From positions 1 to 64,000 of the forward strand of contig JABGOQ010000051.1 of assembly GCA_018645405.1 (NCBI GenBank): 64,000 nt of DNA, given 5' to 3'. The DNA comes from Anaerolineae bacterium (GTDB taxonomy: Bacteria > Chloroflexota > Anaerolineae > Anaerolineales > Villigracilaceae). The notes under the pieces were generated by a model, which saw nothing but the letters and a program-made list of their open reading frames with translations, was not told where the DNA came from and made no database searches. Positions 1-64,000 of this stretch are shown here, in pieces. Made by a program: the position numbers and the translations under genes. The first letter of the stretch is position 1; each line of letters opens with the position of its first letter.

Positions 1-2
1 AC

Positions 3-989
3 ATCAATATCTCATTTGACCGTGCATATCGTTATGAAAAAGTTGCCGGGATTGTCGAATCGGTGCCCGGCATCGAGAGTGTGGAGGGGTGGATGATGCT
101 CGGCGGTGAGATCATCTCGGCGGACGAAACGACCGCGAATGAACTTGCTCTCGTTGCCCCACCAGCGGATTCGACCCTGATTGAACCGATCCTGACCGAA
201 GGGCGTTGGCTGACGCCCGGTGATGAAAACGCGATCGTGATCGGCAATCATCTGCTCAGTGTGCGCCCCGATTTGAAAGTTGGCGATACGATCAAGCTGA
301 ATATCCTCGACAGAGAATCCGAGTGGAAGATCGTGGGCATCTACAATATCCCCGGCAATGTTGTGCCACCTTTGGTCTATGTGAATTATGACTATTTGAG
401 CCACGCGCTCAACGCAACAGGTGATGTTTACTCACTGCGTGTGATCACCAGTGAAAGAGATGAAGCAAAAGTTGCTGCCATTGGCACCCAATTGCAAACT
501 TTGCTGGATGAAAAGCAGATCCAGGTCAGTAATATCGAGCTGGCGGCAGAATGGCGGCTTGCCCAAACCCAACAAACCGACGTGCTGGTCTATTTTATGC
601 TTGTGATGGCAATTTTGACAGCCGTTGTCGGGGGCTTGGGGCTGATGAGCACGATGAGCATCAACACCCTCGAACGGACTCGTGAGATCGGCGTGATGCG
701 TGCCATCGGTGCCTCGAACTTTGATATTCAAAAAATCGTCTTGGTCGAAGGCTTATTCATTGGCTTGCTCAGTTGGGGTGCTGGAATTCTTCTCTCTGCC
801 CCGATCACCTCTGCGCTGGTCTACGGCGTGGGTGTGGCAATCTTCAAATCCCCGTTGAAATTCACCTTTGGCGTGGACGGAATTATGATCTGGCTCGCGA
901 TCACAGTGGCTTTGGCAATCCTGGCGAGTGCCATTCCCGCAAGGCGAGCTTCAAAGTTGACGGTGAGAGATACGTTGGCGTATGAGTAA
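3..989 (+). CDS. ABC transporter permease, MacB/FtsX type (5' end outside window)
   Basis: The reading frame is open from base 3, so the gene begins before the window. The visible part has a periplasmic MacB_PCD-like region, then an FtsX domain. A membrane segment begins near 'VLVYFMLVMAILTAVVGG' and is followed by the FtsX hallmark 'ERTREIGVMRAIGAS'. Two more membrane segments follow, and the protein ends in 'ARRASKLTVRDTLAYE', typical of the family C-terminus. Such permeases pair with a LolD/MacB-like ATPase to drive mechanotransmission or export of lipoproteins, peptides or toxins; the ATPase would lie upstream and is not seen. A strong terminator follows directly, so this is the last gene of its operon. 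The substrate cannot be told. Confidence 0.9.
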   Translation: MNISFDRAYRYEKVAGIVESVPGIESVEGWMMLGGEIISADETTANELALVAPPADSTLIEPILTEGRWLTPGDENAIVIGNHLLSVRPDLKVGDTIKLNILDRESEWKIVGIYNIPGNVVPPLVYVNYDYLSHALNATGDVYSLRVITSERDEAKVAAIGTQLQTLLDEKQIQVSNIELAAEWRLAQTQQTDVLVYFMLVMAILTAVVGGLGLMSTMSINTLERTREIGVMRAIGASNFDIQKIVLVEGLFIGLLSWGAGILLSAPITSALVYGVGVAIFKSPLKFTFGVDGIMIWLAITVALAILASAIPARRASKLTVRDTLAYE

Positions 990-1020
990 AAAACTAAATA
1001 GTAAGTAAAGCTTAATAAAA

Positions 1021-1052
1021 AATGCCTGTAATATTATTACAGGCATTTTTTT
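1021..1052 (+). terminator. Rho-independent terminator after the permease
   Basis: Perfect stem AATGCCTGTAAT / ATTACAGGCATT followed by a T tract. It lies about 30 bases after the stop of the permease gene. Confidence 0.9.
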
Positions 1053-1267
1053 GTGTCGAATGTTCCTTGTCTAGAAAATGAACCAAGAACCTAGCAGTTT
1101 GCAGTTCGCCTCCTACCCATATACAATTTTCAATTTACCCTATGCTTATTCTGCTATAAATATGTTCGCACATTAGAATTGAGAATTTGACTATTATGCA
1201 AGTATAAATTATATTTATCATCGTACTTCAAGTTGTCTATACAAATTTTCTATATAGGAGGAAGATC

Positions 1268-1741
1268 ATGGCAAAGAGAGTTCAAACCACAATAGTTTCT
1301 GTGTTGCTGGTATTTGTGTTTTTAGCCGTAACTGCGTCAGGCGTAATAGCGGCCCCACCCCGGGATATTCATATTGAAGTAGATGAGATTCTTGGTACTA
1401 GTGGCGAAAATTTCAAAGCAGAAGGTTCTGCAGTTGACGATGGGATTTTGTGTGCGTCTGGAACAGTAGATGATATTAACATAGTGACATCTGGATCACA
1501 AAATGGAAAATTTTTAACTCTCCATGTGCTAAAGAAGTTTATATGCGATGATTTGAGTGGAACTTTTGACGTGCAGCTTGTCGTGAAACTAAATCTCACA
1601 ACCAGAAATACTACAGCTAATTGGAAAGTTCTTAGTGGAACGGGCAACTACACACAGTTAAAAGGACATGGATCATTGGTAGGTACAACATTTGACCCTG
1701 GCGTAAGCATTTATGACGTATATGATGGCAAGATTCACTAA
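1268..1741 (+). CDS. Small secreted protein of unknown function
   Basis: 157 residues. A clear AGGAGGA ribosome site lies 6-7 bases before the ATG, so the start is well supported. Residues 1-29 form a Sec signal peptide: basic start, long hydrophobic stretch, then 'SGVIAAPP'. The mature part is rich in beta-prone residues and has two cysteines. It contains a Gly-rich 'SGTGNYTQLKGHGSLVGT' segment, resembling the conserved loop of small secreted beta-barrel proteins of the allene-oxide-cyclase or dirigent fold. That resemblance is inference from the motif only. No neighbour suggests a partner; the gene stands alone in AT-rich DNA. Confidence 0.75.
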   Translation: MAKRVQTTIVSVLLVFVFLAVTASGVIAAPPRDIHIEVDEILGTSGENFKAEGSAVDDGILCASGTVDDINIVTSGSQNGKFLTLHVLKKFICDDLSGTFDVQLVVKLNLTTRNTTANWKVLSGTGNYTQLKGHGSLVGTTFDPGVSIYDVYDGKIH

Positions 1742-1964
1742 TAAACAGGGGTAATCTCCCATCTCATTGAAACAAAATTAGATTTTTTCTGTAGAAAGTG
1801 TTTTTTGGTAATCACCATTAGCATGAACATATAATCCAACGTATTCAGTCCAGTACGGCTATTATTTTTTACTTCTCCATGTTTCTTATAAATAGGTAGG
1901 GTCTGCTTTGCGGACGTTATCCGATTTTCAGTAGGCTAATTAGTGTATAAGAATTAGAGCTATC

Positions 1965-2579
1965 TTAATAAAATTGCCTAGATAAAATATCTAGGTGGCC
2001 TTGAATATTCCCGTAAATATAACCATACTCCACGTGTAATTCACCGAATAGTTTATATTCTTCATTACGGTTTATTTTATTACCTGCTTTTTTCTTCTGA
2101 ATCATATTATCAACCCATGTGAACAAATTGCTGTAGTCTTCAAATAATTTTTTTCTCAAATCAAGAAGCTCTTGGTTATAAATTAAATTGAAGTGAAGAA
2201 GAAGGCTGAGTGCATTTTCGTGTGCAGCATATCTTTTATCGTTGGTACTTAGAAAGCCTTGGTCTGATAACTTGAGCTTATCTTGCTGAACCATAATTGC
2301 TATATCTAAACAGTGGCTTACTGATTCATTAAGATATGCAAGGCATGTATAAATCTCTCTAGCGTGTTGATCAAAAATATTACGCTGCCTTTCTTGTTTT
2401 CGATCTTTGATTTCCCATTCTCGTTTTCTGTTATCTCTTTTTTCTTCAGTATCCAATTGAGAATAGTGTGCGCTAATCGCTCCGATTGATGAAACTATTA
2501 AAGTGAGTAACGCCCCAATTACTGCTGGAATAACCCAGGCAAATTTATCAGTGAGTAAAAGTTCCCATAATTCTGTCAT
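1965..2579 (-). CDS. Membrane-anchored hypothetical protein
   Basis: 204 residues. One membrane helix lies near residues 13-37 ('AWVIPAVIGALLTLIVSSIG'). It is followed by a highly charged stretch (residues 43-70, many K/R/E/D) that is probably a coiled coil, and by a helical cytoplasmic domain without a recognised motif. The layout (anchor, coiled coil, helical domain) is common in uncharacterised bacterial membrane proteins. The gene has low GC and an isolated position, which may point to accessory DNA. No function can be assigned. Confidence 0.6.
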   Translation of the reverse strand: MTELWELLLTDKFAWVIPAVIGALLTLIVSSIGAISAHYSQLDTEEKRDNRKREWEIKDRKQERQRNIFDQHAREIYTCLAYLNESVSHCLDIAIMVQQDKLKLSDQGFLSTNDKRYAAHENALSLLLHFNLIYNQELLDLRKKLFEDYSNLFTWVDNMIQKKKAGNKINRNEEYKLFGELHVEYGYIYGNIQGHLDILSRQFY

Positions 2580-2687
2580 AGTTTGGTTTCTCGTTTATTT
2601 ATGATATGACTATTTATCTAAATTATTTATTCATCATCTGCCCACATAAGTGGGTGTAGTATCAGAAAATACATAAAGGATGCGCGG

Positions 2688-3380
2688 TTATCCGAGCAGG
2701 CCAATGCCTCTTCCAATAGTCTGTTGGAACAATTGATATAAGTGCCCGGCTGTGGCACTATCAACGGTCATATTTGTGACGATCCCTATTACGGTTGAAA
2801 GAGAGACGCCTTTCCAATCGAAGCGGTTTAAACGATCCAAAGCATTGCCAAGATAATCCAGTTTTTCTTTAATGAGTTCAAGATCATCTTTTACAGGATC
2901 CAGTTCTTCTCGAAGAATGTTCTCATACTGCAATAATGATTCCCGTATCTGATCTTTTTCTGCTTCTGTAAATTTTTTAGTATCTTCTTCAGCGAACGAT
3001 TTGTGGGAAAGTGTTGGCGGGGCATCCTGCAATTCTTGCCACAGATCAGGCTCCACAAAACCGCTAGCTACTTTTTCTGCAGAAGATAGCCAAGAACTGA
3101 AATTTGCACAAACATCAGCTATGGAATTGTTTTTTATCCAAGAAGATAATGGATACCCATCAGATAAATACGTCCAGCAGCAGTATAGATCATCTTCTCC
3201 AATCCCAGCTTGCTGAACAATAAACTCAAGGGGGGACCCTGCGATGTTAATTTTAAATTGTTCCCCAACTGTTTTTGCTCTAAATAACGAGAGTTGAATA
3301 TTGGAATTTTTCGCGATTTCCAGCAATGCGTTTTTATGAGAGTTGAAAAAACCACCAAAATCCTGAAGTTCCATAACCAT
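2688..3380 (-). CDS. Hypothetical protein with coiled-coil and C-terminal hydrophobic segment
   Basis: 230 residues with no family I recognise. The N-terminal ~110 residues are a mixed alpha/beta region containing 'LYCCWTYLSDGYPLSSW'. Residues ~135-180 are charged and helical (coiled coil). The C-terminal 40 residues include a moderately hydrophobic stretch ('VSLSTVIGIVTNMTV') that may contact the membrane. AGGAGT-like bases precede the start. It follows another low-GC orphan on the same strand, so the two may belong to one accessory patch. Confidence 0.55.
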   Translation of the reverse strand: MVMELQDFGGFFNSHKNALLEIAKNSNIQLSLFRAKTVGEQFKINIAGSPLEFIVQQAGIGEDDLYCCWTYLSDGYPLSSWIKNNSIADVCANFSSWLSSAEKVASGFVEPDLWQELQDAPPTLSHKSFAEEDTKKFTEAEKDQIRESLLQYENILREELDPVKDDLELIKEKLDYLGNALDRLNRFDWKGVSLSTVIGIVTNMTVDSATAGHLYQLFQQTIGRGIGLLG

Positions 3381-3495
3381 ACTCCTTATTCCAATGTGCT
3401 GTGGGATGGCTTTGTCTGCATCATTAATAGATGCGTGTGCCCAATCGCTTATATCCCTTCCTTACTATTTTTTGATAATCAATATTGTCGAAAGA

Positions 3496-4395
3496 TTATT
3501 TCTTTTTGGGGATCCAAGTAAAATTCTTGAAATAATCGTCCCCCTGTGCAATTGCAAGGGTTTGAGTGCTTTTCGCTTCATGAAGGACCTTTTTAACACT
3601 TCCATATCTGCTATCACAAAGTGTGACACCAATCCTAATTGGATTTTGATTCTTGTAGCCTATACTCACCAGATTTTCATTCAATATTTTTTCCAAGCGT
3701 GTTGCGACCATTAGAGGGACATCTTCGTTAGCTATATTTTCGATCAAGATGTAAAAATTATCCTGATCAAAACTTGCGATAGTATCAGTGGGGCGTAAAG
3801 TACTTTTTAATGTTTCCACCAACTCGCGAAGGGTAGTTTCCCAAATCAAAATGTCCAATGAGTTCTTTTTGTTATGCTCTTGCATTAATATTAATCTAAA
3901 TGAGAGTATCGCATAAAGATAATGATCGTTTTCTTTTGTTTGTATTAGTGAAGAAGCTAATCGATGCATAAAGAAAGATTGATTATATAGGCCCGTTTTT
4001 CTATCCCAAGGGTTTGGTCTTGTATGAGATTCTTGTGGAACACCAAAACGCCTTATAAAAAGAGATAATTGCTCAATGCTAACCGGTTTAGACAATATCA
4101 AGTCGGGTCCTGCTACTGAACCGACGGGGACATATGTGTGAGCTGTGATCACGAGTATTTTTGTTTGGTCTAATCGCTTGTCTTTGCGAATCCTTTTTAA
4201 AATCTCTCGTCCAGAACCCCCGGGGAGATTTAAGTCTAATATCACAATTTCTGGTTTACTTTTGGAAAGAAGGTCAATCGCATCTTTTTCACTAAGGGCA
4301 GTAGCTGTGCTATATCCAGCCATATCTACAACATGCCGAAATAGCGCAGCAACATCGCGATCATCTTCAATTATCAATACAAATGGTTTAGCCAT
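3496..4395 (-). CDS. Response regulator with a decayed GGDEF-like output domain
   Basis: 299 residues. Residues 1-120 are a receiver domain: acidic pair 'EDDRD' near the start, phospho-acceptor Asp in 'IVILDLNLPGGSG', conserved Thr in 'ILVITAHT', and Lys in 'LSKPVS'. Residues ~130-290 follow the order of a GGDEF domain ('DRKTGLYNQSFF', then 'RLILMQEHNKK'). The catalytic GGDEF signature is replaced by 'SFDQDNF', so diguanylate cyclase activity is unlikely. The output domain may bind a nucleotide or a partner instead. No histidine kinase is adjacent. The gene is monocistronic. Confidence 0.85.
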   Translation of the reverse strand: MAKPFVLIIEDDRDVAALFRHVVDMAGYSTATALSEKDAIDLLSKSKPEIVILDLNLPGGSGREILKRIRKDKRLDQTKILVITAHTYVPVGSVAGPDLILSKPVSIEQLSLFIRRFGVPQESHTRPNPWDRKTGLYNQSFFMHRLASSLIQTKENDHYLYAILSFRLILMQEHNKKNSLDILIWETTLRELVETLKSTLRPTDTIASFDQDNFYILIENIANEDVPLMVATRLEKILNENLVSIGYKNQNPIRIGVTLCDSRYGSVKKVLHEAKSTQTLAIAQGDDYFKNFTWIPKKK

Positions 4396-4530
4396 AACCT
4401 ATTACCCAATCCCTTTTCAATGGTTACAAATAAATAATTATTTCTCTAGTATAAGCTATATATCAAGCAAATTTGAGGGGTGAAATGTTCGCGCGCACCT
4501 TTCAAATAGCTCTCTGCATTATACAATATT

Positions 4531-5595
4531 TTAACAAATCCTCGGCAACAACTCCCCTGCGGGCAGATCAACTACTCGTGAGCCACCAATAGCCGTTTTT
4601 GCTACCACACGTCCTGCATGGCTTTCCACCACGCTACCGATAATCGCTGCATCTTTGCCATATTCATTTGCCTGCATCACATCGAGAACTTCATCTGCTA
4701 CATCGGGCGCAACGATGGCAACCAATTTGCCTTCATTGGCAATATAAAAAGGGTCTAAACCGAGCATTTCGCAGGCGGCATTCACAGCGGTATCAACTGG
4801 CACTTTCGTCTCTTCAAACTCAATCCCCACTTTGGATACATCTGCCAATTCATTTAACACGGCTGAAAGCCCGCCGCGCGTTGCATCGCGCAGGCAGTGG
4901 ATTTTTTTTGTTACTTCGAGCATTTCTGCAATCATTCCATGCAGGGGTGCGGTATCACTCATAATTTGACTTTCAAATTCCAGCCCTTCGCGTTTTGACA
5001 TGATCGCCATACCGTGATCGCCCATCGTGCCGCTGACGATGATCACGTCATTGGGGCGGGCGTTTTTGGCCGCAATATCTATGCCTTTGGGAATCATTCC
5101 AAAACCAGATGTATTGATGAATATCCCGTCTCCGTGACCTTTATTGACTACTTTTGTATCCCCTGTCACGATTTGTACCCCCGCTTTTTTCGCTGCGCGC
5201 GCCATCGAAGTTACTACTGCGCCCAGCGTCTCCATTTCTAAGCCTTCTTCGAGAATGAATCCTACTGAGAGATAGCGTGGTTTTGCTCCACTCATGGCGA
5301 TATCGTTGACTGTGCCGTTCACTGCCAAATCGCCAATATCGCCGCCGGGGAAGATGATCGGGCTAACGACAAAAGAATCGGTGCTGAAAGCCAAGCGTCC
5401 ACCTGCGTTTAACGCACCAATGTCTAAGGCCGTCGAGTCGCCCATTTGCGCAAGCAAGTCGTTATGCAAGAGCGGCGCGAAGAGATGTCCAATTAAATCG
5501 TTCATCATCTTGCCGCCCGCACCGTGCCCCATCACAATTCGCGGGTAATTTTTTAGCGGGATGGGGCAAGTCCATCCATCAAAAATAGCATCCAT
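4531..5595 (-). CDS. hypE: Hydrogenase maturation carbamoyl dehydratase HypE
   Basis: 354 residues, the usual HypE length. HypE dehydrates the S-carbamoyl group on its own C-terminal cysteine to a thiocyanate, which supplies CN ligands to the iron of [NiFe]-hydrogenases. The protein ends in 'LLPRIC', the diagnostic HypE tail with the modified last cysteine. ATP-binding motifs of the AIR synthase / PurM family are present: 'GHGAGGKMM', 'GDSTALDIG', 'TGDTKVV', 'GTMGDHG'. The related SelD lacks the PRIC tail, so HypE is the better call. No other hyp or hydrogenase genes lie in the window, so its partners are elsewhere. No convincing Shine-Dalgarno sequence precedes the ATG. Confidence 0.96.
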   Translation of the reverse strand: MDAIFDGWTCPIPLKNYPRIVMGHGAGGKMMNDLIGHLFAPLLHNDLLAQMGDSTALDIGALNAGGRLAFSTDSFVVSPIIFPGGDIGDLAVNGTVNDIAMSGAKPRYLSVGFILEEGLEMETLGAVVTSMARAAKKAGVQIVTGDTKVVNKGHGDGIFINTSGFGMIPKGIDIAAKNARPNDVIIVSGTMGDHGMAIMSKREGLEFESQIMSDTAPLHGMIAEMLEVTKKIHCLRDATRGGLSAVLNELADVSKVGIEFEETKVPVDTAVNAACEMLGLDPFYIANEGKLVAIVAPDVADEVLDVMQANEYGKDAAIIGSVVESHAGRVVAKTAIGGSRVVDLPAGELLPRIC

Positions 5596-5672
5596 AGCCC
5601 AATTGTACCTTGATTTTGTACATCAAATTCTATAAGATAAGAGCATGAAAAAAAATACGTAAAGGAAACTTA

Positions 5673-6221
5673 ATGGACGCACTCCGAACCCTCTTTCGTA
5701 TACTCAATAAATACTTCATGGTACCTGCTTTCAAAAGTGGGTTTGGCCCCTTTATGGGCAATCCTTTCTCCGGCTATATCATGGTGCTAAAAACTGTCGG
5801 GCATAAATCGGGATTGACGCGTTACGCCCCTGTCAACTATGCCATTCACGATGGGAGTATATATTGCCTTTCCGGGATGGGGAAAATAGCGCATTGGTAT
5901 AAAAACCTGAGTGCAAATTCGCAAATTGAAGTGATCTTGCCATCAGGCACAGTTTCGGGGGAGGCGTTTACCATCACAGACGCAGATGAGCGGCTAAATA
6001 TGATGCGCCAAATCTTGAAAAACAGCGGATTTGCAAGCTTTATGGCGGGTATCAATGCCTTCACCATTTCTGATGAAGGCTTGCTGGAAAAAGGCGAAGA
6101 AATGGTTGTCATCCGCATTGAACCAAACGGGATATTTGCGAGCGCGGTTGATCCTGGTGGAAAGCTCTGGCTTTGGTTGACGATCGCGTTCATCGTTGTA
6201 CTTGTGTTTCTTTTGATCTAA
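5673..6221 (+). CDS. Nitroreductase/deazaflavin-dependent oxidoreductase family protein
   Basis: 182 residues. Residues ~15-150 match the split-beta-barrel family that includes the F420-dependent Ddn nitroreductase: 'LKTVGHKSGLTRYAPVNYA' near residue 45 and 'HWYKNLSANSQIEV' near residue 85 are its two characteristic strings. The last ~25 residues form a C-terminal membrane helix ('LWLWLTIAFIVVLVFLLI'), an addition to the basic fold that would tether the enzyme to the membrane. AAAGGAAA precedes the start. It is divergent from hypE. Whether the cofactor is F420, FMN or heme cannot be decided from sequence. Confidence 0.8.
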   Translation: MDALRTLFRILNKYFMVPAFKSGFGPFMGNPFSGYIMVLKTVGHKSGLTRYAPVNYAIHDGSIYCLSGMGKIAHWYKNLSANSQIEVILPSGTVSGEAFTITDADERLNMMRQILKNSGFASFMAGINAFTISDEGLLEKGEEMVVIRIEPNGIFASAVDPGGKLWLWLTIAFIVVLVFLLI

Positions 6222-6227
6222 CCTAAA

Positions 6228-7940
6228 ATGACAGAAAGGCTGCCTGTGAGAAATAAGTCAAATTATCGTCTTTTTGAAATTAGCAGTATCATCGTTTTTG
6301 TGATCATTACGATAATGCTTGTAATTTTCAACCCTGCAGAAGGCGTGAACGCAGTTGAAGAAAACCTTCCTGGCGTGGAGTTGGAAGCCTACGCCTATGC
6401 CATGCCGCATCGTGGCTGGGCACCGTTGACGGTCTATTTCAGTGCCTTTGGTAGCCAGCCGCAGTTGAGGGAAATCGCTAGCTACGAATGGGATTTGGAT
6501 GGAAATGGTCTTTACGATACGGATGCCAGCACAAATGGGGGTTATGCCAGCTATACATACACGAAGCCGGGGGAATATCTCATCACCGTGCGCGTAACCG
6601 ATGACACGGGGCGTTCATCCACCGCGCAGACGATGGTCACGGTGAAGCACCCCTCCTCGAGCAGTGTGGATTATTGGACGGTCTTTGATGATTCTCAGGT
6701 GCGAAAAGTGGAATTACAAATCACTCAAGCAAATTGGGATGCGATGTGGGAGCAACCCGAATTGAAAACCCGTGTCGAAGCGGATATTTTTCTTTTCGGT
6801 GATTTGGTTGAATCAGTTGCCGTCAGCATGAAGGGCAATGGCTCTTTGGGTGGCTCAGGGGAGAAGAAGTCATGGAAAATTGATACAGACCATTTCGTTG
6901 CCGAGCAAGAATATAAGAATTTGAAGCAGCTTCTTTTCCACAATAACTTTATGGATGCCTCGATGCTGCGTGAAAAGATGGGCTATGAGATGAGCGCCTT
7001 TGCAGGCGTTCCTGCCGGGCATACGGCCTATGTCGCGTTTTGGATAGATATTGTGGATGATGAAAACCCGTCTGAGTATTGGGGCGTGTATACGATGGTC
7101 GAGCGGCCTGATTCTAAATATGTGCGCAATCGCTTTGGAGATGATAATGGCACGGGAAATCTCTACAAGGCAGATGCGTGGTTCGAGCAGGGGGCTGCCG
7201 ATCTAGCCTATTACGGAGGCGATATTGAAGGTTATCCAAAACCTCGGGGGGAAGTCGCATACGGTCTTCGTACCAATAAAGATGAAGCCGATTATAGCGA
7301 CATCATCCAATTATGCTATGTAATTGATGGCATCCAATATGAATCTGAAGCAGTGTTTACGCAGGCTTTGGAGCAGGTCTTGAACGTGGATGGTTATCTG
7401 CGCTATACGGCAGTCTTGATGACGCATCAAAATTTGGATACTTATCAATATACGGGCAATAATTATTTTATTTATAACGACCTGACAACGGGCAAATTTG
7501 AGTTCGTAGCTTGGGACTTGAACAGTGCGTGGATGGGCAATCCTGAATTCCCGTTATATGGCGAAAAATGTTGTCAGGGACCGGTGCAGTGGGCGCCGCT
7601 TTATACAAAGGTTTTTCAGGTAGCGCGTTATCGTCAAGACTATGCCGCTTATGTAGATTTGCTAACTCGCTATTGGTTCAGTGATAATTATTTCCCCGCA
7701 CGGGCGGCGTATTGGCAGGAGATGGTTTCTCCATATTTGGCCGGTGATAAAGCCTATGTCGGCGACTCGGCACTTTACTCTCTGGAGCAATTCACGAATG
7801 AACGCAATCAATTGGTGATTCTAACGAGCCAGCGCAGCCAGTATTTACAATCGTTGCTTTCGTCGGGGCAGTGGAGAACGATCATCCCTGAGCCAAATGT
7901 GGATTTGAATACGGAAGGCAATGTCAACGAAATACACTAA
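6228..7940 (+). CDS. CotH-family protein kinase-like protein with PKD domain
   Basis: 570 residues. An N-terminal membrane anchor or signal segment (about residues 13-36) is followed by a PKD domain (residues ~55-135, 'YEWDLDGNGLYDTDAST'). A CotH domain fills most of the rest: 'KSWKIDTDHF', 'DASMLREKMGYEM', 'YWGVYTMVERPD', 'NLYKADAWFE' and 'FVAWDLNSAWMG' follow the family order. CotH proteins are secreted or spore-coat kinases. The ATG at 6228 has no clear ribosome site; a GTG at 6246 with GAAAGG in front is a credible alternative start. It begins the CotH / DUF4956 / VTC group, a combination seen together in many bacteria. Confidence 0.9.
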   Translation: MTERLPVRNKSNYRLFEISSIIVFVIITIMLVIFNPAEGVNAVEENLPGVELEAYAYAMPHRGWAPLTVYFSAFGSQPQLREIASYEWDLDGNGLYDTDASTNGGYASYTYTKPGEYLITVRVTDDTGRSSTAQTMVTVKHPSSSSVDYWTVFDDSQVRKVELQITQANWDAMWEQPELKTRVEADIFLFGDLVESVAVSMKGNGSLGGSGEKKSWKIDTDHFVAEQEYKNLKQLLFHNNFMDASMLREKMGYEMSAFAGVPAGHTAYVAFWIDIVDDENPSEYWGVYTMVERPDSKYVRNRFGDDNGTGNLYKADAWFEQGAADLAYYGGDIEGYPKPRGEVAYGLRTNKDEADYSDIIQLCYVIDGIQYESEAVFTQALEQVLNVDGYLRYTAVLMTHQNLDTYQYTGNNYFIYNDLTTGKFEFVAWDLNSAWMGNPEFPLYGEKCCQGPVQWAPLYTKVFQVARYRQDYAAYVDLLTRYWFSDNYFPARAAYWQEMVSPYLAGDKAYVGDSALYSLEQFTNERNQLVILTSQRSQYLQSLLSSGQWRTIIPEPNVDLNTEGNVNEIH

Positions 7941-8055
7941 ATTTTGGGATATAAAACCGCAACGTCCGTGATTTGGGTTTGGGTGCTGTTCCCAAACAGA
8001 TTCTCGACGTGAAGGTTCGTGAAACTAAAAAACGCTGCATAATACAGGAGAAAAA

Positions 8056-9453
8056 ATGAAAAAACTCAAACGAACTTTTCTCATCATTATTCTTTTGCTC
8101 TTATTTCTATTACCCACCATCGCCCTCGCACAAGGCAGCGGTTTCAGTGAAACTTTTGATGATTCCACCCTCCAAGAATGGGAAGCGCCGCATGGTGTGA
8201 GTGTCGAGAATGGTGTCCTGAAAATCAGCGATGGCGGATTCGCGCTCCACTTTGGCGATTGGTCAGAGATCACGCTGATGCTCAAATTCAAATTCTCCGG
8301 CGAAGGAGAAGGGGCGGTCAATTATTACTTCCGTGACGAGGGGCGTTATGGGTTTGTTTTCTCCGAAAATGTTCTTTATCTTGAAAAAGAGACCCCGCAA
8401 GGCATGGAAATGCTCGGCGATGCAAAAGCAGCCGTGCTTCAGCCCGATACATGGATCAATCTCAAAATTATCGTTAGTGATGGTCAGCATCAAATTTATC
8501 TAAATGATGAATTACAGGTCACCATTACAGACCCAAGCCCGCTTGAGACGGGCGCAGTCATGTTCAATTCACGCGGTCTGACGCTCGAATTTGACGACCT
8601 GAGTGTACAAGGTACCCCTGGCTTTGGCGCAATGCCCGAGGGCGAAGATTCCCCCGAAGGGGAAGAGTCACCAATGGAAGGTGAAGCCCCGCCCATCGTC
8701 GAAGGCGCACCAGAAGTCGGTGAAACGACTGCTCCAGCAACTGACACTACTCAACCCGCAACCACATCCCAAACAAAGGATAGTCTCATGCAAGAACTCT
8801 TCTCCAGCCAAGCCAACCCCACCGATCTGACCACCTTTCTCATCAATATGGTGCTGGCCGCTATCGCTGCCTTCATTCTTAGCCTCGTCTATATCCACTG
8901 GGGATCATCGCTCTCAAACCGCCGTAAATTCGCTGCCAATTTCATGCTGATGACTATCACGACCACCTTCATCATTCTTGTCGTTCGCTCCTCGGTTGCG
9001 CTCAGTTTGGGTTTGGTCGGTGCGCTCTCCATCGTCCGTTTCCGCACCGCCGTCAAAGAGCCAGAAGAGTTGGCCTATCTTTTTTTCGCCATCGGGATCG
9101 GAATCGGCTTGGGAGACAATCAACGATTGATCACTCTGCTAGCCTTAGTGATCGGAATTATCATCATCGGATTAAATAAGCTGCTCCGCCGCGCCGAAGC
9201 GGATGTGAACCTACACTTGTCCATTGCAAGTCAACAGCCTGCCAAAGTGGAGTTGGAACAGATCGAATCTGTCCTACGGCAGCATACCGCCAAAATGAAG
9301 CTCCTCCGCTTCGACGAAACAGCCGAGATGCTCGAAGCCGGATTCTTAATCGAATTTCGGGAGATGAGTCAATTAAACGAGACCAAGCAAGAATTACGAG
9401 CGCTTTCGGAGCAGATTGAAATCACCTTTATGGATAATAAGGGCGTTTGGTAG
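8056..9453 (+). CDS. DUF4956 membrane protein with N-terminal secreted LamG-like domain
   Basis: 465 residues. A signal peptide (residues 1-27) precedes a concanavalin/LamG-like beta domain (~30-190: 'FSETFDDSTLQEWE', 'YYFRDEGRYGFVFS'). A Pro/Glu/Thr-rich linker (~195-240) comes next, then the DUF4956 membrane domain (~255-380) with the hallmark 'GALSIVRFRTAVKEPEE' and several membrane helices, and a cytoplasmic ACT-like tail. DUF4956 proteins are usually only the membrane part; the fused extracellular sugar-binding-like domain suggests it senses or binds a surface polymer. ACAGGAGAAAAA precedes the ATG. It lies between cotH and the VTC gene, probably as one operon. Confidence 0.88.
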   Translation: MKKLKRTFLIIILLLLFLLPTIALAQGSGFSETFDDSTLQEWEAPHGVSVENGVLKISDGGFALHFGDWSEITLMLKFKFSGEGEGAVNYYFRDEGRYGFVFSENVLYLEKETPQGMEMLGDAKAAVLQPDTWINLKIIVSDGQHQIYLNDELQVTITDPSPLETGAVMFNSRGLTLEFDDLSVQGTPGFGAMPEGEDSPEGEESPMEGEAPPIVEGAPEVGETTAPATDTTQPATTSQTKDSLMQELFSSQANPTDLTTFLINMVLAAIAAFILSLVYIHWGSSLSNRRKFAANFMLMTITTTFIILVVRSSVALSLGLVGALSIVRFRTAVKEPEELAYLFFAIGIGIGLGDNQRLITLLALVIGIIIIGLNKLLRRAEADVNLHLSIASQQPAKVELEQIESVLRQHTAKMKLLRFDETAEMLEAGFLIEFREMSQLNETKQELRALSEQIEITFMDNKGVW

Positions 9454-9476
9454 AAGAAGAAATCCAGTTCCTTAAA

Positions 9477-9506
9477 ACTTCGTGCCCCTTCGTGTAACTT
9501 CGTGGA
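9477..9506 (+). repeat. Short tandem 'CTTCGTG' motif
   Basis: Three near-identical units 'CTTCGTG' spaced by 3-4 bases lie between the DUF4956 and VTC genes and run into the possible GTG start of the next gene. Its phrase-like structure is typical of dispersed non-coding repeats rather than coding sequence. Confidence 0.5.
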
Positions 9507-9516
9507 TTCAAAAAAA

Positions 9517-10206
9517 ATGAACAAACCTAAAATCCGAGAATACCGTTACGAGCGGAAATTCCGCGTCGAAGACCTCGATGTCGCTCAGGTGCGGATGCTC
9601 ATCAAGCGGCATCCGAATATTTTTTACACGCCTTATCCGCCGCGCTATATCAACAATTTATATCTCGACGCGCCCAATATGGATAATTATCACGACAATA
9701 TCGCTGGCGCGGCAGATCGACATAAGGTGCGCATCCGATGGTATGGCGATTTGCTGGGTGAAATCAAAAAGCCGGTATTGGAGTTCAAGGTCAAGGATGG
9801 TTTAGTTGGCGCAAAATACAGCTACCCTTTCCCCGCTTTTTCTTTTGATGCTGATTTCTCGCAAAAAGGTTTTCAAAAACTCATCGAAAATGCTGATCTG
9901 CCCAATGACGTTCGCTGGCAATTGCGGGGCATGAGCGTGGTTTTGTGCAATCGTTATTATCGTTGGTATTACGTCACGAAGGATGAAAAATATCGCGTCA
10001 CGGTCGATAAAGAAATGCGTTATTACCATATCCGACAAGCTGGAAACCATTTCCGCCATTATTTTCTTGACCCCAAAGCCATTGTCGTGGAATTGAAATA
10101 CGCCCGTGAATTAGACCCCTACGCTGATAGAATTTCAGGATTTTTCCCCTTTATTGTGACGAGAAACTCGAAATATATTACCGGTATTGAGCAGGTCTAT
10201 TTATAG
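9517..10206 (+). CDS. VTC-domain (polyphosphate polymerase-like) protein
   Basis: About 229 residues from this ATG; an in-frame GTG at 9502 would add five. The fold is the VTC / CYTH-like triphosphate tunnel: 'RYERKFRV' at the start, 'INNLYLDAPNMDNYHDN', 'HKVRIRWYGD' and 'PVLEFKVKDG' supply the basic and acidic residues that line the tunnel, and 'YHIRQAGNHFRHY' and 'VVELKYARE' follow in order. The yeast homologue Vtc4 polymerises phosphate from ATP. Bacterial members usually sit with DUF4956 and CotH genes, as here. That context suggests the three act together on a phosphorylated surface or storage polymer, which is inference. Confidence 0.88.
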   Translation: MNKPKIREYRYERKFRVEDLDVAQVRMLIKRHPNIFYTPYPPRYINNLYLDAPNMDNYHDNIAGAADRHKVRIRWYGDLLGEIKKPVLEFKVKDGLVGAKYSYPFPAFSFDADFSQKGFQKLIENADLPNDVRWQLRGMSVVLCNRYYRWYYVTKDEKYRVTVDKEMRYYHIRQAGNHFRHYFLDPKAIVVELKYARELDPYADRISGFFPFIVTRNSKYITGIEQVYL

Positions 10207-10218
10207 GAAAATCTTTCC

Positions 10219-11343
10219 ATGCCCCGTAAAGCTGAATTCATTTCCTACAAGCCCAAAACAATTCTCAACAAACACAAACGTGCCGACCACTGGTTTTGGA
10301 CGAGCTATACCGCTTATCCTTATAAAGGCTGCCAGCATGGTTGTCAGTTTTGTTATTGTCGTGAGCAGAAATTTTCTCCCTTTGATGATCCGAATGATTT
10401 TGCCTATACCATCCATGTCAAGGAGAATGCGCCACAGCTTTTGCGTAAGGCGATTGCGCGCGCGAAAACTGATTTGATCTTCACTGGCGATTACCAGCCT
10501 GCCGAAAAGAAATTTGAACTCTCCCGAAAAATGCTCGAAGTTTGCCTTGAGCGGAACTTCCCTGTCTTCATTCTTGAGCGTTCGCCCCTCATCCTGCGCG
10601 ACCTTGACCTGCTGACCGAGATCAATTCAAAAGCTGTGGCTGCGACGGCCTTCAGCATTATCTCAATGCCCGATTCAGTGCATTATGATCGCATCCGCCA
10701 AATGGAGCATCTCGCTCCATCGCCAGAAAAACGCTTCGCCGCGATGGAAAAACTCGCGCTTGCTGGCATCCAGACCGGGGCTTGTATGATGCCCCTCCTG
10801 CCCGAACTTTGTGATACGGATGAAAATCTCGAATCGATCATCAAATGGACGGTCGATCACGGCGGGAGCTTTGTGCTTGCCTCGGGCTTGACTCTCTCAG
10901 ACCAGCAGCGTACCTTCTTCTTTAATGTCCTTGCTGAACGTTTTCCTGACTTATTACCTGCTTACGAAAAATATTATCCAAGCGGAAAAAGTTATGGTGC
11001 AGTCGATGGGAACTGGCGCAGAAGGGCACTAAAGATACGCGAACTCTGTGAGAAGCACGGCATCAAAGACAGGATGCCACGCCCCATCATCTCTGGTGAT
11101 AAGCGCGCCAAGAATAAACGCATCGTTGAGATTCTGGCAGATAAAGTCTACGTAATGGAATTGGAACTTGCTCCCAAGGATCGTATTTGGGCATATCGCA
11201 AAGCGGCATGGGCAATCGAAGATATGGAGCAAGACATAGCACTCTTTTATCGCACGATGGGATTGAAGGGTTTGCAAAAAATTGAGAATATGGATCAATC
11301 TTTGGCGAGGGAAGTGGAAAGTTTGTTGTCTGGTATGAATTAA
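10219..11343 (+). CDS. Radical SAM protein, SplB/Rv2578c-like
   Basis: 374 residues. The [4Fe-4S]-binding motif is CX3CX2C in 'YKGCQHGCQFCYCRE' near residue 36, as in the spore-photoproduct-lyase-like radical SAM group. An 'IFTGDYQPAEKKFELSRKML' stretch and 'FVLASGLTLS' continue the barrel. The enzyme should cleave S-adenosylmethionine reductively; its substrate is unknown. AGGAAAA precedes the ATG, and the start is only 12 bases after the VTC stop, so it may be co-transcribed with the cotH group. Confidence 0.85.
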   Translation: MPRKAEFISYKPKTILNKHKRADHWFWTSYTAYPYKGCQHGCQFCYCREQKFSPFDDPNDFAYTIHVKENAPQLLRKAIARAKTDLIFTGDYQPAEKKFELSRKMLEVCLERNFPVFILERSPLILRDLDLLTEINSKAVAATAFSIISMPDSVHYDRIRQMEHLAPSPEKRFAAMEKLALAGIQTGACMMPLLPELCDTDENLESIIKWTVDHGGSFVLASGLTLSDQQRTFFFNVLAERFPDLLPAYEKYYPSGKSYGAVDGNWRRRALKIRELCEKHGIKDRMPRPIISGDKRAKNKRIVEILADKVYVMELELAPKDRIWAYRKAAWAIEDMEQDIALFYRTMGLKGLQKIENMDQSLAREVESLLSGMN

Positions 11344-11382
11344 GGCTTTGTACTGTATATTAAAAATGGAGGAGATAATCTG

Positions 11383-12234
11383 ATGAAGAAAACTCGCGCC
11401 CTAAGTCTACTTATCATTTTGGCGTTTCTAGCTTTGGGGGGAACTTCATGCGCTCAACAGCCAGACCAATATCCCAGCGTATGGATCGATCATCCGCAAG
11501 ATGGAGGTGTTTTTCCTGTTGGTGTACCTGTCACAGTAATATCTCATGCTTTTGCGCGCGCGGGAGTTGCAGAAGTGGTACTCTCAATTAACGGAGAACC
11601 TTATAGACGTGACGCACCGGCTGAAGCCGGACAGGATTTTGTTTCCCTCCAGCAAGATTGGGTTCCGGGCGAAGCGGGGATATATATTATTCAGGTTCAG
11701 GCTTATGATCGGCAAGGGCAGGTGGGGAATCCCGACAGTATTTCCATCGAAGCTAAAGGGGATACTCCAACGCAAATCCCAACACTGGTTGATACACCCC
11801 TCCCGCTTACAGCAACTCTTGTCCCGACAGAAACGCCTGTAGATACGGCGACACCTGTGCCGACAAATACCTTCCCCCCGCCTACATATACATTTACGCC
11901 TACCCTTCCGCCAGCCGATACAACATCACCTCCCGCGCCCTCACCTGCTGTCCCCGCAAGTGGATTGGAACTCACCTGCCGTTCAACACAAACTTTGGTT
12001 TGGTTGCCCGTGGATGATCCCAGCGGCATTACGGGATACTATGTGAAATTGGAGAGGGAAGCGACTCCGGGAAATTGGCAATCGGAGGGAGGGTATGGCC
12101 CTGTCACGGGCAAACAAGTGGATGCCAATGTTCAATGTGGCGGGGTCTATCGCTGGATGGTGCGTGCGCAGGATGGAGCCGGGAATTTCAGCAATTGGTC
12201 AGCGATCTCGTATTTTTCAGTCGCGATAAGTTGA
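11383..12234 (+). CDS. Lipoprotein with Ig-like and fibronectin III-like domains
   Basis: 283 residues. A lipobox 'LGGTSC' (Cys ~24) ends the signal peptide. Residues ~32-125 form a bacterial Ig-like domain ('IDHPQDGGVFPVGVPVTV', 'VLSINGEPYRRD'). A Thr/Pro-rich linker (~130-185) comes next, then a fibronectin-like domain ('TLVWLPVDDPSGITGYYVKLER', 'YRWMVRAQDGAGNFSNWS'). GGAGG precedes the start. The Ig-like domain resembles that of the next gene, so the two are probably related surface proteins. Function in adhesion or envelope binding is inferred only from domain type. Confidence 0.8.
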   Translation: MKKTRALSLLIILAFLALGGTSCAQQPDQYPSVWIDHPQDGGVFPVGVPVTVISHAFARAGVAEVVLSINGEPYRRDAPAEAGQDFVSLQQDWVPGEAGIYIIQVQAYDRQGQVGNPDSISIEAKGDTPTQIPTLVDTPLPLTATLVPTETPVDTATPVPTNTFPPPTYTFTPTLPPADTTSPPAPSPAVPASGLELTCRSTQTLVWLPVDDPSGITGYYVKLEREATPGNWQSEGGYGPVTGKQVDANVQCGGVYRWMVRAQDGAGNFSNWSAISYFSVAIS

Positions 12235-12256
12235 GTAGGGGTTCGGGAGGATTAAG

Positions 12257-14410
12257 ATGAATAGCAGAAATTACGCAGGAGAGGCAACTCTTGTTTCAGG
12301 CCGAAAAGCTAAAAGTAAATTACCGCTTATTCTTGGATGTTTGGGTGCCTTGGCTTTGCTTTTTTTGATTGTCATTGTAGGCGGATTTTTCTATATGACA
12401 ACGAGCGCATCTGGGCAATCGGTAGTTTTCATTCGCGCGCCCCAAGATGGAGAAATACTTGAAGCCGATCAGCCTGTGCAGGTCAGCGCACTGGCGCGTG
12501 ATGACCAAAAGATCACGCGCATTGAGCTTTGGGTGGACGGCGTGTTGATTGATGCGCAAGAGAGCAATACCCAAAGCGGGATTAATCCCTTCCCTTTACT
12601 GACGACTTGGTATCCGCAGGCTGGCGCGCATACGCTGATAGTGAGAGCCTTCAACGCTCGCGGAAATAGCTCTCAGGCTACCATTACTGTAGGTGCAACA
12701 GCCCTCGCTGATAGAGATTTGGATGGCATCGCGGATGATGCTGATATGTGTCCTGACCAACCCGGGAGCGAAGCAGCAGGTGGATGCCCCGACCGTGATT
12801 TTGACGGGGTCACTGACACAACAGACGCTTGTCCCGACGAAGCAGGTTTACCGCCAACAGGCTGCCCAACCCCCAGTGCAAGTGACCGCGACGGTGATGG
12901 CCTCCTCGATGCCGCAGATGCCTGCCCTGATGAAGTCGGCTCACCCCTTGCAGATGGCTGCCCCGACGCAGATGCCGACGGCGTGGCTGACGCCACAGAT
13001 GCCTGCCCTACCGAGCCTGGCTCAGGTATTGATGGCTGCCCGGATGCAGATGGTGGCTTGCCCCCAGACCCAGCCCCGAGCGGCGACCCTCCTCCAATGC
13101 CTCGCCCGGGCGATGAGCCGCCCATTCCAGATGATGATGAAGAGCCTGAATCTCCGCTCTTCGAGGCATTCCCTCTTCCTGAACCTGATGAGCTTCCAGT
13201 TCAATTGGAAATCGAAGCTTATTCTCTCTACATAAGAGAGGCTGTTGAAAGAGCCTGGTGCTATGTTCAACTCGGTGATGAAGACCCTCGGCGTTACGAT
13301 TTTGAACCAGAAGGTGAGCATATGTGGAATATCGCCGAAGAATTTGCAGGTGAGAACAGTGTGCATCTTCTACACGATCAGAACGAAGCACTCTCAATCT
13401 CTTTAAATTGTCTTGGCGCTAATGAAGGGGAAGAGCCAGTCGCAATGGAGGAGCTTGCTGCTGTCCATCCTCGGGAAGAATGGGATGGGCGCAGATTAGA
13501 AATGCGCCCGGAAACGGAAAATACAATTCAGGTTCGTTACCATATTTGTTCTCCTTCCTGTGGTGAAACAGTTTTGCAAACCCCACTCCTGGCACCTATC
13601 ACATTAGGACCTACAGGAAATGGGCCCTATTTATTGCGTTGGAGATGGGAAGGCAATGAGAGCGAAATTGATGGGTTTTTATTTAGACGCACCTCAGATA
13701 CTGGCGCAGAGGATAATATCTGGGTTTACGATCCCGGCGCACGCTCCCTTGATCTGGCAGACTATATGCCCTCATGTGGAGAAAGAATTGAGTTTTATGG
13801 GATCGTTTTTAGGCGCATTGATGGCATAAATATCTATTCGCCTCCCAGTAATACTGTCTCGTGGGCAGCCGACCCCTGCACCTACACCGCCAACGTGACC
13901 TTTACGACTTTGGATGTTCACAACCCACCCGCTGATGAGCAAGGGCTACATCAACCTGGTCCTATTTACGGAGAGTTTTGGGTCTCAAACGGAACTACCA
14001 CAGAAATGCTCACCTTTGATGCCTGCTGGTGCTATTTTGGTCCCGGCTCTACGTTTTGGGGAACCTGCGAAGGATTGGAATTGCAAAGCGGCACATATTC
14101 CATCAACCGAGATATTTTTGGATGGATAGACAGAGCAAAAGCCAGTTGTCTTGGCGATGGCTGCAGAAGTAACTCCTTTCACGCGCCTTTTAGCTCATCC
14201 TTGCACATTCCTTTTGAAGATGGTGACGATCTGACCATTGGCGGTCGTGTCATGGATTGCGATGCAAGAAACGCGAATGATGTGGTCTTTGAGCAACAGG
14301 GAGGTATCAGGATCAATATAGATGATTTGGATTACCTGACAGTCCCACTTCCCTTCGGATTAAATGGTGACCACATCAACCTAAATAGTTTTATTCGAAT
14401 GGGACGATGA
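12257..14410 (+). CDS. Membrane-anchored surface protein with Ig-like domain and thrombospondin type 3 repeats
   Basis: 717 residues. One membrane helix lies at ~22-47. An Ig-like domain follows (~55-155, 'IRAPQDGEILEADQPVQV', 'IELWVDGVLIDAQ'). Four Asp-rich Ca-binding thrombospondin type 3 repeats occupy ~155-270 ('DRDLDGIADDADMCPD', 'DADADGVADATDACP'). After a Pro/Asp-rich linker there is a large Cys-containing domain with fibronectin-like parts and no clear family. The repeats should bind calcium outside the cell. GGAGG-like bases precede the ATG. The stop overlaps the start of the following broken lipoprotein gene (ATGA), which shows they were one operon. Confidence 0.8.
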   Translation: MNSRNYAGEATLVSGRKAKSKLPLILGCLGALALLFLIVIVGGFFYMTTSASGQSVVFIRAPQDGEILEADQPVQVSALARDDQKITRIELWVDGVLIDAQESNTQSGINPFPLLTTWYPQAGAHTLIVRAFNARGNSSQATITVGATALADRDLDGIADDADMCPDQPGSEAAGGCPDRDFDGVTDTTDACPDEAGLPPTGCPTPSASDRDGDGLLDAADACPDEVGSPLADGCPDADADGVADATDACPTEPGSGIDGCPDADGGLPPDPAPSGDPPPMPRPGDEPPIPDDDEEPESPLFEAFPLPEPDELPVQLEIEAYSLYIREAVERAWCYVQLGDEDPRRYDFEPEGEHMWNIAEEFAGENSVHLLHDQNEALSISLNCLGANEGEEPVAMEELAAVHPREEWDGRRLEMRPETENTIQVRYHICSPSCGETVLQTPLLAPITLGPTGNGPYLLRWRWEGNESEIDGFLFRRTSDTGAEDNIWVYDPGARSLDLADYMPSCGERIEFYGIVFRRIDGINIYSPPSNTVSWAADPCTYTANVTFTTLDVHNPPADEQGLHQPGPIYGEFWVSNGTTTEMLTFDACWCYFGPGSTFWGTCEGLELQSGTYSINRDIFGWIDRAKASCLGDGCRSNSFHAPFSSSLHIPFEDGDDLTIGGRVMDCDARNANDVVFEQQGGIRINIDDLDYLTVPLPFGLNGDHINLNSFIRMGR

Positions 14411-14917
14411 AAAAAGTCGCGCTCCTGCTCTTGGCAACTCTGCCAATTTTTGCCTGCACCCTTAGACAGGCTCCGCCGGAACGCCCCCAGCCTGAGCCTG
14501 ATACCGTTATGGATGAATTTGCCCAACCCGATACAAATCCCCTCCCCCGCTTGTGGGGGAGGGGCTAGGGGTGGGGGCAGTGGGTGGCAACGTCATCCAC
14601 TCCTAGCTCTCACCTACCTCGGCGCATTTCGCCTCCCCGATGCTTCGGGCGGGTCAAATTGGGAGTACAGCGGTCATGGGCTGACACATCGTCCAGCCAG
14701 CGAGCAAGACTAAAACACGAGCGGATCACTCTTCGGGTTTGGGCATGACCAACAACTCCAAGTCTCTGAAATCAGCATCCCCGTGCGGACATCGAATATT
14801 TGGGCAGGAAACTATATTTCAATTTCGGGCAACATATCCAGGGATTTGAGTCTTCGCATGGCTCAGCGAGCCTGGATTTGGCAGCTATACCAATGTCAAA
14901 TCAAAAAATGGCAGTGA
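14407..14917 (+). pseudogene. Lipoprotein gene disrupted by a palindromic repeat and stops
   Basis: The ATG at 14407 overlaps the previous stop as ATGA. The frame encodes a lipoprotein signal peptide ending in 'LPIFAC' and then 'LRQAPPERPQPEPD', but stops at 14566-14568 inside a GC-rich palindromic repeat. Coding-like sequence resumes after the repeat in another frame ('LALTYLGAFRLPDASGGS', 'WEYSGHGLTH'), hits a TAA at 14711-14713, and continues in the same frame with 'SGSLFGFGHDQQLQVSEIS' before becoming unreadable. The 'LTYLGAFRLPD' and 'SLFGFGHD' strings look like the start of a secreted beta-propeller-like family. The gene is best read as broken by repeat insertion, a nonsense change and 3' loss. 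Confidence 0.7.
14541..14578 (+). repeat. GC-rich palindromic (REP-like) repeat inside the broken lipoprotein gene
   Basis: CCCCTCCCCCGC TTGTG GGGGAGGGG forms a strong hairpin and is followed by CTAGGGGTGGGGG. This unit type (C-rich arm, short loop, G-rich arm, CTAGGGGTGGG tail) is known as a dispersed palindromic repeat in many bacterial genomes. Here it interrupts a coding frame. Confidence 0.6.
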
Positions 14918-15063
14918 TCAGGGAGAGAAACCGCCATTTTTAAATCCTGGTCTTTTAAGAAGAAAGGCAGAATTCTACCAAAACCTATATTGACCAGAAA
15001 ATATCTCCTTGATAAAGTTATCTTCACGTAAGTTTATATAGATTTTTGAGTTTAAAAGGGTAT

Positions 15064-15699
15064 ATGAATAAAAAAAATACAAATGATTGGCTTAGCTTAA
15101 GCGATGTCGCAAGGATGTTGGGAGTGCATTCCAGCACTGTGCGGGCATGGGCAGATCAGGGTGTCTTGCCTGTTTATCGTACCGAGGGAGGGCATCGCCG
15201 TTTTTTACAAGATGAAATTAATTTATGGATGCAAACATCCCGCCAGAAAAAGGAAGTAGATCCAGAGCGTGCCTTGCGGGATGTTCTTAAGCGAATCCGA
15301 TTTAAAATTGGGGAAAATCAGCTCGAATCTGAAAAATGGTATCAGAAATTGGATAATGAAGCTCGTCTTAAATATCGAATGAGCGGTAAAAATCTTATGC
15401 AAAGCCTTGCAAGCTATCTCAGTGCTGAGGGTGAAGATGCCATTGCAGAAGCCCGATCTCTGGGCTACGAATATGCCTCACGCGGACGAAGATACGGCCT
15501 TAGCATTATTGATGCGACCTGTGCCTTTTTATTCTTTAGAAATGCGCTTTTAGAAGCGATGATCGCTGTTTACCTTGATGCGCGCGTTTCCGATACAGAA
15601 TCATGGGGAGATATGCTCTCTCGCATCCATGCCTTTACAGATCAAACGATGCTTTCGTTGATGGAAACCTATCAAGCCTTTGAAAAGAATAATCGCTAA
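15064..15699 (+). CDS. MerR/excisionase-type regulator with C-terminal helical sensor domain
   Basis: About 211 residues from ATG 15064; a TTG at 15046 is a less likely start. The first ~55 residues form a winged helix of the MerR/BldC type: 'SLSDVARMLGVHSSTVRAWA' followed by 'PVYRTEGGHRRFLQDEI'. The rest (~75-205) is all-helical and resembles RsbR N-terminal-like sensor domains ('MQSLASYLSAEGEDAIAEAR', 'YGLSIIDATCAFLFFR'). It probably binds DNA in response to a signal; target and ligand are unknown. It is followed by its own terminator, so it is transcribed alone. The ribosome site is weak (AAAAGGG placed close to the ATG). Confidence 0.8.
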   Translation: MNKKNTNDWLSLSDVARMLGVHSSTVRAWADQGVLPVYRTEGGHRRFLQDEINLWMQTSRQKKEVDPERALRDVLKRIRFKIGENQLESEKWYQKLDNEARLKYRMSGKNLMQSLASYLSAEGEDAIAEARSLGYEYASRGRRYGLSIIDATCAFLFFRNALLEAMIAVYLDARVSDTESWGDMLSRIHAFTDQTMLSLMETYQAFEKNNR

Positions 15700-15718
15700 G
15701 AACTTTCATAAATTCATG

Positions 15719-15746
15719 CCCCGCTCATCAGAACGGGGCTTTTTGC
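15719..15746 (+). terminator. Rho-independent terminator
   Basis: GCCCCG ... CGGGGC stem with a CTCATCAGAA loop followed by TTTTTGCTTT, right after the MerR-like gene. Confidence 0.85.
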
Positions 15747-15788
15747 TTTAACGGGTATAATCAACATATCTTAAATACGGAGTATCAA

Positions 15789-16280
15789 ATGTCTCTTCTT
15801 GATCTGCCTTTTCTGCTTGAAACCCGTCGTAATCATGCCCTCGAACATGCTACGTTAAAGATCCTTTCTCCAAAATACCCTGCCCGCCCGCTGGGTGGAC
15901 ATTCTAACCCAACCGGATTTATGATCTTTGGGGATGTTCATACGGATGACCTCTGCGCTGCGGTAGATGAGGCCTTTGATCGTTTGCGCACGGGTGAAAA
16001 TGACCTTGCCATTCATCCCGGTTGCGGAACCAACTACGCGACCTCGGGCTTGCTTGCCGGTTCTCTGGCTTGGTTCGGGCTTTCAGGTAAAGGTGCGTGG
16101 TATAAAAAACTCTGGCGCATCCCCTTCATTTTGCCTTTAGCGGTACTTGTTTGGGGGTTGAGCAAACCGCTGGGGCCCAAGTTGCAAGCTAAGGTCACGA
16201 CCGAAGCGAATCTTGGGGAGATGGAAATTGTCTCGGTGCAGAAAATCCGCCCTTCTTTGCATCGTGTGATTACCAGATAA
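15789..16280 (+). CDS. DUF6391 domain protein
   Basis: 163 residues. It matches the uncharacterised DUF6391 family by 'RRNHALEHATLKIL' near the start, 'PTGFMIFGDVHTDDL' and 'HPGCGTNYATSG'. A hydrophobic stretch near residue 85 ('LLAGSLAWFGLSG') and one near 115 ('IPFILPLAVLVWGLS') suggest membrane association. The conserved His and Cys residues could bind a metal, but no activity is known for the family. It lies just before holA with 22 bases between them, so the two are likely co-transcribed. Confidence 0.75.
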   Translation: MSLLDLPFLLETRRNHALEHATLKILSPKYPARPLGGHSNPTGFMIFGDVHTDDLCAAVDEAFDRLRTGENDLAIHPGCGTNYATSGLLAGSLAWFGLSGKGAWYKKLWRIPFILPLAVLVWGLSKPLGPKLQAKVTTEANLGEMEIVSVQKIRPSLHRVITR

Positions 16281-16302
16281 TCCAATTATTACGCAAAACG
16301 CT

Positions 16303-17274
16303 ATGGCTAAAAACACCTTACGCATCCTATATATCTACGGTGACGATGAGTTTGCTCTCGCGCAACGGCTTAAAAAAGTGAAATTGCGTGTAGATAAAGA
16401 TGGGATGAATACCACCGAACTTGACGCGCGCACGATGAGAAAAGATGAGATAAATATGGCGGTCAATGCGATGCCATTTTTATCTGAGCGGCGATTGGTT
16501 TTTCTTGAAAAACCCTCGGGGGAATATAGAGGCAAAAATCAGCGCGCAGATTTCATCATGTTTTTAGAGAGTGTGCCAGAGACAACGGTTTTGGTGCTTC
16601 ACGAAGAAATGGACGGCAAGAAAGCCTCCAAAAATTGGCTGGTGAAGTGGGCGCAAAAAACAAAAGAGATTGCGCGTGCTGAAGCATTTATGCTCCCGAA
16701 AGCGTGGGAAACCCGCGATTGGATTGCCCGCATCCAAAAGGAAGCCAAATCTCAGGGTGGTGAAATTGAAGGGCAAGCTGCCGCACGTTTGGCAGAGATG
16801 ACGGGCACAAATACGCGCCAAGCCGCGCAAGAGATCACTAAATTGCTCACTTATGCCAATTTTGAACGCGCGATTACGCTCACAGATGTGGAGCTTTTAA
16901 GCGTGAATACCCCCCAAGGGGATATTTTTGAGCTGGTAGATGCACTCGGTAATGGCCGCGGTAAAGATGCGCAGGCGATGTTGCATCAGCTTTTGGACGA
17001 GCAAGATGCCTTCTCTATTTTCGGGATGGTTGTGCGCCAGTTTAGATTATTGCTTTTAGCACGTGAAGTGCTTGATAATCGCGGCAATATACAGGCGGAG
17101 TTGAAACAGCATCCCTTTGTGGCAAAGAAATTAGCGACGCAAGCGCGTCATTTTTCAATATCCACCCTTGAAGCGATATACAAACGATTATTGGTTATTG
17201 ATGAAGAAGCAAAAACAGGCAGAGCCGCCCTGGATCTATCTTTAGATATGCTTGTAATGGAGTTAGCAGTGTAA
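16303..17274 (+). CDS. holA: DNA polymerase III delta subunit
   Basis: 323 residues, a normal HolA length. It has the clamp-loader delta layout: N-terminal RecA-like fold lacking a Walker motif ('LRILYIYGDDEFALAQRLKK', 'NAMPFLSERRLVFLEKPSG'), the small lid domain ('MTGTNTRQAAQEITKLLTYA'), and a C-terminal collar domain ('DIFELVDALGNGRGKDAQAM', 'VRQFRLLLLAREVLD'). Delta opens the beta sliding clamp during loading at the replication fork. It ends at the edge of a long gene-free stretch. Confidence 0.93.
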   Translation: MAKNTLRILYIYGDDEFALAQRLKKVKLRVDKDGMNTTELDARTMRKDEINMAVNAMPFLSERRLVFLEKPSGEYRGKNQRADFIMFLESVPETTVLVLHEEMDGKKASKNWLVKWAQKTKEIARAEAFMLPKAWETRDWIARIQKEAKSQGGEIEGQAAARLAEMTGTNTRQAAQEITKLLTYANFERAITLTDVELLSVNTPQGDIFELVDALGNGRGKDAQAMLHQLLDEQDAFSIFGMVVRQFRLLLLAREVLDNRGNIQAELKQHPFVAKKLATQARHFSISTLEAIYKRLLVIDEEAKTGRAALDLSLDMLVMELAV

Positions 17275-18251
17275 GGAGGAAATCCACAGATTATACGGAT
17301 TTTTTCAGCCTGAGAGTGCATGGCACATGTGTGATAGTTTGGAGAGGGGAACGAATTGCGTGAGCCGCCCGCCAATTTGGTGAACGCAACCCAACTTTAC
17401 CCTGAAAAAACTGACTAAAAATCGCACCGCATCCCCAGAGCCGAAGGCGGGTCTGCTCTACGCGGGGTTGGGCAGACTGACTGGATAGAATCGTAACCTG
17501 TATACACAGCAACCAAGTTTTTTGGCAAAACTCTCTTCGGAGCAACCCCCACCAGAATTAGCACTGCACCGAAAAACCCAAAAGATTGCCACCGCCAGAA
17601 CCGATCGCCATTTTTTGTAAATAAAAGCCTGAATTATTTTCAAGCCAATTTTCTACACACCTTTTTTGCAACATCGCCAAAAAAACTGAAGCGATAATTT
17701 AGCGAACATAATTATTTTACCCAGAAACTCTGAAAAAACCGGAGACTTTCACCAAACGAGACCCAATTTCTTGCACCCCTTCAAAAACTTTGACGAAAAA
17801 TATCTACACCAGCCAACTGAACTCAAAAGATTGTAAAAAAACGAAACTTAGAAGAGAACATCTCAAAACATGATGAAATTTTGCAACTCAACTCCGCCAA
17901 CGAGACCTAAAAAACACCGACTATCTTGAACTTTTGATAAATTTTGAACTCCACAAACCTATGAGCAAAAAAACATAAAAAAAGAATCTTTTTAATCTCT
18001 TTGCTGAAAAATGAAAGTCTGTATGCCCAACTAGGTGATAGGCGGAGTAAACCTCCGCCTAATACTACGTTTTGAATATTATGCTGCAAAAAACGAATCT
18101 AAACAGCCTTTTCTTAGTATTCTGCGTCAGAAAGCGCAGCATAATGTTAATTTCTAAGTATTATACGACATTTTATGTCGCCTAAATGACTCTGGGCGTC
18201 AAAATCATTTCCGGCTCAAGGTTATTTTACACCAACTTTTACCCACAAACG
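17275..18251. other. Long gene-free region with strong strand asymmetry and hairpins
   Basis: No credible gene is seen in these ~975 bases. Short minus-strand ORFs lack ribosome sites and recognisable sequence. It opens with a decayed 'AAATCCACAGATTATACGGATTT' type hairpin. From ~17640 to 18010 the plus strand is rich in A and C and poor in G, with echoing phrases such as ACGAGACC (17757, 17900) and GAACTC/CAACTC. The last part has several hairpins: AGGCGGAG / CTCCGCCT (18040-18060), a long-range pair ATTATGCTGC (18078) with GCAGCATAAT (18136) enclosing CTGCG / CGCAG, and CGACAT TTT ATGTCG (18166-18180). It may hold a structured RNA or decayed DNA; I recognise no RNA family. Confidence 0.5.
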
Positions 18252-18572
18252 CTACCGATAATCTTCCCGCACAGGATAAAAAACATCCATAATTTCGCAG
18301 TCGGTCAACGCTTTTCCGCTATGTTTCACGTTAGCAGGAATTAGCGCAACCTTTCCTTTTTCGAGTAATTCTTTTTTGCCATCGAGCGTCATCTCAAACT
18401 TCCCCGCAACAACCACTGAAATCTGTTCTTGTGGGTGGGCGTGTTCGGGCAATTCTGCACCTGCTTCGATGCGCCAAAAGGATGCGGTCATATTTTCGGT
18501 GTGGGCAAATTTCCCGTGAAAGCCGGGCACGATCTCTTTTTCTGCCAGGGTTGAAAGGTCAAGAAAAGCCAT
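18252..18572 (-). CDS. Cupin domain protein
   Basis: 106 residues forming a single small beta barrel. Cupin motif 1 is 'AELPEHAHPQEQISVVVAGKFEM' in part, with metal-ligand histidines and Glu/Gln. Motif 2 is 'KGKVALIPANVKHSGKAL', with the second His. Such small cupins serve as sugar isomerases, dioxygenases or ligand sensors, and the sequence does not decide between them. AAGGAG precedes the ATG. It is divergent from the DUF711 gene. Confidence 0.85.
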   Translation of the reverse strand: MAFLDLSTLAEKEIVPGFHGKFAHTENMTASFWRIEAGAELPEHAHPQEQISVVVAGKFEMTLDGKKELLEKGKVALIPANVKHSGKALTDCEIMDVFYPVREDYR

Positions 18573-18630
18573 TATTTCTCCTTCTTATGCGTTAGAATTT
18601 CCCTTATTCTAAACCACAAAGGATTATCCT

Positions 18631-19839
18631 ATGAAAATTCGTTCCATCACTTATTTCTTCAACCCCGGATTTCCGCTGGACGATGCCAAACTCCGTGCCG
18701 CCGATGATTTTCTTCGCAAGGCAAAAACAGCCTACCAGAATGCGGGATACGAAGTCCAGACCACGCGTTTATCAACGCCTTCTTTCACCCAAATTTTGGG
18801 TAAAGATCAATTGGATAAAACGCCCGCGCTCGCGCATCAACTTGCTTCCGCTATGGAGAGAATGGATGCAGAGTACGCATCTCTCGGTCCTGCGCTCCCT
18901 AACTTTCCGCGTAGCTATGAGATTATCCCCGAAGCAGTTGCGGCGAGTGAAAATATCTTCTTTTCGGGAGAGATGGCATCCGCCAAAGACGGGATTTCGC
19001 TCAAAGCCATCAAAGCCTGCGCCGATGTAATTGTCAAATCTGCCACGATCGAAGCAAATGGATTTGCCAACTTGCGTTTCACTGCTCTTGCAAATGTCCC
19101 CGCTGGCGGGCCTTTTTTCCCTGCCGCGTACGCGTATCACGATAGTGATCAGCCAGCCTTCGCTCTCGCTCTCGAAGCCGCCGATTTAGCGGTAGATGCC
19201 TTCGGCGGACAGGGGACGGTGGACGGTGGACGGAAAAAGCTCATTGCAAGTTTTGAAACACATGGAAAGAAATTAACAAAAATCGCAGAATCTCTGAATC
19301 TCAACTTCTTGGGTCTCGACTTTTCTCTCGCCCCTTTCCCTGATGATGCAATCTCACTTGGCGGTGCGATGGAGAATTTTGGTGTTCCCAAAGTGGGGAT
19401 GCACGGCTCACTCGCGGCGGCGGCTATTTTGGCAGAATCCATTCAAAAAGCAGACTTTTTGCACACCGGCTTTAACGGGATGATGATGCCCGTTCTCGAA
19501 GATTCGATTTTGGCAAAACGTGCCGCAGAAGGGAGTTTGACTGTCAAGGATTTGCTCCTCTATTCAGCCGTCTGTGGGACGGGCTTGGATACCGTCCCAT
19601 TGGCAGGAGATGTATCAGCCGAGCAAATTGCTGCTTTATTGCTTGATCTCTCAGCCATGTCGCTTCGGTTGGCGAAACCGCTTACAGCACGGCTGATGCC
19701 AATTCCCGGCAAGCAAGCTGGAGACAAGAGCGAATTCGATTTTGCCTTTTTTGCAAATAGCCGCGTGATGAGGTTAGAATCCGAGGGGTTGCAAAATCCA
19801 TTTGCGGGAGATGAGATCATCCAAATAGAAGCGCGTTAG
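18631..19839 (+). CDS. DUF711 (UPF0210) family protein
   Basis: 402 residues. The start 'MKIRSITYFFNPGFPLDD', the mid-part 'SGEMASAKDGISLKAIKACAD' and the C-terminal 'FNGMMMPVLEDSILAKRAAE' match the DUF711 family, whose fold is related to anaerobic ribonucleotide reductase / pyruvate formate-lyase barrels, although no catalytic radical is known. The family's biochemical role is not established. AAAGGATT precedes the start. A run of GGACGGTGGACGG near 19214 encodes a short Gly-rich insert. Confidence 0.82.
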   Translation: MKIRSITYFFNPGFPLDDAKLRAADDFLRKAKTAYQNAGYEVQTTRLSTPSFTQILGKDQLDKTPALAHQLASAMERMDAEYASLGPALPNFPRSYEIIPEAVAASENIFFSGEMASAKDGISLKAIKACADVIVKSATIEANGFANLRFTALANVPAGGPFFPAAYAYHDSDQPAFALALEAADLAVDAFGGQGTVDGGRKKLIASFETHGKKLTKIAESLNLNFLGLDFSLAPFPDDAISLGGAMENFGVPKVGMHGSLAAAAILAESIQKADFLHTGFNGMMMPVLEDSILAKRAAEGSLTVKDLLLYSAVCGTGLDTVPLAGDVSAEQIAALLLDLSAMSLRLAKPLTARLMPIPGKQAGDKSEFDFAFFANSRVMRLESEGLQNPFAGDEIIQIEAR

Positions 19840-19900
19840 AAGGGACCGTCATTTTTGCAGGTATAATCAGCGAAATTAATTATCCAAACGGAGGCTCTTT

Positions 19901-20818
19901 ATGAAATTACCAGAATATGCTTATTTTAAAGGCGAGATTGTCCCCTACGCTGAGGCGAAAGTTGGGATTTTAACACACGCACTAAATTACGGGACAGGGG
20001 TTTTCGGTGGCGTGCGCGCCTATAAAAATGATGATAATGGCAAGCTATATCTTTTCCGCCCTTATGATCACTACAAACGCTTTTTGAATTCCTGCAAGAT
20101 GATGCTAATGGATTTGGGTGAAACGCCAGAAAGCTTGACGCAGCATACGATTGATTTGGTCAAGAAAGGCGGCTTTAGCGAAGATGTTTATATTCGCCCT
20201 CTGGCCTATAAATCTTCTGAGATGATCGGGGTGAAATTGCATGATGTAGAGGCTGAATTTTCGATCGTGGCTTTGCCTTTTGGGAAATATGTTTCCAACG
20301 ATACGAACGCCCATGTGACCGTCTCTTCATGGCGGCGTTTGGATGATAATGTTATCCCCGCGCGTGGCAAGATCAGTGGTGCGTATGCAAACTCGGCATT
20401 TATCAAAACGGATGCAGTACGCTCTGGATTTGATGAAGCTCTCGTATTGACGCAATCTGGGCACCTTTCAGAAGGAAGCGCAGAGAATGTCTTTATGGTG
20501 CGGGATGGTGTTTTGTATACTCCTGCTGTTTATGAAAATATTCTTGAAGGGATCACGCGCCGCTCTATTATGGAACTTGCTGCCAAAGAACTGGGCATGG
20601 AAGTTATCGAGCGTCCGATTGACCGCACAGAGATCTATATCTGTGATGAATTTTTCATGACGGGAACAGCCGCCCAAGTAACCGCGATCACAAAAGTGGA
20701 TCATCGCCCGGTTGGTGATGGGCTTATGGGACCTGTCGCGGCGAAATTGCGCGAGCTATTCTTCGATATTCTGCGTGGGAAGAATGAGAAATATGCAGCT
20801 TGGAATCTAGAGATTTAA
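19901..20818 (+). CDS. ilvE: Branched-chain amino acid aminotransferase
   Basis: 305 residues of PLP fold-type IV. The N-terminal 'ILTHALNYGTGVFGGVRAY' and the arginine in 'YIRPLAYKSSEMIG' are typical of BCAT. The PLP lysine is in 'PARGKISGAYANS', and the cofactor phosphate site is in 'SEGSAENVFMVRDG' and 'FMTGTAAQVTAI'. It transfers amino groups between glutamate and the keto acids of Leu, Ile and Val, the last step of their synthesis. GGAGG precedes the ATG. A terminator hairpin follows. Confidence 0.95.
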   Translation: MKLPEYAYFKGEIVPYAEAKVGILTHALNYGTGVFGGVRAYKNDDNGKLYLFRPYDHYKRFLNSCKMMLMDLGETPESLTQHTIDLVKKGGFSEDVYIRPLAYKSSEMIGVKLHDVEAEFSIVALPFGKYVSNDTNAHVTVSSWRRLDDNVIPARGKISGAYANSAFIKTDAVRSGFDEALVLTQSGHLSEGSAENVFMVRDGVLYTPAVYENILEGITRRSIMELAAKELGMEVIERPIDRTEIYICDEFFMTGTAAQVTAITKVDHRPVGDGLMGPVAAKLRELFFDILRGKNEKYAAWNLEI

Positions 20819-20855
20819 AATTCGGGGATTAGTTATCAGGAATCAGGAAAAGAAA

Positions 20856-20890
20856 AAATCTCCCCTTCCTCTGAAAGGAAGGGGAGATTT
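20856..20890. terminator. Long hairpin between convergent genes
   Basis: AAATCTCCCCTTCC / GGAAGGGGAGATTT, 14-bp perfect stem with a short loop, lies between ilvE (plus) and a minus-strand gene. Few T residues follow on either strand, so it may be a weak bidirectional terminator or a palindromic repeat. Confidence 0.6.
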
Positions 20891-20919
20891 GCGTTAATAA
20901 TTGTATACCCTGTTTTCTT

Positions 20920-21678
20920 TTAGCGCACTTTCGTAAAGCGTATCAGGGTCAGATTTGTTTCACATTCTCCTGATGTGCTAAAGCGGACTTCGTCCGAGAG
21001 GGGTAAGCCAGCCTGGTCGAAGAGACGAATATATAAAGTATTATCTGATGGGAGTGGGGCATCTCCCAATACAAATTCAAAACCAGATTTTCCATACGCC
21101 GGACTAACGCCCGCAACGGTCGTCTGATCAACGGTGCTGCCAACCAATGATCCTTGAATGCGTACCACAACGCCCAAGATAGGGCTTTTATCTGCATCTT
21201 CTACTGTTCCGCCAACACCGAGCCAATTGCAACTGGTATCAGAGTGCATAACAGTGCTGCTTATCTGCTGAATATTTGCCTCAAAGGGCATCTGCGGAGT
21301 TGCGGTTGCGGTGGGTGGCTCTGGGGTAAATGTTTCAGTGAAAAGCACTAATGGGGTAGTTGAAGGAATCGGTGTAAAAGTAGACCGAGAAGTTGGCGTA
21401 ATAGATGGTTGAATAGTGGGAGTTTCTGTCCACAACTCATTTAATCCCAAGGGGGTATTTGTTGGAGAGGGGATGATCACTGGTGGGACAGGTGTATTAG
21501 GGGATAATGGATTCATCGCTGTATAAGGGTTAACAAATACCAGCAAAAAATATGCGCCCAAACAAGCAGCTGCAATCAAAAGAAGGATCGAGAAAATATC
21601 CAACATATCAATGCTGAAACTTTTCTTTTCCTCTTCTACTTCTTCAAAACTATCATCGGTGTAATCAAAATCTGCCAT
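20920..21678 (-). CDS. Membrane-anchored extracellular protein with Thr/Pro-rich linker
   Basis: 252 residues. A charged cytoplasmic N-terminus ('FEEVEEEKKSFSIDM') is followed by one membrane helix (~25-48) and a long Thr/Pro/Ser linker (~50-130). The C-terminal domain (~135-245) begins 'CNWLGVGGTVEDADKSPILG' and holds a conserved-looking 'YGKSGFEFVLGDAP' string. It looks like a carboxypeptidase-regulatory-like beta sandwich, an inference from the 'GGTVEDADKSPILGVVVRI' pattern. It lies upstream of the foldase gene on the same strand, about 105 bases away. Confidence 0.7.
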   Translation of the reverse strand: MADFDYTDDSFEEVEEEKKSFSIDMLDIFSILLLIAAACLGAYFLLVFVNPYTAMNPLSPNTPVPPVIIPSPTNTPLGLNELWTETPTIQPSITPTSRSTFTPIPSTTPLVLFTETFTPEPPTATATPQMPFEANIQQISSTVMHSDTSCNWLGVGGTVEDADKSPILGVVVRIQGSLVGSTVDQTTVAGVSPAYGKSGFEFVLGDAPLPSDNTLYIRLFDQAGLPLSDEVRFSTSGECETNLTLIRFTKVR

Positions 21679-21768
21679 AAGTAATTCTCCATCCTGTTAG
21701 GGATTTGTACTCTTTTAGAGTAGGATGTTTTTTGCTAGCATCGTCAAAAAAATCTCATTCAAAGGATA

Positions 21769-21783
21769 AAAAACCGAGTATCT
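21769..21783. repeat. Single end of the inverted-repeat element family
   Basis: AAAAACCGAGTATCT abuts the stop of the foldase gene. It matches 14 of 15 bases of the right end of the complete element at 24973-25067. The other end is not clearly preserved. Confidence 0.45.
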
Positions 21784-22671
21784 TTAATTTACTCTCTCTA
21801 TTTTACTCGCTTCACGTGCATTTTGCAGCCAATTATGTAAGGCTTCTTCTTGTATCGCCAACAACGCATCAGGTGAAAATGGTCGGCTTGCTTCATATTC
21901 CAAGACCATAATAATATGAAAACCAACTTCTGTCTCTATAATTTCACTTGGTTGCCCAATCTCCAACGAGAAGGCAGCATCTTCGATGCTCTGCTCAAGC
22001 AAATAATTTCGTGGAAACCAGCCTAACTCGCCATTGGTGTTTGGGTCATAAGCCGCGGCCAAATCGTCAAAACTAACGCCAGCTTCTAATCTCGCTTGGA
22101 TTTCTTCAGCCGTTTCCCGATTATAGAGCAAAATCTGCTGGGCGTGTACCTGCTCGGCAGTACTGGGGAGATCTGCAAGGATATTGTCACGCATCCACGC
22201 CGCTGAAATCGCTTTTTGGAGGGATGAAGCAAGCGATTCGCTCGTGTAGTTGTGGCTTGCCAGCCAAGTGGATAGATTTTCCTCGCCCCCAATATCTACC
22301 GCTAAAGCCTCGATCCGAGCTTCTACCTCGGCATCCGTGATCGTGAATCCATCTTCGTGTGCGGCTTGGGCTAAAAGTATTTGGTCAATTAAATCATTCA
22401 GAACGCGTTCTTCTGCTTCTTTAACTGAAACCGTTTTTCCCAAAGCCTCTTGTGCCTGTTGAAAACGGATTAGCTCGGCGTTGAATTCAGCGAGAGAAAT
22501 TACATCGCCATTCACAGTCGCCGCGGCGGGAATCGCTGTCGCGGTGGGCGGGGCGGATGTTTGGGTAGCAGGAGCAAGTGTAGGGTCAGGTGCACTCTCA
22601 GCCTGTCCACACGCGGCTAAGATGGGGAGTAAAAGTAAAGCTAAAAAACGGAAGTAAGTTCGGGTATCCAA
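21784..22671 (-). CDS. Lipoprotein peptidyl-prolyl isomerase (PpiC/SurA-like foldase)
   Basis: 295 residues. The lipobox 'ILAAC' (Cys ~21) is followed by an Ala/Pro/Thr linker and a SurA_N-like helical domain (~50-165, 'VNGDVISLAEFNAELIRFQQ'). A parvulin domain comes next (~170-270: 'VHAQQILLYNRETAEEIQ', 'GELGWFPRNYLLE', 'IIETEVGFHIIMVLEYE'). It should help proteins fold outside the membrane, like PrsA. It is the last gene before an inverted-repeat element and is divergent from nothing nearby. Confidence 0.88.
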   Translation of the reverse strand: MDTRTYFRFLALLLLPILAACGQAESAPDPTLAPATQTSAPPTATAIPAAATVNGDVISLAEFNAELIRFQQAQEALGKTVSVKEAEERVLNDLIDQILLAQAAHEDGFTITDAEVEARIEALAVDIGGEENLSTWLASHNYTSESLASSLQKAISAAWMRDNILADLPSTAEQVHAQQILLYNRETAEEIQARLEAGVSFDDLAAAYDPNTNGELGWFPRNYLLEQSIEDAAFSLEIGQPSEIIETEVGFHIIMVLEYEASRPFSPDALLAIQEEALHNWLQNAREASKIERVN

Positions 22672-22688
22672 GAGAAAATTTGTCCTTA

Positions 22689-22786
22689 AGGCCCGAAAGG
22701 TTTCCGAAGAATTTTGCGAAAATTATGATTTCGGGGAAGAAAAGAATATTTTGTAGACCAAGACCTAAATAAAACCTTTCGGGCCT
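22689..22786. repeat. 98-bp element with perfect 15-bp inverted ends
   Basis: AGGCCCGAAAGGTTT at 22689-22703 is exactly inverted as AAACCTTTCGGGCCT at 22772-22786. The interior is AT-rich and has no ORF. Its size and layout match the element at 24973-25067, but the end sequences differ. Confidence 0.7.
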
Positions 22787-22817
22787 GGCATTTCGGTTTG
22801 AGATTATACCGTAAAGC

Positions 22818-22849
22818 AAAAACCCCGTTCATTTACGAACGGGGTTTTT
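22818..22849 (-). terminator. Terminator of groESL
   Basis: AAAAACCCCGTTC / GAACGGGGTTTTT, a perfect stem with a 6-base loop and T tract in both directions. It is 21 bases past the groL stop on the minus strand. Confidence 0.92.
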
Positions 22850-22869
22850 GAAATCGTTTTATATTCGGC

Positions 22870-24829
<1,960 letters not shown>

Positions 24830-24856
24830 CGAGCAAAAATATCCTTATACAAAATT

Positions 24857-24883
24857 TTAGCACCCTAAGCATCAAGGTGCTAA
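24857..24883 (-). promoter_or_regulatory. CIRCE operator (HrcA site) of groESL
   Basis: TTAGCACCC-N9-AGGTGCTAA. Against TTAGCACTC-N9-GAGTGCTAA there is one change in the left arm and two in the right. It lies just downstream of the -10 box, over the likely transcription start and the groS leader, the normal CIRCE position. HrcA itself is not in the window. Confidence 0.88.
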
Positions 24884-24894
24884 TTTCGTCCCAA

Positions 24895-24923
24895 ATGATA
24901 CTTGCCCCCTTAATCAACGTCAA
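24895..24923 (-). promoter_or_regulatory. groESL promoter
   Basis: On the minus strand, TTGACG (24923-24918), 17-base spacer, TATCAT (24900-24895). The CIRCE element starts 11 bases further on, so HrcA binding would block initiation. Confidence 0.8.
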
Positions 24924-24972
24924 GGGATGTTAATAGACTCTTATAAAGTTCTGATATTTTTGAAGCGTAGAA

Positions 24973-25067
24973 AGACACTCGGTTTTTTCTTTTACAAATG
25001 AAGTCTCGTTTGAAAACAGTGCTGATGCAAAGAACGGTCTCAATAGCCAGATAAAAACCGAGTGTCT
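24973..25067. repeat. 95-bp element with perfect 15-bp inverted ends
   Basis: AGACACTCGGTTTTT at 24973-24987 is exactly inverted as AAAAACCGAGTGTCT at 25053-25067. The ~65-bp interior has no ORF. It is in the non-coding interval upstream of groES. A single-ended relative is at 21769. Confidence 0.7.
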
Positions 25068-25188
25068 GCTTGAATAGGATAAATTAGCTTGCCCCCGTTA
25101 AATCAGCGGATGCGTGAGCGAAACACTTTTTCCCGTTTAATGAGCATCGTAAAACGCGCGTGATTTGGGCTTGGTTGCCCTTAAAAAA

Positions 25189-25215
25189 GTAAGTCACGCT
25201 ACAAGCGTGACCTAC
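25189..25215. repeat. Palindromic repeat with GTCACGCT arms
   Basis: GTCACGCT-ACA-AGCGTGAC, extended outward by GTA / TAC pairs. No T tract follows, so it looks like a dispersed palindrome more than a terminator. The rest of 24830-25255 holds the groESL promoter, CIRCE and the 95-bp element; I see no gene in it. Confidence 0.5.
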
Positions 25216-25255
25216 TGATTTTCACTAAATCCCCTTTACTGAATACTGAGAACAG

Positions 25256-26296
25256 CTACTCACCCTTCCCGAAGACAACTACATAATAGCCGAAATCTTC
25301 AAAGAAAGCGTAGCCAATCCCGATTTCGACATATTCTGTGCTGACGAGATTCTCATCATGCACTGGCTCTTCGGTATCCAATCTCCACCATTCTTTTACT
25401 TCTTCAGGTGTAAGAGGCGGGTTGCTCCCATATACATTTTCTGTGACAAGAGCGGTGTAGCCCGCCGCAGTGGCACGCGTTTCTGGCGTAGAGCCATCTG
25501 AGCCTGTATGCACAAAGAGATTATTACAAGCTATATCTTCTGCATGTGCTTGAGCAGCATTCGACAATTCTTCGTTCCAGTCATATAAAGGCACACCGCT
25601 TTCTACTCGATAGGTATTTATGGCGGAAAAAACGCCGTCCCTTCGTGTTCCTTCGAGTATGAAATTGCACGCTTTGTTTTCCTCACCTCCATCAGATGAA
25701 GCGGTGGGTTCGACGACCACGTCAGTTCCAGAATCAACGGCGTTAAAAAGTAACCATAAACGGGAATCGCCTTCAATCTCCATTGCCAAACCAAGCGGGT
25801 TTTGAATGACAAAATTACCGCGATAAAATCCAGCCGCGCCCGGGGCAGTCAACTCAACCGAAACATCTGCGGTCTGGCCCGGATTTGTACGGGGCAAGGG
25901 GGATAATTCAGGCGCACCAAAAGAACCTTCTGAGTAATGCGTTACTGAATACCCTTCCCACCAGATACACGTGCCTGTATTTTGAACGCGCCATGTTTTT
26001 GTGAAAGTTTCCCCGATATTAACTTCACTATTATCAGGGATGGTTACATCGCTGACAAACTTCGCTGCATTGGTGCAATCGGCGGCGTTCTCTGGAGGTG
26101 CTAAAGTGGCTGTAGCCACAGGCTCTGGTGTATCTTCTGGTATCGGGGTCTCTGTTGGGGGGAGAGTTTCTGTTGCGGTCGGGGCTTCTATTGTCGGTGA
26201 AGCTGTTGGTGAGTCGGTATTTGGGGGCGTCTGCGTTCCACAGGCAGAAAGAATGCTTGCTGTGAGAATAATCAGTGAAAGTATTTTAGTAGACAT
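25256..26296 (-). CDS. Lipoprotein with NBR1-type Ig-like domain and CAP (SCP) domain
   Basis: 346 residues. The lipobox 'ILSAC' (Cys ~19) is followed by a Thr/Pro linker, then an NBR1-like Ig domain (~75-190: 'CTNAAKFVSDVTIPDNSEV', 'FTKTWRVQNTGTCIWWEGYS', 'GFYRGNFVIQNPLG'). A CAP domain ends the protein (~215-345: 'SAINTYRVESGVPLYDWNEE', 'AQAHAEDIACNNLFVHTGSD', 'YVEIGIGYA'). The CAP His/Glu positions are largely kept. CAP proteins are extracellular with varied binding roles. A second protein with the same Ig-type domain is encoded at 41317-42315. Confidence 0.88.
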   Translation of the reverse strand: MSTKILSLIILTASILSACGTQTPPNTDSPTASPTIEAPTATETLPPTETPIPEDTPEPVATATLAPPENAADCTNAAKFVSDVTIPDNSEVNIGETFTKTWRVQNTGTCIWWEGYSVTHYSEGSFGAPELSPLPRTNPGQTADVSVELTAPGAAGFYRGNFVIQNPLGLAMEIEGDSRLWLLFNAVDSGTDVVVEPTASSDGGEENKACNFILEGTRRDGVFSAINTYRVESGVPLYDWNEELSNAAQAHAEDIACNNLFVHTGSDGSTPETRATAAGYTALVTENVYGSNPPLTPEEVKEWWRLDTEEPVHDENLVSTEYVEIGIGYAFFEDFGYYVVVFGKGE

Positions 26297-26352
26297 GTTC
26301 TTCTCCTTATGATAGCTAATTCTATTATTCAGAAAAGTGATGCGAATTACGG

Positions 26353-26673
26353 GTGGATTTCCTCAATTGCTTCCAACGACAAGCACTTCTACCTTGCCGA
26401 TCTCTGCCAATTCTTTGGCAAAACCCGATAAATTATCTGTATTCGGACATCTATAGCGGATTTTACCAGAAATTTCACATCCAAAACGTGGAAGAGATTA
26501 GGTGCGCATCTGCTTTTAACGTTAGGGCAATATCTTTTATAGCTGTTTTTTCACCCCTGATAACGCAGGGTATTGAGAAGTTTGCTTTGCTCAGTGGAGA
26601 ATCTGTTCATTTAACGGTAGCAGGCACACGTTCTCGTGCGGTGCGGTTATTAATCCACTACCCTTTTTTATGA
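26353..26673 (+). pseudogene. Possible HPr-like remnant
   Basis: An open frame of 106 residues whose second half resembles the PTS phosphocarrier HPr: 'FHIQNVEEI', then 'AISFIAVFSPLITQGIE' in place of the usual 'KSI..VLSLGI.QG.E', then 'GESVHLTVAGTRSRAV'. At the place of the phospho-histidine loop (GLHARPA) it reads 'ALLPCRS', so the active-site His is gone. There is no ribosome site, and the base composition is like non-coding DNA. It could also be chance similarity. The rest of 26297-26756 shows only the promoter region of the next gene. Confidence 0.22.
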
Positions 26674-26756
26674 CCGATCTGAGCACCGCCAAAAATAAGC
26701 TAAAATTATGGGAATCTTCGGGATGATTTCACAAATGAAAATTTAAGGAAATATAA

Positions 26757-28946
26757 ATGGAAGTAGTTAGCAAAGAGAGCAAAAACAACAAAAAATTCGG
26801 TATGTTTGCAGGGGTCTTTACACCCACTGTTCTCACCATTTTGGGCGCAATTATGTATTTGCGTACTGGCTGGGTGGTCGGAAATGCCGGCTTTGGGGGC
26901 GCAGTTCTTATTATTTTGTTGGCACACGTCATCACCGTTAGCACGGGTTTGGCGGTTTCTTCTGTGGTCACCAATACGCGTGTTGGGGCGGGTGGCGCAT
27001 TCGCCATCATCTCCCAATCGCTGGGGCTAGAAGTCGGGGGTAGTGTTGGCATACCGCTCTTTTTGGCGCAAGGAATCTCTATTGCCCTCTATGTTCTCGC
27101 CTTTACCGAATCTTGGCTACGGATTTTCCCCATGCATCCCGAAGCCCTTGTCGCATTCCTGACCTTCATCGCCGTCTTTGGGATTGTCTATGTCAGCGCA
27201 CAATTTGCCTCCAAAACCCAATTCATTATTTTGGGGATTGTAGGATTTTCCCTCTTCTCCGTTCTCTTAACCTCTTTCCCTATTATGGGAAATATGGGAT
27301 TAACCGAAACGCCCGTGTTTTGGGGTGGCTTCCGCGCCGCAAACTTTTGGGAGACTTTTGCAGTTTTCTTCCCCGCAGTAACAGGAATCATGGTCGGCAT
27401 CAGCATGAGCGGTTCCCTACGCAAACCCCGAAAAGATATCCCTGTTGGCACGATGAGCGCAATTGGGCTGACACTTTTTGTTTACCTGGCATTAGCTTAT
27501 TGGCTCTCTCGCATTGCCACACCCGAAGAATTAATAAATAATACAACCCTAATGGTAGATAAAGCCTTCTGGGACTGGGCAATTTTAGCTGGGATGCTGG
27601 GGGCAACTTTCTCCTCCGCATTGGGGTCATTAGTAGCCGCACCGCGCGTCATGCAGGCTCTTGCTCTGCACCAAATTATCCCCTTTAGTAAATTTTTCTC
27701 AAAAGAATCAGAAGATGGCGAACCACGTCAGGCGATGTTCTTTGCAGGGGGTGTTGGCTTTGTCGCTCTTTTAATCGCTCTCGCAGGCGGCGGTTTAGAT
27801 GCGATTGCAGGCGTAATCACCATGTTCTTCCTCATCACCTACAGCATGTTAAATGTAGTCGTTCTGATCGAGCAAACCCTCGATACGGTTAGTTTTCGCC
27901 CCACTTTTAGCGTCCCGCGCATAGTGCCTTTTATCGGTGCATTAAGTTCTACTTTTGTAATGTTCCTCATCAATCCTGTGTTCAGTTTGATAGCAATTAT
28001 TTTGGTTTTAGCCCTCTACGCGTATCTAACCCGCCGACACCTCGCCAGTCTTGATAGCGATGTGCGAAGTGGCCTCTTTGAATCAATGGCAGAATGGGCA
28101 GTCAAACGCACCCGCCAAATGCAAGCTGCGCGCGAACGAACTTGGAAGCCTGTTGTTCTCGCCCCTTTTCGCTCGGCAAATACACTTTCGGGCAGCTATC
28201 GTTTTTTGAAAGCCCTTACCTACCCAAAGGGAACGGTGCGTGCTTTAGGGATTTATACAAATGGCAATAAAGAGGCGTTAGAAGGGCTGGATTTGCTCAC
28301 AAAAGCCTTTGTTGATGATGGCATTTACGCCAACGCAACCCTGCTTGAAGAAGATGATTTTGTTAATGGCGTGCGGATGACAACCCAGATTTTGCGCAAT
28401 ACTTTTTTTCGCCCTAATATCTTATTTTTGCATCTGCGCCCTGATAGTGATTTAGACGAACTACAAGATTTAATAGATAAAACCGCCGCCTACCAAATGG
28501 GCGTTGCGCTCTTGGCACGCCATCATATTATTGAATTGGGACGCGAGCAAATCATCCACGTTTGGGTTTCTAATCAGGGACCCGATTGGGAACATGATTT
28601 GCATCAGAGCAATTTAGATCTAGCCATTTTGCTTGCCTATCAACTCGCCCAAAATTGGGACGCCCGCATCACCCTAAATATGTCTGTCCCAGACGAAGAA
28701 ACCAAAGAAAAAGCAAGCGAATTTCTCGCGCAACTAATCAGCTTGGCGCGTTTGCCAAAAGAAACGAAATTTTCTGTTGTAGCCTTGCCCTTTGACGAGA
28801 CATTGGCCCAAACTCCCCATGCAGATTTGACCATCTTTGGTTTATCCAGAGAGCCTAATTTGAAATTTGTAAAGAAGCTATCACAGGAAATGAAAGGGTC
28901 TTGCATTTTTATTCGTGGCTCTGGTGAGGAAAGCATTTTGGCTTAG
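26757..28946 (+). CDS. SLC12-type (cation-chloride cotransporter-like) APC transporter
   Basis: 729 residues, longer than ordinary amino-acid permeases. Residues 1-~450 hold about 12 membrane helices starting with 'FGMFAGVFTPTVLTILGAIMYLR' in part, which resembles the first helix of Na-K-Cl cotransporters; 'GVFFPAVTGI'-like 'VFFPAVTGIMVGISMSGSLR' is the SLC12 sixth-helix signature. Residues ~470-729 are a soluble cytoplasmic domain like the SLC12 C-terminal domain. Transport of ions or amino acids cannot be decided. AAGGAAATATAA precedes the ATG. Confidence 0.85.
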   Translation: MEVVSKESKNNKKFGMFAGVFTPTVLTILGAIMYLRTGWVVGNAGFGGAVLIILLAHVITVSTGLAVSSVVTNTRVGAGGAFAIISQSLGLEVGGSVGIPLFLAQGISIALYVLAFTESWLRIFPMHPEALVAFLTFIAVFGIVYVSAQFASKTQFIILGIVGFSLFSVLLTSFPIMGNMGLTETPVFWGGFRAANFWETFAVFFPAVTGIMVGISMSGSLRKPRKDIPVGTMSAIGLTLFVYLALAYWLSRIATPEELINNTTLMVDKAFWDWAILAGMLGATFSSALGSLVAAPRVMQALALHQIIPFSKFFSKESEDGEPRQAMFFAGGVGFVALLIALAGGGLDAIAGVITMFFLITYSMLNVVVLIEQTLDTVSFRPTFSVPRIVPFIGALSSTFVMFLINPVFSLIAIILVLALYAYLTRRHLASLDSDVRSGLFESMAEWAVKRTRQMQAARERTWKPVVLAPFRSANTLSGSYRFLKALTYPKGTVRALGIYTNGNKEALEGLDLLTKAFVDDGIYANATLLEEDDFVNGVRMTTQILRNTFFRPNILFLHLRPDSDLDELQDLIDKTAAYQMGVALLARHHIIELGREQIIHVWVSNQGPDWEHDLHQSNLDLAILLAYQLAQNWDARITLNMSVPDEETKEKASEFLAQLISLARLPKETKFSVVALPFDETLAQTPHADLTIFGLSREPNLKFVKKLSQEMKGSCIFIRGSGEESILA

Positions 28947-29019
28947 CGGTTTGGCTTGTTCTCCTTTTCTTAGGCAATTCCAAAATTCAAATTTTCCAAA
29001 AAAAAATACTAAAAACCTT

Positions 29020-29073
29020 CTAGCAATGCTCCGCATTGCGGCGTAGAAGTCCCCCAACGCAGAGCATTGGGGA
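29020..29073. repeat. Double-hairpin repeat, copy A
   Basis: GCAATGC-TCC-GCATTGC hairpin, then GCGTAGAAGT, then CCCCAACGC-AGA-GCATTGGGG hairpin. It is closely similar in both hairpins and in the spacer to the copy at 42428-42486. It lies between the SLC12 gene and convergent TPR gene. Confidence 0.65.
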
Positions 29074-29108
29074 TAGGTCTGGAGAATTATTTATTTGGAA
29101 CCTCCTCC

Positions 29109-30458
29109 TTATTCCCCCAAAGACTGGCAAATAGCCTCGCCAGCCTGAACAATGCCCATAATATCACGGTCATTGCTGTAGACGGCTCTAACTTCTCCCA
29201 TCACTGTCATTGCTTCTTCGCAATAATTCTCCTGTGGGCGGCTGAGCGCGGAGAGAACAGAGCCATAAGTATAATAATAAACAACCGTATTCCCCGAAAG
29301 ATCTAAGCCAATTACTTCAGAGGGTTCATCATTAGGCCCGCATCCACCGCGCCCGTCACATGATTCTTCTGCCGTACAACCGCGGATTGCGCATTTAAAC
29401 GCTGGAATCGATCCCTCGTAATTGCGCGATTTAAAGTAGACAATGCCCAATTGCCCGTAAATATCAGGGTTGGCAGGGTCAATCTCGAGAGCTTTTTGGA
29501 CGTTTCGCGCGGCAACGAAATATTCACCTTCTTGGGAATAAGTTTTAGCAATTGAAAGATAGGGGATAGGATCTTCGATACCTAATTGCTCATTCAGGCG
29601 GGCAGCTTTGGCAAAATATTCCAATGAGCTTTCGTAGAGTTGTGTGCGTGTTGCATCATTATTGCTACCAAAAGCAAGTCGACGATAATTTGCTCCGGCG
29701 CGGAGGTGGAGAAAGGTCAGATTTGGGGAAATGGCTATAGCCTTATCGTATTCCTGAATGGCTTGGTTATATTGTCCCAAGGATTCAAGCACATAGGCAT
29801 AAATGCGGTGAACATCCATCAGGGTATTATCTTTTTCGACTGCCTGAAGGATATATTGCTCCGCTTGCCCCCATTTTTGTTCATCGACGAGAATTTCGGC
29901 GTAAAATGCAAGAGCGAGGGTGTTCTGGTTATCCAATTGGAGCGCGCGGACAGCTTCTTGCTCAGCTTCGAGTAGATAATCGGCGGCTTGTTCTTCGCCA
30001 AAGATGATGCTGTTTGCATTCCAGTTCAACACAAATGCTCGGGTGGCGTGAACTGCACTATCATCTGGAGCCAGCTCTGCTGCTTTGTTAATGGAAGCAA
30101 GCCCCTCTTGGAGTCTGTCCCGTTGTTGATCATCCGTTGTGAGTTGAGCGGATGAGTAAATCTGAATCCGTGCCAGCTTTGACCAGACTTCTGCATCGGT
30201 GGGGTCAACGCGCGTTGCTTCCTGATAGGCGGTGATGGCGGCATCCAGTTTGCCTGCTTCAAATTGAGCATCGCCTTCAAGCGCATAAGATTGTGCGACG
30301 CGTGTAGGCGTAGGCGTAGGTGTGAATGGACGCGTGATATTCCCCTGCTCAATCTGACGAATGAGCCAAACACCACCCATGATGAGAATCAGCAAAATGA
30401 AAAGGCGATAGGGGTTTGTAGATGGTTTGCGAAAGAAAATATCGGATTGGCGTTTCAT
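29109..30458 (-). CDS. Membrane-anchored TPR protein
   Basis: 449 residues. One membrane helix lies near 20-37, followed by a short Thr/Pro linker and about seven to eight TPR units from residue ~55 (for example 'AITAYQEATRVDPTDAEVWS', 'AIQEYDKAIAISPNLTFLHL', 'ALEIDPANPDIYGQLGIVYF'). The C-terminus contains a Cys cluster ('CAIRGCTAEESCDGRGGC') absent from its neighbour. TPR arrays mediate protein contacts outside the membrane. Its start overlaps the stop of the upstream TPR gene by ATGA, so the pair is translationally coupled and probably arose by duplication. Confidence 0.85.
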   Translation of the reverse strand: MKRQSDIFFRKPSTNPYRLFILLILIMGGVWLIRQIEQGNITRPFTPTPTPTRVAQSYALEGDAQFEAGKLDAAITAYQEATRVDPTDAEVWSKLARIQIYSSAQLTTDDQQRDRLQEGLASINKAAELAPDDSAVHATRAFVLNWNANSIIFGEEQAADYLLEAEQEAVRALQLDNQNTLALAFYAEILVDEQKWGQAEQYILQAVEKDNTLMDVHRIYAYVLESLGQYNQAIQEYDKAIAISPNLTFLHLRAGANYRRLAFGSNNDATRTQLYESSLEYFAKAARLNEQLGIEDPIPYLSIAKTYSQEGEYFVAARNVQKALEIDPANPDIYGQLGIVYFKSRNYEGSIPAFKCAIRGCTAEESCDGRGGCGPNDEPSEVIGLDLSGNTVVYYYTYGSVLSALSRPQENYCEEAMTVMGEVRAVYSNDRDIMGIVQAGEAICQSLGE

Positions 30459-31741
30459 GCTTCTGGAGTGGGCGTATCTTCTGCCGTTGGTGTTGGGATG
30501 ATTTCTTCTGTGGCAGTGGGAGGCGCATCAAGGTTTTCCTGACAGATGCGAATTGCCTCGTTAGCGTTATAGACAGCTAGTTCGTTGCTGGGAATTGTGC
30601 CAATAATCTGCTGTGAAATTTGAAGAGATTCGCCGCACTGATTGAGACGGGCAAGAACGAGTGCGTAGGTAAAATAATATTCTGCTGTGCGGATTTTAGT
30701 ATCGAGGGGGAGCGGTTCTATAGTTAGGTCTTCGCCGAGGTTGCCACCATAAATAGCAAGTGAGAGTTCTTGTGTAGCTTCAGGCCATTGGAAATTGTGA
30801 TAATACATAATACCCAAACTACCGTGCGCGCTGCCATCGGCCGGATTATCTTTGACTGCTTGTTCACCATATTGGACAGCTTTTGCGTATTCGCCAATTG
30901 TCGAATATGTGCGTGAGATGAAGAGGTCGGGCAAAGGGTCGGCAGGGTTAAGGGCATTCGCTTTGGTAAATTCTTCTACCGCTTTATCGTAAACGAGCAG
31001 AGCGCGATAATTCCGTCCCAGTGCCAAATGCAGATCAGGGATATTTTCGTTGAGATTAATAGCGGCTTCATACTCACGGATCGCTTCTTCGTAGTTGCCA
31101 GTGCTTTCAAGTACATAGGCGCGAGCGCGGTGTGCTTCCATCAGATTTGGGGCAAGGCTGAGGGCAACGCGAGATTCCTCGGCTGCTAATTCTATTGCAT
31201 CAAGGGGACCTGTGCCTGTGCTGAAAGTGTCTGCCAAAATTTCAGCATAATAAGCATGGGCATAGGCATTATTGGGGTCAAGCTCAAGAGCACGTTTGAT
31301 CGCGGCTTCGGCGGCGAGATATTCTCCGAGAAAATCAAGTGACCAAGCTCGAACGGCATGTGCCATTGAGTTATTTGGATTGAGCAGCAAAGCATTTTCT
31401 GCGCTGGCTTGGGCTTCTTCGTATTGACCAATAAAGACCTGTACACGTGCCATCGCTATATAGGCAGAGGGATCATCGGGACGAGAGCGAATCGCTTCTT
31501 CGTAAGCGGTAATTGATTGCAAGAGTTTTCCTTGCTCAAAAAGCTCTTCCGCTTCAGAGATCAGGGATTCAGGCATGCGGGTGGGGGTGGGGGTATCGAC
31601 AAAAGGAGTCAGGATTTCTGGCGCAACATAGCGATTAAAATACGTTACAGCAAAAATTGCTATAATCAAAACTATGACCCAAAACCAATTAATTCGCTTG
31701 CGACGTCGTCGCATAGACCATTTATTTCTTTTTAAATACAT
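30455..31741 (-). CDS. Membrane-anchored TPR protein, paralogue of the next gene
   Basis: 428 residues. A very basic N-terminus ('KRNKWSMRRRRKRINW') precedes one membrane helix (~19-36). TPR units then run to ~360 ('ITAYEEAIRSRPDDPSAYIA', 'AAEAAIKRALELDPNNAYAHA', 'AVEEFTKANALNPADPLPDL'). The tail is Thr/Pro-rich. Order of parts and several TPR units match the downstream gene, so the two are tandem duplicates and may form a heteromeric scaffold. The pair forms its own operon, divergent from the HhH gene at 31851. Confidence 0.85.
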   Translation of the reverse strand: MYLKRNKWSMRRRRKRINWFWVIVLIIAIFAVTYFNRYVAPEILTPFVDTPTPTRMPESLISEAEELFEQGKLLQSITAYEEAIRSRPDDPSAYIAMARVQVFIGQYEEAQASAENALLLNPNNSMAHAVRAWSLDFLGEYLAAEAAIKRALELDPNNAYAHAYYAEILADTFSTGTGPLDAIELAAEESRVALSLAPNLMEAHRARAYVLESTGNYEEAIREYEAAINLNENIPDLHLALGRNYRALLVYDKAVEEFTKANALNPADPLPDLFISRTYSTIGEYAKAVQYGEQAVKDNPADGSAHGSLGIMYYHNFQWPEATQELSLAIYGGNLGEDLTIEPLPLDTKIRTAEYYFTYALVLARLNQCGESLQISQQIIGTIPSNELAVYNANEAIRICQENLDAPPTATEEIIPTPTAEDTPTPEA

Positions 31742-31850
31742 GGTTGCATCTTACCATTGGGGAGGGATGCACGCAAGAAGTGAACTACTAAAATGAAGGG
31801 AATATACTGTATACTTATTCTCAATATAAAAACTCTAAAAGGAGAAAAAA

Positions 31851-32201
31851 ATGCGATTTATAATTTTTCTATTTGGCATACTCGCGGGATGGTTTTTAAA
31901 AGAAGTAGATTGGGAAAAATGGCTTGAAAAAATGCAAACCTCTCCCTCTTCTGCCCCTCAAAAGAAAATAGAAGTGAAAGCATCATCAAAAAAAACTGAT
32001 GAAGTCTTCTCCGACCCACTAGAGAAAATCAAAGGAATTGGCCCTGCCATAAAAGGCAAACTCAACGCCGGCGGTGTCTTCACTTTTGCTCAACTTGGTG
32101 CGCTCACGCCACAAGAACTCGAAGAAATTGTTGGTGCAAGCATCAGGCGCATTACCAACGAAGAAGAAATTATCAACCAAGCCAAAAAACTCGCTGCGTA
32201 G
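31851..32201 (+). CDS. Small membrane-anchored helix-hairpin-helix protein
   Basis: 116 residues. The N-terminal membrane helix ('[14 protein letters not shown]') is followed by a Lys/Ser-rich linker and a C-terminal double HhH domain ('[20 protein letters not shown]', '[17 protein letters not shown]'), similar to the domain often annotated as flap-endonuclease-like but without nuclease residues. Such domains bind DNA or act as protein modules. AAGGAGAAAAAA precedes the ATG. The gene ends four bases before trmD, so the two are co-transcribed. Confidence 0.8.
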
Positions 32202-32205
32202 CAAA

Positions 32206-32946
32206 ATGCAATTTGATGTCTTTACCCTCCTTCCCGAAGTTTTTCCAGCTTATCTCAACAGCAGTATTTTAAAACGTGCCCAACAGAACGGGCACCTTAG
32301 TGTGGATATTCATAATATCCGTGATTGGACGCACGACAAACACAACGTCACTGATGATACTCCCTATGGCGGCGGTGGCGGGATGATTATGAAACCCGAG
32401 CCAGTTTTTGAAGCAATAGAAGATGTGATCGGCTCACCGCCCACGCGCCCAGTCATTTTGCTGACTCCCCAAGGGCGCCTCTTCACACAGGATGTGGCGG
32501 ATGAACTCGCCCGAGACGCACGTGACCTTGGGCTTGCTCTCCTTTGTGGACGTTATGAGGGGCTCGATGAGCGAATCCGTACCCACCTCGTCACCGACGA
32601 GATTTCCATTGGAGATTATGTCCTCACTGGCGGAGAACTGCCTGCCATGATTCTGATTGACGCGTTAGCGCGTTTAATCCCCGGTGTGCTCGGCGACGAA
32701 AATGGCGCGGCAAACGATTCTCATGCCTCAGGTCTTCTCGAAGGCCCCCACTACACCCGCCCCAACGAGTTTCGTGGCTGGGAAGTCCCTGCTGTCTTAC
32801 GCTCTGGTGATCACGGCAAAGTGGATCAATGGCGACGTGAGCAAGCCCTCCTCCGCACCCTTGAGCGCAGACCAGAAATGCTGAAAAAGATCGAACTTAG
32901 CGAAAAAGACCGAGAATTTTTAGAAACCTTAAACTTTCAACCTTAA
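32206..32946 (+). CDS. trmD: tRNA (guanine-N1-)-methyltransferase
   Basis: 246 residues from '[17 protein letters not shown]', the proper TrmD start; an in-frame extension upstream overlaps the HhH gene and is not used. TrmD methylates G37 next to the anticodon with S-adenosylmethionine. The SPOUT knot is visible: '[12 protein letters not shown]', '[13 protein letters not shown]', '[17 protein letters not shown]'. '[17 protein letters not shown]' near residue 45 is also typical. Ribosome site is weak, which fits coupling to the gene just upstream. Confidence 0.97.
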
Positions 32947-32972
32947 CCTTCAACTTAAAAAACGGAGAAAAT

Positions 32973-34229
32973 ATGAAATTCAGATACGGCAAAATCTTCC
33001 TGCTCGGCTTTGGCTTTTTCGGCGTCAGTGTTGTCTGGGGCGTTTATAACGCTTTCGTACCCATTTTTCTCTCCGAAAAATTTCACCTTGCCCCAGCGTG
33101 GATCGGATTCTTCATGACTCTCGATAATATCGCCGCGCTCTTTATCCAGCCGAGCGTTGGTGCGTGGTCAGACAGATTGCGGTCAAAAATTGGACGTCGG
33201 ATGCCCTTCATTCTCGTTGGCGCACCCATCTCCGCAGCTGCCTTTGGGTGGATTCCGCTGGCATCTATCCTCCCCCTCTTCGTTGCTGGAACGACCACGC
33301 TTCTCTTAAGTATGGCACTCTGGCGCACGCCCGTTGTCGCATTAATGCCAGATATCACACCATCGCCCTATAGATCGCAAGCGAATGGCATCATCAACTT
33401 TATGGGCGGAATCGGCGCAATTTTCTCCTTCTTGGGTGGTGCGGCCCTCTATGAAATGAATCCCGCTTTCCCCTTTTGGATGGGTTCAGGATTAGTACTT
33501 CTCTCTGCTTTGATGGTCTTCCTCTTCATTAAGGAACCGAAGGAATATGTAGAAAGCGAAGAACAGCCTGGTTTGATTGCCAGCCTGAAAGAAGTTTGGG
33601 CAGATAACGATAAAAGTGCCATACGGCTTTTCGCGGCGATTTTATTCTGGTTTGTGGGCTACAATGCCATTGAGGCCTTTTTTACCCTATATGCAAAACA
33701 CCATTTGGGGATGACACCTGCCGACGGGACGCGCCTACTAGGGCATCTCTCCCTTTTCTTCGTTCTATCCGCTTTGATTGCTGGATTTGTGGGCGGCAAG
33801 CTCGGACGACGAAACACCATTTTGGCTGGGATACTCATCTTGGGCAGCATCTTCGTGAGCCTTTACTTGCTACCGTCAAATTCACTAACACCCGTCTTGA
33901 CTGTTTTGCCTGTACTCGGGAATGTATCCGTGATCAGTCTCTTCTTAATGGGTGCAGGTGTGGCTTGGGCATTGATCAATATTAATTCCCTCCCAATGGT
34001 CGTCGATATGGTAGATGATGCTCGTATTGGCACTTATACTGGTCTATACTATCTTTTCGCCACGATGGCAGCCATTTTTGGCCCCAACGTCAATGGCTGG
34101 ATCATCCAACTTACAGGCAATAACTATAACTCAATCATGCTCGTCGCCCCAACATTTATGTTCCTTGCTCTCCTGATGATGTTCGGCGTGACGCGTGGTG
34201 AAGCTAAATTTGAAAACGCAGCTAATTAG
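32973..34229 (+). CDS. MFS transporter (SLC45/sugar-porter-like)
   Basis: 418 residues with about 12 membrane helices. The loop between helices 2 and 3 carries 'GAWSDRLRSKIGRRMPFILVG', the MFS A-motif in the variant seen in SLC45 and GPH-like sugar carriers. A second half-motif is 'GGKLGRRNTILAG'. A central loop follows helix 6 ('KEPKEYVESEEQPG'). Substrate unknown, sugar likely by family. CGGAGAAAAT precedes the ATG. It may be co-transcribed with trmD (26-base gap). Confidence 0.85.
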   Translation: MKFRYGKIFLLGFGFFGVSVVWGVYNAFVPIFLSEKFHLAPAWIGFFMTLDNIAALFIQPSVGAWSDRLRSKIGRRMPFILVGAPISAAAFGWIPLASILPLFVAGTTTLLLSMALWRTPVVALMPDITPSPYRSQANGIINFMGGIGAIFSFLGGAALYEMNPAFPFWMGSGLVLLSALMVFLFIKEPKEYVESEEQPGLIASLKEVWADNDKSAIRLFAAILFWFVGYNAIEAFFTLYAKHHLGMTPADGTRLLGHLSLFFVLSALIAGFVGGKLGRRNTILAGILILGSIFVSLYLLPSNSLTPVLTVLPVLGNVSVISLFLMGAGVAWALININSLPMVVDMVDDARIGTYTGLYYLFATMAAIFGPNVNGWIIQLTGNNYNSIMLVAPTFMFLALLMMFGVTRGEAKFENAAN

Positions 34230-34265
34230 ACGGTGAAATAATGTTTTCAAGGGACTTTCGTCATC

Positions 34266-34294
34266 TTGCTGAATATTTCAATAACCTGTATACT
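34266..34294 (+). promoter_or_regulatory. Promoter of the BMP-type binding-protein gene
   Basis: TTGCTG, 17-base spacer, TATACT. The transcription start would be ~70 bases before the ATG at 34373. Confidence 0.65.
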
Positions 34295-34372
34295 ATGCAA
34301 AATATGCGAGCACCTGTAGACTCGCATTATTCACTCTCTATTCAACCTTATATAGAAAGAGGAGAAAGAAAA

Positions 34373-35476
34373 ATGAAAAAGTTTTATCTAGTATTTGCGG
34401 TATTTGCAATTGCCGCCCTCGCACTTTCCGCTTGCGGTGGTGCCCCAGAACCAGAAGCTCCTGTAGCTGAAGAAGCTCCCGCTGCAGAAGAAGCTCCTGC
34501 CGCAGCTAGCGATGACAACTGTGCAGACGAAGCCGTTCTCTGTGTTGGTCTCGTAACCGACGTTGGCGAAATTGATGACAAATCTTTCAACCAATCTGCA
34601 TGGGAAGGTGTTGAACAAGCTCTTGAAGAATTGGGCGCATTCACAAAATATGTAGAAACCAAAGACGCAAAAGATTACGCCGCCAATATCGGTCTTTTTG
34701 CTGAAAAAGATTACGATGTTATCGTCACCGTTGGTTTCGCAATGGGAACAGCAACTGTAGAAGAAGCTGTAAAATACCCTGAAATCGACTTCATTGGTGT
34801 TGATCAATTCCAAGCTTGGGAATTTGATGGTGATGACAGCACCAACGTCGCCAATGTTGCCGGTTTGCTCTTCCCTGAAGACAAAGCTGGCTTCATGGCT
34901 GGTGCATTAGCCGCTCAAATGAGTGAAACTGGTACCATCGCTGCTGTTCTCGGCACCGACTTGGTTCCCCCCGTTGTTGCTTTCAAAGAAGGTTTTGAAG
35001 CAGGCGCACGCTATATCAACCCTGATATCAACTTGATCTCCACCTATCACCCCGGTGGTATGGATGTTGCATTTGTTGATCCCGAATGGGGCGCAACCAC
35101 CTCCAAGCAAGCCATCGACCAAGGCGCAGATGTTGTCTTCGGTGCTGGCGGAAAAACCGGTAACGGCGCACTCATCGAAGTTGCTTCTCACGAAGGTGTT
35201 TACTGCATCGGCGTTGATTCTGACCAATGGGAAACCGTTCCTGAAGCACACCCTTGCTTGATCACCAGCGCAATGAAGCTTATCACCCCCGGTGTATTCA
35301 ACCTGATTAGTGCATCCAATGCTGGCGAATTCCCCGGCGGCAACTATTTCGGCACAACTGGCTTGGCTCCCTTCCATGATTTTGATGCTTCTGTTCCCCA
35401 AGAAGTTAAAGACAAATTGGCTGAAATTGATGCTGGTTTATTAGACGGCTCCATCTCCACTGGTTACGGTCAGTAG
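34373..35476 (+). CDS. BMP-family substrate-binding lipoprotein
   Basis: 367 residues from the ATG with AGAGGAGAAAGAAAA in front; a frame extension to 34241 overlaps the promoter and is rejected. The lipobox 'LALSAC' (Cys ~19) is followed by an Ala/Glu-rich linker. The PnrA/BMP fold follows: 'LVTDVGEIDDKSFNQSAWEG' carries the conserved Asp and Asn that bind nucleosides, then 'GFAMGTATVEEAVKYP', 'IDFIGVDQFQ', 'VVFGAGGKTGNGALIE' and 'GVDSDQWETVPE'. Members bind purine nucleosides for an ABC importer. No permease or ATPase genes follow; a terminator does, so they are elsewhere. Confidence 0.93.
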   Translation: MKKFYLVFAVFAIAALALSACGGAPEPEAPVAEEAPAAEEAPAAASDDNCADEAVLCVGLVTDVGEIDDKSFNQSAWEGVEQALEELGAFTKYVETKDAKDYAANIGLFAEKDYDVIVTVGFAMGTATVEEAVKYPEIDFIGVDQFQAWEFDGDDSTNVANVAGLLFPEDKAGFMAGALAAQMSETGTIAAVLGTDLVPPVVAFKEGFEAGARYINPDINLISTYHPGGMDVAFVDPEWGATTSKQAIDQGADVVFGAGGKTGNGALIEVASHEGVYCIGVDSDQWETVPEAHPCLITSAMKLITPGVFNLISASNAGEFPGGNYFGTTGLAPFHDFDASVPQEVKDKLAEIDAGLLDGSISTGYGQ

Positions 35477-35498
35477 AAAGAGCAAATTAAGTAAGCAA

Positions 35499-35533
35499 AA
35501 AAGGAGCGTGGTTTTATCACCACGCTCCTTTTC
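35499..35533 (+). terminator. Terminator of the binding-protein gene
   Basis: AAAGGAGCGTGG / CCACGCTCCTTT, 12-bp stem, then TTCTTTTCCCTTTT. 23 bases after the stop. Confidence 0.88.
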
Positions 35534-35558
35534 TTTTCCCTTTTCTTGAGAAAATTCC

Positions 35559-35587
35559 TTGACACAACCAAGCCTTAGTTATATAAT
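35559..35587 (+). promoter_or_regulatory. tRNA-Asn promoter
   Basis: Perfect consensus: TTGACA, 17-base spacer, TATAAT. The tRNA begins 11 bases after the -10 box. Confidence 0.93.
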
Positions 35588-35598
35588 CTCGGTCGCCT

Positions 35599-35674
35599 TC
35601 CTCATTAGCTCAATTGGCAGAGCGAGCGGCTGTTAACCGCTAGGTTCTTGGTTCGAGTCCAAGATGAGGAGCCA
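35599..35674 (+). tRNA. tRNA-Asn (GTT)
   Basis: 76 bases with encoded CCA. Acceptor TCCTCAT pairs with ATGAGGA, the anticodon loop CTGTTAA gives GTT, and the T arm reads TTCGAGT. Discriminator G. Confidence 0.97.
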
Positions 35675-35676
35675 AG

Positions 35677-35712
35677 AAAAAAAGCACCTGATTTCAGGTG
35701 CTTTTTTTCTTG
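35677..35712 (+). terminator. Terminator of tRNA-Asn
   Basis: AAAAAAAGCACCTGA / TCAGGTGCTTTTTTT, strong stem with T tract, directly after the tRNA CCA. Confidence 0.9.
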
Positions 35713-35738
35713 ACCTCCCCCTTTCCTCATGATAAACT
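35710..35738 (+). promoter_or_regulatory. Promoter in front of a 21-residue ORF
   Basis: TTGACC, 17-base spacer, TAAACT, beginning at the end of the preceding terminator. The same -10 with similar flanks (GATAAACTC) occurs in the upstream promoter at 47795-47823. Confidence 0.6.
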
Positions 35739-35780
35739 CACCGAAGTTCCACAAAATTTTATATAAAGGAGACGTGTTTT

Positions 35781-35846
35781 ATGACTATATTAAAAGCCCT
35801 TGTTCCCTGCTATATTTGCACGTCTCGTGTCTGTATTCTGAAATAA
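35781..35846 (+). CDS. Candidate 21-residue cysteine-containing peptide
   Basis: ATG with AAAGGAG seven bases upstream, 21 codons, TAA stop. The peptide has a hydrophobic front ('MTILKALVP') and three cysteines in 'CYICTSRVC', including one CXXC. It lies between the tRNA-Asn terminator and two further hairpins, with its own promoter-like sequence. It could be a small protein or a leader peptide that controls rsgA through the hairpins. I know no family for it. The ribosome site and unit structure support translation; conservation is untested. Confidence 0.42.
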   Translation: MTILKALVPCYICTSRVCILK

Positions 35847-35872
35847 AAATTTCAGGCTCTTTTTACTATTTC

Positions 35873-35905
35873 AGCGGCCACGGGCGATATCCCGTGGCCG
35901 TTTTC
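35873..35905 (+). terminator. Terminator after the mini-ORF
   Basis: CGGCCACGGG-CGATAT-CCCGTGGCCG followed by TTTTCT, a strong 10-bp stem. Confidence 0.88.
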
Positions 35906-35916
35906 TATCTAAAATT

Positions 35917-35952
35917 AAAACGGCTATGGGTTAAAAATCCAGAGCCGTTTTG
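35917..35952 (+). terminator. Second hairpin before rsgA
   Basis: AAAACGGCT / AGCCGTTTT, 9-bp stem with a 17-base loop, 22 bases before the rsgA start. It could be an attenuator of rsgA or a backup terminator. Confidence 0.6.
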
Positions 35953-35973
35953 ATTTAAAGAGAAGAAAATATA

Positions 35974-37164
35974 ATGACAACTCCTATAGAAAAAATGCAC
36001 AAAGGTGCCCGCAAGCAACGTCTGCGGAATGCACGCCAAAAAACTGGCAATAAAAAAACGATCAAGAAACCTCGCCGAAAAAACTGGATTTTAGATTCAT
36101 CCGATGTTTGGGATGATGACAATTTTCAGACCAATGAACGGATTCTCCCTCGTGGAGAGCATGAGCGTCGCCGAAATATCGAAGAACTTGCCTTTAGCGA
36201 AACTCCTACTCAACCTGAACCTGCGCTCGCTATGGATGCGGATTCTACCAGTACAGGCTTGGTCGTTGAAGTCAGCTCCGGGCTTTGTCGCGTTGAAATT
36301 GACGATGACATCCTTGTATGTAGCCTGCGTGGCAATCTCAAAAAACAAGAAACTGGCTACTCAAACCTTGTTGCAGTGGGTGACCTCGTAACCATCACCC
36401 GCGAGGACAATGAAAAAGGCGTCGTCGAAAGCGTACTTCCTCGTCGCAGTGTACTCGCTCGCTCTCATGGAAGCGTGCTAAGCCTCCGGCAGATTATTGT
36501 TGCCAACGTAGACCAGGCACTCATCGTGACCTCATGGCGAGAGCCACATATCTGGCCCGAACTTATTGACCGCTATTTAATTGCAGCACAACGCAATAAT
36601 CTCGAAGCGATCATCTGCATCAACAAAATTGATTTAATTGAAGACCAAGAAACCTTCGATACAATAGTCCAAGCCTATGCAAAGTTGGGATACAAATTTC
36701 TCCTCACCAGCACCATCACAGGAGAAGGGATTGATGAACTTCGCACCATTTTCAGCGAAAGCACCACTGTATTAGCCGGACTCTCTGGTGTAGGAAAATC
36801 ATCATTGCTCACAGCAGTCCAGCCCAACTTGGATTTGCGAACAGGAAGCGTCGCGGAACGCGGTCTTTTCCGTGGACAAGGAAAGCATACAACCACCCAA
36901 TCCTCGTTGTGGAAATTGGAAAATGGTGGCATCGTAATAGATACCCCCGGGATCCGCGACTTTGGAATTGCAGGAATCTCTCAAATTGAATTAGCAAGTT
37001 GGTATCCAGAAATGGTCGCTCTCTCAGGAAAGTGCCGTTACAGAGATTGCACACATATTAACGAACTAGATTGTGCGATCAAATCCGCTATTGAAACCGG
37101 AAAGATATCTCAATTACGGTATAAAAACTATGCTGCGATTCGAGAAAGCCTGCCTGCATCATGA
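35974..37164 (+). CDS. rsgA: Ribosome small-subunit-dependent GTPase A
   Basis: 396 residues, somewhat longer than usual because of a basic N-terminal tail of ~90 residues ('GARKQRLRNARQKTGNKKTI', then 'KKPRRKNW'). An OB fold follows (~95-160). The circularly permuted GTPase shows the order G4 'CINKIDL', G5-like region, G1 'GLSGVGKSSL', G3 'DTPGIRDFG'. The C-terminal zinc site is 'CRYRDCTHINELDC'. RsgA checks late 30S subunit maturation. AGAGAAGAAAAT precedes the start. Two hairpins in front suggest controlled read-through. Confidence 0.96.
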   Translation: MTTPIEKMHKGARKQRLRNARQKTGNKKTIKKPRRKNWILDSSDVWDDDNFQTNERILPRGEHERRRNIEELAFSETPTQPEPALAMDADSTSTGLVVEVSSGLCRVEIDDDILVCSLRGNLKKQETGYSNLVAVGDLVTITREDNEKGVVESVLPRRSVLARSHGSVLSLRQIIVANVDQALIVTSWREPHIWPELIDRYLIAAQRNNLEAIICINKIDLIEDQETFDTIVQAYAKLGYKFLLTSTITGEGIDELRTIFSESTTVLAGLSGVGKSSLLTAVQPNLDLRTGSVAERGLFRGQGKHTTTQSSLWKLENGGIVIDTPGIRDFGIAGISQIELASWYPEMVALSGKCRYRDCTHINELDCAIKSAIETGKISQLRYKNYAAIRESLPAS

Positions 37165-37181
37165 ACTGTGTATATCACAAT

Positions 37182-37213
37182 AAAAAATGCGCCTGATCTC
37201 AGGCGCATTTTTT
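37182..37213 (+). terminator. Terminator between rsgA and the convergent FmdB-like gene
   Basis: AAAAATGCGCCTGA / TCAGGCGCATTTTTT, perfect stem usable on both strands. Confidence 0.9.
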
Positions 37214-37234
37214 ATTAATGTGGTTGGAGCAAAA

Positions 37235-37561
37235 TTATTCTTTCTTTTTTTCGCTTTTGCTTTCTTTTTTAGAAGATACGGCATCTTTCTTATCAGTTGT
37301 TTTCTTTTCTGTCTTCTCACCCTTTTCTTTTTTTGTACTAGCTTCTTCTTTATCATGTTTTCGGGCATCTTTTCCCGATGGAGAACGGTTATCTGTCGCG
37401 TAAAATCCTGAACCTTTAAAGACAATCCCTACAGGGCGATAGACGCGATGCAGGCTTTTTTCTTCACATTCGGGGCATATCGTTTTTGTCGGGTCGTTAA
37501 AACCTTCTTTTTCATCAAATTGGATACCGCAATTATCGCAACGGTAAGTATATACAGGCAT
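37235..37561 (-). CDS. FmdB-family zinc ribbon protein
   Basis: 108 residues. The N-terminal zinc ribbon has 'YRCDNCGIQFDEKEGFND' and 'CPECEEKSLHRVYRPVGIVFKG', the standard FmdB/putative regulatory zinc ribbon pattern. The last ~50 residues are almost only Lys, Glu, Ser and Asp ('KGEKTEKKTTDKKDAVSSKK'), disordered and common in this family. A zinc-binding regulatory or scaffold role is presumed. AAGGAAAAGAGTT precedes the ATG. Confidence 0.88.
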   Translation of the reverse strand: MPVYTYRCDNCGIQFDEKEGFNDPTKTICPECEEKSLHRVYRPVGIVFKGSGFYATDNRSPSGKDARKHDKEEASTKKEKGEKTEKKTTDKKDAVSSKKESKSEKKKE

Positions 37562-37687
37562 AACTCTTTTCCTTAATAAGTCTCAATAGCGGCGTGATTA
37601 TAGCGCGCTTATATATAGGTGACAAGACTATAAAGAGTGCGTGTTATAATTTTCTAATACTTCAAACTAGAGCCTAGGAGAAAGAAA

Positions 37688-37924
37688 ATGCTCAAAATTA
37701 GTATCGTTTATTGCGCAGTCTGACACTATACAGACAGAGCCGTCGGTCTGATGGCTGAATTGACTAGGGCTTTTGAATATGAGATCGAAGAGATTTCTCT
37801 AATTCCCTCGGACGGAGGGAAGTATGAAATTACGGTAAATGGAGATTTGGTCTACTCCAAATTAAAAACAAATCGACATGCAGAAGCAGGCGAGGTTTTA
37901 GCTCTGGTTCGCAAACTTATTTAA
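37688..37924 (+). CDS. Rdx/SelW-family selenoprotein (in-frame UGA = Sec12)
   Basis: 78 residues if the TGA at 37721-37723 is read as selenocysteine. AGGAG lies 8 bases before the ATG. The protein starts 'MLKISIVYCAV', then Sec, giving the redox motif C9-A-V-U12 exactly where Rdx/SelW proteins have CXXC or CXXU. It continues 'HYTDRAVGLMAELTRAFEYE', 'ISLIPSDGGKYEITVNG', 'LVYSKLKTNRHAEAGEV' and ends at TAA, all matching the family order. The frame after the TGA is intact, which argues against a pseudogene. SelW-type proteins are small thioredoxin-fold oxidoreductases. Ten bases separate it from trpS. Confidence 0.87.
37721..37755 (+). promoter_or_regulatory. UGA codon and candidate bacterial SECIS hairpin
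   Basis: Seven bases after the TGA, CAGAC (37731-37735) can pair with GTCTG (37746-37750) around a 10-base loop AGAGCCGTCG. Position just downstream of the UGA fits a bacterial SelB-binding hairpin, but the stem is short and I could not extend it convincingly. Confidence 0.5.
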
Positions 37925-37934
37925 CGAGGTTTTC

Positions 37935-38924
37935 ATGGTAAAGAAGAAAGGTCGGGTATTTTCCGGCGCACGTCCAACAGGCAACCAACATCTGGGAAAT
38001 TATCTCGGAGCAATCAAGAATTACGTCGCATTACAAGATGAATACGAAGCTCTATACTGCATCGTAGATATTCATGCTTTAACGACAGTAGAAACAACCA
38101 AAGATATTAAGCAAAACACCTACGATATGGCTCTCGATTGGCTCGCAGCAGGATTACGCCCTGAAGAGAGCATTATCTTTGTACAATCCCATGTGCCGCA
38201 AGTAACGGAATTACATCTCTACCTTTCGATGGTCACACAATTGGGAAAGTTGACTGACCTCCCCACTTTCAAAGAAAAGATTCGTGAGAACCCCAAGAAC
38301 GTGAATTATGGTCTTGTTGGCTATCCCGTTTTGATGACAGCCGATATTGTTCTCTACAAAGCTGGGGTTGTCCCCGTCGGTGTGGACCAAGCTCCACATA
38401 TCGAGTTTGCACGTGAAATTGTGCGCTCATTTAATTATCGCTTCAACACGAAAGCATTGATTGAACCACAAATGAAAGCGACCACCGTCCCCAAGGTTTT
38501 GGGGTTAGATGGCAAAAAGAAAATGGGCAAAAGCCTAAACAATCATATCGAATTGGCTGCTTCCCCAGAAGCAACACAAAAACGTGTTTTACAAATGGTT
38601 ACAGACCCCAATCGGATGCGTCTTTCTGATCCGGGCAACCCCGATATTTGCAACGTCTTCACGATGCACAATATTTTCTCATCTCCAGAAGAAGTGGCTG
38701 AAATCAACACCGAATGCCGCCGTGCGGGGATTGGGTGTGTAGACTGCAAAAAACGCTTTGCCGCCAACCTAAACAAAAATCTCGAACCCTTCCGCACCAA
38801 ACGTGCCGAACTTGACAAGAATCCTGACGCTGTTTGGGATATTCTCCACGATGGTGCAAAACGCGCTCGCAAAATCGCCGAAGAGACAATGGTTGAAGTT
38901 CGCGAAGCGATTCAATTACCCTGA
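37935..38924 (+). CDS. trpS: Tryptophanyl-tRNA synthetase
   Basis: 329 residues. Class I signature in 'SGARPTGNQHLGNYLGAIKN' (HIGH position reads HLGN) and KMSKS-like 'KKKMGKSLNNHIEL'. 'YPVLMTADIVLYKAGVVPVG' and 'DQAPHIEFAREI' line the tryptophan and ATP pocket. It charges tRNA-Trp in the cytoplasm; the tRNA-Trp gene is at 49784 in this window. The insertion 'CRRAGIGCVDCKKRFAANL' carries cysteines as in many bacterial TrpRS. GAGG precedes the start; it follows the selenoprotein gene closely. Confidence 0.97.
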   Translation: MVKKKGRVFSGARPTGNQHLGNYLGAIKNYVALQDEYEALYCIVDIHALTTVETTKDIKQNTYDMALDWLAAGLRPEESIIFVQSHVPQVTELHLYLSMVTQLGKLTDLPTFKEKIRENPKNVNYGLVGYPVLMTADIVLYKAGVVPVGVDQAPHIEFAREIVRSFNYRFNTKALIEPQMKATTVPKVLGLDGKKKMGKSLNNHIELAASPEATQKRVLQMVTDPNRMRLSDPGNPDICNVFTMHNIFSSPEEVAEINTECRRAGIGCVDCKKRFAANLNKNLEPFRTKRAELDKNPDAVWDILHDGAKRARKIAEETMVEVREAIQLP

Positions 38925-38930
38925 TTTTCT

Positions 38931-38959
38931 GTAGGGGCGGGTCTCAGACCCGCCCCTAC
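38931..38959. repeat. Perfect palindrome GTAGGGGCGGGTCT
   Basis: GTAGGGGCGGGTCT-C-AGACCCGCCCCTAC: 14-bp arms with one central base, between trpS and dtd. No T tract follows, so a dispersed palindrome is likelier than a terminator. A decayed relative is at 45981-46008. Confidence 0.6.
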
Positions 38960-38972
38960 GTTTATATAAACA

Positions 38973-39410
38973 ATGCGCGCATTACTCCAAAGAGTTTCTC
39001 ACGGTAAAGTATCTGTAGCTGGCAAGTCCATCGCTGAAATCGGGCATGGACTTGTTATTCTTTTAGGTGTTGGCGAAGGGGATAGCAAAGCTGAGATTGA
39101 CTATCTCGTAAAGAAGATTGCCCAAATGCGCATCTTTGAAGATGAGCAAGGCAAGATGAATTTATCTGTATTAGATATTGGAGGCGAAGCAATTGTTGTT
39201 TCGCAATTTACGCTTTATGCCGATACGCACAAAGGTCGCCGCCCTTCCTTTATCCACGCTGCACCGCCGAAGATTGCCGAGCCGCTGGTGGAGCAATTTG
39301 TTGAGACACTGACTGCGCAAGGTCTAAAAACTCAGAGCGGGGAGTTTGGGGCAAATATGCTGGTTGAGATCGATAATGATGGTCCTGTCACAATTTGGTT
39401 AGAAAGGTAA
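38973..39410 (+). CDS. dtd: D-aminoacyl-tRNA deacylase
   Basis: 145 residues, typical length. 'MRALLQRVSHGKVSV' at the start, catalytic-site motif 'SQFTLYADTHKGRRPSF' and the cross-subunit motif 'EIDNDGPVTIWLE' near the end (NXGPV(T) type). The enzyme removes D-amino acids and glycine mischarged on tRNA. There is no strong ribosome site; the palindrome just upstream would be in the leader. Confidence 0.97.
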   Translation: MRALLQRVSHGKVSVAGKSIAEIGHGLVILLGVGEGDSKAEIDYLVKKIAQMRIFEDEQGKMNLSVLDIGGEAIVVSQFTLYADTHKGRRPSFIHAAPPKIAEPLVEQFVETLTAQGLKTQSGEFGANMLVEIDNDGPVTIWLER

Positions 39411-39423
39411 CTCCCCAAAAGCG

Positions 39424-39445
39424 TTTTTTGCTCAAAGCAAAAAAT
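39424..39445 (+). terminator. Terminator-like hairpin after dtd
   Basis: TTTTTTGCT-CAA-AGCAAAAAA, AT-rich stem with no T tract after it; weak. Confidence 0.4.
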
Positions 39446-39460
39446 GGTGCTGTCTTATTC

Positions 39461-39516
39461 TCCCCTAAATTCCGCACTTAGAATTTGGGGGAGATGTCCG
39501 GAGGACAGAGGGGGCT
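39461..39516. repeat. Imperfect palindromic repeat with CCCCTAAATTC arms
   Basis: CCCCTAAATTC-CGCACTTA-GAATTTGGGGG followed by AGATGTCCGGAGGACAGAGGGGGCT. The layout is that of dispersed 'CCCCTAAATTC..GGGGGAG..GACAGAGGGGG' palindromic repeats. It is in the non-coding interval between dtd and the next genes. Confidence 0.5.
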
Positions 39517-39554
39517 CAATTTAACGGTAGCAAGTCCAAACCACGTGTGAATCG

Positions 39555-39586
39555 AAAAGTCCCCGCTCATAGAGCGGGGACTTTTA
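39555..39586 (-). terminator. Terminator of the small membrane protein gene
   Basis: AAAAGTCCCCGCT-CATAG-AGCGGGGACTTTT, perfect 13-bp stem, functional in both directions, 15 bases beyond the minus-strand stop. Confidence 0.9.
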
Positions 39587-39601
39587 TCTATCCAAATAAA
39601 T

Positions 39602-39727
39602 TTATTTTCGCCAACGGACGATGGTCTCTTCATCCTCATCTTCATCGCGATTGCGCAGCGTAGGGAGCAGGCTGATCGCCATGAAGGGGCTAACAAGAAC
39701 GAGCGTGATTAGAGCAAGAGCGGGCAT
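39602..39727 (-). CDS. Single-pass membrane miniprotein
   Basis: 41 residues. AAAGGAGGTTGAT in front of the ATG is an excellent ribosome site and fixes the start. Residues 2-21 are a membrane helix ('PALALITLVLVSPFMAISLL'), and the tail is strongly acidic then basic ('RNRDEDEDEETIVRWRK'). It follows the ferredoxin-NADP reductase gene by 64 bases on the same strand and is closed by a strong terminator. It may belong to that operon as a membrane partner, but I recognise no family. Confidence 0.7.
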   Translation of the reverse strand: MPALALITLVLVSPFMAISLLPTLRNRDEDEDEETIVRWRK

Positions 39728-39791
39728 ATCAACCTCCTTTTGGTTTAGTTGATAATACCCGCCCACCCGCGAAAAGTTCCTTGCAAAAACC

Positions 39792-41123
39792 TTACAATCC
39801 AATGGCTGCAAGCATATCTTCGTTTTTGTTGAATTTGAATTCTTCGGTACCGCGTTTTTCAGCTTCTTCTTTTTCGACTTGATAGAGATGAAGTGCCGCT
39901 TCGTTCGTGACGATGGGCTTGCTGAGGCTTGCGAGTTTCTTATCGAGCGCCGAAGCAGTGGATTCTCCCCCCTCCAGCTCTGAGAGATAATCTAAAATGG
40001 CTTTGGAACCGCTAATGCCGCTTCTGCGCGCATAGCCAACAAGACCTTCGGAGGCTTTGCGCGCCCAACCGGCAAAAAAAACATCTTCGATGATGCTTTT
40101 GCTGGCAGGGTCATAAGCTTCAAAAGATTTATCATTATGAGGGTGGCGGGGGCTTTCATTTTTGACAAATTCTCCCCATTTATTGATTGGCAACCCAAAA
40201 TTTTCATCCACTTTATCGCCAATGGCAAAGATGATCGTTTCAGCTTCGAGAATGCGGGTTTTTCCTGAGCCGCGCGGTTTAGTGACTCCGGCCTCGTTCA
40301 GGATGAGTTTATTATCTTCAACTTCTACACTGGAGAGCATTTGCTGGTTGTCACCAAGCATTTGCTGAGGTGAGGCCAGAAATTGAAAACGGAATTTTGT
40401 TTCAGAAACTTTGGAGGCGGCTTTGGGCAAAGCAGAAAGGATGGTTTCTTTAGCAGCTTGAGGGTTTTGCCCTACTTCAATCATATTATCGGCACAACGG
40501 GCGATTTCGGCATCAAGCGCGTCGAGGTCAAGATTCGCGGCGACGTATCCTAACTCTTTCTTGGTGAATTTGATTTCGGCAGGACCGCGACGAACGAGCG
40601 CAGTTACCTCATCTACTTTTGCCTCGCGAATAAGATAACGAGCGATGTCGATCATCACATTCCCTGCACCGACGACGATGCAGTGAGACCCAAAACGGAA
40701 TTCATGTTGACTGAAAGGGGGGAGGTGATTGTAGTAGTAGACGACGTCTTTGGCGTGGTAGACGCCAGTTTGGTCTTCGCCAGGTAGCCCAAGCCATTTG
40801 GTGCCTTGCGCACCAGTGGTGACGAAGAGGGCTTGAAAGCCAAATTCCCGCAAATCATTGAGCGTGATGTCTGCATCTTCACCGATGGCTACGTTGCCAA
40901 AATAGCGCAAATTGGGCGTTTCCAGAACTTTCTGAAATTGTTTGCGCAAGCCTTTTTTCATGGCAATTTTATCGGGGTAAATGCCGTATTCGGCGAGACC
41001 GCCAGGTTTGATATCGCGGTTGAAGAGAGTCACTTCCACATCATTTTCGGCGAGAGCACGTGCGCCATAAAGCCCTGCTGGCCCTGCGCCAATCACGGCG
41101 ACTTGATGTTTTTTCTTGCCCAT
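39792..41123 (-). CDS. FAD-dependent ferredoxin/adrenodoxin-NADP reductase-like protein
   Basis: 443 residues. FAD-binding motif 'VAVIGAGPAGLYGARALAEN' at the start, then 'PGGLAEYGIYPDK', the NADPH-binding 'CIVVGAGNVMIDIARYLI', and 'VRRGPAEIKFTKKEL', a string characteristic of FprA/adrenodoxin-reductase-like enzymes. It probably passes electrons between NADPH and ferredoxin in the cytoplasm. GGAGG precedes the ATG. The C-terminal ~50 residues ('ASALDKKLASLSKPIVTNEA') form a helical extension. A glutamate-synthase-small-subunit-like role is less likely, since no N-terminal Fe-S domain is seen. Confidence 0.88.
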   Translation of the reverse strand: MGKKKHQVAVIGAGPAGLYGARALAENDVEVTLFNRDIKPGGLAEYGIYPDKIAMKKGLRKQFQKVLETPNLRYFGNVAIGEDADITLNDLREFGFQALFVTTGAQGTKWLGLPGEDQTGVYHAKDVVYYYNHLPPFSQHEFRFGSHCIVVGAGNVMIDIARYLIREAKVDEVTALVRRGPAEIKFTKKELGYVAANLDLDALDAEIARCADNMIEVGQNPQAAKETILSALPKAASKVSETKFRFQFLASPQQMLGDNQQMLSSVEVEDNKLILNEAGVTKPRGSGKTRILEAETIIFAIGDKVDENFGLPINKWGEFVKNESPRHPHNDKSFEAYDPASKSIIEDVFFAGWARKASEGLVGYARRSGISGSKAILDYLSELEGGESTASALDKKLASLSKPIVTNEAALHLYQVEKEEAEKRGTEEFKFNKNEDMLAAIGL

Positions 41124-41258
41124 GCGTTCCTCCAGAACTAGTTGGGTAATATTTTCATTATAGTAATTTGACTAGACAAGAGATAGTGCGTAATATCACA
41201 AACGTATGTGTAAAATATCACAATTGAATTCGTAGTTGAGAATGGGTTGACATAGATG

Positions 41259-41296
41259 AAAAGAGACGGCAGTTTTATGAACTACCGTCTCTTTTC
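41259..41296 (-). terminator. Terminator of the NBR1-domain lipoprotein gene
   Basis: AAAAGAGACGG-AGTT / AACT-CCGTCTCTTTT stem with one mismatch, next to the stop of the minus-strand gene at 41317. Confidence 0.88.
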
Positions 41297-41316
41297 CCCC
41301 TAAAGATGGGATGAGG

Positions 41317-42315
41317 TTAATCCCACGTCAAATAATCTATATTTAGCGTGCTACCATCATATGCTGTAACCTTGAAGTAGCCAAAGCGTCCTTGATCTGT
41401 TTCGTAGCAAATATATTGATTGACCAAAGCATTATCTAGTGTAATAGCATTGCCAGCTAATGCAGCACCAGTGCATTGGTCTATACTAGGTTGAGAACCT
41501 CCCCATTTGACTATTGTTGCACCAACTTTAGGTTCAATATAGTCGTCATTTGCAGCCACTTTATGATACCAAATATCATCAGCTCCATCATCTAAGTTAC
41601 CAGAAAACGATGAAGCAATTGCCAGAGGCCCTGAAGAGTGTATTGGTGGAGGTGGCGGAGGAAGTGTTGGCGGTACGGGTACAACGATCTTGAGCCAAAA
41701 CGGACCTTGAGCATCAGCGTTGATACCAAAAACGATATTATCCGGCGAACGTAGTTTGAATTTTCCCTGATAGGTTCCCGGGGTGGCGGGTGCGGTCAGA
41801 TCAACTGAGATATTTACCGTTGCTCCCGGTGCGACAGTGCCTGCTGTGATCGTGGCTGTAGCGGGTGCGCCCATTTGATCACCGCTGTCAAAAAGTAGAA
41901 CATACCCAGATGTCCATGTGCAGGAACCATTATTTTGAATTTGCCATGTTTTGGTGAAAGACGCACCTGCCGCAACTTCTGTATTATCTGGGTAATTGAC
42001 ATCTTTAACGAAGCTGGCCCGATTACATGGGATCGGCGTATTTGTTGCCGTGATGGGCGGTATAGTCGGGATAAGTGTATTTGTTGGAAGAGCTGTTGCC
42101 TCTGGTGCCGTTGTCGCACTGGGAATACCATTCACGGCAGCGGCGGTTTCTGCTGCATGAGTAAAGACAGCGTTCGCCGTGGATGCGATAATGGTCGATG
42201 CGACGGATGTTGGGTCGGCATCTCCATCGTTTTGCCCAGAAGGAAGGTTGCATGCTCCCAACAAGATCGCACTAAGGATGATAATGCTTAGTAAAAAATG
42301 TTTAGAATTCTTCAT
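41317..42315 (-). CDS. Lipoprotein with NBR1-type Ig-like domain
   Basis: 332 residues. The lipobox 'LLGAC' (Cys ~22) is followed by an Ala/Thr-rich linker and an NBR1-like Ig domain (~98-210: 'CNRASFVKDVNYPDNTEV', 'FTKTWQIQNNGSCTWTSGYV', 'GTYQGKFKLRSPDN'). After a run of eight prolines comes a C-terminal domain (~230-332) with two Cys and 'YFKVTAYDGSTLNIDYLTWD' at the end; I do not recognise it. The Ig domain is clearly homologous to that of the CAP-domain lipoprotein at 25256. Confidence 0.82.
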   Translation of the reverse strand: MKNSKHFLLSIIILSAILLGACNLPSGQNDGDADPTSVASTIIASTANAVFTHAAETAAAVNGIPSATTAPEATALPTNTLIPTIPPITATNTPIPCNRASFVKDVNYPDNTEVAAGASFTKTWQIQNNGSCTWTSGYVLLFDSGDQMGAPATATITAGTVAPGATVNISVDLTAPATPGTYQGKFKLRSPDNIVFGINADAQGPFWLKIVVPVPPTLPPPPPPIHSSGPLAIASSFSGNLDDGADDIWYHKVAANDDYIEPKVGATIVKWGGSQPSIDQCTGAALAGNAITLDNALVNQYICYETDQGRFGYFKVTAYDGSTLNIDYLTWD

Positions 42316-42427
42316 CGTGTTTTCTCCTCTATTTCTTTTTTGTTCGACGCTCTCATTATAGAAGGCTCTTGGCTAATCTACAAGTACCCAAAAGGTAGGG
42401 TGATGATTAAAATATTGTTGATCTCAT

Positions 42428-42486
42428 CTAGTAGCAACGCTCCGTGTTGCGGTAGTTGAAAGAACCCCAACGCGGAGCGTTGGAGC
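42428..42486. repeat. Double-hairpin repeat, copy B
   Basis: TAGCAACGC-TCC-GTGTTGC, spacer GGTAGTTGAAAGAA, then CCCCAACGC-GGA-GCGTTGG. It corresponds unit by unit to copy A at 29020-29073. The rest of 42316-42644 shows no gene. Confidence 0.65.
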
Positions 42487-42644
42487 AAGGAGCACAAAAC
42501 CACCAGCATTTTGAGCAGCTTCTAATGAGAGTTTCTATAGGCATTTCTTTTACGCATCTCCTAAAAACAAATTACAAAGTATTTTTCATCACTCTGTGTT
42601 AAGATTGTTCCCACCTAACCAATGCTAAATTTTGGAGGAATATC

Positions 42645-43403
42645 ATGAGCCCTGATAACCAAAATCAAGACGATATTTTTGCAAATATCCCCAAAAATGA
42701 TGCACAGCCTAAAGCAAAAGTTGAGCCAACACTTGCCGCGTCACTCCCTAAAGCCGGGACAAAGGTTACTTCTTCTCAAAATGCTGAAAGTTCAGAAGAC
42801 TCCTCAATGCATTCTCGTGGAGAGAAAAGTCTCCGTGCACTCTGGACAATAACAGCGATCATCTCAATGACAGTCAATATCGTTGTCATTGCCGTTTTGA
42901 TTTTTTTCCTTCAAAATTATTCAGAGAGTGTTAAAACCTTTGAACTTCCCCCTGAGATTGGCGTTGATACGCCCAAAGATTTGCTTCAAGGTCTTTATGA
43001 TAATTTCCAATTAATGGACGAGGCTCATATCGTAACGGACATCGTTGTAGAAGATACTATCCCTGTTCAATTTGATCTCCCGCTGAATCAAGCTACAACG
43101 GTTACGCTAAGTGAAGCTGTGACCATTAACGGCGCGTATGTTGTTATTAATACAGCAACTATTAATATTAACGCACCTGCCACAGTAACGCTCCCCGCAG
43201 GAACAAACCTGCCCATTGTGCTGGATTTGGTCGTTCCGGTAGATACCACTATCCCTATCAAATTGAACGTCCCCGTAGATATTGCCCTCGAAGAAACTGA
43301 TTTGGACGCTCCGTTTGTTAACCTGAAAGAAGTAGTGCGACCTTTATACTGCCTCGTTGACCCCGACGCAAAGACAATGGGTGGCGAAGCAATTTGCCCC
43401 TGA
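42645..43403 (+). CDS. Membrane protein of unknown function
   Basis: 252 residues. The first ~65 residues are hydrophilic and probably disordered. One membrane helix is at ~70-92 ('IISMTVNIVVIAVLIFFL'). The extracellular part has a repetitive beta pattern of Thr/Val/Pro ('TVTLSEAVTINGAYVV', 'ATVTLPAGTNLPIVLDLVVP'). No family is recognised. GGAGG lies before the ATG. It precedes the M16 peptidase pair by 24 bases and may be part of that operon. Confidence 0.7.
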   Translation: MSPDNQNQDDIFANIPKNDAQPKAKVEPTLAASLPKAGTKVTSSQNAESSEDSSMHSRGEKSLRALWTITAIISMTVNIVVIAVLIFFLQNYSESVKTFELPPEIGVDTPKDLLQGLYDNFQLMDEAHIVTDIVVEDTIPVQFDLPLNQATTVTLSEAVTINGAYVVINTATININAPATVTLPAGTNLPIVLDLVVPVDTTIPIKLNVPVDIALEETDLDAPFVNLKEVVRPLYCLVDPDAKTMGGEAICP

Positions 43404-43427
43404 GTTCTGCATTTCATTAGGAATCTT

Positions 43428-44720
43428 ATGACAGAAAATTTCACCAAAACGACTCTCGCAAACGGTCTCACCGTTATGCTCAAAGAAATTCACACCGCGC
43501 CACTCATCTCCTCCTGGATCTGGTATCGCGTTGGTTCAAGGAACGAAGTAAGCGGCAAAACGGGCATCTCGCATTGGGTTGAGCATATGCAATTCAAAGG
43601 CACGCCAGAATTCCCCGCAAACGTGCTCGATAAAGCCATCTCCCGCGAGGGCGGCGTTTGGAACGCATCCACATCTCTCGATTGGACAACCTACTACGAA
43701 ACCATGCCGGCTGATAAAATTGATCTCGCCCTACGCCTCGAAGCCGACCGCATGGAAAACAGTCTTTTTGATTCTGAAGAAGTTGCCTCTGAGCGCACTG
43801 TCATCATTTCAGAGCGTGAAGGCAATGAAAATAACCCCATGTTCAAACTTGGCGAAGCAGTGCAGGCTGCGGCTTTTCGCGTTCACTCCTATCATCATCG
43901 CGTTATTGGCGATATGGCAGATCTCCACAGTATGACTCGCGACGACCTCTATGCGCATTATAAAAGCTATTACGCTCCAAATAACGCAATTTTAGGGGTA
44001 GCCGGAGATTTTGATACCAAGGAAATGCTTGAGAGAATAACAGAACTTTTCGGGGGAATCCCGTCCTCACCCAGCCCGAGACAGCGACCACGCCCTGAGC
44101 CGGAAGCAAGCGGAGAGATGCGTCTGACCGTGGAAGGGACGGGTGATACGACCTATGTTCAGGCTTGCTACCACTTCCCATCAGCATCTGACCCAGACTT
44201 CTTCCCATTAACCGTGCTGGACAGTCTCCTTTCTGGAGCCAGTAATCTGAATAGATTTGGGGGCGGTATATCCAATAAAACATCCCGTCTTTATCGTGCA
44301 CTGGTTGAAACAGAGCTAACAGTGGGCATGGGCGGTGGGGCACAAGCGACTGTTGATCCTTATCTTTACAGTGTCGTTATGCTCATCCACCCCGAGCGGA
44401 CTCCCGAAGAAGCTCTCGCTGCGTTGGATACCGAGATTCTGCACGTTCAAGAAGAGAAAGTCTCTGCCGAAGAGGTAGCGCGCGCGGTCAAACAGGCGAA
44501 GGCTCTCTTTGCCTATGGGAGCGAGAGCGTCACAAACCAAGCTTTTTGGATGGGCTACGCAGAGATTTTTGCCGATTACGATTGGTTTTTGACTTATCTC
44601 GACAAACTTGCCGCTGTAACGCCTGATGATGTGCAGCGAGTGGCGAAAAAATATTTTCAAAAGAAAGCACGTGTGGTGGGGATTTATTTGCCAGTCAACG
44701 AGGAAATTTCTAATGAATAA
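43428..44720 (+). CDS. M16 zinc peptidase (catalytic subunit)
   Basis: 430 residues. The inverted zinc motif HXXEH is 'GISHWVEHMQFKGT' near residue 50, with the downstream Glu region in 'ERTVIISEREGNENNP'. An insulinase-like second domain ends the protein ('KAVEYFQKKARVVGIYLP'-like 'VAKKYFQKKARVVGIYLP'). Bacterial two-gene M16 peptidases work as a dimer of this active chain and an inactive partner that helps bind the peptide. The partner is the next gene, overlapping by 8 bases. Confidence 0.95.
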   Translation: MTENFTKTTLANGLTVMLKEIHTAPLISSWIWYRVGSRNEVSGKTGISHWVEHMQFKGTPEFPANVLDKAISREGGVWNASTSLDWTTYYETMPADKIDLALRLEADRMENSLFDSEEVASERTVIISEREGNENNPMFKLGEAVQAAAFRVHSYHHRVIGDMADLHSMTRDDLYAHYKSYYAPNNAILGVAGDFDTKEMLERITELFGGIPSSPSPRQRPRPEPEASGEMRLTVEGTGDTTYVQACYHFPSASDPDFFPLTVLDSLLSGASNLNRFGGGISNKTSRLYRALVETELTVGMGGGAQATVDPYLYSVVMLIHPERTPEEALAALDTEILHVQEEKVSAEEVARAVKQAKALFAYGSESVTNQAFWMGYAEIFADYDWFLTYLDKLAAVTPDDVQRVAKKYFQKKARVVGIYLPVNEEISNE

Positions 44721-45978
44721 GAATACTTTCCCCGGGACTGATGATATTACTCGTGTTGTACTAGAAAATGGCATCACAGTTTTATGCCGCACAAATTTTA
44801 ATAGCCCTTCAGTAGTGTTACGAGGAAACCTGCCTGCCGGCTCACTTTTTGACCCCGAAGAAAAACTTGGCTTGGCAGATTTTACTACTTCCATGTTAAT
44901 GCGTGGCACAGAGAATCGAGATTTTCTAGCCATATATGATTCATTAGAATCTGTGGGTGCGAGTTTTGGCTTTAGCGCAGGGATGCATACAGTTGGCTTT
45001 GGCGGGCGTGCCTTGGCAGAAGATTTACCTCTCCTGATGGGAATGCTCTCTGAAGGGTTGCGCCAGCCAACTTTCCCTGATGAGCATATAGAAAAATTGC
45101 GCTCCCAGCATCTTGCTGGTCTTGCGATTCGCGACCAGGATACAGGGGATATGGCAGAATTGATTTTTGATGAAATGCTATACGCTGGGCATCCCTACAG
45201 ACATACAGGTGATGGGACACTAGAAACAATTCAGGCAATTACGCGTGATGATTTGATTGAATTTCATCAGAGTAAATATGGCCCGCGTGATATGGTCATT
45301 ACGGTTGTTGGCGCGATAGAAGCGGATGATGCTATCAACCAGGTGAGAGAGATTCTAGGCGATTGGGAGAATTCTAACCAACCACCAACCCCGGCTGTTC
45401 CAGAGATGTCTCCTCTTGATGAGCGCGTGCGCCGACATTATGCCATCGAAGGCAAATCCCAAGCTGATCTAATGCTGGGATTTCTCGGTCCTAAACGACT
45501 GGATGATGATTTTATGGCTGCTTCTTTGGGCAATTCCATTCTTGGAAAGTTTGGCTTGATGGGGCGTATCGGAGACTCTGTCCGTGAAAAATCGGGCTTA
45601 GCCTATTACGCCTACTCCAGTTTGAGTGCGGGGCGTGGCCCTGGCGCTTGGTATGTTAGCGCAGGCGTGAACCCTTCCAATATTGAGAAAGCGATTGATC
45701 TAATTATCAAAGAACTGGAGACTTTCATCGAAAGTGGCGTCACTGAAGAAGAGTTGCTTGATAATCAGACCAATTATATTGGCAGTTTACCTCTTTCCTT
45801 GCAATCGAATAGCGGAGTCGCAGGTGCGCTGCTCAATATTGAACGCTACGATCTTGGCTTGGACTATTATCGCCAGTACCCCGATCTTGTCCGTGCCGTT
45901 ACGCGAGATGATATTCTTACGGTTGCACAAAAATATATTGAGCCACACCGTCTCGTCATCGCTACGGCAGGACCCTAA
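44713..45978 (+). CDS. M16-like protein lacking the zinc motif (partner subunit)
   Basis: 421 residues from the ATG inside the end of the previous gene; the frame's upstream extension is not needed. It has the M16 fold ('VVLENGITVLCRTNFNSPSV', 'GRIGDSVREKSGLAYYAYSS'). At the HXXEH position it reads 'LADFTTSMLMRGTENR', without His or Glu, so it cannot bind the zinc. The 8-base overlap (44713-44720) points to coupled, equimolar synthesis with the catalytic subunit, like the alpha and beta chains of the mitochondrial processing peptidase. Confidence 0.93.
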   Translation: MNKNTFPGTDDITRVVLENGITVLCRTNFNSPSVVLRGNLPAGSLFDPEEKLGLADFTTSMLMRGTENRDFLAIYDSLESVGASFGFSAGMHTVGFGGRALAEDLPLLMGMLSEGLRQPTFPDEHIEKLRSQHLAGLAIRDQDTGDMAELIFDEMLYAGHPYRHTGDGTLETIQAITRDDLIEFHQSKYGPRDMVITVVGAIEADDAINQVREILGDWENSNQPPTPAVPEMSPLDERVRRHYAIEGKSQADLMLGFLGPKRLDDDFMAASLGNSILGKFGLMGRIGDSVREKSGLAYYAYSSLSAGRGPGAWYVSAGVNPSNIEKAIDLIIKELETFIESGVTEEELLDNQTNYIGSLPLSLQSNSGVAGALLNIERYDLGLDYYRQYPDLVRAVTRDDILTVAQKYIEPHRLVIATAGP

Positions 45979-45980
45979 TC

Positions 45981-46008
45981 AGTAAGGGCGAGCTTGAGAC
46001 CCACCTTT
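45981..46008. repeat. Decayed copy of the GTAGGGGCGGGTCT palindrome
   Basis: AGTAAGGGCGAGCTTGAGACCCACCTTT aligns with the palindrome at 38931 with several substitutions. Confidence 0.35.
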
Positions 46009-46016
46009 GCAAAAAC

Positions 46017-46385
46017 ATGAATTTAACAACAGGAATCGATCTTATAGAAATCGAACGCATCGCCTCTGCTGTTCAGCGGCATGGTGAACGATTCTTGAAT
46101 CGCATTTTCACCAAACGTGAAATTGAAGATTGCGCAGGACGAGCAGAATCCCTTGCAGCGCGTTTTGCAGCAAAAGAAGCGGCAGCTAAAGCACTTGGTG
46201 TCGGGTTTGGCAAAGAGATCGCTTGGGATGAAATTGAAATCCAGCGTGGTAAAGAGGGCGCGCCGAAACTGATCTTTTATCGAAAAGCCGCTCACCTTGC
46301 AGAAAAGCAGAATTTCATAGCATGGTCCGTTAGCTTGAGTCATAGCCAATCTCATGCGATTGCGATGGTGGTGGGGATAGGATAG
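46017..46385 (+). CDS. acpS: Holo-[acyl-carrier-protein] synthase
   Basis: 122 residues, normal AcpS length. 'TGIDLIEIERIASAVQRHG' carries the Mg-binding Asp, and 'LAARFAAKEAAAKALGVGFG' carries the second acidic residue and coenzyme A site. 'WSVSLSHSQSHAIAMVV' closes the fold. It moves phosphopantetheine from CoA to acyl carrier protein. There is no good ribosome site, so expression may depend on the upstream M16 genes, 38 bases before. Confidence 0.95.
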   Translation: MNLTTGIDLIEIERIASAVQRHGERFLNRIFTKREIEDCAGRAESLAARFAAKEAAAKALGVGFGKEIAWDEIEIQRGKEGAPKLIFYRKAAHLAEKQNFIAWSVSLSHSQSHAIAMVVGIG

Positions 46386-46427
46386 GGATAAAGAATATTG
46401 CTTAATAATTTCCCAGTTAAAAAAAAG

Positions 46428-46467
46428 AAGAGACCTTCAAAGCTATAGGCTTCGAAGGTCTCTTTTA
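46428..46467. terminator. Bidirectional terminator between acpS and the ATPase operon
   Basis: AGAGACCTTC-AAAGC / GCTTC-GAAGGTCTCTTTT, long stem with T tract on the plus strand and A tract upstream for the minus strand. Confidence 0.88.
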
Positions 46468-46591
46468 TGAAAATATTCAAGGAAAATCTCACAAAGGGTT
46501 GATCGGCATATTTTGAATGGTATTCTTTTTTAATAAGTTTTCCGATTCTTCGTGATTGTTTTCATTCCTCAAATATTTACTTGCAAGTTTT

Positions 46592-46837
46592 CTATATTTT
46601 TTTCTTATAGCGGCTATCATCAATCCCAATCCACAAGTGACCGGGTAATATAGGATGATATGAGCGAATGGCAATCTTGCCAGTTTCAGTCTCTTTCTCG
46701 GCTAACATTTTTGGGTTGACCATACATAAATCAGGGCTGCGCCCATATTTTTTACGATAATATGCGGCAGCCGTTTTCACTTTTGCTGCCAAACTTGTCT
46801 TTTTGTCGTCGTCGAACCACATCATTCCTGCTTGCAT
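46592..46837 (-). CDS. Small hypothetical protein, second gene of the ATPase operon
   Basis: 81 residues from 'MQAGMMWFDDDKKTSL', because TTGGAGGTAAAA lies right before that ATG; an upstream frame extension overlaps the ATPase gene and is rejected. It has 'KVKTAAAYYRKKYGRSPDLC' in its middle and a basic tail. No family is known to me. It starts 36 bases after the ATPase stop, so the two are co-transcribed from the LexA-box promoter at 47711-47756. Confidence 0.7.
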   Translation of the reverse strand: MQAGMMWFDDDKKTSLAAKVKTAAAYYRKKYGRSPDLCMVNPKMLAEKETETGKIAIRSYHPILPGHLWIGIDDSRYKKKI

Positions 46838-46872
46838 TTTTACCTCCAAAATTTGGTCGAATAGAAATATTT

Positions 46873-47694
46873 TTACGGTGATGGGGAAACGGGCGGGATC
46901 CAGAACTTTATCCACTTACGGTTTTCATTCAGGATGAATTCAAGTCCTGGCTCAAGTAGATGAAGAGCCGCATCGCGCGTGGGGAGAATTGATTCCGTGT
47001 CACGAGCATTTTTCACCGCCCCAAAGAGCCGTGTCCGAAATGCGTCTAACCAAGGGAGAACCTTCTTTGTGCGCCCGGCGTTTAGCGTAGTAAATGTCCA
47101 CACCCGTCGATTGGGCCCCCGCAGAAGGAGCCAGCGTAAGTTTTGCTGAACTTCTTCATTCATGCCCATCATCGTTTCAAGATTATCAATTAAAAGTAGC
47201 GCAAAGCGTTTCTCCCAGCGGTTATTATGTGCCCAATCTGCTAAAGATAAGATGAAGCTATCGGCATCGTTGTGATAAGTGGGGAAGATGCCCATGCAGT
47301 TTTTTATCTCTTCAAGCCCTTTCCATTCATCAGGATGGTCGGTAATTACACCAAATTGCACATCTTTTGATTTATGAGTCAAAGGGATGGCTTGCGCGAT
47401 TGTCTTCAGAAAAGCTGTTTTCCCGCTCCCTTGATCTCCTGCAATGAGAATGGGGCCTGGGGTGGGATCATTTAGATTGAGAAGAATAGGAAGCCCATCG
47501 TAGGCGGCGCCCAAAAAGAGGGCTTCGCGTGGCAGAGTCCCAAATTCGTCGAGAATCTGGTTTAGGGGTGCGGGAGCAAGTTGAACAGGCGGGCGTTCCG
47601 CTACATCCGGTTGTATATCTTCTGGAGCAAGTTCCAGCTTCAATTCTTCCAGAGCTTCAAGAGCCAGTTCGTAATTTCGTTTGAGTGAGTTCAT
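46873..47694 (-). CDS. P-loop ATPase (FtsK/HerA-like)
   Basis: 273 residues from ATG 47694; GTG 47706 is an alternative. Walker A is 'IAGDQGSGKTAFLKTI' near residue 90, Walker B 'FALLLIDNLETMMG' near 165, and an Arg finger candidate is in 'LLLRGPNRRVWTFTTLNAG'. The order and 'LLRGPNRRV' region resemble the ATPase core of FtsK/HerA DNA translocases, though the protein is short and has no gamma domain or membrane part. Its promoter overlaps a LexA-like palindrome, which suggests a DNA-damage role. Partner: the 81-residue protein downstream. Confidence 0.72.
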   Translation of the reverse strand: MNSLKRNYELALEALEELKLELAPEDIQPDVAERPPVQLAPAPLNQILDEFGTLPREALFLGAAYDGLPILLNLNDPTPGPILIAGDQGSGKTAFLKTIAQAIPLTHKSKDVQFGVITDHPDEWKGLEEIKNCMGIFPTYHNDADSFILSLADWAHNNRWEKRFALLLIDNLETMMGMNEEVQQNLRWLLLRGPNRRVWTFTTLNAGRTKKVLPWLDAFRTRLFGAVKNARDTESILPTRDAALHLLEPGLEFILNENRKWIKFWIPPVSPSP

Positions 47695-47710
47695 AATAAA
47701 TACCACAAAA

Positions 47711-47756
47711 ATAGAATATATGTTCTATATTTTACAGCAAATTCCCCTTTTGTCAA
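47711..47756 (-). promoter_or_regulatory. Promoter with LexA-like operator for the ATPase operon
   Basis: Minus strand: TTGACA (47756-47751), 16-base spacer, TAAAAT (47734-47729), then the palindrome ATAGAACATATATTCTAT (47728-47711) over the start point. GAAC-ATAT-ATTC differs in one base from GAAC-N4-GTTC, the core found before lexA at 54234. Confidence 0.6.
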
Positions 47757-47794
47757 GTTGCTTGCAAAAGAGGCCATGGTTTTGCAATTTTTGC

Positions 47795-47823
47795 TTGACT
47801 TGCCCTTAGAATCCTGATAAACT
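47795..47823 (+). promoter_or_regulatory. Upstream promoter of the tRNA-tuf operon
   Basis: TTGACT, 17-base spacer, TAAACT. A hairpin ATACCCCAAA / TTTTGGGGTAT (47833-47858) follows before the second promoter. Confidence 0.6.
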
Positions 47824-47861
47824 CCATCGCTGTATACCCCAAAGAGATTTTGGGGTATATC

Positions 47862-47890
47862 TTGCCGTCGAAGTGAGCATTTGGTATAAT
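47862..47890 (+). promoter_or_regulatory. Proximal promoter of the tRNA-tuf operon
   Basis: TTGCCG, 17-base spacer, TATAAT, ending 27 bases before tRNA-Thr. Confidence 0.75.
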
Positions 47891-47917
47891 CGCTCTGCTT
47901 AAAGCAGAGATGCCCTC

Positions 47918-47990
47918 GCCGACGTAGCTCAATCGGCAGAGCAGTCGCCTTGTAAGCGACAGGTTATGGGTTCAATTCCCATCGTCGGCT
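47918..47990 (+). tRNA. tRNA-Thr (TGT)
   Basis: 73 bases. Acceptor GCCGACG pairs with CGTCGGC, anticodon loop CTTGTAA gives TGT, T loop TTCAATT. No encoded CCA. Confidence 0.97.
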
Positions 47991-48077
47991 TTCGCTTTAG
48001 CTTTCGCTAAGGCGATGTTTTATCTTCGTCACTGAAGATGTTGAACTCAGACTAGTGACGGCTTAACAACTTAAATC

Positions 48078-48160
48078 GGGCGGTTACCCAAGTGGCCAAC
48101 GGGGGCTGACTGTAAATTAGCTGGCAATAGCCTACGGCGGTTCGAATCCGTCACCGCCCA
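48078..48160 (+). tRNA. tRNA-Tyr (GTA)
   Basis: 83 bases with a long variable arm, as class II tRNA-Tyr requires. Acceptor GGGCGGT pairs with ACCGCCC, anticodon loop CTGTAAA gives GTA. No encoded CCA. Confidence 0.96.
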
Positions 48161-48188
48161 CTTCCCTTTCTGGGGAAAAGAGCACTAA

Positions 48189-48261
48189 GCCCTCATAGCT
48201 CAGTCGGTAGAGCGCGTTCTTGGTAAGAACGAGGTCATGGGTTCAAATCCCATTGAGGGCT
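48189..48261 (+). tRNA. tRNA-Thr (GGT)
   Basis: 73 bases. Acceptor GCCCTCA pairs with TGAGGGC, anticodon loop TTGGTAA gives GGT. It ends 42 bases before tuf. Confidence 0.96.
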
Positions 48262-48303
48262 CTAGTTGCTGGTCAGAGCATTTTTTGTAATAAGGAGAAA
48301 GAG

Positions 48304-49509
48304 ATGGCAAAGGAAAAGTTTGATCGATCAAAACCGCACGTAAATATTGGTACCATGGGTCATATTGATCATGGTAAAACGACATTGACCGCTGCAATCA
48401 CAAAATACTGTGCGTTGGCGAATGGAGAGGGTGCCTTCCGTGCCTTTGATACCATTGATAACGCTCCTGAAGAACGTGAACGTGGTATTACAATCAATAT
48501 CGCGCATGTAGAGTACGAGACAGACAATCGTCACTACGCTCATGTAGATATGCCCGGTCACCGTGACTATATCAAAAACATGATCACAGGTGCCGCCCAA
48601 GTTGATGGCGCGATCGTAGTAGTCGCAGCCCCCGATGGTGCGATGCCCCAAACCCATGAGCATATCCTCTTGGCTCGTCAGGTTGAAGTCCCCGCGTTGG
48701 TTGTTTATTTGAACAAAACCGACATGATGGATGATGAAGAACTTCTTGAACTCGTTGAGATGGAATTGCGCGAGCTTCTGGACGATCAAGGCTTCCCCGG
48801 CGACACAATTCCGATTGTACGCGGTAGTGCTTTGGCAGCTCTGGAAAGCGCAAGTGAAGACCCTGATGCTCCTGAGTATGAGAGCATCAAAGAACTGATG
48901 CGCGTGGTTGATGAGTACATTCCTGAACCGGAACGTGATACTGACAAACCCTTCATGATGCCAGTCGAAGATGTCTTCTCGATCAAAGGTCGTGGCACAG
49001 TTGTGACCGGTCGTATGGATCGTGGCATCGTCAAAGTTGGTGACGCAGCCGAATTCATCGGTCTTCGTGAAGAGAATATCAAAACCACCGTAACTGGTGT
49101 AGAGATGTTCCACAAACTTCTTGATGAAGGTCGCGCAGGTGATAATCTTGGTTTATTGGTTCGTGGTATTGATCGAGAACAGGTAGAACGTGGTATGGTA
49201 ATTGCCAAACCTGGCTCAATTACTCCGCAGAAGAAATTCCTTGCAGAAGTTTATGTATTGAAGAAAGAAGAAGGTGGTCGTCATAAAGCCTTTTTCAATG
49301 GCTATCGCCCGCAGTTCTACATTCGTACAATGGATGTAACTGGCGACATCACCCTTCCTGATGGTGTAGAGATGGTCATGCCTGGCGACAATGTCAACCT
49401 GACCGTTGAATTGATTGTCCCCGTTGCATTGGAGCAAGGCTCCAAATTCGCCATTCGTGAAGGCGGTCTGACCGTCGGCGCTGGCGTTATCACAAAGTTA
49501 CTTGACTAA
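48304..49509 (+). CDS. tuf: Translation elongation factor Tu
   Basis: 401 residues from '[19 protein letters not shown]'; AAGGAGAAAGAG precedes this ATG, and the longer frame upstream runs into the tRNA gene. G1 is 'GHIDHGKTT', G2 'RGITIN', G3 'DMPGH', G4 'NKTD', G5 'GSAL'. EF-Tu carries aminoacyl-tRNA to the ribosome. Small departures from the usual text are seen: GHIDHGKT for GHVDHGKT, and DMPGHRDY for DCPGHADY, with Arg right after the catalytic His. It is in the conserved tRNA-tuf-secE-nusG block. Confidence 0.99.
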
Positions 49510-49554
49510 ATAAGATAGAAGGACGATCTTTAAAAAGATCGTAGAGTAAAAGTT

Positions 49555-49722
49555 ATGTCTGGAAAAAGAGGCGTTCGCCCCGTTGTAACATTGGCTTGCG
49601 ACGAATGCAAAGAGCGAAACTATACAACTGAGAAAAATCGTCGCAATGATCCCGGCCGCATTGAGCTAAAGAAACATTGCTCTCGCTGTCGCAAACATAC
49701 ATTGCATCGCGAAACTAAATAG
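49555..49722 (+). CDS. rpmG: 50S ribosomal protein L33
   Basis: 55 residues. It has two CXXC zinc-binding pairs: 'CDEC' near residue 16 and 'CSRC' near 43, with '[19 protein letters not shown]' between. It is in its usual place between tuf and secE. A small hairpin (ACGATCTT / AAGATCGT, 49523-49541) lies in front of the start; ribosome site is weak. Confidence 0.96.
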
Positions 49723-49729
49723 ACATTAG

Positions 49730-49780
49730 ACCTAAGACATCAGACTTTCTATAGTCTGATGTCTAAAGTCTAAAGTCTAA
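49730..49780. repeat. Hairpin with repeated TCTAAAGTCTAA motif
   Basis: AGACATCAGACT-TTCTAT-AGTCTGATGTCT is a perfect 12-bp stem, followed by AAAGTCTAAAGTCTAA. The 'AGTCTAA' unit recurs. It lies between rpmG and tRNA-Trp, looks like a dispersed repeat and may also affect read-through. Confidence 0.5.
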
Positions 49781-49783
49781 TAT

Positions 49784-49857
49784 AGGCCAGTAGCTCAATT
49801 TGGCAGAGCAACGGTCTCCAAAACCGTAGGTTGTGGGTTCGATTCCTGCCTGGCCTG
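49784..49857 (+). tRNA. tRNA-Trp (CCA)
   Basis: 74 bases. Acceptor AGGCCAG pairs with CTGGCCT, anticodon loop CTCCAAA gives CCA, discriminator G. No encoded CCA tail. Confidence 0.97.
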
Positions 49858-49863
49858 TCTAAA

Positions 49864-49901
49864 ATAACGCCGTCCTCCCAAGAATGGTATGAGGCGGCGT
49901 T
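49864..49901 (+). terminator. Terminator-like hairpin between tRNA-Trp and secE
   Basis: AACGCCG-CCTC / GAGG-CGGCGTT with a loop of ~13 bases, then TTTATCC. It may reduce read-through into secE-nusG. Confidence 0.65.
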
Positions 49902-49931
49902 TTATCCGTCCATAGGATAAAGGAGAATCTT

Positions 49932-50147
49932 TTGGCTGCTAAGAAAAAAGCAAGCAAAAAACAAAATGTAATCCAACGTTATGTTCGTGAAACATCTGGA
50001 GAATTGCGCAAAGTCTCTTGGCCTTCCCGTCAAGAAGCATATCACCTGACCGTCATTGTTGTTATTACAATGATTTTTATGGGTGCATTTCTTAGTTTGG
50101 TAAGCGGTGCTTCGAGTCGATTATTAAACTTGGTTTTCGGTATTTAG
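49932..50147 (+). CDS. secE: Preprotein translocase subunit SecE
   Basis: 71 residues, starting at TTG with AAAGGAG upstream. 'RYVRETSGELRKVSWPSRQE' is the SecE amphipathic helix motif, followed by the single membrane helix 'TVIVVITMIFMGAFLSLV'. SecE clamps the SecY channel. Basic N-terminal tail 'AAKKKASKKQ'. Confidence 0.95.
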   Translation: MAAKKKASKKQNVIQRYVRETSGELRKVSWPSRQEAYHLTVIVVITMIFMGAFLSLVSGASSRLLNLVFGI

Positions 50148-50171
50148 CGTTTTTAGGATAAGAGGACTCTT

Positions 50172-50876
50172 ATGGATCTTCAAAACTCGGAAGAAAGCTT
50201 CGACGATATAAAAAGTGAAAGCCTTGAAGAGTCGGATGACTCATCTGAAGCTTTGCCTTTAAATAACGCTGTCGAAACGCCCGTGGACGAGGGGCCTGCT
50301 TCTGAAGAAGAGGCATCCTCTGTTCCCGAAGAAGACCTCATCGACGAAGAAGACCCAACAGATTGGTTTGTCGTCCATTGCTATTCAGGGTACGAGAAAA
50401 AAGTTCGTCATAACTTGGAGCAGCGCATTGAGACAATGGGTATGAAAGACATGATTTTTGATGTCATTATCCCAACTCAAGAAGAAGTCGAAGTTAAAGA
50501 TGGCAAACGACGCACAGTAGAACGACATATCTTCCCTGGTTATGTTTTGGTCAAATTGATTTTGACTGAAGAATCATGGTTTGTTGTTCGTAATACCCCT
50601 GGTGTAACCGGTTTTGTCGGGATGGGAAATTTGCCCACACCTCTGCGTCCTGAAGAAGTTGCTCATATTATCAAACGTATGGAAGCCGATTCACCGATGA
50701 TCAACGTTACTTTCAAAGTTGGTGAACGTGTACGTATCGTTGATGGCCCATTCAATGATTTCCGCGGCGTTGTTGCAGATATTGATATGGATCGAACAAA
50801 AGTCCGTGTTATGGTCAGCTTTTTTGGTCGTGAAACCCCCGTTGAATTGGACTTTTTGCAAGTAGAAAAAGCGTAA
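50172..50876 (+). CDS. nusG: Transcription antitermination factor NusG
   Basis: 234 residues, longer than usual by an acidic N-terminal tail of ~55 residues (many Glu, Asp, Ser). NGN domain: 'DWFVVHCYSGYEKKVRHNLE', 'RRTVERHIFPGYVLVKL', 'VRNTPGVTGFVG'. C-terminal KOW motif: 'VGERVRIVDGPFNDFRGVVA'. NusG binds RNA polymerase and links it to the ribosome or Rho. It is co-transcribed with secE, 24 bases upstream. Confidence 0.97.
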   Translation: MDLQNSEESFDDIKSESLEESDDSSEALPLNNAVETPVDEGPASEEEASSVPEEDLIDEEDPTDWFVVHCYSGYEKKVRHNLEQRIETMGMKDMIFDVIIPTQEEVEVKDGKRRTVERHIFPGYVLVKLILTEESWFVVRNTPGVTGFVGMGNLPTPLRPEEVAHIIKRMEADSPMINVTFKVGERVRIVDGPFNDFRGVVADIDMDRTKVRVMVSFFGRETPVELDFLQVEKA

Positions 50877-50990
50877 AACACACGAAAATATCTGGATGCA
50901 ATTCTCAAGCCTAAATTAAGTGTGAAGCGGTTTTAGATCCAGCTTAAAATATAATTATCAAATCCCGATAGCTTATTATCGGTAAAAAAA

Positions 50991-51027
50991 GTGGGAGGGT
51001 ATAGATACCCGCTAAGACCACATAGGA
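50991..51027 (+). promoter_or_regulatory. Leader element before rplK, copy 1
   Basis: GTGGGAGGG, then GGGTA/TACCC hairpin, CCGC, then CCAC and GGAG. GTGG can pair with CCAC. The same order of parts occurs before rplA. Probable target of L1 autoregulation or a conserved leader fold. Confidence 0.5.
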
Positions 51028-51033
51028 GTAAAA

Positions 51034-51459
51034 ATGGCAAAGAAATTTAAAGCAATTGTACGTTTACAGATTGAAGCAGGCAAGGCTAACCCCGCGCCTC
51101 CTATCGGTCCTGCATTGGCTGGTCATGGTGTCAACATTATGGCATTCTGCAAAGAATATAACGCCAAAACATCCAGCCGCCCAGGAGAGATTCTTCCTGC
51201 AGAAATTACTGTCTTCACTGATGGTTCTTTCACCTTTATCCTGAAAACACCTCCTGCCGCAGAGCTTTTGCGCAAAGCAGCAGGCGTAGATAAAGGTTCA
51301 GGTGAACCAAATCGTGATAAGGTTGGAACCGTGACACGCGACCAAGTACGCGAGATTGCTGAAACAAAAATGAAAGATTTAAATGCGATCAATATTGAAG
51401 GCGCAATGTTACAAATTGAAGGCACAGCCCGCAGCATGGGCATTATTGTTCAAGGCTAA
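51034..51459 (+). CDS. rplK: 50S ribosomal protein L11
   Basis: 141 residues. '[21 protein letters not shown]'-type start ('[19 protein letters not shown]'), '[15 protein letters not shown]', '[18 protein letters not shown]', and '[12 protein letters not shown]' at the end. L11 forms the GTPase-associated region of the 50S subunit and is part of the stalk base. TAGGAGTAAAA precedes the start. Confidence 0.98.
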
Positions 51460-51463
51460 TCAT

Positions 51464-51514
51464 GTGGGAGGGCGACAGTAGGCTTCAAGCCACAGCCCGT
51501 TTGCACCACGGAGG
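51464..51514 (+). promoter_or_regulatory. Leader element before rplA, copy 2
   Basis: GTGGGAGGGC, hairpin TAGGCTT/AAGCCA, GCCCG, then CCAC and GGAGG. GTGG pairs with CCAC and GGGC with GCCC. Same plan as 50991-51027. Confidence 0.55.
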
Positions 51515-51524
51515 ATAAATACTT

Positions 51525-52229
51525 ATGGCAAAGCATGGAAAGAAATATCGAGCTGCAGCAGAAAAAGTAGATAGAGATACCTTCTACACTCCCGCTGATG
51601 CGATGAAGCTTGCAGTAGAAACATCAACCACTAATTTTGATTCAACCATCGAAGTTCACCTTCGTATGGGCTTAGATCCCCGTAAAGCTGACCAGCAAGT
51701 TCGTGATACCGTTAACTTGCCACATGGCTTAGGTAAAAAAGTTTCTGTTTTGGTCTTCGCTGAAGGTGAAGGTGCCACTATTGCTCGTGAAGCAGGTGCC
51801 GATTACGTTGCAGACGATGACGAAATGATGAAAAAGATTCAAGGTGGCTGGACAGATTTTGATGTAGCGATTGCAACTCCCCAGATGATGGGTAAAGCTG
51901 GACGTTTGGGACGTGTTTTAGGCCCACGCGGCTTGATGCCTAACCCAAAAGCAGGAACAGTTGTGCAAGCTGAAGATCTTCCTAAAGCTATTGAAGAATC
52001 AAAAGCCGGTAAGGTAGAATATCGCCTTGATAAAACAGCAAATATTCACGTTCCTATCGGTAAGGCTTCTTTTGGCGCAGAAAAATTATCAGACAATTTC
52101 GCTGCATTGATGCGCGCAGTTGTTAAATCTCGTCCTGCTGCTGCAAAAGTGTATATTGAACGTGTAACACTTGCTTCAACAATGGGCCCTGGCGTAAAAG
52201 TTGACGCGTATCAGGCCCAATCCCTATAA
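51525..52229 (+). CDS. rplA: 50S ribosomal protein L1
   Basis: 234 residues. '[18 protein letters not shown]' start, '[20 protein letters not shown]', '[18 protein letters not shown]' and '[20 protein letters not shown]' are L1 signatures. L1 controls deacylated tRNA release at the E site and commonly represses its own operon. GGAGG precedes the ATG. Confidence 0.98.
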
Positions 52230-52267
52230 AGTTAAGGATAATATTTATATCCTATAACCTAAAAACC

Positions 52268-52407
52268 TATCACTTCGCCGAAGAAAGCAGGTGCTTTATA
52301 AAAGAGCTTAATTCCCTGCCCAGACGGAGACTAAACAAATTTCAGTCCCTTTTTTAGGGGGCAGAAAAGTCTTTGCCTGATGATGTAGATAGGTAAAGAC
52401 TTTTTTT
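52268..52407 (+). ncRNA. L10 leader with attenuator terminator
   Basis: The rplA-rplJ gap has the layout of the L10(L12)4-binding leader: 'CGCCGAAGAAAGCAGGTGC' then 'CCCTGCCCAGACGGAGAC', where CAGG pairs with CCTG. It ends in a hairpin AGTCTTTGCCT / AGGTAAAGACT followed by seven T (52368-52407), just before the rplJ ribosome site. It should adjust rplJL expression to free L10-L12. Confidence 0.8.
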
Positions 52408-52424
52408 ATGAAAGGAGGTTTAAA

Positions 52425-52952
52425 TTGGCACTATCAAGACAACGTAAAGAAGAAGTTTTGGCTCAATATAAAGATTGGATGAGCCGAAGTGAAGCCTTAA
52501 TTCTTTTAGAATATAAGGGTGCTTCTGTCAGCAATATGGAAGAAGCTCGCGCAAAAGTTCGTGAAGCTGGTGGCGAATTTCATGTTGTACAAAACCGATT
52601 GGCTAAGTTAGCTCTTAAAGAGAATAATTTTGAGATTCCTGAAGGATATCTTGAAAATAGCACAGCCATCGGATTCGCATTTGAAGATGTTGCATCAACA
52701 GCAAAAGCCTTGGCTGATACAGCGAAGGAAATTGAAGCATTTCAATTCAAAGGCGGTTATATGGGAGCCGAATTACTTAGCCCTGAGCAAGTAGTTGCAC
52801 TCTCAAAATTACCATCCTTGCCAGAAATGCGTGCAAAATTACTTGGCACCATCCAAGCTCCTGCGAGCCAATTGGTGCGTACGCTTGCTGAACCCGCTCG
52901 CGGGCTGGCTGCTGTACTTAAAGCATATTCTGAAGAACCTGCTGCTGCGTAG
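52425..52952 (+). CDS. rplJ: 50S ribosomal protein L10
   Basis: 175 residues from TTG with AAAGGAGGTTTAAA in front. 'RQRKEEVLAQYKDWMSRSEA', 'EEARAKVREAGGEFHVVQNR' and 'LPSLPEMRAKLLGTIQAPAS' are standard. The C-terminal helix binds the L12 dimers of the stalk. TTG rather than ATG start lowers initiation, consistent with leader control. Confidence 0.97.
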   Translation: MALSRQRKEEVLAQYKDWMSRSEALILLEYKGASVSNMEEARAKVREAGGEFHVVQNRLAKLALKENNFEIPEGYLENSTAIGFAFEDVASTAKALADTAKEIEAFQFKGGYMGAELLSPEQVVALSKLPSLPEMRAKLLGTIQAPASQLVRTLAEPARGLAAVLKAYSEEPAAA

Positions 52953-53042
52953 TTTAAAGACTATAGTAAAAAGCAAAACAGAATTATTAAATCAAGAACG
53001 ACTGAATTAAATAAAAATAGCTAAAAACTAAGGAGTTTTATA

Positions 53043-53420
53043 ATGGCTGCTGATCTCGAAAAAATTGTTGATGAACTGGGCGCATTGAGCGTTCTCGAAG
53101 CCGCTGAATTGGTTTCACTTTTGGAAGAAAAATGGGGCGTTTCTGCTGCTGCTCCCGTCGCTGTTGCCGCCGCTGGTGGCGGTGGTGGTGAAGAAGCTGC
53201 TGCAGAAAAGACCGAATTTGATGTAGTTATCAAAGAAACTGGTCCTAAGAAAATTGATGTCATCAAGGCGATTCGCCAGTTGACCAGCTTGGGTCTCAAA
53301 GAATCTAAAGAATTGGCAGAAACTGCTGGCTCCAAGATTTTGACAGAAGTTGGCAAAGATGCTGCTGCTGATGCTAAAGAAAAACTCGAAGCTGCTGGTG
53401 CAGTGGTTGAGATTGCTTAG
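53043..53420 (+). CDS. rplL: 50S ribosomal protein L7/L12
   Basis: 125 residues. N-terminal dimer domain ('[20 protein letters not shown]'), Ala/Gly hinge ('[15 protein letters not shown]'), and the C-terminal factor-binding domain ('[20 protein letters not shown]', '[14 protein letters not shown]'). It recruits translation GTPases. AAGGAG precedes the ATG; a terminator follows. Confidence 0.98.
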
Positions 53421-53448
53421 CTCTCCAGTATTAAATAGTAAAAAACAA

Positions 53449-53478
53449 AAAAGCGGCTCTGCTAAGAGCCGCTTTTTT
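53449..53478 (+). terminator. Terminator of the ribosomal protein operon
   Basis: AAAAGCGGCTCT-GCTA-AGAGCCGCTTTTTT, perfect stem and T tract. It also serves convergent lexA. Confidence 0.93.
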
Positions 53479-53503
53479 GTTTTTATGAGTAAGTCATAAT
53501 TAT

Positions 53504-54181
53504 TTATATTACAGTCTTATCAATTTGACGAATAACCATTACAACTTTCCCTTTTATTTCAAGGGCTTCGTTTTTATTAACAAGAATAGCATCCATTGTG
53601 GGGTTAGCAGGTTGGAGCCTATAGCCATTATCTTCTTTATAAAAATACTTTAGCGTTGTTTCATCACGCTCAGGAAGCCACACAGCAACCATCTCTCCGT
53701 TCTTTGCTTCGCCACCAGTAGATTTCATTACGACAATATCGCCATCATTGATCATCGCATCAATCATTGAGTCCCCATCAACTTCTAGCGCAAAAAGCTC
53801 ATCATTATCACTACGGCTAGGGAGTAAAGTTCGGGCGATATCAACTGAAGATTCCGCATCAAAATAAGTGAAGTCGGAAGCAGGTACAGGAATCGGTTCG
53901 CCCGCGACAATTCGACCTGCTACGGGTATTTTGAACATCTCTCCCAGAGGGTTGACATCCGTTAAGCTTATCCCTCTTGAGATTTTTCGTTGACGTTCGA
54001 TCTTTCCCATTTTCTCAAGTTGATCTAGATAATAATTAACAACAGATGTAGATGAGATATCAGTTGCTTCACCAATTTCTCTAATGGTAGGGGGGAAACC
54101 CTCGTTTTTCTGGTGAGACTTTAAGTATTTTAAAATCTTCTTATGTCGTTCACCAAGACCTTTAGCTTTGCGTGCCATCAT
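53504..54181 (-). CDS. lexA: SOS repressor LexA
   Basis: 225 residues from the ATG seven bases after GGAGG. The N-terminal winged helix is 'ILKYLKSHQKNEGFPPTIRE' plus 'SSTSVVNYYLDQLEKMGKI'. The self-cleavage Ala-Gly is in 'GRIVAGEPIP', the catalytic Ser in 'VDGDSMIDAMINDGD', and Lys in 'TTLKYFYKED'. It represses DNA-repair genes until RecA triggers cleavage. Its own promoter contains a LexA box, so it is autoregulated. A second probable target is the ATPase operon at 47694. Confidence 0.97.
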   Translation of the reverse strand: MMARKAKGLGERHKKILKYLKSHQKNEGFPPTIREIGEATDISSTSVVNYYLDQLEKMGKIERQRKISRGISLTDVNPLGEMFKIPVAGRIVAGEPIPVPASDFTYFDAESSVDIARTLLPSRSDNDELFALEVDGDSMIDAMINDGDIVVMKSTGGEAKNGEMVAVWLPERDETTLKYFYKEDNGYRLQPANPTMDAILVNKNEALEIKGKVVMVIRQIDKTVI

Positions 54182-54225
54182 AACTGCCTCCAAAACAACG
54201 AAAATTCGCTCATTTGTGCTATAAA

Positions 54226-54254
54226 ATAATACTCGAACATTCGTTCTTCGTCAA
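54226..54254 (-). promoter_or_regulatory. lexA promoter with LexA box in the spacer
   Basis: Minus strand: TTGACG (54254-54249), 17-base spacer, TATTAT (54231-54226). The spacer holds AGAACGAATGTTCG (54247-54234), a GAAC-N4-GTTC palindrome of the Gram-positive type. Confidence 0.88.
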
Positions 54255-54397
54255 GGGTCTTTTTCAACTTGTAAAATAGTAAGATCAGCATACTTTCGGG
54301 ATATGGGTTTCTTTTTGCAAAACTTCTGAAAAACAGAAGAATCTTGAATTAAAGGTAAGAAAAATCAACTCTGATATTAAAAATATTAATAAGAGCC

Positions 54398-54425
54398 TTG
54401 ATGTTTCTTTTGTTTTCTGTATAAT
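54398..54425 (+). promoter_or_regulatory. Promoter of the MFS transporter gene
   Basis: TTGATG, 16-base spacer, TATAAT. The leader to the ATG at 54547 is ~115 bases and AT-rich, without a recognised element. The rest of 54255-54397 shows nothing clear. Confidence 0.6.
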
Positions 54426-54546
54426 AGTGACGTATTTTGAAAGTTTTGTTTAAGAAGAAGAAAGAAAATATTTCCTATCTTCTCCGTCTAGGATTTTTTG
54501 CACGCCCATTTGGAAAAGATATTGCAAATGTCGCAGGAATAAGTAT

Positions 54547-55803
54547 ATGATTAAAAATCAAATAGAACGCTGGAAAACTATTTACAATGAATATCCGAAA
54601 ACCTTCTGGGTTTTAATAGCAGTTTCTTTTATTGACCAACTAGGTGGAGCGTTACTCTTCCCTTTCTTTGCTTTATATATCACCGCAAAATTCAACGTTG
54701 GAATGGTCGAAGTTGGCATCCTTTTTGCACTCTTTTCCCTATCTAATTTTGTTGGAAGCATACTCGGGGGAGCATTGACAGATCGCCTTGGGCGCAAACA
54801 GGTTGTGATATTTAGCCTCGTAGCGACTGCTATTAGCAGTGTCTTTATGGGGCTTGCCAGTGAACTAGAAGTTTTTTATATCATTGCTGTTCTATCAGGT
54901 TTATTTAGTGTAGGCGGACCCGCACGTCAGGCAATGGTCGCAGATATTCTCCCCGAGAAAAGACGGGCACAAGGATTTGGTATCTTGCGTGTTTCTCACA
55001 ATCTCTCCGTTGCTATCGGCCCTGCAATTGGCGGATTACTTTTGGGCATAACTTCCTATCTAAGCCTTTTCATCATTGATGCTCTTGCTAGCACAATAGT
55101 AGCGGTCTTATTCTACTTTTTTATCGCAGAGACAAAGCCAGAAGCAGATGAAACTGAAGAAGAAGAGAGCGTTTCACAATCTTTTGGTGGCTATATCGTT
55201 GTGATGCGAGATGTCCTTTTTATGCTTTTCATTGGAGTATGCATTTTGATGGGATTGGTCTACGTCAATATGAATGCTTCGCTTGGCGTCTATCTGCGTG
55301 ACGAATTCGCTGTCCCCGAAGCGGGCTATGGGATGCTTTTAAGCATGAATGCGCTAATGGTTGTCCTTTTTCAATTTGCCATAACGCGGCGTATTGAAAA
55401 CCGCCCACCGTTGCTCGTCATGGCAGCCGGAATGTTACTCTATACAATCGGTTTCGGGATGTATGGTTTTGTCTCAACTACCATCATGTTTATTTTGGCA
55501 ATGATCATCCTCACCATAGGTGAGATGCTCATTGCTCCTGTTTCTCAAGCTCTTGTAGCAACCTTCTCTCCCGAAAAAATGCGCGGGCGTTATATGGCTG
55601 TCTTCGGCATCTCTTGGATGGTTCCCTTTGCTGTTGGCCCTTATTTGGCAGGCCTTATCATGGACAATATGGACTCACGTATCCTTTGGTATATTGTTGC
55701 CTTAGTTGGCATGATCGCTACTTTTGGTTTCATTGGGCTGCACTTCAAAATGAAGGAAAATGAACCCGCTACAGACATCAAAGTACCAATAGGAACAGTT
55801 TAG
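54547..55803 (+). CDS. MFS transporter (drug-efflux-like)
   Basis: 418 residues with 12 predicted helices. A-motif between helices 2 and 3: 'GGALTDRLGRKQVVIFS'. 'RQAMVADILPEKRRAQGFG' and 'GPAIGGLLLG' (C-motif-like, helix 5) point to the drug:H+ antiporter group. The central loop is acidic ('ETKPEADETEEEESVSQS'). Substrate not predictable. A ribosome site AGGAATAAGTAT lies before the ATG. Confidence 0.85.
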   Translation: MIKNQIERWKTIYNEYPKTFWVLIAVSFIDQLGGALLFPFFALYITAKFNVGMVEVGILFALFSLSNFVGSILGGALTDRLGRKQVVIFSLVATAISSVFMGLASELEVFYIIAVLSGLFSVGGPARQAMVADILPEKRRAQGFGILRVSHNLSVAIGPAIGGLLLGITSYLSLFIIDALASTIVAVLFYFFIAETKPEADETEEEESVSQSFGGYIVVMRDVLFMLFIGVCILMGLVYVNMNASLGVYLRDEFAVPEAGYGMLLSMNALMVVLFQFAITRRIENRPPLLVMAAGMLLYTIGFGMYGFVSTTIMFILAMIILTIGEMLIAPVSQALVATFSPEKMRGRYMAVFGISWMVPFAVGPYLAGLIMDNMDSRILWYIVALVGMIATFGFIGLHFKMKENEPATDIKVPIGTV

Positions 55804-55841
55804 AAAAATACAGCCTCGTTTAGATAAAAAAGGAATATCTT

Positions 55842-56228
55842 ATGAACCCCACACTTACTCAATGTCCTGTTTGCAAAGATGAACTGGTGGTCACTCGCTT
55901 ACATTGTTCATCTTGCAACACAACCATTGATGGACGTTTCTTCTCAGGTCCTTTTTCAAATCTTTCTCACAAGCAAATGGAATTTGTTGAAGTTTTCGTT
56001 CGTTGTGAAGGCAAGATCACCCGAGTTGAAACGGAACTTAGTCTTTCCTATCCAACAATTCGCAACCGTTTGCACGAAGTTATCCGAGCAATGGGATATG
56101 AACCAGGGAAAGACGAGCTAAGGGATGATCTTGATGACGAGAAACGCCGTAATATCCTCGAAGACCTAAACGCAGGGCGTATCTCAGCTGAAGAAGCCAT
56201 GAGTATTCTTGGTGGCGAGGAGGAATAA
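55842..56228 (+). CDS. DUF2089 family protein (zinc ribbon + HTH)
   Basis: 128 residues. A zinc ribbon 'CPVCKDELVVTRLHCSSC' opens the protein. A helix-turn-helix-like region follows ('HKQMEFVEVFVRCEGKIT', 'LSLSYPTIRNRLHEVIR'). The tail 'ILEDLNAGRISAEEAMSILG' is the SHOCT-like bihelical motif shared with the next three genes. It is probably the transcription regulator of this operon. The next gene starts one base after its stop. Confidence 0.85.
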   Translation: MNPTLTQCPVCKDELVVTRLHCSSCNTTIDGRFFSGPFSNLSHKQMEFVEVFVRCEGKITRVETELSLSYPTIRNRLHEVIRAMGYEPGKDELRDDLDDEKRRNILEDLNAGRISAEEAMSILGGEEE

Positions 56229-56229
56229 A

Positions 56230-57306
56230 ATGAAAATTAAAACCCTGACCGTAAGTAAAACACCATCTTTGCACATAAATAATATTCCTGGCGATCTTCG
56301 GCTTACAGGCTGGGAGCAGAGTGATATCAAAGCCAAAACCAACGGCAAAGAACTTGAGCTAGTTGAGAAAGATGGCAAACTCACCCTTTCTTGCGATAAC
56401 GACCTGATTCTCTCCGTTCCGAAAGCTGCCCAAATCAATATTAAAAAAATCAAAGGCGATGCCAGCCTGCGCAACCTCTCTGGCTCTCTCGAACTCAAAC
56501 AGGTGAACGGTGACCTCGCTCTTCGGAATATTGGGGAAGCAAAACTTGGCGAGATAGGTGGAGACCTTGTTCTTCGCCACGGGAAAGGCGATTTCCAACT
56601 TGGCCAAGCACATGGCGATGCCTCCATCCGAGATTTAATGGGCAACCTGCAAGCTGGATCTTTTGACGGCGATTTTCATTTGCGTGAAATTCAGGGCAGT
56701 TTAAATGCTAAAACAGGTGGCGATGCAATACTCTTCCTCACGCCAATAGAAGAGACAGAATATACGCTAAATGCCAGTGGCGATATCTTACTTCGCCTAC
56801 CTCAAGATACGGATGCAGAGCTTACCCTCTCGGCAGGCGGGGATGTGAGTCTCAATCTACCTAATATTAATGAAGATGAGGAACCGAGCACGCTCATATT
56901 GGGGTCTGCTTCCGCCAAAATGACATTATCTGCCGGTGGAGATTTACTCGTTACCACGCAATCTGACGAGTGGGAATCCCTTGCCGATTTCGATATTGGT
57001 CTGCCTTTTATCGGTGCAGATTTACCAGGCGTACCCGCCGACCTTGCCGATCAAATTTCCAAAAAAGTTGAAGCCGCCACGCGAAAGGCGATGCTGAAAA
57101 CAGGCAAAGCTGGCCGCAAAGCCAGAAAAGCAGGGCGGCAAGCTCGAAAAGAAGCAAAGAAAGTGAATTTCTTTGCACATTTTTCAGATGGGGATGGGCA
57201 TATTAAGCCGGCCTCTGAAGATGAGCGTTTGTTGATTTTGAAAATGCTTCAAGAAAAGAAGATTACTGCCGAAGAAGCCGAAAAACTCTTGGCTGCACTC
57301 GGCTAG
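56230..57306 (+). CDS. YvlB/LiaX-like protein with beta-helical (adhesin-like) domain
   Basis: 358 residues from the ATG preceded by GAGGAGGAATAAA. The main body (~1-265) has repeated short strands ('LSGSLELKQVNGDLALRNIG', 'DLVLRHGKGDFQLGQAHGDA') typical of DUF4097/putative adhesin right-handed helices. It is followed by a basic stretch (~285-320) and the SHOCT-like motif 'ILKMLQEKKITAEEAEKLL' at the end. Related YvlB/LiaX proteins act in envelope stress. No signal peptide, so it is cytoplasmic or peripheral. Confidence 0.8.
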   Translation: MKIKTLTVSKTPSLHINNIPGDLRLTGWEQSDIKAKTNGKELELVEKDGKLTLSCDNDLILSVPKAAQINIKKIKGDASLRNLSGSLELKQVNGDLALRNIGEAKLGEIGGDLVLRHGKGDFQLGQAHGDASIRDLMGNLQAGSFDGDFHLREIQGSLNAKTGGDAILFLTPIEETEYTLNASGDILLRLPQDTDAELTLSAGGDVSLNLPNINEDEEPSTLILGSASAKMTLSAGGDLLVTTQSDEWESLADFDIGLPFIGADLPGVPADLADQISKKVEAATRKAMLKTGKAGRKARKAGRQARKEAKKVNFFAHFSDGDGHIKPASEDERLLILKMLQEKKITAEEAEKLLAALG

Positions 57307-57318
57307 GAAGGATTGAAA

Positions 57319-57936
57319 ATGTCATCAGAAGAAAAAAAACAAATTTTAGAAATGCTCGAAACAGGAAAGATCACGCCCGAAGAAGCCATTAATTTGATGG
57401 CGGCTTTAGACGAGAATCCTGTTGAGGGCGAGATAGATGAAGATTTGGCGGAAGCAAGCCAAAAATCCACGTTTGAATCGTCAGATGCATTAAAGGATGC
57501 CGAGGCAAAAGCACGCAGCTTATGGTATATCCCCCTATGGATCGGAGTCGGTTTCACAGTCCTCGGCGGGATGTTCATCTTCTGGGCGATGCAAGCTTCT
57601 GGATTCAGTTTCTGGTTTTATTGCTCTTGGCTTCCATTTTTGCTGGGCGTTTTTCTGATTGCTCTCACAGTAGGAAGCCGTAGCTCTCGTTGGCTTTTTG
57701 TCCATATAAAAGAGGCGCCAGAATATGCCGAGAAAAATATCTCTTTTGGATTTCCTCTTCCTTTTGGTTTAGGTGCGTGGGTGCTGCGTAATTTTGGCCA
57801 TTTTATCCCCGCTTTGGATGAGGCTATTGTGGTCGAACTTATCAAAGTTTTGGAAGAAAGCCCCACAGGAGAACCGCAACTTGTGATTGATGTACGTGAA
57901 GACGATGGCGAAGAAGTTCAGATTTTTATCGCCTGA
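57319..57936 (+). CDS. Membrane protein with N-terminal SHOCT-like motif
   Basis: 205 residues from ATG 57319 with AGGAAGG in front. It starts with 'QILEMLETGKITPEEAINLM', the same motif as its neighbours. Two membrane helices at ~75-97 and ~102-120 follow ('LWIGVGFTVLGGMFIFWAM', 'FLLGVFLIALTV'). The tail has 'LVIDVREDDGEEVQIFIA', close to the end of the next gene's product ('DEEDGEHVEIFIE'). It probably places the system at the membrane. Confidence 0.75.
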   Translation: MSSEEKKQILEMLETGKITPEEAINLMAALDENPVEGEIDEDLAEASQKSTFESSDALKDAEAKARSLWYIPLWIGVGFTVLGGMFIFWAMQASGFSFWFYCSWLPFLLGVFLIALTVGSRSSRWLFVHIKEAPEYAEKNISFGFPLPFGLGAWVLRNFGHFIPALDEAIVVELIKVLEESPTGEPQLVIDVREDDGEEVQIFIA

Positions 57937-57951
57937 AAGGAGAATATAATT

Positions 57952-58332
57952 ATGATGGCTACAACAGAAGAACGCATGAAAATCTTAAAAATGATTGAAG
58001 AAGAGAAGATCACTGCTGAAGAGGGAGCGAAGCTGCTGTCTCTCTTGAGTAGTGGGAAAAAGGCGAAGCCCTCTGCCCATGGTCGTGTTGCTGCACCGCG
58101 CTGGTTGCGCGTTCGTGTAACGGATGTGAACACCGGCCGCTCGAAGGCTACGGTGCAAATTCCGCTCTCGCTGGTAGATGCAGGGATGAAGATTGGTGCG
58201 CATTTCGCCCCTGAACTAGAAGGAATGGAAATGGATAATGTGATGGATGCTTTTCAGCGGGGCATGACGGGGAAAATTGTTGATGTGGTAGATGAAGAAG
58301 ATGGCGAGCATGTAGAGATTTTTATTGAGTAA
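57952..58332 (+). CDS. SHOCT-like motif protein, last gene of the operon
   Basis: 126 residues. AAAGGAGAATATAATT precedes the ATG. Residues ~8-30 carry the shared motif ('ILKMIEEEKITAEEGAKLL'); the rest is a small domain 'RWLRVRVTDVNTGRSKATVQ' ending 'VDEEDGEHVEIFIE'. This C-terminal domain resembles the soluble part of the preceding membrane protein, so the two are paralogues with and without the membrane helices. Confidence 0.75.
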   Translation: MMATTEERMKILKMIEEEKITAEEGAKLLSLLSSGKKAKPSAHGRVAAPRWLRVRVTDVNTGRSKATVQIPLSLVDAGMKIGAHFAPELEGMEMDNVMDAFQRGMTGKIVDVVDEEDGEHVEIFIE

Positions 58333-58350
58333 GAAAGTATGTATATAATC

Positions 58351-58388
58351 AAAAAAAGCTGACGAGAAAAATTTTTCTCGTCAGCTTT
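58351..58388 (-). terminator. Bidirectional terminator
   Basis: AAAGCTGACGAGAAAAA / TTTTTCTCGTCAGCTTT, 17-bp perfect stem; the A tract on its left gives a U tract for the minus-strand RTX gene. Confidence 0.9.
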
Positions 58389-58408
58389 GGTTTAGTAGAT
58401 TAGGTGTT

Positions 58409-58873
58409 TTAGGGGGTACTCTCGCATTGAGCATATGTATCATTACCAGCATTCCCATAACAAATATCATTTTGATTTCCACCGATTAGGGTATCGTCTC
58501 CATTTCCTCCAATTAATATATCATTTCCTTTGTTGCCTCTTAAGGTGTCATTTCCACCTCCACCGACAATGCAGTCATCTCCGCCGCTGCCTCTTAGACG
58601 ATTGCCTCCGGTATCATCCCCACTTGTTCCTAAGACTAGATCATTTTGCTGAGTAGAGTTGTCTCCATTGCTGGGAACAATAATATTGACCAAATTCATG
58701 GTGCATTCTGCTGGCTTTAGCTGGTTTGCAGTCATCGGGTGATTGGTATGGCTCAAACCACTTTCCGCAACAATATTGGTCGCTGCCATGCCGGCTATTG
58801 AGCCGATTATAATCATGAAGGCTAATAGTAATAGAACTAAAGGAAGCCATTTCTTTCTTACCAAATTGAACAT
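58409..58873 (-). CDS. Secreted RTX-repeat protein, probable substrate of the adjacent signal peptidase
   Basis: 154 residues from 'MFNLVRKKWLPLVLLLLAFM'. The signal peptide ends near 'GSIAGMAATNIVAESG'. The mature protein has at least four RTX nonapeptide units ('GSGGDDCIVG', 'GGGGNDTLRG', 'NKGNDILIGG', 'NGDDTLIGG') that bind calcium in a beta-roll, and 'CYGNAGNDTYAQC'. The start is one base after the stop of the signal-peptidase fusion, and its ribosome site GGAAAG lies inside that gene, so the two are coupled. The 'AATNIVAESG' site resembles 'AAANTVDDSG' of the protein at 61185. Confidence 0.82.
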   Translation of the reverse strand: MFNLVRKKWLPLVLLLLAFMIIIGSIAGMAATNIVAESGLSHTNHPMTANQLKPAECTMNLVNIIVPSNGDNSTQQNDLVLGTSGDDTGGNRLRGSGGDDCIVGGGGNDTLRGNKGNDILIGGNGDDTLIGGNQNDICYGNAGNDTYAQCESTP

Positions 58874-58874
58874 T

Positions 58875-61115
58875 TTACTTTCCTTCTGTTGAAACGAGAC
58901 GAATTTCCGAATCCTTATTGTTGTTGAGATCATCTTGCTCTAAAATCATATCAAGAAAAACCTTAATAATGTGGGGATCAAATTGGTTTCCAGCTTGCTC
59001 ACGAAAATACTGATGAATTTTTTCATGCTCCCAAATATCTCTGTGTGGGCGTTTTTGATGAAGAGCATTCCATATATTGACAACGGCAATGATCCGCGCC
59101 CCTATTGGAATCTCTTCTCCTTCTAAACCTTCTGGATAACCGCTTCCATCCCAGCGCTCATGTTGATAATAGATCGATTCAGCGATGGGTTTAAGAAGTT
59201 CTGTTCCACTGAGTTGGTCACGGGCATATGCGGGGTGATTGCGAATTAATTCAAACTCTGCTTCGGTGAGTTTATTCTTTTTTTGCAATACTTCGCTGGG
59301 AACATCCATCAACCCGATCTTATGCAAATAAGCTGCCATGCGAATTTCTTCTAACTCAGCACCGCGAATATCAAGGGCGAGGGCAAGCTTATAGGCCATA
59401 TCAGCAATTTGGTCAGCTTGCCCTTGCGAATATAGCTTATTGTCGACCGCCTTTGCCCAACCTTTGAGGGCATGTTCGTAGGCATCCCATACATTGTTAT
59501 TATTTTTTTTCATCAAAAAGGGTAGTTGCCATTTTTGTTTAATTTTCTTCTCTTGTTTTTCTTGGATTATTTCTAGTGAAGTACTAGTTTCTTCCATTTC
59601 ATAATGATAGAGTTGTTCTGCTGTTTGAACAAAAAAATGATGCTGGTTGCTATCAGGTAAATGTAAGATAGTTCGTTGGTCTTGCTCGGCTAAATTTGCT
59701 AAATCATCGAGGCTTGCAATCTCTACACGATCTGGTTTCGTTAGAAGTTGGGTGTCACGAGCCTCAATTAACATTGAACCATACCAGACACGTAAACGCT
59801 CTAATTCATTTTGTTGAGTAGCTTGGAATATACGAAATAAAGAGATAAATAGCATCAAAAGAGCCGGGAGCCCAATTAATAGCGATGCCCAACGGGCAAA
59901 AGATATTGCTATTTGCATTCCAAATATGTTTAGGTGATTTCTTTCATAAGTTACTCTGGTAAGTGCACTTACCAGAGTAGGGCTAAGTATATTATTTTCT
60001 CCAGTGTTGTTTTGCAATAGTCGAACTTCAAGGTCATCAATTTGAAAATTTAGGGATGGATTAAAGTTATCTTCTAAATTGAGTTCTGCTAGGCTTCCTA
60101 CAATTTCTACTTCGGCTAAAACAGATAAGTTATAACGTCCACGTTGGACACCAGTTTCCCTTTCTAGCGTATCGATAAAAATCTGGATATCATCTAGGTC
60201 TAGTATTCCAGATGCAGTGAATACGTTTCCTGTAAAAGTTGTTTCGGGGATTAATTCAAGTGTCCGTTTCCAGCCTCTATCATCACTGACACGTGCTAGA
60301 AAATGGTAAGTTCCGTTAATCTCACTTGGGTCTGGAGAGATAAAAAGATAATCCATTGTGACAGCAAAGGATCCATTCAACTGGCGAAAAATAGGCTCAC
60401 CAGATTGTACTTGAGGAGAATCGTAAATCCCCTCAGGGACATTTGCTGTATAACGAAAAAAAGCTTGTTGATTATAGGAGATGGGAGTTTCTATTTTATT
60501 GTGCAATGGTTGCCGAAATGATGCAATACCCAACACGAAAGCACCAAGAGCAAGAATGGCTAATATAAAGAGAGTTTCACCTGAATTTTGTTGAGAACTG
60601 GACATAAAATTACCTTCTCCACGTTTTTTTTTGTTTCGACGATTTTCTTTGCGGGGAGTTAGAGTTATCAAAAAAAATAAACTAAATACTAAAACAAGAA
60701 TAGCAAATCCCCACGGAGAACGCAAGGTTTTAAGAGTCTTTCCTAATCGTGGAATATGTATCCATAACTTCCCTATAATATCTTCTTGGTTTGGATAATA
60801 TGAATCTGTCCAGTCATTATGGTCTCCTTGCAGGGTGAATTTTCTATGTATATCAATATCAATGATACGATGAAAAACATATCCGATTTGTGGATGTTCA
60901 TAGGCAACGGCATCTCCTGTTTGGTAAGTGGATTGGCTTCGTACAAGCACTAAATCACCTTGCCAAAATTTGGGTGACATACTATTACCTGATAAGATCA
61001 CATAAGCAACATTTCCTCCGAACTGCATTGGAGCAAAGAGTATCCACACGGTTACCATCCCTACAAATAGGGATGCAGAAATAAAAGAGTTACGCCAAGT
61101 TTTAGGTTTGTTCAC
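58875..61115 (-). CDS. SipW-like signal peptidase fused to DUF5305-like region and degenerate HD-GYP domain
   Basis: 746 residues in three parts. Residues 1-150: S26B (archaeal/SipW-like) signal peptidase with catalytic Ser45 in 'SGNSMSP' and His82 in 'GYVFHRI', plus two membrane helices. Residues ~170-430: membrane helix, extracellular beta-rich region ('FFRYTANVPEGIYDSPQV', 'RYNLSVLAEVEIVGSLAEL') resembling DUF5305, then another helix. Residues ~560-735: HD-GYP fold, but HD reads 'LHKIG', HHE reads 'QHER' and the last metal Asp reads Asn ('NIWNAL'), while 'DGSGYPEG' stays. It should process the small secreted proteins on either side; the HD-GYP part is likely a c-di-GMP sensor rather than an enzyme. 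Confidence 0.88.
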   Translation of the reverse strand: MNKPKTWRNSFISASLFVGMVTVWILFAPMQFGGNVAYVILSGNSMSPKFWQGDLVLVRSQSTYQTGDAVAYEHPQIGYVFHRIIDIDIHRKFTLQGDHNDWTDSYYPNQEDIIGKLWIHIPRLGKTLKTLRSPWGFAILVLVFSLFFLITLTPRKENRRNKKKRGEGNFMSSSQQNSGETLFILAILALGAFVLGIASFRQPLHNKIETPISYNQQAFFRYTANVPEGIYDSPQVQSGEPIFRQLNGSFAVTMDYLFISPDPSEINGTYHFLARVSDDRGWKRTLELIPETTFTGNVFTASGILDLDDIQIFIDTLERETGVQRGRYNLSVLAEVEIVGSLAELNLEDNFNPSLNFQIDDLEVRLLQNNTGENNILSPTLVSALTRVTYERNHLNIFGMQIAISFARWASLLIGLPALLMLFISLFRIFQATQQNELERLRVWYGSMLIEARDTQLLTKPDRVEIASLDDLANLAEQDQRTILHLPDSNQHHFFVQTAEQLYHYEMEETSTSLEIIQEKQEKKIKQKWQLPFLMKKNNNNVWDAYEHALKGWAKAVDNKLYSQGQADQIADMAYKLALALDIRGAELEEIRMAAYLHKIGLMDVPSEVLQKKNKLTEAEFELIRNHPAYARDQLSGTELLKPIAESIYYQHERWDGSGYPEGLEGEEIPIGARIIAVVNIWNALHQKRPHRDIWEHEKIHQYFREQAGNQFDPHIIKVFLDMILEQDDLNNNKDSEIRLVSTEGK

Positions 61116-61126
61116 AGAAAATTATT

Positions 61127-61163
61127 AAAAAAGGCACGGCGGCGATGCCGTCCGTGCCTTTTT
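61127..61163 (-). terminator. Partial terminator between the secreted protein and the signal-peptidase fusion
   Basis: AAAAAAGGCACGG / CCGTGCCTTTTT with an inner loop; T tract on both strands. It would let the small substrate be made in excess over the peptidase. Confidence 0.85.
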
Positions 61164-61184
61164 GGTAATTACTAGAAAAACAGA

Positions 61185-61565
61185 TTATTCAACAGCAACT
61201 ACTTGCAAAGTCCCCATACCGCTGACAGCTTCTGAGCTAGCAAAGGTGCAAGTCCAAGCTGTGCTAGCATTACTGCCTGTGCAGCTAAGCCAGTTTGTAC
61301 CACCATCAATGGTGATTTGAACAGTATCGGCATTTGCTGTTGCGCCTAGCGGAGTAACTGTTAGGGCAAGAGCATCAACTAAGCTAGGATCACTACCATT
61401 TAAGGTATAAGAAACAGCAACATCATAACCACTGATGGCACCTGAGCCATCACCAGCACCACTATCATCTACAGTGTTTGCAGCAGCAAATCCGAAAGCA
61501 ACAGCGGAAAGTATCAGAGCGAGAAGAATAACGGTGGTGGTACGAAAATTGAAAAGACGACGCAT
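61185..61565 (-). CDS. Small secreted protein, probable SipW-like substrate
   Basis: 126 residues. Signal peptide 'TTTVILLALILSAVAFGFAA', then 'ANTVDDSGAGDGSGAISGYD' and a beta-rich domain ('VSYTLNGSDPSLVDALALTV', 'VQITIDGGTNWLSC') with two Cys. The layout is like TasA/camelysin-type fibre proteins, whose peptidase SipW is encoded next to them. TAGGAGAATTTATT precedes the ATG. A terminator separates it from the peptidase gene. Assignment as fibre or surface-layer protein is inference. Confidence 0.78.
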   Translation of the reverse strand: MRRLFNFRTTTVILLALILSAVAFGFAAANTVDDSGAGDGSGAISGYDVAVSYTLNGSDPSLVDALALTVTPLGATANADTVQITIDGGTNWLSCTGSNASTAWTCTFASSEAVSGMGTLQVVAVE

Positions 61566-61749
61566 AATAAATTCTCCTAAGAATTAGATAATTGTGTAAT
61601 ATTCCATAACATTACATCTGAACGCAGTCTATCATGACTCCTTAGAGCATCACATTACAGGTTAATAACATTTACTTTACAGTTTTGTTAGTAAAAAAAC
61701 GCACTGACTTAATTTATCTTTCTTGTTAAACTACATAAAAAGTGGAGAG

Positions 61750-62148
61750 TTAAATCCTCTCGATGATAACCCGCTCTGGCGTAATCTCAAATTGCCAATA
61801 GCCAGAATCACCAACTTTATAGACCAAGTGCAAAGCATCTCTTTCTCGAGTTACCGAATCTAATTTGATTGAGTGTTTAGAGCCAAAAGTCATATATTCT
61901 TCGGACCACTCGCCTTGTGCCTCAAGGTCGTAGCCTTCTGGGGCTTCTCCTAACTGCTGGATCCCTTCCTCATTGAGCAATAGACGTAAAATGGCTTCTG
62001 GGGCGTCCATAGCCCAAAGAAGGCTGGCGGTGGCTTGTGTGTTAATTTCTTCAACACGTTCTTCTTCGCTCAACTCCCATTGGATGGGAGACCAGATAGC
62101 TGGCAAATCGTCAACGTGCATGGTTTCGTGATCAATGATAGATGGCAT
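61750..62148 (-). CDS. Hypothetical cytoplasmic protein
   Basis: 132 residues from 'MPSIIDHETMHVDDLPAIW', because GAGGAGAGAAA precedes that ATG; an upstream frame extension is rejected. It has an acidic, helical front ('LSEEERVEEINTQATASLLW') and a beta C-terminal part ('ALHLVYKVGDSGYWQFEITP'). No family is recognised and no partner is evident. Separate from the VOC gene by ~130 bases. Confidence 0.65.
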   Translation of the reverse strand: MPSIIDHETMHVDDLPAIWSPIQWELSEEERVEEINTQATASLLWAMDAPEAILRLLLNEEGIQQLGEAPEGYDLEAQGEWSEEYMTFGSKHSIKLDSVTRERDALHLVYKVGDSGYWQFEITPERVIIERI

Positions 62149-62279
62149 TTTCTCTCCTCTTTTATTTAATGTGGATATAGGACCGCTTAACGCGCGTGAC
62201 CTCAACTGGGGAGCCTTCGATCAACATTGTCTCGGCGTAAACGTTTTCTCCTCTCCTATTTACTATAGATGCATTAAAG

Positions 62280-62705
62280 CTATTCAAAAATCAGATTCCC
62301 ATCTTCATCAAATTTGGAATATGGGTTATATGCCACTTCCCACAAAAAGTCGTCGGGGTCAGCGAAATAGGAACTATAACCTCCCCAAAATACTTTTTGC
62401 GGCTCTTTGACGATTTTCACACCTTTTTCTTTCAACTCTTCGATAAGCGCATCCACTTCTGCTTCGCTTCTCATATTATGTGCTAATGTGAAGCCCGAAA
62501 AACCGCTTCCTTCTGGGGAAATTTGGGCATCATCTGCCAATTCTTCGCGTGGATAGAGGGCTAAGACAATCCCACCTGCTTTGAAAAAAGTGATTTCATC
62601 TCCGCTAGATTTTGTGGGCTTCCAGCCTAAAATTTCTGTATAAAATTGATAGGAACGTTCGTAATCTTTCACGCCCAAAGTGATGATATTTAAGTTTTGT
62701 TTCAT
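62280..62705 (-). CDS. VOC family (glyoxalase/bleomycin-resistance-like) protein
   Basis: 141 residues from 'MKQNLNIITLGVKDYERSYQ', with GAGGAAATAACC before the ATG. Two beta-alpha-beta-beta-beta modules: 'FYTEILGWKPTKSSGDEI', 'FFKAGGIVLALYPRE', then 'FTLAHNMRSEAEVDALIEEL' and 'YSSYFADPDDFLWEVAYNP', where the terminal Glu is the usual metal ligand. Members are glyoxalases, dioxygenases or drug-binding proteins; the substrate is unknown. Confidence 0.87.
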   Translation of the reverse strand: MKQNLNIITLGVKDYERSYQFYTEILGWKPTKSSGDEITFFKAGGIVLALYPREELADDAQISPEGSGFSGFTLAHNMRSEAEVDALIEELKEKGVKIVKEPQKVFWGGYSSYFADPDDFLWEVAYNPYSKFDEDGNLIFE

Positions 62706-62723
62706 GGTTATTTCCTCATTTGT

Positions 62724-62762
62724 AACTTCCGAAGCCTTGCGTAGCACTTCGGAAGTTTTTTG
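62724..62762 (+). repeat. Palindrome with T tract pointing away from the genes
   Basis: AACTTCCGAAG / CTTCGGAAGTT with a 12-base loop, followed by TTTTTT on the plus strand. Both flanking genes are on the minus strand, where it lacks a U tract. It looks like a dispersed palindrome that could only end antisense transcription. Confidence 0.55.
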
Positions 62763-62764
62763 CT

Positions 62765-64000
62765 CTAATCCACTGTCAGCGTCTTTGACAAATTGCGCGG
62801 AAAATCGGGGTCGTAGCCGCGAGCAACGCTCATGTGATAAGAAAGCAATTGCAAGGGCAAAACCGCCAATAACGCGCTGATATTATCATCTTCAACATCG
62901 GGGATAATGATCAAATCATCGGCGTTGTCGTGGAGACGTTTATCATCGGGACCAATCACGATGGCGCGTGCGCCACGGGCTGCAACCTCATTGATGCCGC
63001 TGATGATGAGGGGAATATCATTTTTGCCCGCTGTAAAAATAATGGGGTAGTTTTCTGTCACTGCCGAAAGGGGACCATGTTTGAATTCGGTGGATAGCAT
63101 CCCCTCGCAATGCGCATAGGTAATTTCTTTGAGCTTAAGTGCCCCTTCAAGGGCGATTGGGAATGTCGCTCCATACCCAAGCGTATATAAATCGTCAACA
63201 TCGTCGAGAGTGGATGCGAGCTTCTCGACCCCCGGCGCGACCATCTCCAGCGTTTTCTCCATCAACTCAGGTATTGTCTCCAGCTCTGTTAAATCTCGTC
63301 CTGCCATTTTATAGGCAAGGTAGAGGAAGTTGTAGACCTGATTGGTAAAGGTCTTCGTCGCGGGGACACTGATTTCGTATCCACATCCTAGCGGTAAACA
63401 ACTGGTTGTCGTTTGGGTGAGCGTGGAGCCAATCACGTTTGCGATGCCGAAAGCAGCCATCCCCTTTTCTTCGGCAGCATGGAGGGCGTTGAGGACATCC
63501 TTTGTTTCGCCTGATTGACTGACGAAGATACCCACGTCGTCGTGATTAACGGTCGGGGCGAATTGGGAGATGAATTGGGGCGCAAGAACGGGTATCGCCG
63601 CGCGACCCGCTATTTGGGCAAGGGCAACGGATCCAGAGATGCAGGCGTGATAACTTGTCCCGCAGGCAATCAAGTAGAGGTTACGCGCGTCCCGCATTTT
63701 GGCCACGATAGAATCCAGCTCGGATGAATCATCCAGTAAATGATGCAATTCCCGCGCAACTTGGGGCTGTTCGTGAATCTCTTTGAGCATGAAATGCGGA
63801 TATCCGCCCTTTTGCACAGCATCCATTGTTTCAGTGATCAATTCTGGCTCACGCTCGATAATTTTGCCATCGGTGACGGAGCGGAGTTCGACGCGGTCTG
63901 CCCAGAGAATGATGATTTCGCCATCTTGCGGGCGGATGATTTTGCGGGTGAGGGGGAGGAGCGAGGGGAGGTCGGAGGAGAGGCAGGTGAAGCCCTCGCC
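62765..64000 (-). CDS. glmS: Glutamine-fructose-6-phosphate aminotransferase (5' part outside window)
   Basis: The frame is open to the window edge, so the N-terminal glutaminase domain lies beyond it. The visible ~411 residues begin in the linker ('WADRVELRSVTDGKIIERE') and hold both SIS domains: 'IACGTSYHACISGSVALAQI', 'FVSQSGETKDVLNALHAAEE', 'LGYGATFPIALEGALKLKE' and 'TYAHCEGMLSTEFKHGPLSA'. It ends 'LSKTLTVD', the usual GlmS tail with the PLP-like Lys nearby. It makes glucosamine-6-phosphate for cell-wall and surface sugars. Confidence 0.97.
   Translation of the reverse strand, partial: GEGFTCLSSDLPSLLPLTRKIIRPQDGEIIILWADRVELRSVTDGKIIEREPELITETMDAVQKGGYPHFMLKEIHEQPQVARELHHLLDDSSELDSIVAKMRDARNLYLIACGTSYHACISGSVALAQIAGRAAIPVLAPQFISQFAPTVNHDDVGIFVSQSGETKDVLNALHAAEEKGMAAFGIANVIGSTLTQTTTSCLPLGCGYEISVPATKTFTNQVYNFLYLAYKMAGRDLTELETIPELMEKTLEMVAPGVEKLASTLDDVDDLYTLGYGATFPIALEGALKLKEITYAHCEGMLSTEFKHGPLSAVTENYPIIFTAGKNDIPLIISGINEVAARGARAIVIGPDDKRLHDNADDLIIIPDVEDDNISALLAVLPLQLLSYHMSVARGYDPDFPRNLSKTLTVD

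Follow-up and report, generated by a model that had tools for sequence, protein, structure and literature searches.

SelW-like selenoproteins with a CXXU motif and a bacterial SECIS element were described in 2005 from the Sargasso Sea, where they formed the most abundant selenoprotein family with 48 genes, and where the bacterial SECIS was found just downstream of the UGA with a G in its small apical loop (PMC1088965). In 2006 SelW-like genes were reported from bacterial genomes, with selenocysteine (Sec) proposed as the ancestral form (PMC1794560). Closer to the organism considered here, a selenocysteine elongation factor but no Sec-annotated (formate) dehydrogenase was noted in Anaerolinea thermophila UNI-1 and in a single cell from the Anaerolineales (PMC4959059).

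Here we describe an Rdx/SelW-like gene with an in-frame UGA in an Anaerolineae bacterium (assembly GCA_018645405.1), located within a stretch of 64,000 nucleotides of contig JABGOQ010000051.1 that is referred to throughout as the window. The gene shares with the bacterial SelW-like proteins (PF10262, TIGR02174) the predicted fold family, length, CXXU motif and UGA at the second redox position, as well as a bacterial SECIS whose small apical loop contains a G, and there is no difference in kind. It therefore belongs to an already known selenoprotein family, and the finding, although correct, is ordinary in kind. What is new is the host, which belongs to an uncultured Chloroflexota genus of Anaerolineales type, a fixed Rdx-trpS gene order, and a shift in the register of the SECIS within the host family. 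The features of the locus are as follows:

37235..37561, - strand: FmdB-type zinc-ribbon gene, divergent, upstream of Rdx (named from sequence, not family search)
37676..37680, + strand: Shine-Dalgarno-like AGGAG, 7 nt 5' of the Rdx ATG (from sequence)
37688..37924, + strand: Rdx/SelW-like selenoprotein gene, 78 residues (family matches, conserved TGA, dN/dS, PDB relatives)
37721..37723, + strand: in-frame UGA, codon 12, predicted selenocysteine of the C-A-V-U motif (sequence and conservation in the order)
37738..37756, + strand: SECIS stem-loop, AGCCGUC / loop GGUCU (37745-37749) / GAUGGCU, 7-bp stem (covariation, invariant loop G, synonymous constraint)
37935..38924, + strand: trpS-like gene, tryptophanyl-tRNA synthetase (named from sequence, not family search)
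38973..39410, + strand: dtd-like gene, D-aminoacyl-tRNA deacylase type (named from sequence, not family search)

The reading frame opens with the ATG at 37688, continues for 66 codons beyond the UGA and closes with a TAA at 37922-37924, giving the translation MLKISIVYCAVUHYTDRAVGLMAELTRAFEYEIEEISLIPSDGGKYEITVNGDLVYSKLKTNRHAEAGEVLALVRKLI. The start, the UGA at codon 12, the 66 further codons and the CXXU motif all lie where the initial annotation had placed them. Family searches were performed with cysteine substituted for Sec, and matched the protein to Pfam Rdx (PF10262) over the full length of the model (E 3.6e-19, residues 3-76 on model positions 1-74 of 74) and to the NCBIfam model TIGR02174, CXXU_selWTH, at 54.7 bits against a cut-off of 34.2, bearing out the family that had been proposed from the letters alone. 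The score against NF041051, a Campylobacter-specific equivalog, was 74.5 and fell below its cut-off of 88. Solved Rdx/SelW chains were also matched by sequence, namely 2fa8 (6.2e-10), 2p0g (4e-8; titled 'Selenoprotein W-related protein') and 2npb ('Selenoprotein W'). The product is predicted to be a small protein of the thioredoxin-like type whose redox site reads C-A-V-U, and probably acts as a thiol/selenol oxidoreductase. The gene had been said to be missed by standard gene calling, which is true of a plain ORF caller, although NCBIfam has TIGR02174 as a dedicated CXXU model. Plain ORF calling loses short UGA genes, and counts of the Sec proteome in uncultured Chloroflexota may consequently be too low. 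A readthrough scan of the window, with extensions judged by eye, gave no further convincing candidate for a UGA gene.

Conservation of the UGA was assessed in 80 genomes, comprising our own and those of its genus, family and order. An Rdx match was found in 60 of these (own included), and every one of the 60 contains exactly one internal TGA, a uniformity that is far beyond chance. In a sample of the phylum, TGA is present in every Rdx match listed from the same order and class, and 44 stop-free matches (hand count) represent forms of the family elsewhere in the phylum. Loci from named Anaerolineales/Anaerolineae MAGs (L052-L057) show 68-84% identity and thereby locate the host taxonomically, and relatives on plasmid records are distant only, at less than 60%. 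For the codons after the UGA, comparison with L052 and L043 gave dN of 0.099 and 0.15 and dS of 0.89 and 0.96, respectively, with dS being saturated in several of the other comparisons. The resulting dN/dS of 0.11-0.16 indicates that the frame downstream of the UGA is translated and under purifying selection.

A hairpin just after the TGA had been noticed from the sequence, and comparison confirms it, with the element backed by covariation spanning 37738-37756 and starting 15 nt past the UGA. We used a gapless alignment of 33 sequences, most from the order and phylum, plus two further loci, one of them from the Pirellulaceae. Pairing holds in 96.4% of the cells of the five inner pairs, a percentage that is inflated by choosing the 33 rows among those showing this register. 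Double changes are less affected by that choice, and 25 cells of the inner pairs carry them, compared with 8.1 +/- 2.8 after shuffling (0 of 500 shuffles as high) and 0-2 when the pairing was slid. The loop G (column 26) is invariant across the 33 sequences, and synonymous identity among seven close relatives is 0.85 in the stem-loop codons versus 0.42-0.44 downstream. Single-sequence fold energy, measured against synonymous redraws, was nothing unusual for this element (P 0.13-0.29), and therefore its support rests on comparison; an Rfam scan of the locus returned no relevant match. On these comparative grounds, the hairpin is a real SECIS.

The initial annotation implied a full Sec machinery elsewhere in the genome. 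Much of this was located, including a tRNA-Sec at C183:6501-6593 (65.2 bits against a gathering threshold of 47; anticodon UCA; called SeC(tca) by ARAGORN), whose score is similar to the 63.0-70.5 bits of congeners, a full-length selA on contig C20 (547 bits) and selD at C128:18837-19901 (L085:1338-2402; 343 bits), but an intact selB was not found. The joint absence of selB and tRNA-Sec had been put forward as grounds against a selenoprotein; tRNA-Sec is present, here and in 64 of the 80 relatives. The selD gene is itself a UGA gene, with Sec codon 23 given as TGA in the motif CAGUASK, as it is in relatives; 30 genomes were searched for SelD, 26 had a match, and all 26 contain one TGA. Rdx and SelD are thus both UGA genes of one Sec system, SelD differing in that it belongs to another family, is part of the Sec machinery and has its Sec at codon 23. 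Near-universal in the sampled order, the two may be candidates for the genes served by the Sec elongation factor noted previously (PMC4959059). The window also contains a weak, stop-free match to the selD family at 4747-5535 (- strand; 42.4 bits, below cut-off), the product of which is probably a different member of the selD superfamily.

Taken as a whole, we are close to certain that this is a genuine Rdx/SelW selenoprotein gene in which UGA codon 12 is read as Sec by means of SelB and the hairpin. The gene, its conserved UGA, the constrained frame, the covarying SECIS and the genes for tRNA-Sec, SelA and SelD are all demonstrated in support of this reading, and we infer that Sec is actually inserted at codon 12. 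At the UGA of the Rdx mRNA, SelB would occupy the hairpin, which lies 15-34 nt downstream, and bring Sec-tRNA(Sec) to the ribosome. Selenocysteine would then be inserted in place of termination, the outcome being a small thioredoxin-like protein with the C-A-V-U redox site.

The state of selB bears most directly on this reading. No intact copy was found in the 208-contig, 96% complete assembly using TIGR00475 and a full-length SelB query from a congener, and the TIGR00475 matches obtained are other translational GTPases (EF-Tu, IF-2, TypA and LepA, named from sequence) and not SelB. Of the relatives searched, 41 of 47 have a SelB wing domain that scores above cut-off, as do all eight congeners. 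Besides such GTPases, the full-length query did, however, match through residues 598-633 at C102:26893-27000, in frame and with 53% identity. A weak SelB-wing hit on C102 was considered as noise, but this was rejected given the in-frame residues and flanks that match the selB-acyltransferase-SRAP arrangement seen in congener G003. Congeners have a coiled-coil gene, selB and an SRAP-type gene in that order, with G003 having an acyltransferase gene between selB and SRAP. The acyltransferase-SRAP stretch on C102 has 81% DNA identity to G003, and upstream of it are the last ~36-40 codons of selB, themselves preceded by a membrane-protein gene that reaches the contig end ~1 kb away. A single query for the coiled-coil gene returned nothing from the genome. 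The region is listed as:

C102:26893-27988 (L084:6894-7989), strand not given: selB 3' stub and acyltransferase-SRAP region (congener synteny and SelB match)

Over its 36 codons, a length that makes the estimate rough, the stub has a dN of 0.289 to G003 and 0.265 to a second congener, G002, which differ from each other by 0.083. The derived dN on its own branch is ~0.24, versus 0.05 and 0.03 on the two congener branches, indicating that the stub is a relic under relaxed selection and not a fresh assembly break. Own-branch dN is 0.072 for SelD, for which G003 and G002 differ by 0.075, and 0.015-0.069 for Rdx, varying with the triple used. By these estimates, the Sec-dependent genes stay constrained while the selB stub decays. 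We found no report in the literature of such a selB stub.

One explanation is that selB has truly been lost and that Rdx is a selenoprotein gene by descent, no longer read through, with the Rdx and SelD frames heading to decay. At the usual place of selB, as in G003, no more than the final ~36 codons of the gene remain, next to one for a membrane protein, the stub has the raised own-branch dN, and the coiled-coil gene is missing too from an assembly that is 96% complete. However, SelD and Rdx are constrained on their own branches, the tRNA-Sec scores within the congener range and selA is full length, and a second selB accounts better for a decaying stub alongside clean dependants. We consider such a loss very improbable. 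Even less probable, in our estimate, is that canonical selB has been lost and UGA is still used for Sec in both Rdx and SelD, in which case insertion would depend on a different or highly diverged factor. Most simply, we think, the unassembled few per cent of the genome contains a working selB, which is presumed to be there because Rdx and SelD remain constrained.

A sequencing or assembly error converting TGC or TGT into TGA, an alternative raised by the initial annotation and lent some plausibility by the Cys forms elsewhere in the phylum, can be set aside as having a negligible chance, since every relative in the order with an Rdx gene carries TGA in independent assemblies, and a SECIS follows it. 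A UGA read in another way, through near-cognate suppression to Trp or Cys or general reassignment, is just as implausible: our analysis found nothing in its favor, tRNA-Sec is present, the hairpin covaries, and the neighboring rsgA (ending at 37164) and trpS (ending at 38924) both terminate at TGA, indicating that the genetic code of the genome is unchanged.

Although the SECIS is maintained, its position is not fixed. The host genus uses the register described above, as do almost all loci from outside the host family. In the other genera of the family, the stem is missing at the columns of 37738-37756, and a 6-bp stem, CCGGGC/GCCUGG with a loop of CGUGA or CGUGG, is found instead, 4 nt closer to the UGA. 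Loci with the shifted element are L024-L026, L028, L031-L038, L040, L042, L044, L045, L048, L051 and L057, of which L031 is from another family; L039 fits neither register perfectly. The second loop base is G in both registers, and the protein stretch beneath them is nearly identical (RAVGLM versus RAVSLA). Our search of the literature on the topic found no report of a 4-nt SECIS register shift within the host family. A UGA element displaced by 4 nt within one bacterial family while the protein is unchanged provides a small natural experiment in SECIS-SelB geometry and, along with the selB stub, is a part of this work that a specialist may wish to follow.

The trpS-like gene starts 10 nt past the Rdx stop and the two are probably co-transcribed; nearly all of the order-level loci that were tested have a trpS homologue next to Rdx, such that the Rdx-trpS order is kept across the order. 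In many relatives the dtd-like gene is found downstream of trpS and the FmdB-type gene occupies the same position. The TrpS encoded beside Rdx has only ~36% identity to that of several close relatives (L043, L050, L052, L054 and L056), compared with 67-92% to most others, and from these identities trpS seems to have been swapped in place for a different type.
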